A stretch of 23,942 nucleotides of DNA from a virus. Location: IMG/VR virus record IMGVR_UViG_3300010885_008261, positions 1 through 23,942 of that record. One strand, written 5' to 3'. Below, in pieces: positions 1 through 23,942 of this stretch (the stretch's first letter is position 1; each line of letters begins with the position of its first letter). The notes beneath the pieces are model-generated. The model ran no database searches and was not told the origin of the DNA. It saw nothing but the letters and a program-made list of their open reading frames with translations. A program made the translations under genes and the position numbers.

Positions 1-723
1 GTCGAACTTACTACCAAGAAGATTCGTCTTGATTGGGAAGTAACAGCAGAATCATTGGAAGATGGTGTAGAAGGTGACGCTCTAGAAGATCACTTGGTAC
101 GCTTGATGACCAACGCATTTGCAAATGATATCGAAGATCTCGCTATCAATGGTGATGGTGCAACAGGAGCATTCTTGTCAATCATGCCAGGCTTTATCAA
201 CAAGGTAAAGACAAACAACGATGCACATGAGTCAGTAGTAACCGTAGCAGATAATGCTTGGACACCTGATGTAATGCAGGGCATCATCAATGCAATGCCA
301 CGTAAGTACCGTGCACTTAAGAATAATCTTAAGTTCTATGCAGGTACAGACGCATTCGGTGGAATCGTTAAGAATAACGGAACACTTGCCGATGCAGTTG
401 CAGAAGCATTCTCAGGCCAGATGCCAGGATCAACCCAGGCAAACCGCCAATCATACCTTGATGGTATCGGACAGACATTCGGTGGAGCACGTACAACACG
501 TGTTCTCGGAATTGAAGTTCAGGAAGTTCCTTACTACCCAGCAGGCTATATCGATTTGACATTCCCTGCAAACCGTGTATGGGGATTCCAAAGAGACATC
601 ACTGTAAACCGTGAGTACGTAGCAAAGAAGGATACAATTGAATATACTGTATTCGTTCGCTTCGGAATCAACTGGGAAGAAGAGGATGCAATTGCATTCG
701 CTGATTCTGCATCAGATTCATAA
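1..723 (+). CDS. major capsid protein, HK97 fold (5' end missing)
   Basis: The frame is open from base 1, so the gene starts upstream; the visible part is 240 codons ending in TAA. An acidic long-helix segment (DALEDHLVRLMTNAFANDIE) followed by an INGDG turn, then a WTPDVMQGIINAMP helix and a KFYAGTDAFGG strand-turn, matches the spine-helix and A-domain pattern of HK97-type capsid proteins. The segment TRVLGIEVQEVPYYPAGYI and the strand-rich end (YTVFVRFGINWEEEDAI) are also typical. The product would form the icosahedral shell. Its position just before the connector genes supports the call. Arginine codons are almost all CGT/CGC (10 of the 11 visible), unlike most later genes, as expected for a very highly expressed protein. 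The N-terminal arm, E-loop and any scaffold domain lie outside the window. The first in-frame start-like codon (TTG at 55) is internal and not the real start. Confidence 0.88.
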   Translation, partial: VELTTKKIRLDWEVTAESLEDGVEGDALEDHLVRLMTNAFANDIEDLAINGDGATGAFLSIMPGFINKVKTNNDAHESVVTVADNAWTPDVMQGIINAMPRKYRALKNNLKFYAGTDAFGGIVKNNGTLADAVAEAFSGQMPGSTQANRQSYLDGIGQTFGGARTTRVLGIEVQEVPYYPAGYIDLTFPANRVWGFQRDITVNREYVAKKDTIEYTVFVRFGINWEEEDAIAFADSASDS

Positions 724-739
724 TCTGTAATCAGTACCT

Positions 740-778
740 TTAATGGGGGGCGGGAGTTCACTCTCCTGTCCCCCTTAA
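740..778 (+). terminator. hairpin terminator after the capsid gene
   Basis: An inverted repeat starts 16 bases past the capsid stop. TTAA/TTAA closes the base, then GGGGGG C GGGAG (745-756) pairs with CTCCT G TCCCCC (763-774), with one bulged T at 744, a few G-T pairs and a 6-base loop (TTCACT). The stem is very GC-rich in an AT-rich genome. No long T-run follows (TTAATACTTTAA), so it could be a partial terminator or an mRNA 3'-end stabiliser instead. Either role would isolate the highly expressed capsid message from the connector genes. Confidence 0.7.
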
Positions 779-786
779 TACTTTAA

Positions 787-795
787 TGATATAAT
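787..795 (+). promoter_or_regulatory. extended -10 promoter (TGATATAAT)
   Basis: A perfect TATAAT at 790-795 carries the TGn extension at 787-789. No TTGACA-like -35 is visible; the place where it would sit is occupied by the capsid terminator hairpin. Predicted transcription start is about 802, which coincides with the Shine-Dalgarno of the next gene, so the leader would be only about 12 nt. It would restart transcription of the connector genes after the capsid terminator. Confidence 0.6.
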
Positions 796-813
796 ACAAA
801 CAAGGAGGATACA

Positions 814-1239
814 ATGGAAAATAATAATTATAACAATCCGTTTTCAGCAGAGAATGCAGAAGAGCAAGTCCATGTCGAAGCCCCAGTGGTAGAAGCACCA
901 GTAGAGCATGTTCCTGTAGCAGAGCCAGTTATTGAAGCACCAGTTGTTGAGGCAGTAGTCGAAGCACCTGCAGCAGAGGAACCAGTTCAAGCACTAGGAT
1001 TTACAGAAACAGGCGCAATCGGATCTATGGCAGCAGACGGCCCAAAGACTGTAATCGAACAGTCAGTAAACCTTTCAGATAAGGTAGCACTTCACTCAAC
1101 AAAGAGCGTTCGTTGGGAAGAGGTTGGTGCAATTGCTAAGGGATACAATATTGTTACAAAAGCACAAGCAGATAAGTGGCTAACTCGTGGGCATGTTCGC
1201 ATTGCTACACCAGAAGAAGTCAAGAAGGCTTTTGGATAA
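814..1239 (+). CDS. capsid-associated protein with V/E/A/P-rich N-terminal arm
   Basis: 141 aa. A strong Shine-Dalgarno (AAGGAGG, 802-808) lies 5 nt before the ATG. Residues about 20-65 form a low-complexity acidic arm made of irregular VEAPV / EAPVV / EEPV units. The last 50 residues are a compact basic domain (SVRWEEVGAIAKGYNIV, then QADKWLTRGHVRIATPEEVKKAFG). I believe similar small C-terminal domains occur next to capsid genes in actinophages, usually without a function. Position directly after the capsid gene and capsid-like codon use (all three Arg codons CGT/CGC) point to an abundant virion component such as a decoration or capsid-cementing protein. That role is inferred. Alternatives are a head fibre or an assembly factor. 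The extended arm could be surface-exposed on the virion. Confidence 0.6.
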   Translation: MENNNYNNPFSAENAEEQVHVEAPVVEAPVEHVPVAEPVIEAPVVEAVVEAPAAEEPVQALGFTETGAIGSMAADGPKTVIEQSVNLSDKVALHSTKSVRWEEVGAIAKGYNIVTKAQADKWLTRGHVRIATPEEVKKAFG

Positions 1240-1245
1240 TTAAAG

Positions 1246-2142
1246 ATGGAGATATTGAGAGTTTCGCCATATGCAGATATACCTGTTGATTTTGTAGTTC
1301 CTGCGGGAATAACATCATCAACTATTACTGTTACCATAACGGATATGGCGGATCTTTCAGTATCAACATTAACATTTTTAAATAAGGCAGCAGGAAACGT
1401 TATTGGCATAACTTTGCCAGGTAATTATGACTCATCTTATAAGGTTGAAATTGTTAAAAATCTTGGGGAAGTTGGAGAGGCAATTCTTAAGGAAGAAACA
1501 TATGAGATTGTAAGACCATATGTAGACCCATCAACAAAAGGATCAACAGCATCAGATATAGCAGCGTATGCTTTAAATGAAGAAATTGCAAGAGCCATTA
1601 TTGATTCTATTGTTATAGAAGGATTTTATTACAAGAAGAAGGTTTTACATTTTACGGGAACTGGAGCAGACTATCTACCAATCTGGGATGACGTAAAGAA
1701 GGTTTTAGCGGTATACGAAAACAACAAGTTGGTAGAAGATAGACAATATGAAGTATCATCAGACAAGACAGCAATTATTGAAAAGTCATCTGACAACATT
1801 AACCGTGCTGAATCAGCACCACTAGTTTTACCTGCAGCAGCATCAGATTCCTTAGACCCACAGTTTATATATAGAGGGTTTGGGAAAACATGGGATTACT
1901 TGGTAACTGTTGAGTATGGATACACAGCAGTACCATCAGACATTCTTAGAGCAACAGAGATGCTTATCCACGACTTAGAATGTGGAAAGTTAGACTACTA
2001 TAAGAGATTTATTTCTTCTTACAATACAGATCAGTTTAGAATTCAGTTTGATAAGGGTCTTTTCGAAGGAACAGGAAACATAATTGTAGACAAGATACTT
2101 TCAAAGTATGCTAAGTCTATTACAAAACTTGGGGTGTTATAA
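1246..2142 (+). CDS. head-tail connector/adaptor protein (gp6/gp15-like)
   Basis: 298 aa. It begins 6 nt after the previous stop; the ATG has only a weak ribosome site, suggesting coupled translation. The N-terminal ~95 residues are a beta-rich, Ig-like segment (VTITDMADLSVSTLTFLN). The C-terminal ~75 residues are helical (PSDILRATEMLIHDLECGKLD ... FDKGLFEGTGNIIVDKILSKY), the pattern of the small helical adaptors that bind beneath the portal ring. Being first in an adaptor, closure, neck, terminator series supports this. Classical adaptors are near 100-150 aa, so the N-terminal half is an added domain. Arginine codons are nearly all AGA (8 of 9), a clear contrast with the capsid gene. The assignment is by order and fold-like pattern, not by a diagnostic motif. 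Confidence 0.6.
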   Translation: MEILRVSPYADIPVDFVVPAGITSSTITVTITDMADLSVSTLTFLNKAAGNVIGITLPGNYDSSYKVEIVKNLGEVGEAILKEETYEIVRPYVDPSTKGSTASDIAAYALNEEIARAIIDSIVIEGFYYKKKVLHFTGTGADYLPIWDDVKKVLAVYENNKLVEDRQYEVSSDKTAIIEKSSDNINRAESAPLVLPAAASDSLDPQFIYRGFGKTWDYLVTVEYGYTAVPSDILRATEMLIHDLECGKLDYYKRFISSYNTDQFRIQFDKGLFEGTGNIIVDKILSKYAKSITKLGVL

Positions 2143-2591
2143 TGACAGTTTGTGAGAGTCCAGACTTCATGTTTCCAATGCAAGCATCTGTTTATCATCC
2201 AATAATTGAGCAAGGTGATTTTGGTGCAATAAAGAAGCACTGGGTACTTGACAGAGTCTTTGCCTGTAGTTTTTCTTCAGGAGGATCAGCGTTTAAAGAA
2301 GAAGTAAAGCCAAATGTAAATATAACACAAAATTCAATATTAGTTGGAAGAGTTAAATCTGATATAAGAATTTCTTTACTTGATAGCAAGAATGCATTAA
2401 CCAACATTTTAATTACAGACATAAAAGATCAAGAAGGAAATCTTATATACATGGAAACATCAGGACCTAGGTCTGGTAAGGGAACACTTTTTGAACTAGC
2501 AACCTATGAACCATTCACAGGTCCATTCGGAAATGTTGAGTCCTACAAAGTTGTAATAAGAAGATCAGAAAATCAATCAGGTGATATTTAA
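2142..2591 (+). CDS. head closure (stopper) protein
   Basis: 149 aa. The ATG overlaps the previous stop (TAATG), with a G-rich ribosome site (GGGG at 2131-2134) in the end of the upstream gene. The product is a small, strand-rich protein (AFKEEVKPNVNITQNSILVGRV near the middle, VESYKVVIRRSENQ at the end) without signal peptide or membrane segment. Size and position directly after the adaptor and before the neck protein fit the head closure protein that caps the connector after DNA packaging (SPP1 gp16-type role). No unmistakable motif was found, so the name rests on gene order. It would act with the 1246-2142 adaptor and the 2591-3265 neck protein. Confidence 0.5.
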   Translation: MTVCESPDFMFPMQASVYHPIIEQGDFGAIKKHWVLDRVFACSFSSGGSAFKEEVKPNVNITQNSILVGRVKSDIRISLLDSKNALTNILITDIKDQEGNLIYMETSGPRSGKGTLFELATYEPFTGPFGNVESYKVVIRRSENQSGDI

Positions 2592-3265
2592 TGTTAAAAC
2601 TAGTAATCGATAGCAAACAATTTAAAAAAGAAATAGACAACATAATGGAGTACTCGGTTGGGTTTTTAGATGGAGTGCAAAAAGGAAAGACAGAGTTTTA
2701 CCTTTCATTAGCACCAAAGGTATCTGAGTTAGCAGCACAGTTTATTGATGCAAATGCTAGAATGTCTCCAGACCTACTCCACCATGTTTATGAGTGGCAA
2801 AGAACTGGAAGTCCACAAGCAAGGCTTTTTGATTTAGACTATAAGGTTACTAATATTGGTATTACATTTACATCATCCCTAAAGCAATCGGTTTCGATTA
2901 AAGAGGGTTCAAATGTTCCATTCTATAATAAAGCAAAAATTATGGAAGAAGGTATTGCTGTTACGATTAAACCAAAGAAAGCAAACGCATTAAGGTTTGA
3001 AATTGATGGCACAGAAATTTATACATCAAACGAGGTTCGTGTAGAAAACCCTGGAGGACAAACACAGGGTCAGTTTGAAAATGTGCTTAATAATTTTTTT
3101 GGTGTTTACTTTCGGCAGTCCTTTTTAAACTCAAGTGGCCTTTTACAATACTTCAAGTATCCACAGGCTTATAAGAAAAATATGATATCTGCAAAAACAG
3201 GTGGCAGATCTTTAGGTGTAAAGACTGGATACCGATGGATTGCTAACGCAGGGAGAGGCATCTAA
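2591..3265 (+). CDS. neck / tail completion protein (HK97 gp10-like)
   Basis: 224 aa, translationally coupled to the preceding gene by TAATG overlap. The N-terminus is helical (FKKEIDNIMEYSVGFLDGVQ), followed by a mixed alpha-beta core with a VPFYNKAKIMEEGIAVTIKP segment and a glycine-rich C-terminal stretch (AKTGGRSLGVKTGYRW). This arrangement recalls the HK97 gp10 / neck protein group, which joins the head connector to the tail terminator ring. The VYEWQRTGSPQARLFDL segment resembles the region of such proteins that packs between subunits. Gene order is the stronger evidence. No membrane segment or catalytic motif is seen. Confidence 0.52.
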   Translation: MLKLVIDSKQFKKEIDNIMEYSVGFLDGVQKGKTEFYLSLAPKVSELAAQFIDANARMSPDLLHHVYEWQRTGSPQARLFDLDYKVTNIGITFTSSLKQSVSIKEGSNVPFYNKAKIMEEGIAVTIKPKKANALRFEIDGTEIYTSNEVRVENPGGQTQGQFENVLNNFFGVYFRQSFLNSSGLLQYFKYPQAYKKNMISAKTGGRSLGVKTGYRWIANAGRGI

Positions 3266-3831
3266 TGGCTGCAGTAATTCATCACCCACCTACAATTATT
3301 AATGCTTACTTGGCATCAAAGATAAACCCTGATTTTGAGTTAGACATGGAAAGCCTAACCCTCTCTGATCCACCAGTTCAAGGATCACGGACGGTGGGAA
3401 CTACATATTTTTTCCCAACACTTCCAACAGAAATTGATGCACTTACTGAAACATTTCCACAAAGCAATGGAGTTTTTGGAGTATATGACAGAATGTTTAA
3501 GATGAGAAGAACCCCATTTCCATATATTAAGTGCGAACAACTTCTCTACTATTTTTATTCAGTAGGCAATGACGCACAAAGAAATATGGTTATAACTCAG
3601 CAACAGGTAAGTGATCTTCTTGATAGAGGTGATGACTCAGCACAAGACCTTAATGCCTGGGCAGCAGCAAACCCTACAGCCTGGAATACAGAATCTAAGC
3701 CAATGTTCTTTCATAACTTTAAGATCTATCAACTGGAAGAAACACGAGACATTGTTGACTTTGGCACAGCCCGTACTTATGCGGGGAATAAGATAATCAT
3801 AGACTACGACTGGCACCCAGTAAACCCATAA
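3265..3831 (+). CDS. tail terminator protein
   Basis: 188 aa, starting in a TAATG overlap with the neck gene and ending just before the major tail protein gene, the usual slot for the tail terminator that stops tube growth and docks the tail to the head. The N-terminus (IINAYLASKINPDFELDM) is an amphipathic helix of the type that opens tail terminator proteins. A strand-rich core follows (FPYIKCEQLLYYFYSVGN) and a C-terminal strand (AGNKIIIDYDWHPVNP). There are no cysteine clusters or catalytic motifs. The function is inferred from order and size. It is the last gene before a promoter at 3843. Confidence 0.55.
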   Translation: MAAVIHHPPTIINAYLASKINPDFELDMESLTLSDPPVQGSRTVGTTYFFPTLPTEIDALTETFPQSNGVFGVYDRMFKMRRTPFPYIKCEQLLYYFYSVGNDAQRNMVITQQQVSDLLDRGDDSAQDLNAWAAANPTAWNTESKPMFFHNFKIYQLEETRDIVDFGTARTYAGNKIIIDYDWHPVNP

Positions 3832-3839
3832 TAAACGGG

Positions 3840-3848
3840 TAGTATAAT
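3840..3848 (+). promoter_or_regulatory. promoter before the major tail protein gene (TAGTATAAT)
   Basis: A perfect TATAAT lies at 3843-3848 in the 66-base gap before the tube gene. The three bases before it are TAG rather than TGn. No -35 hexamer is recognisable about 17 bases upstream. Predicted start is near 3855, giving a leader of about 43 nt. It belongs to the same series as the boxes at 790, 4624, 5340 and 22793 and would provide separate high-level expression of the tube protein. Confidence 0.5.
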
Positions 3849-3897
3849 TAAAGCGAGGAAACAACCCCCTTTTAATAAAATGAAAGAGGTGAGATAT

Positions 3898-4569
3898 ATG
3901 GCATATAGCCGTGGTTCAAGTAGTAACATTATCGTGGGTGCAGCAGCACTTTTTACACATAATGATGGTCCAATCGGATACACAGATGCAGGAACGATTA
4001 CTGACGCACAAGCAGCGACAGATCTTCCATCATTTGCAGGATCAGCAACATCTTACAAGGATACACTCTCAACAGATGGTGGAACACCAAACTGGGCAGA
4101 GAAGTTCACAAACGTAGGATATACATCAAATGGTTTGGAACTAGCATTCCAGCCTGATTTTGGTGAAGTAGCAGTAGATCAACTTCTCGACGTTGCTCGT
4201 TTATTCAAGCAAGGTATGACAGTTAATCTAAACACTGCATTCGCAGAAGCAACACTAGAAAATCTTTTGGTTGCAATTGCAGATAATCAAGACCCAGTAA
4301 CAGCATCAGGAGCAACATCAATTAAGATGTCTGCTGGTGATATTGGTGACGTTCCACTAGAGCGTGGACTCGTAGCAGTAGGACCAGGTTCTGGTTCTTC
4401 TCTAGAGCCAAAGGAAAGAATCTATGTTGCATACCGTGCACTCTCAATCGAGAGCGTAACAGTATCAGCAAAGCGTGACGAGGCTTCAATGTTTGAAGTT
4501 TCATTCCGTCTTCTTCCAAATGACAACGCATCATACGGTAAGATCGTAGACCGCACACTGTCAGCATAA
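3898..4569 (+). CDS. major tail (tube) protein
   Basis: 223 aa. The chosen ATG at 3898 follows an AAGAGGTGAG Shine-Dalgarno (3884-3893). An in-frame ATG at 3880 would place that site inside the coding region, so it is unlikely. The sequence is polar, strand-rich and Gly/Thr/Ser-rich, with no membrane segments. It contains AEKFTNVGYTSNGLELAFQP, a basic strand (VTVSAKRDEASMFEVSFRLL) and a final KIVDRTL strand, as in tube proteins that stack as hexamer rings. It sits between the tail terminator and the chaperones, has its own promoter and terminator, and uses CGN for 7 of 8 arginines, matching the capsid gene. High expression and the tube role follow from these together. Confidence 0.85.
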   Translation: MAYSRGSSSNIIVGAAALFTHNDGPIGYTDAGTITDAQAATDLPSFAGSATSYKDTLSTDGGTPNWAEKFTNVGYTSNGLELAFQPDFGEVAVDQLLDVARLFKQGMTVNLNTAFAEATLENLLVAIADNQDPVTASGATSIKMSAGDIGDVPLERGLVAVGPGSGSSLEPKERIYVAYRALSIESVTVSAKRDEASMFEVSFRLLPNDNASYGKIVDRTLSA

Positions 4570-4587
4570 TACAACTTAATATATGAG

Positions 4588-4621
4588 AGGCTCAATCCTT
4601 CGGGGTTGGGCCTTTCTGTTT
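4588..4621 (+). terminator. rho-independent terminator with UUCG loop
   Basis: An 11-bp stem (AGGCTCAATCC at 4588-4598 with GGGTTGGGCCT at 4603-4613, two T-G pairs) is closed by the stable TTCG tetraloop and followed by a T-rich tract (TTCTGTTT). It lies 18 bases after the tube gene stop. It is the clearest terminator in the window and insulates the tube transcript from the chaperone genes. Confidence 0.85.
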
Positions 4622-4629
4622 GGTATACT
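4621..4629 (+). promoter_or_regulatory. extended -10 promoter (TGGTATACT), leaderless-type
   Basis: TGG precedes TATACT (4624-4629) immediately after the terminator T-tract. No -35 is possible in good form, since that position is inside the terminator stem. The box ends 6 nt before a GTG at 4636, so the predicted transcription start is at or next to the start codon. Confidence 0.6.
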
Positions 4630-4635
4630 TATATA

Positions 4636-5313
4636 GTGCCTACAGAAATATACAAGACCTCTATAATTGAACTCTTTGATGGAACAGAGTTGTATATCAC
4701 CCCATTAAAAATAAAATATTTAAAGTTGTTCTTAGAAGAATTTGAAAATGTAAAAACATCAAAAAATGATGATGAGGCAATTAACTATTTGTCTAAGTGT
4801 GCAACAATAACAATGAGACAATATTACCCAAGCATAAAGACTCAGGAGCAGTTAGAGGATAATATCGATATGCCAACAATCTATAAACTATTAGATTACT
4901 CTGCTGGAATTAAAATAAATGAAAAATCTGAAGAGCCAGTAAAAAAGCAAGCAAAAGAAAGCGGTTCTACTTGGGATGAGTTAGATTTAGCAGAGTTAGA
5001 GGCTGAGGTATTTTTGCTGGGGATTTGGAAAGACTATGACGAACTAGAATCTTCAATGTCAATGCCAGAGATAGTAGCAACTCTTAAAGTAAAAAGAGAT
5101 CTTGATTACGGTCAGAAAAAGTTTTTGGCTGCCATGCAGGGTGTTGATTTAGATAAGGCTAGTGGTAAAGAAAATGCTTGGGAAGACATGAAGGCTAGAG
5201 TCTTTAGCAAAGGGTCTGCAACAGGTGGCAATGATATTCTTGCACTACAAGGTGCAAATGCACAAAAGGCTGGGTTTGGAATTGGCATGGGCATTGATTA
5301 TGAGTCATATTAA
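4636..5313 (+). CDS. tail assembly chaperone, long form (G-T-like)
   Basis: 225 aa from the GTG at 4636. An upstream in-frame TTG at 4606 lies inside the terminator stem and is rejected. No Shine-Dalgarno precedes the GTG, and a -10 box ends 6 nt away, suggesting leaderless translation. Residues 1-95 are paralogous to the next gene: IELFDGTELYITPLK matches ITLIDGTEIAVRPLK, and DMPTIYKLLDYSAG matches DLPTVYEIIDAASG. A charged linker (about 95-110) leads to a second domain (TWDELDLAELEAEVFLLGIW, then QKKFLAAMQGVDLD) resembling the T half of tail chaperones. The Gly-rich tail ends in YESY. Such proteins bind the tape measure and recruit tube subunits and are absent from the virion. An A_AAA_AAG heptamer lies in frame at 4941-4947, in the linker. 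Confidence 0.72.
   Translation: MPTEIYKTSIIELFDGTELYITPLKIKYLKLFLEEFENVKTSKNDDEAINYLSKCATITMRQYYPSIKTQEQLEDNIDMPTIYKLLDYSAGIKINEKSEEPVKKQAKESGSTWDELDLAELEAEVFLLGIWKDYDELESSMSMPEIVATLKVKRDLDYGQKKFLAAMQGVDLDKASGKENAWEDMKARVFSKGSATGGNDILALQGANAQKAGFGIGMGIDYESY
4941..4947 (+). promoter_or_regulatory. possible -1 ribosomal frameshift site (A_AAA_AAG)
   Basis: In the reading frame gtA AAA AAG (Val-Lys-Lys, residues 102-104) the bases form the classical -1 slippery heptamer known from dnaX. A shift here would add ten residues (ASKRKRFYLG) and stop at the TGA at 4977-4979, giving a ~114-aa protein that keeps only the first chaperone domain. I did not identify a convincing downstream stem or a strong upstream stimulatory Shine-Dalgarno. 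The location exactly at the domain linker is the main support. Confidence 0.35.
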
Positions 5314-5336
5314 TACTAAAAAATAAGCCTGTGCTA

Positions 5337-5345
5337 TGGTATAAT
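5337..5345 (+). promoter_or_regulatory. extended -10 promoter (TGGTATAAT)
   Basis: TGG plus a perfect TATAAT (5340-5345) in the 57-base gap between the two chaperone genes; no -35 is seen. Predicted start is near 5352, next to a 10-bp perfect palindrome, CCTTATAAGG (5354-5363), that overlaps the Shine-Dalgarno of the next gene. The promoter would serve the short chaperone and probably the tape measure. Confidence 0.6.
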
Positions 5346-5370
5346 TGACTAAACCTTATAAGGAGGAACT

Positions 5371-5697
5371 ATGGCTGACAAGCCTTTAAACAAAAAGACA
5401 ATCACACTAATAGACGGAACAGAGATTGCGGTAAGACCTCTTAAGTTGTCACTACTTAGACCTTTCATGGCTAAGTTTGCGCTGCTATCAGAGGCATCAG
5501 ACGATAACGATAAGTCAATGGACATTCTTATTGAATGTGCTTTAATTGCAATGAAACAGTTCAAGCCAGAATTGGCAGAGAGCAAGGAAGCACTAGAAGA
5601 ACTTCTAGACCTTCCTACAGTTTACGAAATTATTGACGCAGCATCAGGTGTTCAAAACTCTGATTCAAGCGCAGTATTAACTTCGTTAACAAAATAA
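5371..5697 (+). CDS. tail assembly chaperone, short form (G-like)
   Basis: 108 aa. The ATG follows a strong AAGGAGG (5360-5366, 4-nt spacing). Almost the whole protein aligns with the first domain of the preceding gene: the I-x-L-x-DGTE strand start, PLKL helix, a Cys-Ala-x-x-x-Met helix (ECALIAMKQF against KCATITMRQY) and the D-x-PT-x-Y-x-x-x-D-x-x-x-G end. It lacks the T-like domain and stops 21 bases before the tape measure. No open frame follows that a frameshift could enter, so the short form is hard-coded. It would act together with the long form in tail assembly. Its own promoter and strong ribosome site suggest it is made in excess over the long form, as G exceeds GT in lambda-like phages. 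Confidence 0.75.
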   Translation: MADKPLNKKTITLIDGTEIAVRPLKLSLLRPFMAKFALLSEASDDNDKSMDILIECALIAMKQFKPELAESKEALEELLDLPTVYEIIDAASGVQNSDSSAVLTSLTK

Positions 5698-5718
5698 AAT
5701 AAAAGAGGTGTTTGAGAA

Positions 5719-8700
5719 TTGGCAGATGTAAACTCTAATATAAATATTAATTTTAATACGGCTGCCGCTCTCGCACAACTTAGATCACTTCAGGCAGGCC
5801 TCAGTAAGTTCCATCAAACACTTGCTGAGGGTAACCTGGCTGCTGCAAATGCTCAAAAAGGTTTAAACGCTCAACTCTTACAATCTATCGGAGCAACTGG
5901 AAAATTCTCTGCAAGTCAAGTTAAGGTTGCGGGAAGTACGCTAGCCTTTACTTCTGCTTTAGAAAAAAATAAACTATCTCTTCGTGAGTACTACAGATAC
6001 ACAATGGCAGCAGCAACTGCTAATACCCGTGTTATGGGTAAGGCTTTTGCACAAGAACGAGAAATTATTAATCGTGCTCGTAGAGATAGGGTAAAGTCTT
6101 TACAGTCACAATACATTCAAATGAACAAGGCCAACTCTGGCTTTATGGATGCCATTAGGGTTATGCCTAAAAGCCTACAAATGGCTGGTGGAAAATTCAC
6201 GGAACTTGGAACAAGAATTCAATATGCTGCACAAAGACAGCAGTTCCTTAATCAACTACTAAAGCAGGGATCTACACAACTTCTTAACTTTGGTAAGAAT
6301 ACTCAGTGGGCTGGCCGTCAGTTGATGGTTGGTCTTACAATGCCATTGGCTTTGTTTGGCTCAGCAGCAGCAAAAGCATTTAAAGAGTTAGATGCTGAGA
6401 TTGTAAAGTTTCGTCGTGTATACGGAGATGCATTTACAAATGATGCAGAAGTTGAAGCAGCAGTACAAAACATAAGAAAATTAGGAACTGAATATACAAA
6501 ATATGGCGTAGCAGTAAAAGATACAATGAATATGGCTGCTACAGCAGCAGCAGCAGGTTTTACAGGTAGCGGTCTTACCGCTCAAGTTGAAACAGCAACA
6601 AAGTTGGCAGTACTAGGACAAGTAGAGCAACAGCAAGCACTTGAAACAACTATTTCTTTACAAAGTGCATTTGGAATTTCTAGCGAAGAACTTGCAAAAA
6701 AGATTGACTTTCTTAACGCAGTGGAAAACCAGACACTTCTATCTATTGAAGATTTAACAATTGCAATTCCAAAAGCAGCACCAGTTGTTAAACAACTTGG
6801 TGGTTCTGTTGAAGATCTAGCATTCTTCCTTACAGCAATGAAGGAAGGTGGAATTAATGCATCAGAAGGTGCAAATGCACTTAAGTCTGGCCTTGCATCA
6901 CTAATTAACCCATCTGATAAAGCAGCAAAGTTTATGGGCAATTTGGGAATTAATATTAAAGGACTTGTTGAAGCAAACAAAGGAGATATAAAGGGAACAG
7001 TAGTTGGATTTGCAAGAGCGCTAGATGAACTTGACCCATTAAATCGTGCAAGAGCAATTGAACAAATGTTTGGAAAGTTTCAGTTTTCACGTCTGTCTAC
7101 ACTTTTCCAAAATGTAACAAAAGAAGGATCACAAGCATCAAGAGCATTTGATTTAGCAGGCGCATCAGTAGAAGAGTTAGCAATTATCTCTGAGCGAGAA
7201 ATGAAAAAGATAGAAGAGTCAACTGGAGTCAAGTTCCAAGCAGCACTAGAAAACCTTAAGCAAGAAATTATGCCTTTAGGAAAAGCATTTCTTGAAGCGC
7301 TAACCCCAGTTGTTAAGTTTTTTGGAAACCTACTTGAAAAATTTAATGGTCTTGGAGATAACACAAAGAAAGTAATTGCAATAATTGTTGCAGCAGTAGC
7401 AGGACTTGGACCAGTGTTATTGATGACCTTTGGTCTTTTGATGAATGGTGTTGCAAATGTTATTAAGTTCTTTGCAATGCTTCGTGGAGGGATAGCAAAA
7501 CTAAACGGACAGACAAATGTAATGGGTGCAGGATTTAACTACATGACTCAAGAGCAGATTGAAAACGCTGCTTCATCTCAACAACTGCATCAAACACACA
7601 CAAGATTGATAGAAGTTTTTAATGTTGAAAAGGCTTCTGTATCTGCACTTGCTGCATCATATAATTCTTTATCTACACAGATGAGATCGATGGCATCACA
7701 GAACCCAGCATTATTTGCTGGAGGAATGGGTGGAGCAAAAAGAGCGGTAAGCAAGTTACCACCAACAAAAAAGTATAAAGAGGGAATTATATCTGTGCCA
7801 GGTCCAAAGGGTGCTGGAGATGTTGTCCCTGCAATGCTTTCTCCAGGAGAAGCAGTTATACCTACAAAGACTACTGATAAATATAGAGGCCTAATTACAG
7901 CAATGTTCCAGGATAAAGTTCCAGGATTTATGGCTGGAAGAATTCCAGGAGGACCAGGAAAAGGTCTTCCACTATCTGCGGGGCCAGCAGCAGTACGAGT
8001 AGCGCAGCAAGCAAAAAATCAAAGAATAAGCGATGCCCGTCAAGGGTACTCAGAGCCACATCCAGAAAGAAAGTCTGGTCCAACTTTTGTTGGTATGCCA
8101 AAGGGCTCTGCAGAGACATCACAGTCTAGACAAATTTTAGACAAGATATCAGGTCAAGTTCTTACTGGAAGATTTGGATCTGTTCCTCCAACAAACTTTG
8201 GAACGATGCTTCAATCATTTTCTGGCAGAAGTTTTCCTGCTCGTGGAGTTGGCGGGGTATACAGAAAGCCTAATGGACAAATCGTAGTAGTAAAACCAAC
8301 AATAGATGATAAGACTGCCCTAGCAGAAGTTCGTGCCACTCAGATTGCTAGAGAGGTTCATGGACTTGTCTCACCAAAACAAACTATTAAAACAATGATG
8401 GATCCAACAGACCCAACAGGACAAAGAAAGTTTATAGTTATTGAGTCTCCATACGATCCAAGAATTGCTGCCATGAGTGGTAAGTTCTCAAAGTCTGATA
8501 TGGTTAAACAATTAGTTGCATCAACACTAAGAGGAGACAAAGACTTACAAAGACCAAACTTGTCTGGCAATGTGTTAGCAGATGTTGGAACTGCTGGAGT
8601 ATTTGATAGAGCATCTGGATTTAGAGATTTTTCTAAAGCAATGCCAAGCATGGAGCAGCAAGCGATTATTAATTTACTTGGTGTAAAGGGTGGAGCAAAG

Positions 8701-11700
8701 AAATTCTTTGCACAAGAAACATCAGGTATTGCTGCAAAGATGACTCCAGCACAATATGACGCAGCAATTAAAGAAGAAATTAATAGATCTATTCCAAGAC
8801 TAGAAAAAGTTCTTAAGTCTTTTAATTTGGATCCAGCAGAGCAAATTGTATATGGAGATATGCTAAAAAGACTTAAGGCTGGAGCAACCACAGATTGGTC
8901 TAAACTTCATCCAATGCATACAAAAGCAGGAGATGGGGTTGTAAAGGCAATAGAGGGAATTGACCCTGATGCTCCAAAATCTTTATTAGAAAAACAACTT
9001 GCAAAATATAATGTTCCTGAAGGACAACAAGTTTCCAGATTAGTTAATGATCTTAAAGCATCTGCACAAAGTGAGTTTACAAGTAAATTAGGAACACTTG
9101 ATCCACAAAGAAGAGCCATTGTTGAAGCAGCATGGTCTGGTGGCAAGGCAGTAGTTCCTCCATCAGGGAAAGAACAATCTTTTAATACTCCAAGACAGAC
9201 AGCCTTCTTAGATGAAATATCAAAAATGGTTCCAGTAAAAGTTGGGGATGAAATAAAATACGTTCATAAAGATGACTACGAAAAGTTTAAGTTAGATCCT
9301 GACGGAAGAGCAAGATACGCAAGATCATCTAAGCAAGTTATAGACAATATGCTTTATAGAATGGGAGTAACAAAAAGAGGAGACTCTTTTGTTGCTGGTG
9401 GAGGGTTTACTGGAAGATTTGCTGGAGTAGATCACTTTAAAACAGATCTAAAGTCTACTGGAAAAACTGCTGGAGGAGGAAGCGCAACACTTTCTCCAAT
9501 TGTAAGATCTATTGCTGATGCACAAAAAGCAGAATTTAATGCAAGAGTTGGAGATCCCCTTAAAACTAAAACAGGAAAGGCTATGCTTGCTGCTGGCTTT
9601 ACTCCAGATAAGGTTAGATACTTCTTAAGACCAGAACTGTCTCATATTGTTCCTACAGAATCTCTAGGTATTGGTGGTAGAGAAGGAGCCCTAAAGATGA
9701 AGACTGGAACTGCCCAGTACGATTCCCGCCTCCTAAATACATTTATGCTTGCAAAGAAAAGAAGTTCTAATATACTTGATTGGAATGGCCCTAAAAATCC
9801 TTTACGTTTAACAGATGCACAAACACAAGAGTATAAAAAAGCAGCAGACTTTATGGCAAGAGGATTGCATCCATCAACAAAAGAAGAAAGAGCATTAGTT
9901 GCAAAAGCAGCAGAACTAGATCAGAGAGTCTTTAAATTTAAAAAAGATGGAGGATCAGTATCAGCAAAACTTCTTCCTAAAGACATTAGACTATCTCAAG
10001 CACTAAGTACCGTTCTTGGTGACAAAGCATTTGTGCCAAGCAAAATTATGAATCTTGCTGCAACTGATCCAAGCCAAGTATTGGTAAAGCCTGGAGAGTA
10101 TAAATTAGATAAAAATACTGGAACACTAACAAAACTAACAACAGCAAATACTGGACCAAAGCCCCCAGGAACAGTTCCAAGCACTAATAAGCAATCAGAC
10201 AGAAGACTTTCATCTGAAGGTCCAGGGCAAACAACTCTTACAAAAACTCAAGCAGCAAGAATTGCTACAGCCAGAGGGCTTCGAGTTATTCCTGGAAGAG
10301 ATAAGGGAGACCCAGGATTAAGAAACCCTACAGTAAAGCAAGGCCAGTTAGCAACAGAGTTACGTGCTAAAGGATTTAATCAATCTGAAATTGATAGAAC
10401 TCTTAGAAGGTTTGCAGAAAGAGAATTAAAGGCTAAAGAGGCTCAAGCACAGGCATCTGAAAAAGCAGCAAGAACCGAAGCAGCAAGACAAAAAGAGCAG
10501 GCAGGAATACAAAAACGACAAACAGAGGCAGCAAGAAAAGCATTTGTAGAAAGTGAACGTAGAGCACAACTTAATGCCGCCCAAGCAAGAACTTATGATG
10601 CTGCAGTAAAAGAAGATCAGCAAAGAACTATAAAGGCTCAGAAACAAACACAAAGAGAGCAGTCTAAGCAAAATAGAATTGCTCGTGCAGAAAAAGTAGG
10701 AAGAATGTCTGGCGGAGCATCTATGGCTCTTGGTACTGCGGGTATGGGCTTGATGATGGCTGGCCAAGAAAAGGCTGGTATGGCAGCAATGGGAGCATCT
10801 GCGATTGCAGGTATGGCTCCTATGTTTGCTCAAATGGGTCCACTTGGTATAGCCTTAACTGCAATAACAGCGGTAGGTGGAGGATTATTCTTATTAGATC
10901 AAGCATCAAAGAAAGCAGCCCAAGCCCAATCTAAAATGGTTGATCAAACATTTGCAACAGCAGAAAAAATGAAGGGTATTGGTGCTCTTACTGGAAAGGT
11001 TGGAGCAAGTGAAATTTATGATAGAAAAAGACAGGCAAATGCATCTGACAGATATACAACTGGATTTGACAGAGGCAAAGAGCAGTTTGGTGCTACGTTC
11101 TTAGAAAATGAAGTAGGTAAAGATGTAATGGCTGGATTTACTAAGAGCCTGGCATCTGGATCAGATACAGCAGCAAAACAGATGGCTATCCAACTTGCTG
11201 GATATGTTTCAGACGGAATCATGAGTGCAGAGCAAGCACATAGTGTAGCAAGTCAAATTGGAATTAACCTAAACAATACAAGCCTTACATCTCAAATTAG
11301 TGGACAACTTCTAGATCTTATTGGTCCAGGCGGGGAAGACTTACTTAAAGATCCACTTAAGGTAAGGATGAACTTGGTACAAGAGCAAAGAGGTCTTACT
11401 ACACAGGCTACAGGATTGCTTGAAAAAGAAATGGCAAATCCAACTGACGAGTGGACAGATTGGACTTTAAATGATAATGCAAAAGCCTTGGCAGCATCTA
11501 CAGCAGCAATGGGTGTACAAAATTTAGAATTTAGCAAAGCGCAACAAGACTCTCTTAATGCTCAATACGACAAAGACCTAAAGATACTTGAAACAAGAAA
11601 AGCAGCAACTACAGACGCAGCAAAACTAAAAGCAATAGATGCAGAAATATTAGCCCTATCTGATAAGAGAGCAGCAGGACTAGCAGAGTTAAGAGCAACC

Positions 11701-14700
11701 AACGAAGATATAATGAAAGATCAGTTGGCTGCCTTTAAGATTGCTCAAGGCAAAAGCGATGTAGAGGATGCATTCTTTGAGTCACTAAAGGAACAGGTAA
11801 AACTAAAGTCTGAAGCAACGGGTCAAGGGGCCTTTTCGGACACATTCTTAAAAACATCTGCAGATCTAGATAGCAAAGAACTAGAAGTTAAAATAAATAC
11901 TATCGTTGCATCTGGATCAATGCCTACCGCAACAGCAACATCATTGTTAGAAATGTTTGGTGATGATGAAGCAGGACTTGAGAAGTTCCTTGACGTAACT
12001 ACAAAAATGCAAGACCCAGGTAAAGTTACTCAGTTGATTAACTCCCTTGGTGGATTTAAGGGAGGAAAATCTAAAGCAGTTGTAAAAACAATTATGGCTA
12101 AGATTGCAAATGGAGATCCAGAAGAAGCAGACAAACTAGTTTCAACAATCACCCTTATGGAAAAAATGGATGGTAAAGAAATTAATCTTGAGGCATTCTT
12201 TGAACAAGAAGATGCTATGGATAAACTTAAAAAACTTCAAGGAGAACTTGAAGTAGTTGAGAATATGCCAACACCAGTTACAAAAGAGGTAATATCTAAA
12301 TTAGATACTGACGGAGATGGTACAGTAGAAAATCTGGATGGTCTTCTTGCTGTATGGGATCAATGGGGAAATCTTCCAGATGAAATAAAGAAAACAGTTA
12401 TTCAGGAATACATTACAGTTAAGAAAACAATAGGACAAGGCGATATAGATGCGTTTACTAAAGAAAAGATTGCAGCAGCAGGTGGAGCAGGAACTGTTGC
12501 AGACTATTGGGCATCTCCTGCAGGGCAGCAGGCTGCTATTGATCAGATCGCAGCAACTCGAGCAATGCAATCAGTTAAGCAAAATCAGTTATCAAAAGAT
12601 GGTGGAGCATACGATGGTGGCGACAAGCCTGGTGGTAAAAAAGAAGATCCATACGCTTTCCTTTTATCAAGACTAAAGAATGTTAGAAATGCAGCAATCA
12701 ATGCAGCAGGAGGTATTGCAGAATTAAACAAGGCTCTTAAGGCAGGAAACTCTAAATCTGTTCAGGATAGGTTTAGAGGAGTAGAGCAACAGATGAATGC
12801 CAAAAAACTTAATGCTGAGTTTATTGACTTTGTAATGGGACAAGACCCAGAAGAGCAAAAGAAATACTTTACTACAGCAGGGTCTAAAATTAAAAAGGGT
12901 AAGAATAAGGGCAAGATTGCAGACCCATATAATAAAGGCAAGTTCTTGCCAGAAGAAACAAAAACAGGAGATGTTGTTTTATCTACTCTTGGAAAAACCT
13001 ATAATAAGGGCTTTGATGCAGCAGTAGTTGGAGAGTTCAATGTCGGTGCACAGAAATCCCTAGATATATTAAAGAAGCAAGATGTTGTAAGACGTAAACT
13101 AGTTGCTGCTGGATATGACGCTGCCTCTATAGAAAATATTTTACAAGACGAGTATACTACTTCAGCAATTGAGGCTGGCAAAATAACTCAAAACGAATTA
13201 GATATTAATGCTCAACTAACTAAGCAGTTAACTAATAGACAAAAAATTAATAGCATGATTTCTAGAGGTACAGCAGCAATTCAGGAACAAAAAGATAGAG
13301 AAAAAATTCCAGATGTTGCAAAATTCTTAAAGAGTCAGGGTGTATCAAATGATTCTCTAAGATCTATTATTGGTGACCCAGATCAACTATCAGAAGCAAT
13401 CGCAGCAATGGATGAGTATGAGTCAGGGGCTGCTGGTGCAGCAAAAGCATTAGAAGAAATTGTTGCTGGTCTTAAGGCTATACAGGCAAACTCAAATATT
13501 AAGGTTGCAATTGAGTTTGCAACAAGCAAGGTTGCAAGTCAGATTCAACAGGGCTATGAGTCAGCACAGAAAATTATGGACTCAAAGAGAACTATATATA
13601 ATAATTTAAGTTTAGAAAAATTAGGCAGCGCAACTTCAGAATATGTAGGCACAGGCAAAGCGGCTCAGCAAGTCGGAGCCATTGCAAAAGCAACTGTAGA
13701 CAAAAGATATGCAGATACAAAAACTGTAATACCAACTGTTGGCGCTAACCAAACTATAAAAAGCATTCAGGCAGAGAGAGCAACAAAGGCTAAATCAATA
13801 AGTCTTTCATCTGCAAACCTTCAATCTGCTCAGAATGCTCGTGCAGCAGTAGAAAGCCAAATTTCAAATGCCGAAAATGCTTTGCAAGATGCAGAGGCAA
13901 GAGCAAATGAGGGTGTTGATAACGCAATTAAGGCAGTTCAAAATGTAATTAAGGGTTATCAAAATCAGATTAAGGCAATAGAAAAAACCATAAAGGGTAA
14001 AGAAGATGAGATAAAGAAACAGTATACAGACAAAATAGAAGTCCTTAATAAAGAAAATCAAGTGTATAGCAACGACCTTGCAATAATGGACAGGGCTGCA
14101 GAAGACATTAATGAAAAATATGACAAACAAGTTGAGGCATTGCAAAAGGTAAATGAGTTAAATCAGCAAATAGTTGAATCTCAAGGCCAGCAACTAGACC
14201 TAGCAGATGCTCTTACATCTGGAGACATAGCAGCAGCAGCAAGGGCTGCCCAGGCAATGAGAGCAAGTTCTGCTGCAGCCCAAGGCGATGCCATGATGCA
14301 GGGTCTTGAAAATTCTAGAACAAACGAACTTGATTCTCAAAAGGGTCCAGAAAGCGGAAAGACAAGAAAAGAGATTTCACAAAGACAATTTGATATATCT
14401 CAGGAAATATACAAACTAGAAACAGATCCCAAGAGATTAGAAATAGAAAAAGAAATCTTAGCACTAAGAGAAAGTATTATCCCAATACAAGAAGACATTA
14501 TTCTAAAAGAAGAAGAAATTAATGGACTTGAAGAAGGAAGAGCAGCGGTCGTTGCAGCAGCAGTAGCGTCTCAGAAAGCAGCAGTTGAAGCATTAAAGGC
14601 TTCTTTGGTACCACTTGATGCTGCAGTGGCATCGCATCAGGGCATTCTGGACGCATTAGAAAAAGATGATGCTTTGCTAGAAGCCCAGGAAGGATATTTG

Positions 14701-15669
14701 ACAGCAATTGCAGAAGAAGCAGTAGCAGTTGATGATACTACTGGTATGACTCTTGAAAAGTGGGCAGAAACAGTTGACAAGGTTATGTCAATTGAAGAAT
14801 TAGCAATTGAGTATGCAAAGGCAACTGAGGCAGCACGAATTGCCGTTGACGCAGCAAATACTTCATGGGGTGAGATCTTAAAAAAGATTAATGAAATTCC
14901 TAAGAGTGTATCAACAGAGCACCTAGTTAAAGAAATTAGAACTGTAACTACAGTATTTGATAGCGCTGCATCAGATGCAGCACAAGCAGCCGCTGCAGCA
15001 ACAACTCAAACTGCTCAACAAAAAGCAGCAGCAACAGCAGTAGCATTAAGAAAACTAACTTCTGGACAAAAACTTACCCCAGAAGAAAGAGCCCTGCTTG
15101 CTATGGGTCCAGAAACAAATTCTGATGAAGCAGACGCACAAGCAAAGGCAATTGCTGAAAAAGCAGCAGCAGATAAGGCAGCAGCAGAGGCATTAGCCAA
15201 AGCAGGAATGTATGATCCAGACAATGCATCTCATAAGGGATCAAAAGAACAAGGACTGGCACTTTATCCATGGATAAGAACTCTAGGCGCAGCAGCAGAT
15301 GCAACCCTTAAAGGATATGGATATTGGGCAAAGGGTGGAATAGTTGCTCCAGGAAGGACTGCTCGTGGTGTTGGGGCACGTAAGTTTGCTGCTGGAAATC
15401 TTGCAAGAGGCACTGACACAGTTCCAGGAATGTTAACACCAGGAGAATTTGTAATGAGCAAGTATGCAGTTGACACTCATGGTATAAATACTATGACGGC
15501 AATGAATAATGGAAAATCAGCAGGCGGAGCAGTGTATAATAATACATATACATTAACAGTTAATGCAAAAACAGATGCTAATCCAAATGAAATTGCACAA
15601 GCAGTCATGTCAACAATTAGACAGGTTGATGATAGAAGAATTAAGGGGGTGTCACTAAATGGCAGATAA
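5719..15669 (+). CDS. tape measure protein, giant (3316 aa)
   Basis: Starts at TTG (5719) behind AAAAGAGGTG (5701-5710); there is no nearby ATG. It sets tail length and is expelled at infection. Residues ~190-500 look like a TP901-type tape measure core (GLTMPLALFGSAAAKAF, then helices). Hydrophobic segments lie at ~552-590 (IAIIVAAVAGLGPVLLM) and ~1665-1715. Residues 700-711 (GDVVPAMLSPGE) and 3233-3243 (DTVPGMLTPGE) repeat the motif usually found near the C-terminus. Residues ~825-1050 resemble a kinase-like fold (see findings). D2196-D2207 form an EF-hand-like loop (DTDGDGTVENLD). Residues ~2670-3010 are long coiled coils rich in Ala/Glu/Lys. No lysozyme or peptidase motif was seen. If fully helical at 0.15 nm per residue it would span about 500 nm; folded inserts would shorten that. 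It overlaps the next gene by 11 nt. Confidence 0.95.
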   Translation: MADVNSNININFNTAAALAQLRSLQAGLSKFHQTLAEGNLAAANAQKGLNAQLLQSIGATGKFSASQVKVAGSTLAFTSALEKNKLSLREYYRYTMAAATANTRVMGKAFAQEREIINRARRDRVKSLQSQYIQMNKANSGFMDAIRVMPKSLQMAGGKFTELGTRIQYAAQRQQFLNQLLKQGSTQLLNFGKNTQWAGRQLMVGLTMPLALFGSAAAKAFKELDAEIVKFRRVYGDAFTNDAEVEAAVQNIRKLGTEYTKYGVAVKDTMNMAATAAAAGFTGSGLTAQVETATKLAVLGQVEQQQALETTISLQSAFGISSEELAKKIDFLNAVENQTLLSIEDLTIAIPKAAPVVKQLGGSVEDLAFFLTAMKEGGINASEGANALKSGLASLINPSDKAAKFMGNLGINIKGLVEANKGDIKGTVVGFARALDELDPLNRARAIEQMFGKFQFSRLSTLFQNVTKEGSQASRAFDLAGASVEELAIISEREMKKIEESTGVKFQAALENLKQEIMPLGKAFLEALTPVVKFFGNLLEKFNGLGDNTKKVIAIIVAAVAGLGPVLLMTFGLLMNGVANVIKFFAMLRGGIAKLNGQTNVMGAGFNYMTQEQIENAASSQQLHQTHTRLIEVFNVEKASVSALAASYNSLSTQMRSMASQNPALFAGGMGGAKRAVSKLPPTKKYKEGIISVPGPKGAGDVVPAMLSPGEAVIPTKTTDKYRGLITAMFQDKVPGFMAGRIPGGPGKGLPLSAGPAAVRVAQQAKNQRISDARQGYSEPHPERKSGPTFVGMPKGSAETSQSRQILDKISGQVLTGRFGSVPPTNFGTMLQSFSGRSFPARGVGGVYRKPNGQIVVVKPTIDDKTALAEVRATQIAREVHGLVSPKQTIKTMMDPTDPTGQRKFIVIESPYDPRIAAMSGKFSKSDMVKQLVASTLRGDKDLQRPNLSGNVLADVGTAGVFDRASGFRDFSKAMPSMEQQAIINLLGVKGGAKKFFAQETSGIAAKMTPAQYDAAIKEEINRSIPRLEKVLKSFNLDPAEQIVYGDMLKRLKAGATTDWSKLHPMHTKAGDGVVKAIEGIDPDAPKSLLEKQLAKYNVPEGQQVSRLVNDLKASAQSEFTSKLGTLDPQRRAIVEAAWSGGKAVVPPSGKEQSFNTPRQTAFLDEISKMVPVKVGDEIKYVHKDDYEKFKLDPDGRARYARSSKQVIDNMLYRMGVTKRGDSFVAGGGFTGRFAGVDHFKTDLKSTGKTAGGGSATLSPIVRSIADAQKAEFNARVGDPLKTKTGKAMLAAGFTPDKVRYFLRPELSHIVPTESLGIGGREGALKMKTGTAQYDSRLLNTFMLAKKRSSNILDWNGPKNPLRLTDAQTQEYKKAADFMARGLHPSTKEERALVAKAAELDQRVFKFKKDGGSVSAKLLPKDIRLSQALSTVLGDKAFVPSKIMNLAATDPSQVLVKPGEYKLDKNTGTLTKLTTANTGPKPPGTVPSTNKQSDRRLSSEGPGQTTLTKTQAARIATARGLRVIPGRDKGDPGLRNPTVKQGQLATELRAKGFNQSEIDRTLRRFAERELKAKEAQAQASEKAARTEAARQKEQAGIQKRQTEAARKAFVESERRAQLNAAQARTYDAAVKEDQQRTIKAQKQTQREQSKQNRIARAEKVGRMSGGASMALGTAGMGLMMAGQEKAGMAAMGASAIAGMAPMFAQMGPLGIALTAITAVGGGLFLLDQASKKAAQAQSKMVDQTFATAEKMKGIGALTGKVGASEIYDRKRQANASDRYTTGFDRGKEQFGATFLENEVGKDVMAGFTKSLASGSDTAAKQMAIQLAGYVSDGIMSAEQAHSVASQIGINLNNTSLTSQISGQLLDLIGPGGEDLLKDPLKVRMNLVQEQRGLTTQATGLLEKEMANPTDEWTDWTLNDNAKALAASTAAMGVQNLEFSKAQQDSLNAQYDKDLKILETRKAATTDAAKLKAIDAEILALSDKRAAGLAELRATNEDIMKDQLAAFKIAQGKSDVEDAFFESLKEQVKLKSEATGQGAFSDTFLKTSADLDSKELEVKINTIVASGSMPTATATSLLEMFGDDEAGLEKFLDVTTKMQDPGKVTQLINSLGGFKGGKSKAVVKTIMAKIANGDPEEADKLVSTITLMEKMDGKEINLEAFFEQEDAMDKLKKLQGELEVVENMPTPVTKEVISKLDTDGDGTVENLDGLLAVWDQWGNLPDEIKKTVIQEYITVKKTIGQGDIDAFTKEKIAAAGGAGTVADYWASPAGQQAAIDQIAATRAMQSVKQNQLSKDGGAYDGGDKPGGKKEDPYAFLLSRLKNVRNAAINAAGGIAELNKALKAGNSKSVQDRFRGVEQQMNAKKLNAEFIDFVMGQDPEEQKKYFTTAGSKIKKGKNKGKIADPYNKGKFLPEETKTGDVVLSTLGKTYNKGFDAAVVGEFNVGAQKSLDILKKQDVVRRKLVAAGYDAASIENILQDEYTTSAIEAGKITQNELDINAQLTKQLTNRQKINSMISRGTAAIQEQKDREKIPDVAKFLKSQGVSNDSLRSIIGDPDQLSEAIAAMDEYESGAAGAAKALEEIVAGLKAIQANSNIKVAIEFATSKVASQIQQGYESAQKIMDSKRTIYNNLSLEKLGSATSEYVGTGKAAQQVGAIAKATVDKRYADTKTVIPTVGANQTIKSIQAERATKAKSISLSSANLQSAQNARAAVESQISNAENALQDAEARANEGVDNAIKAVQNVIKGYQNQIKAIEKTIKGKEDEIKKQYTDKIEVLNKENQVYSNDLAIMDRAAEDINEKYDKQVEALQKVNELNQQIVESQGQQLDLADALTSGDIAAAARAAQAMRASSAAAQGDAMMQGLENSRTNELDSQKGPESGKTRKEISQRQFDISQEIYKLETDPKRLEIEKEILALRESIIPIQEDIILKEEEINGLEEGRAAVVAAAVASQKAAVEALKASLVPLDAAVASHQGILDALEKDDALLEAQEGYLTAIAEEAVAVDDTTGMTLEKWAETVDKVMSIEELAIEYAKATEAARIAVDAANTSWGEILKKINEIPKSVSTEHLVKEIRTVTTVFDSAASDAAQAAAAATTQTAQQKAAATAVALRKLTSGQKLTPEERALLAMGPETNSDEADAQAKAIAEKAAADKAAAEALAKAGMYDPDNASHKGSKEQGLALYPWIRTLGAAADATLKGYGYWAKGGIVAPGRTARGVGARKFAAGNLARGTDTVPGMLTPGEFVMSKYAVDTHGINTMTAMNNGKSAGGAVYNNTYTLTVNAKTDANPNEIAQAVMSTIRQVDDRRIKGVSLNGR

Positions 15670-16297
15670 TGGACTAGATCCTAAAGTAGCCTATATCCAA
15701 GGACGAAAAAAGTATCACAGACCTAGCGGAATGCTGTGGTCTGAAAACTCTGGTACCCTGCTAAACGGTTTATATATTCCTCAAGGATACGAAGTCGGCG
15801 CAGCCGTAGAAGGCGTAGACCCAAAACTTTTAAACCAGTTTTTATTAATTACTGATGACAACAGAGGGCCACTTAATTTTTCAGAAGAAAGAATTGAAAG
15901 ACGAGAGAGAATGATCAATGGACGTATGAGGTCATACCATATTGCGGACAAAATTAGTTTAAGTACAAACTGGAACTTTATTCCATCTAGATCTCATGAC
16001 GATACTCCTGAATTTAATATAACAAATGGTTTGTCTCCTAATAAGTCATATACTACCGATGGCGGTGCTGGTGGAGCAGACATGCTTGAGTGGTACAACT
16101 CTCACAAAGGATCTTTCTGGGTCTTTTTAACATATGACAATAAGGATGCTTTTAAATTAACAGCAGATCCTTATGACCACTTAGCACAATATAACCAACT
16201 AGTAGAAATGTTTATTAGTGATTTTTCATACTCTGTTGAAAAAAGAGGAACTAAGTTTGACTACTGGAACGTCTCAATAAGTTTGGAAGAAGTATAG
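15659..16297 (+). CDS. distal tail / minor tail protein
   Basis: 212 aa. It starts inside the tape measure end (11-nt overlap) with AAGGGGGTG (15643-15651) 7 nt before the ATG. A small strand-rich protein directly after the tape measure is the usual position of the distal tail protein that forms the ring joining tube and tip. The central segment (HIADKISLSTNWNFIPSRS) and the C-terminal pattern (FISDFSYSVEKRGTKFDYWN ending in VSISLEEV) fit the tube-like barrel of such proteins. A Gly-rich loop (GGAGGADMLEWY) lies between them. No enzymatic motif is visible. It is coupled to the following hub gene by a 1-base overlap. Confidence 0.62.
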   Translation: MADNGLDPKVAYIQGRKKYHRPSGMLWSENSGTLLNGLYIPQGYEVGAAVEGVDPKLLNQFLLITDDNRGPLNFSEERIERRERMINGRMRSYHIADKISLSTNWNFIPSRSHDDTPEFNITNGLSPNKSYTTDGGAGGADMLEWYNSHKGSFWVFLTYDNKDAFKLTADPYDHLAQYNQLVEMFISDFSYSVEKRGTKFDYWNVSISLEEV

Positions 16298-19200
16298 TGT
16301 TTGAAAATAAAGAATTACAAACATTTTTAGAGACCTCATCGACGGTACGAAACAAGTCAATAATTACAGCAGAGTGGAACATGAATAGTCCCACAAACAT
16401 AAAGCATATAGGAAACTATAGATACAGACCAACAGATGCTTCATCAATCTACTCATCACTTCCAACAAGTTTTGATATTAATGACCCTGGAAACTTTTAT
16501 ACTGGTGCTACAGATGCAGATGTTCTTGTAGATGGAACGTTTAGTAATGATAATATACCAACAACATTTTTAACAAAGAAAGAAAAATTAAACACTTTAT
16601 ATTCTTTAGAGGCATGCTTTGAACAATTTAGACCAAGATCAGGAATTAACAAGGCAGTATTTTTTGAGAATGGTAAATTGCATCATCCTAATCTATTTAT
16701 GGCTGATAGACCAAGATACTATATGCCTGACAAAAACGATAAGTTTAAGTACTGGACATCATACAGAACAGAGTCAGGACAAGAATATGGAATTGCATCA
16801 AAGATAAGGGGAGTTCAAAACTCTATTGAAGATGCTTGCCCATTTGTTGTTTATAAAGAAAAAATTCCGACAAATAGACTTGTCATTAAAATGCAAACTC
16901 ATACAGGAACAGAAAACCTAGGACCATTTTCTTCTTCAACAGGATCAAAACCAGATGCATTTTTTGGAGATTTAAACAAAAAGGTTCCAAGCAACTGGAA
17001 AATTCAATTCTTAAAGGATGGAAACTGGCAAGACGTAATATCTTTTAATCCATCAATTACAAGACTGGATGGCTCACCAATTATTAAAAGCGATGGCTAT
17101 GTTGAAATTGCTTACGGACTTATAGTTCCAAGTGAGTGGAGATCTAAGTTTGTTATTGCAGAAACTTACACTAGCGCTAGTTTGCTACCAGAACAGTCTG
17201 TAGTCGGATATGCTTATCTTATTAAAACAAATGAAAAAGATATGGGTAGTTACTATATTTGGAACGGCACAGAGTATGAAATTGTAACACCAAAATATGG
17301 CTGGTATGTGCAAGATGAAACGGTAGACAGACTAACAAACTTTGTAACAGATGCAACATCTCCAAGCGTATTTACAAGATCAGTAGATGGCAAAGAGCAG
17401 TATAGAGAGTTTGAGTTCATCTCTGGTGTAAGGATTGTTGTAAGTGCCATGAATGTAAAAGACTCTACCTTTGACCTAATAGAAATTTCTCCAAGACTTG
17501 TTATGGATGTTTCTGACAAGACACTAGACTACTCAGTTAATAAGAGTGCCTCAGATCTTGGTATAAGTGGTTTGCCAGTAGGACAACTAATTGCTTCTAA
17601 TGGAAGCATAAATATATTTGATTATGATCAAGCATTTAATGAAAATAATCCTTTTTCTTTTGAGACTGGCAAAGGAAGCATCATATCAAAATATATAAAC
17701 AGACATGTTCAATTTAAATTTTATGAAGTCATCGTTGATGTTGATGGTTGGGATTATTTTGTTCCAATAAAAACATTGTATTCTGATGCCTTTCCTAAGC
17801 AAGATTTTATGGGCAAGACTGTTTCTCTTACACTAAGAGACATGTATTGGTACCTGGAGTCGACAACTGCTCCAGAAATGCTAATGACACAAGTATCTGT
17901 TAGTTCTGCTGTATGTCTTTTGCTAGACAGTATTGGTTTTTCTAACTACACATTTAAAAGAGTTAATGAAGAAAAAGAAATAGTTATACCGTATTTCTTT
18001 GTTGCTCCAGATAAAAGCGTAGCAGAAGTTCTTCAAGACCTGGCCATATCCACACAAACTGCGATGTTCTTTGATGAATACAATAATTTTGTAATGATGA
18101 GTAAAGATTATTTTATGCCAACAAAGGAACAAAGAGCAACAACATTTGAACTTAAAGGCACAAAAGATTTGGTCGCAGACAAAGAGATTAAAAATAAATC
18201 TACTAATAACAGTAAAATAGCAAACGTTATTGAGGTGTCTGCTCAGTCAAACAGTGTATATAATGGTGGAGTAATTAACTACACAACAAGACACATACAA
18301 AGATCTATTGGTTCTATTAGACAGGCCAGTCTTTTAGATGATGAAAGATTATATATTTATAAACCAGCACTACTTTGGGAGGTTGCTGGAACACAAAATA
18401 CAAGGTCGATTAATAATGAGGTAAATGATCAGTCTGCTTATGTGCTCAGTGCAATACCATTAAACTCTAACTTAACAGCGGATGTGCCAGAAGTAAAAAA
18501 TGGTATAGTAATAAATAACACATTCAGCCTAGGAGAGTCTGTATACTGGGTCACAAGATATAATGGATACTTTTATTCTAGTGGAGAAATTATAAAGTAT
18601 GACGCAGTTCAATTTAATGTCAGTGGTTATGGAAATGTTTGGATAACATCTATAGAAGACTATCAAGACTATTTTTCTAAGTTGCCATTTAATGGAAAAA
18701 TATATCCGACGGGACTCGTAAGGATTTATTCAGAGCCAAAATATTTTGAGCAGCCTGCTGGAGTTATTCGTTTGCAGAACGGACCAGTAGTAAAACATGG
18801 TCGAGGACAGTTTGGAACTACGGTAGTAGCACACTCTGCTGGCGTATCTGATTATTGGAAATCTGATGATAACGTTGGTGGATGCTATATGTCATCAGAA
18901 TACCTATTTGCAAAAAAGACTCCTGTCCCAGCAACAACTCTAGGATCTGCAGGTAAAGTAACAGACACGAACATATCCTCTGATGCCTTAGCAAGAACCT
19001 CTTCTAGAACAGGCTTAATTAAAAACTTTATGTCAACAGTTATGAGTGGAGAAATTACAACAGGAACACAGCCACACCCAGGATCAATCCAATCCTCTGC
19101 CCTTTCTTTAACAGGTCCTAATTTTACAACAAAAGAAAAACCAAGAAATTTTATATCTTATGTTTCTAAGTCTTTTCCAGAAAAGAAATATAAACACTTT

Positions 19201-20613
19201 GGAACACGACTAAGAATTGTTGGGAAAATAGAAGGTGGAAAAGACTCAGGACAAACTGCAAACGGATCTAGTACCTATTTTGTTGTGAATGGTTCTACAC
19301 CAGACAAGGACATAAGTATATCTGGTGGTTCTGCTGGATTAGCAGTAATGTTAAACACATCTACAAATGTAGGATACTATTTTGAGATAGCAGCACTTGG
19401 CTTAGAGAAGTTATCGTCAGAAGATTTACTCTCAGTTAGCAATGTATTTTTTTACAAAATAAAGTCAGATGGTGGCAAGGCTGTGCCAATTATTTTGTAT
19501 GATGGACTTGCCAATATTCTTGTAGATGATGGAAGATTCACTGGACAGTCTAGAATGTTTGCAGAAGAAAATCCAACAGTCTACGATTTAGCAGTTGAGT
19601 ACCAGGATATAGGAAAAGTTCGTAGGTTTTATTTATACCTTAATGGAAAAATGATAAAGACCGTTGATGATACAGATCCACTTCCAGAATATTCTAACGT
19701 TGCATTATTTACAAGAGGATCAGCCAGGGCAATGTTTGAGAATGTTTATGCACTATCTGGTAACTATTCTCAAAACACAACATTTTCTACAGGTGCTCCA
19801 GCAAATTCAGTTTTTGGAGACAGCGAAATAAGTGCAAATGAATCGTTTAGAAAGTATTCGATGAGCGGGTTAATTCAAAGCACGTATCTTTCTGGAATAG
19901 GTTCTTCAGAGCCTCCAAAATATAACATATACTTTGAAGAGTTTGGAAGCATAATGAGAGAAGCAGCATCATTTAATTTTAAATATGATAAAGCATACCC
20001 AGCCTTAACTGCAAAAATTTCTCCAACGTTTAACGATGTAAGAGGGTATGTTGTGTCTGGATTTAAAGCAGGATCTTACGGTGCAGAGTTTTTAATATTT
20101 AATGCAACAGACACACAACTTAACCTAGACGAAACCAGTGGAAACTATTTAAGAATTCAGGGTATTACTTTTACACAACAGTCTAGCAACAAACTAACAG
20201 TTGATGATTATTTTAATAAAAATAGTCTTGAATCAAATCCACAGTTTGTATCAGATAAATTAATTTCTAATCCTTTTAAATTTAAACAAGACTATCAAGA
20301 TATTAAATTTAGTAGAATGACCTATGGCAAAAAAGATTTTTCTTTAGACACTCAGTATATTCAATCACAAGATGAAGCAACAGGGCTTATGAAGTGGATA
20401 GTTGAAAAAACATCAAAACCTAGAAAGTCTTTAGGAGTTAAAATATTTTCAATTCCAACAATTCAACTAGGAGACATAGTTACTTTAGACTATGTAGAAA
20501 ATGATATAAGCATGGCATCAAATCCACAAAACAGATTCGTAGTGTACAACATTGATTTTTCAAGAAGTTCTAACGGACCAGATATGACGCTATTTTTAAG
20601 TGAGGTAGTATAA
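16297..20613 (+). CDS. tail hub / receptor-binding minor tail protein with inserted carbohydrate-binding-like domains
   Basis: 1438 aa. The GTG start overlaps the previous TAG (TAGTG). Residues ~185-260 are a beta-sandwich-like region (TNRLVIKMQTHTG, WKIQFLKDGNWQDVISF) reminiscent of F5/8-type binding modules. Residues ~470-690 look like a baseplate hub domain (GKTVSLTLRDMYWYLES, APDKSVAEVLQDLAISTQTA, FFDEYNNFVMMSKDYF). Residues ~965-1152 resemble a LamG/concanavalin jelly roll (RRFYLYLNGKMIKTVDD, then SNVALFTRGSARAMFENVYA). The C-terminus resumes hub character (SIPTIQLGDIVTLDYVEND). The layout suggests a central hub ring carrying lateral glycan-binding modules that contact the host wall. Domain calls are by pattern only. 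It lacks visible hydrolase motifs, so it is probably a binder rather than a depolymerase. Confidence 0.7.
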   Translation: MFENKELQTFLETSSTVRNKSIITAEWNMNSPTNIKHIGNYRYRPTDASSIYSSLPTSFDINDPGNFYTGATDADVLVDGTFSNDNIPTTFLTKKEKLNTLYSLEACFEQFRPRSGINKAVFFENGKLHHPNLFMADRPRYYMPDKNDKFKYWTSYRTESGQEYGIASKIRGVQNSIEDACPFVVYKEKIPTNRLVIKMQTHTGTENLGPFSSSTGSKPDAFFGDLNKKVPSNWKIQFLKDGNWQDVISFNPSITRLDGSPIIKSDGYVEIAYGLIVPSEWRSKFVIAETYTSASLLPEQSVVGYAYLIKTNEKDMGSYYIWNGTEYEIVTPKYGWYVQDETVDRLTNFVTDATSPSVFTRSVDGKEQYREFEFISGVRIVVSAMNVKDSTFDLIEISPRLVMDVSDKTLDYSVNKSASDLGISGLPVGQLIASNGSINIFDYDQAFNENNPFSFETGKGSIISKYINRHVQFKFYEVIVDVDGWDYFVPIKTLYSDAFPKQDFMGKTVSLTLRDMYWYLESTTAPEMLMTQVSVSSAVCLLLDSIGFSNYTFKRVNEEKEIVIPYFFVAPDKSVAEVLQDLAISTQTAMFFDEYNNFVMMSKDYFMPTKEQRATTFELKGTKDLVADKEIKNKSTNNSKIANVIEVSAQSNSVYNGGVINYTTRHIQRSIGSIRQASLLDDERLYIYKPALLWEVAGTQNTRSINNEVNDQSAYVLSAIPLNSNLTADVPEVKNGIVINNTFSLGESVYWVTRYNGYFYSSGEIIKYDAVQFNVSGYGNVWITSIEDYQDYFSKLPFNGKIYPTGLVRIYSEPKYFEQPAGVIRLQNGPVVKHGRGQFGTTVVAHSAGVSDYWKSDDNVGGCYMSSEYLFAKKTPVPATTLGSAGKVTDTNISSDALARTSSRTGLIKNFMSTVMSGEITTGTQPHPGSIQSSALSLTGPNFTTKEKPRNFISYVSKSFPEKKYKHFGTRLRIVGKIEGGKDSGQTANGSSTYFVVNGSTPDKDISISGGSAGLAVMLNTSTNVGYYFEIAALGLEKLSSEDLLSVSNVFFYKIKSDGGKAVPIILYDGLANILVDDGRFTGQSRMFAEENPTVYDLAVEYQDIGKVRRFYLYLNGKMIKTVDDTDPLPEYSNVALFTRGSARAMFENVYALSGNYSQNTTFSTGAPANSVFGDSEISANESFRKYSMSGLIQSTYLSGIGSSEPPKYNIYFEEFGSIMREAASFNFKYDKAYPALTAKISPTFNDVRGYVVSGFKAGSYGAEFLIFNATDTQLNLDETSGNYLRIQGITFTQQSSNKLTVDDYFNKNSLESNPQFVSDKLISNPFKFKQDYQDIKFSRMTYGKKDFSLDTQYIQSQDEATGLMKWIVEKTSKPRKSLGVKIFSIPTIQLGDIVTLDYVENDISMASNPQNRFVVYNIDFSRSSNGPDMTLFLSEVV

Positions 20614-21191
20614 TGACAGACAAAATTAGTACAGGTGCTTCTACCGACTCAGCAGCAGCCCTACCAAACGCCTCAGTAAAAACAGACACCACTTCAGTAA
20701 AAATTGCAACCCCAGATTTGATTATTTTTGGAGATGAACTTCTACAATATGAAACAATGACAGATTTAATATTTGAAGATATTGGTGGTTATGAGTTGGC
20801 AACAATATCAAGACACGATTTAGTAAATGGACAAAATGTTAATTATTCTCCAATTAAAAACTTGAAAGACCTATATTTACAATATAACCCAAACAATATT
20901 TTAAGGCTTCAATTATCTGACTCTTATTTTAAATCTTTGTCATTTTCTATTTTTGATAGACTTCCTGAGTGCGGAACTGGGTATGACATAAGCCCACCCC
21001 TCACCAATTTAAATGAAACAGATAAAACTAAGTGGACAAAAACTCCAAACTGTAAACCTGTATATATTGATCCAATAACAGGAGACCTGGTTATTAATCT
21101 AATTAATACTAGCAAGGATGAGCAGTTAGAGGTCCAGGTATTGAATAGTGGAGATGTTTTTAGTGATACAATATATGGTGGAGGAAATTAA
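20613..21191 (+). CDS. minor tail protein, function unknown
   Basis: 192 aa, ATG in a TAATG overlap with the hub gene; a GTGAGG ribosome site (20600-20605) lies in the end of that gene. The N-terminal 35 residues are Ser/Thr/Ala-rich and probably flexible. The middle (LKDLYLQYNPNNILRLQLSD, SYFKSLSFSIFDRLPECG) and the end (VYIDPITGDLVINLINTSKD) are strand-rich. The YIDPITGDL motif followed by a short beta unit is common in tail-tip proteins. There are two cysteines (near residues 119 and 147), no membrane segment and no known domain that I recognise. Coupling to both neighbours places it in the tail-tip complex, possibly linking hub and fibre. Confidence 0.5.
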   Translation: MTDKISTGASTDSAAALPNASVKTDTTSVKIATPDLIIFGDELLQYETMTDLIFEDIGGYELATISRHDLVNGQNVNYSPIKNLKDLYLQYNPNNILRLQLSDSYFKSLSFSIFDRLPECGTGYDISPPLTNLNETDKTKWTKTPNCKPVYIDPITGDLVINLINTSKDEQLEVQVLNSGDVFSDTIYGGGN

Positions 21192-22339
21192 TGATAACTA
21201 ATATAGGTAAAAATCTTTTAGCCAAGTATCTTGTTGGCCAGACCCAATCATATGCCTCACACATTGCTGTGGGCTGTGGGGCACCACCGCTGGCTTCTGA
21301 CGGCAACTTTGGAGACTATAGCCTAAAGAACTCTTTAGATTTTGAGATGTTCCGTGTTCCTATTATCTCCAGAGGTTTTGTAAATGAAAACGGTATTGAT
21401 AAGGTAGTCCTAACAGCAGAACTACCAACAGAAGAAAGATATGAGATAACAGAAATTGGAATTTTTTCTGCTGCATCAAACCCAGTTGCTGGATCTTTTG
21501 ATAGTAGAAATATATTTTCTTTTGCAGATACGGACAACTGGCTATATCAGCCTTTTAATTCTCCTGCTATTGCGATACCCCCTGTGCCTGAGCCATTAGA
21601 TGGAGACTCTGACAATGGAATTATAAACCAGACTTCAAATGTTTTTTCAACTAATGCAGACAATAGAATTTTTACAGATTCAAACAGAGTAGCAAGAAAT
21701 GAAAGGTGTAGGTTTTTAAATAATATAATTGCCATGGTTGGAAACGATTCTACACTAACAAGAAATGTTTCAGGGAAATTAGACATAGCCCCTGGATCAA
21801 AATATATTAGGCTTAACGAAACAAGTGTAGATTTTACAAAAAATAGTCCACTTGATGAACTGAGGTTAGCATTTTCTGTTGTAAGCAAAAATCCTAGCCC
21901 AAATACAGTTCCAGATAATGTTAAGATTATTTTAGAATTTTCTTACACAGGATCAGATATTCCTCAAGAGTATGCCAGGTTTGAGGTAGACATAGATGAC
22001 CTTGGCTACACTGCTGGAACTTCACCAGACAACAGAAATCTTTCAACAAATAGATATTTAGTTGTAACCAAGGCACTAAAAGATTTAAACAAGACGGACA
22101 ACTTTGACTGGAGAGAAGTTACTGTGGCAAAAATATATTCTTGTGTAACTGAAGCAGGAGTGCCATCAGACTTATTCTATGTTTGTTTGGATGGATTAAG
22201 ACTAGAAAACATTACTTCTACAAACTCTTTGTATGGACTTACTGGCTATTCTGTAATTAGAAACGATGGATCAAGGCCAATTGTGAAAGCACCAAACACA
22301 ACAAACTATATTGAATTTAGATTCTCTTTGGGGGTTTAG
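21191..22339 (+). CDS. tail-collar / fibre-like minor tail protein
   Basis: 382 aa, starting in a TAATG overlap behind GGTGGAGG (about 21177-21184). The first ~100 residues (IGKNLLAKYLVGQTQSYASH IAVGCG, FRVPIISRGFV, KVVLTAELPTEERYEITEIG IFSA) match the general pattern of phage tail-collar fibre N-termini: a short helix, an 'A-V-G-x-G' turn, and an 'E-I-T-E-I-G-x-F' strand. The remainder is long, polar and beta-rich (LDELRLAFSVVSKN, VKIILEFSYTGSDIP, NYIEFRFSLGV at the end). Probably a fibre or baseplate protein with its N-terminal domain docking to the tail tip. No enzymatic motif is visible. Confidence 0.55.
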   Translation: MITNIGKNLLAKYLVGQTQSYASHIAVGCGAPPLASDGNFGDYSLKNSLDFEMFRVPIISRGFVNENGIDKVVLTAELPTEERYEITEIGIFSAASNPVAGSFDSRNIFSFADTDNWLYQPFNSPAIAIPPVPEPLDGDSDNGIINQTSNVFSTNADNRIFTDSNRVARNERCRFLNNIIAMVGNDSTLTRNVSGKLDIAPGSKYIRLNETSVDFTKNSPLDELRLAFSVVSKNPSPNTVPDNVKIILEFSYTGSDIPQEYARFEVDIDDLGYTAGTSPDNRNLSTNRYLVVTKALKDLNKTDNFDWREVTVAKIYSCVTEAGVPSDLFYVCLDGLRLENITSTNSLYGLTGYSVIRNDGSRPIVKAPNTTNYIEFRFSLGV

Positions 22340-22341
22340 CC

Positions 22342-22797
22342 ATGGCAGATAAAGGAATTAAAAATGTTGTTATTAAAAAAGAATTTCTTGGAAAAGTAAC
22401 TTCTTCAAATTCTAGAGTTGTTAGATTTAGAATTGTATCAGAAGATAAAAATAGAAAGTCTGCTTACTCAAAAATATTTATTGCTGGATCTGATGTTATA
22501 GTTACTGGACCAGGGGATATAAATAAGGTTGGCAATACTATCTTGGTAAATTGGACAACTGGCCAGGCATCAATACAAATAACATATGATATCTTTGTGG
22601 GCTTTGATGGAGCAACTCCAACATACTTAGATTCAACTGGCTCAAAAAGTTATTCTTTTTTAAAAAATGGAACACAGTCTGTGAGAGTGGTTGTTCAGAT
22701 ATCTTCCACAAGTCCAAAACTTGAAGATGTATATGATCAGAACAATGTAAGAACAAACCACTTAGAAGTCTATTCGGGAACCTTGAGTCTGGTATAA
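22342..22797 (+). CDS. small minor tail protein, beta-sandwich-like
   Basis: 151 aa, two bases after the previous stop, with GGGGG (22330-22334) as ribosome site. The sequence alternates short strands and turns (VVRFRIVSEDKNRKSAYSKIF, then NKVGNTILVNWTTG, SIQITYDIFVGFDG, SVRVVVQISS), which looks like an Ig- or fibronectin III-type sandwich. Its start (IKNVVIKKEFLGKV) is basic. The position between two fibre-like genes suggests a tail-tip adhesion or spacer subunit. Its stop codon (TAA, 22795-22797) lies inside the -10 box of the next gene's promoter. I cannot name the family. Confidence 0.5.
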   Translation: MADKGIKNVVIKKEFLGKVTSSNSRVVRFRIVSEDKNRKSAYSKIFIAGSDVIVTGPGDINKVGNTILVNWTTGQASIQITYDIFVGFDGATPTYLDSTGSKSYSFLKNGTQSVRVVVQISSTSPKLEDVYDQNNVRTNHLEVYSGTLSLV

Positions 22798-22798
22798 T
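22790..22798 (+). promoter_or_regulatory. extended -10 promoter (TGGTATAAT), leaderless-type
   Basis: TGG plus perfect TATAAT (22793-22798) overlaps the end of the upstream gene. The box ends exactly 6 nt before the ATG at 22805, the same spacing as at 4629/4636. No Shine-Dalgarno occurs between them (TAGATT), so the expected mRNA starts at or next to the ATG. No -35 is visible. Confidence 0.6.
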
Positions 22799-22804
22799 TA
22801 GATT

Positions 22805-23257
22805 ATGGCATCACTACCCGTTCCAGAGCGTGGACAACCTTTAGACGTAACCTATATATATGAGATTGTTAAATCTATTAATGATTTATACAGTCAGTTA
22901 GGCAGCGAGTCTAGAAAAGGTTATGTTGGAGTATATACCAAAGGACCAGAAGGTCCACAAGAAATGAAAACTTCTGAGGCTCAAATTGAAGCGGCTTTTA
23001 CAACAGTATCACCAGCATCACTTCAACCAGCAGGAACTTCTCTTTCTTGGTCTCACGACTTTAAAAAACAGTTTGCATATCCTCCAATTGTAACAGCCAC
23101 ACCATATAATAAAGACATCACAGATTCAGGAAAAGGTGTAACAGTTACAATTAACAGCATAACAACATCAAAAGTTGAAGGATTCGTTAGGTTTAATGTT
23201 GGAGGAGAGACTCCCATAGGAATTAATATTATAGCGGTTGGAAAACCTACGTCGTGA
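22805..23257 (+). CDS. tail fibre tip protein, H-type lectin-like
   Basis: 150 aa. The ATG lacks a Shine-Dalgarno but follows a -10 box at leaderless distance. Residues ~10-40 are helical (TYIYEIVKSINDLYSQLGSE), a likely trimerisation or docking stretch. The second half (LSWSHDFKKQFAYPPIVTAT, then VTVTINSITTSKVEGFVRFN and INIIAVGKPTS) has the pattern of the H-type lectin-like sandwich found at fibre ends: 'F-x-x-F-x-x-PP-x-V-x-x-x' followed by 'V-x-I-x-x-I-T-x-x-x-x-x-x-F' and a final 'I-x-x-I-A-V-G'. The likely role is binding of host surface glycan. Its separate promoter would let it be made in greater amounts than the other tail-tip genes. It overlaps the next gene by 4 nt (GTGA). Confidence 0.6.
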   Translation: MASLPVPERGQPLDVTYIYEIVKSINDLYSQLGSESRKGYVGVYTKGPEGPQEMKTSEAQIEAAFTTVSPASLQPAGTSLSWSHDFKKQFAYPPIVTATPYNKDITDSGKGVTVTINSITTSKVEGFVRFNVGGETPIGINIIAVGKPTS

Positions 23258-23445
23258 TTAAATGTGTAAAGTGCAATGGAAGAATGCTTGTAGATAGGCA
23301 GTACACAGAAATAAATAACTTAGAACTATATTGCATTCTTTGTGGATCAAGAAAATTTTTTCATCCACCTAGCAATTCTCAGGAGGGCCGATGGCTACTA
23401 AAAAGGGAACAATTGAGGTCGAAGGCTACAATGTCCTCCCTGTAA
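23254..23445 (+). CDS. small zinc-ribbon protein
   Basis: 63 aa from a GTG that overlaps the previous stop (GTGA). Four cysteines as CxxC (4, 7) and CxxC (27, 30) define a classic zinc ribbon. The remaining residues are basic. The gene overlaps the next one by 55 nt in another frame, so its last ~18 codons also encode the start of the HTH protein; that tail (LLKREQLRSKATMSSL) may be little constrained. Likely a nucleic-acid-binding or regulatory factor; the partner is not evident. Translation probably depends on coupling, since the site before the GTG is weak. Confidence 0.6.
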   Translation: MIKCVKCNGRMLVDRQYTEINNLELYCILCGSRKFFHPPSNSQEGRWLLKREQLRSKATMSSL

Positions 23446-23933
23446 TCCCAGGGAATAAAAAAGTTTGGTTTTTAAATGGAGATCTTGTTAGAATTCACCA
23501 CCTAAACAAGTCTAATGGTATTATGTCTGTTTATAATATAAATAAAGATCAGATTGAAAGTTGTTTAGTTTCTGATTTTAAAAAGAAAAGAGAACGAGCA
23601 TACACTGTTAGAGAGACTGCTGATTTAGTTAATCGTCATAAAAAATATATGCCATCACTAATGAAACGAGGAGTCATTCCATTTCCAACGGGATCTCAAA
23701 AGGGTGGGGCTAGAGGTTTCCAAGTAAGGTCATACTACTCAGAATCGCAAGTAAAAGAGATCCGTGATATACTTGCTACGTACCATATTGGTAGGCCAAG
23801 AAAAGATAAATTAATAACAAATGATATTACGCCTAGCAAGCAAGAGTTGACACGCAGAATGGGCGATGGTATACTTACATATAGAAGAACAGAAGACGGA
23901 CAGTTTGTTCCAATTTGGAGCGAGTCTATTTAA
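23391..23933 (+). CDS. MerR-like HTH DNA-binding protein with AT-hook-like motif
   Basis: 180 aa. The ATG has an AGGAGGG (23381-23387) 3-5 nt upstream, located inside the zinc-ribbon gene. Residues ~70-130 match a MerR/excisionase-type winged helix: YTVRETADLVNRHKKYMPSL, a Gly-rich wing turn (TGSQKGGARGF), QVRSYYSESQVKEIRDIL. Residues 134-138 (GRPRK) form an AT-hook-like core with basic neighbours. The N-terminal ~60 residues form a strand-rich unknown domain (KKVWFLNGDLVRIHHLNK). It probably binds AT-rich phage or host DNA, for example as a late regulator or repressor. Location downstream of the tail genes fits a late-expressed regulator. The CCACCT at 23365-23370 could pair with the AGGAGG, so translation may depend on ribosomes crossing the upstream gene. 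Confidence 0.7.
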   Translation: MATKKGTIEVEGYNVLPVIPGNKKVWFLNGDLVRIHHLNKSNGIMSVYNINKDQIESCLVSDFKKKRERAYTVRETADLVNRHKKYMPSLMKRGVIPFPTGSQKGGARGFQVRSYYSESQVKEIRDILATYHIGRPRKDKLITNDITPSKQELTRRMGDGILTYRRTEDGQFVPIWSESI

Positions 23934-23942
23934 CGAAGGGTA

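Follow-up and report, generated by a model that had tools for sequence, protein, structure and literature searches.

The window, by which we mean the whole 23.9-kb virus record analysed here, carries genes from the capsid-protein end onward through the tail genes. Between a major tail protein (MTP) gene and a very long tape measure protein (TMP) gene lie two open reading frames encoding proteins of 225 and 108 aa, both found where an earlier sequence-only reading had placed them. The locus comprises the following features:

3880..4569, + strand: major tail protein gene, so named from the annotation of relatives; its product falls in phrog_2175 (E=3.7e-30), whose annotation is 'protein with Ig domain'
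4585..4616, + strand: predicted hairpin of an intrinsic terminator, 3' of the tail protein gene and just 5' of the GT promoter (14-pair stem, MFE -23.4 kcal/mol, z = -6.4)
4619..4629, + strand: extended -10 TTTGGTATACT of the predicted GT promoter, 6 nt from the start codon
4636..5313, + strand: GT, a putative fused tail assembly chaperone of 225 aa with a GTG start and G and T in a single frame
4636..4944, + strand: G1, the G-like domain of GT and the faster-evolving copy (phrog_10504)
4941..4947, + strand: in-frame A_AAA_AAG in the linker of GT, slippery-looking but shared with the closest kin of the window alone
4972..5310, + strand: T-like domain of GT (phrog_10474), which aligns with the T frames of Streptomyces phages
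5335..5345, + strand: extended -10 TATGGTATAAT of the predicted G2 promoter, near-invariant in 156 of 158 distinct upstream sequences
5360..5366, + strand: Shine-Dalgarno sequence AAGGAGG of G2
5371..5697, + strand: G2, a putative G-only tail assembly chaperone of 108 aa and the conserved, ancestral-like copy (phrog_10504)
5719..15669, + strand: tape measure protein of 3316 aa, the expected client of GT and G2 (phrog_10030, E=8e-99, over the first 1200 aa)

The resulting order, MTP-GT-G2-TMP, is the position expected of the G/GT chaperone family. The ORF list begins the long frame at TTG 4606 (235 aa); we take GTG 4636 (225 aa) as the start because relatives start at the same position, with ATG in 186/196 and GTG in 9/196. 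At 9.95 kb, the tape measure gene (5719-15669) is near the longest reported, which suggests a phage with a very long tail; the tape measure genes of Gordonia phages Hotorobo and Monty are about 9.98 kb and their tails about 540 nm (PMC4982279).

The two chaperone candidates share one domain. The first 100 residues of GT are homologous to the whole of G2, with 34% identity over 90 aa by BLASTP (E=2e-20) and a profile-profile probability of 100% over 99 columns by hhalign (E=2.6e-41), and both proteins match phrog_10504 (E about 6e-20 to 2e-19 for GT and 5e-16 for G2). The proposal that a G-like domain is repeated in the 225-aa and 108-aa proteins is thus upheld, strongly so in the profile comparison by which it could have failed, and the motif pairs quoted in its favour are found in the BLASTP alignment of G1 with G2. 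The C-terminal half of GT had been called T-like, and it indeed matches phrog_10474 (E about 1e-16 to 2e-16), to which the stand-alone T ORF of Streptomyces and Rhodococcus phages belongs, so that it shares ancestry with the T frame in frameshifting chaperones and does not belong to an unrelated family. The short and long products therefore share an N-terminal domain, and T is present on the long one only, as in the chaperone family.

Names for the two domains come from annotated relatives. A tblastn search matched 130 phage records, nearly all of them Streptomyces phages of 120-135 kb, plus Rhodococcus phages; the Streptomyces records that were opened belong to Stanwilliamsviridae. In the opened Streptomyces and Rhodococcus records, G and T are two ORFs between the major tail protein and the tape measure genes, with T in the -1 frame. 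Many matched records carry a tail assembly chaperone annotation, and NiceHouse, Francesca and TunaTartare have an explicit frameshift join. Because these two ORFs, the second in the -1 frame of the first, are annotated in many records as tail assembly chaperones, we assign the first domain of GT to G and the second to T, as these names are used for lambda G/GT (PMC5009743). One unfused relative (L316) also matches phrog_344, 'tail assembly chaperone' (1.3e-4). In the records of BillNye, Jay2Jay, Genie2, Coruscant and Faust (L003-L006, L237), G and T are listed as separate or hypothetical and the join is unannotated, though T lies in the -1 frame.

A search of BFVD with the predicted structure of the fused GT (mean pLDDT 76) gave a match at 1.2e-4 to a tail assembly chaperone from an uncultured phage and weaker matches to the GT of N15 (E=0.014, prob 0.77) and the EfaCPT1 chaperone (E=0.07). 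Fold and sequence searches of the PDB with the chaperone proteins returned no significant solved structure, searches of Pfam and NCBIfam no significant family match, and a search of GTDB genome contigs no relative. A chaperone function for GT and G2 is nonetheless the natural reading of their homology; as members of this family they would be expected to bind the tape measure protein, to recruit the major tail protein and to be missing from virions.

To place the fused gene among its relatives, G and T profiles were used to sort 394 records from IMG/VR scans and annotated phage regions; four of them are cut at a contig end. At testable fused loci, a second G gene lies directly downstream in 344/344, as against 0/39 unfused loci, annotated phages included, 37 of which have ample downstream sequence. 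Fusion without G2 was considered as a separate state and set aside, all seven such cases being contig ends with 155 nt or less remaining. Some contigs count as more than one locus, and removal of identical sequences leaves 201 fused and 32 unfused distinct loci. Each of 11 fused contigs of 105-122 kb encodes exactly two G and one T, and one long unfused contig (101 kb) encodes one G and one T. Fusion and the second G thus always occur together at testable loci, which bears out the earlier suggestion of a duplication, and among the classified relatives no intermediate was found, either a frameshift gene with G2 or a fused gene without it. Metagenomic assemblies do contain indels, and a single such error could in principle make a frameshifting gene appear fused; the fused frame, however, recurs across many metagenomes (201 distinct sequences), and its longer linker has a conserved make-up that is not a one-base change, so this explanation is refuted by the comparative data and we give it practically no credence.

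A WhiB-family gene is present, one each, in 12/12 contigs of 101-122 kb (L047, L077, L053, L045, L152, L285, L305, L271, L188, L381, L352 and L141). Since annotated relatives also have actinobacterial hosts, an actinobacterial host is likely for the phages with fused loci. The phage lineage with fused loci is aquatic.

Loss of the slippery site accompanies the fusion. In all 32 distinct unfused loci, CCCAAAY, GGGAAAM or CCCGGAA lies at the frame overlap, and the nearest unfused kin (L251, L258, L271, L282 and L296) have G_GGA_AAC in every case. The fused GT has neither T in another frame nor a conserved heptamer, being a single continuous frame whose G and T domains are joined by a linker of the type 'IKINEKSEEPVKKQAxESGSTW'. 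Heptamers occur in that linker at background frequency (20/123 against 16% expected). G2, for its part, has no T-like extension: its -1 frame stays open for at most 59 nt past the G2 stop. The earlier proposal that frameshifting has been replaced agrees with this pattern of heptamers at background in fused genes and present in every unfused relative, and an evolutionary replacement of recoding by two genes is well supported by these comparisons. As a separate matter, the CCCGGAA found at the G/T overlap of many Streptomyces phages, 9/32 distinct unfused loci (L004, L005, L006, L238-L243), is not a canonical X_XXY_YYZ heptamer.

A vestige of recoding could still be imagined at the heptamer in the window. 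A dnaX-like -1 slip at A_AAA_AAG (4941-4947) would lead to a nearby stop and produce a short G from the fused gene, leaving G2 as an accessory. The window and its closest kin do have an in-frame A_AAA_AAG in the linker, and some other relatives have A_AAA_AAA. However, slippage here as a conserved mechanism is rejected by the background frequency of linker heptamers, the lysine pair is not conserved, and G2, the better conserved of the two copies, accompanies the fused gene wherever the locus is testable. We therefore regard residual recoding as very unlikely, and the A_AAA_AAG, confined as it is to the closest kin, is probably a chance occurrence.

Phylogenies of the two domains indicate which G copy is derived. 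In the G tree, G1 is monophyletic (100/99), as is G2 (97/91), and both form one clade with the nearest unfused G (99/86). Within it, G2 groups with the frameshifting G of those unfused kin (99/96), to which it is 52-63% identical, as against only 38-42% for G1. Mean p-distances are 0.50 for G1 and 0.35 for G2, with G1 exceeding G2 in 92% of genome pairs, and the distances of the two copies are poorly correlated (r=0.17). Because G2 is closer to the unfused G and slower, and G1 faster, G2 by these measures is the conserved, ancestral-like G that keeps the old role and layout, and the fused copy is derived. In the T tree, a single, weakly supported branch (53) sets the fused T sequences apart, a hint that the fusion may have had a single origin.

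The grouping of G2 with the G of unfused phages, and not with G1, would also be expected if G2 had entered by horizontal transfer, as an independent small gene of the tail module, and had not arisen by duplication of this gene. Yet all three kinds of G fall in one clade, the AU test does not reject (p=0.22) a topology that pairs G1 with G2 and leaves the nearest unfused G outside, and the long branch of G1 may itself account for its position in the tree. G2 also sits at one fixed place in all fused relatives. These observations make an independent origin of G2 improbable, and we favor duplication.

The signals at the two starts differ sharply. Upstream of GT, only 6 nt separate the extended -10 from the start codon, from which a leaderless transcript is predicted. 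A TATAAT-like hexamer (at least 5/6 positions) is present in 131/132 distinct GT upstream sequences, compared with 79/132 in a shuffled control; in 112/132 the -10 ends 6-9 nt before the start codon, and a Shine-Dalgarno sequence was found in 0/132. By -10 spacing and the absence of a Shine-Dalgarno sequence, the fused GT would be translated from a leaderless mRNA. Many relatives have hairpin-like sequence at the terminator position. The sequence-only reading had described a leaderless GTG start, of which the leaderless setting is conserved and the GTG is limited to close kin of the window, most relatives using ATG. A strict leaderless-start pattern is present at the fused gene in 41/55 representatives, at G2 in none, and at other genes in eight places. 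Elsewhere in the window, a second leaderless-looking start is formed by TCTGGTATAATTAGATT (22788-22805) followed immediately by the ATG of a 150-aa ORF at 22805.

G2 has the opposite arrangement. Its promoter in relatives is a near-perfect TATGNTATAAT, and TATGNTATAATT is nearly invariant 5' of the gene, typically 24-28 nt from the start; the -10 of GT, TA[T/A/G]A[A/C]T in sequence logos, is less consensus than that of G2. An SD-like core precedes G2 in 154/158 distinct sequences (~98%), and GGAGG or longer in 147/158. Readable upstream regions of unfused G genes nearly all contain a promoter and a leader, mostly with a purine-rich SD, like those of G2. The claim that each gene has its own promoter, with a leaderless long form and AAGGAGG for the short form, therefore extends beyond the window, these features being conserved in more than 130 distinct relatives. 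A promoter with a Shine-Dalgarno sequence is also found in the structural region at 787-814, where TGATATAAT and AAGGAGG lie 5' of a 141-aa ORF at 814.

We consider it highly probable that a chaperone locus of the lambda G/GT type has lost programmed -1 frameshifting through duplication and fusion. Because no intermediate was seen, the route and order of events are offered as the best explanation. The ancestor would have had a single gene making G and, through -1 slippage at a heptamer like G_GGA_AAC, also GT; a single duplication of this G(T) gene would have followed. The copy lying upstream would have brought G and T into one frame, so that it makes long GT only, from a leaderless mRNA and with a promoter that fits the consensus less well. 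The other copy, lying downstream, would have retained the promoter and Shine-Dalgarno layout of the frameshifting G and lost T, making short G only. G2 would then coat the tape measure protein, and GT would recruit the major tail protein. In the best reading of the start signals, the G2:GT ratio would depend on how strong the two promoters are, on the leader and on initiation, with transcription running on from the GT promoter into G2 as a probable further contribution, in place of a recoding ratio; the signals of GT suggest that it is the minor product.

The two copies may instead have specialised for different clients or timing, for example with GT as a tail-tip initiator and G2 as a coat, and not substitute for a recoding ratio at all. 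The divergence and rapid, poorly correlated evolution of G1 fit such a division of labor, and separate promoters permit separate timing. G1 and G2 nevertheless share a predicted fold and core motifs and both lie beside the tape measure gene, and G and GT of lambda already have distinct roles (PMC5009743). We hold specialisation to be a possible but less likely account, and one that overlaps with duplication and fusion and does not exclude it. Returning to the replacement of frameshifting, we think it likely that duplication and subfunctionalisation effected it throughout a lineage of abundant, WhiB-carrying phages, in which the leaderless gene would provide the minor product and the Shine-Dalgarno gene the major one.

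In most long-tailed phages, a short G and a long G-T chaperone are made from one gene by ribosomal frameshifting, a textbook example of conserved recoding that is frequently put down to a requirement for a fixed product ratio. A large lineage without the frameshift suggests that selection keeps the product ratio and not recoding as such, and it makes this idea testable. The lineage also provides an ordered comparison set, in which one gene occurs in frameshifting and in split states, and a striking, conserved contrast between predicted leaderless and led starts in two paralogues.

Tail chaperones without an evident frameshift were known before. Those of Microbacterium cluster EA phages are two 'separately expressed' ORFs, with no fused GT and paralogous G described there (PMC7302621), and further chaperones of this kind are reported in PMC10885494. 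Open-access full texts yielded no description of a fused GT alongside a paralogous G gene, and this arrangement appears to be new. The nearest unfused kin are the five IMG/VR contigs named above, whose G groups with G2 and one of which (L271) carries WhiB like the fused contigs; unlike the fused loci, they keep G_GGA_AAC and the -1 T frame and lack a second G. Stanwilliamsviridae (cluster BE Streptomyces phages, among them Jay2Jay, Genie2, BillNye and TunaTartare) and the Rhodococcus phages NiceHouse and Francesca have homologues of both domains in the same gene order, but with one G copy, T in the -1 frame at a slippery heptamer, and a G promoter plus leader. In lambda, gpG and gpGT come from one gene by a -1 frameshift at about 30:1 (Levin 1993; Xu 2004, 2013 and 2014, as cited in the review PMC5009743), and T4 is noted as an exception in the same review. 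The locus described here resembles that of lambda in having a short G and a long G-T with a common N-terminal domain, in lying between the MTP and TMP genes and in the expected excess of the short form; it differs in that two paralogous genes, without a conserved frameshift site, stand in place of the one frameshifted gene.
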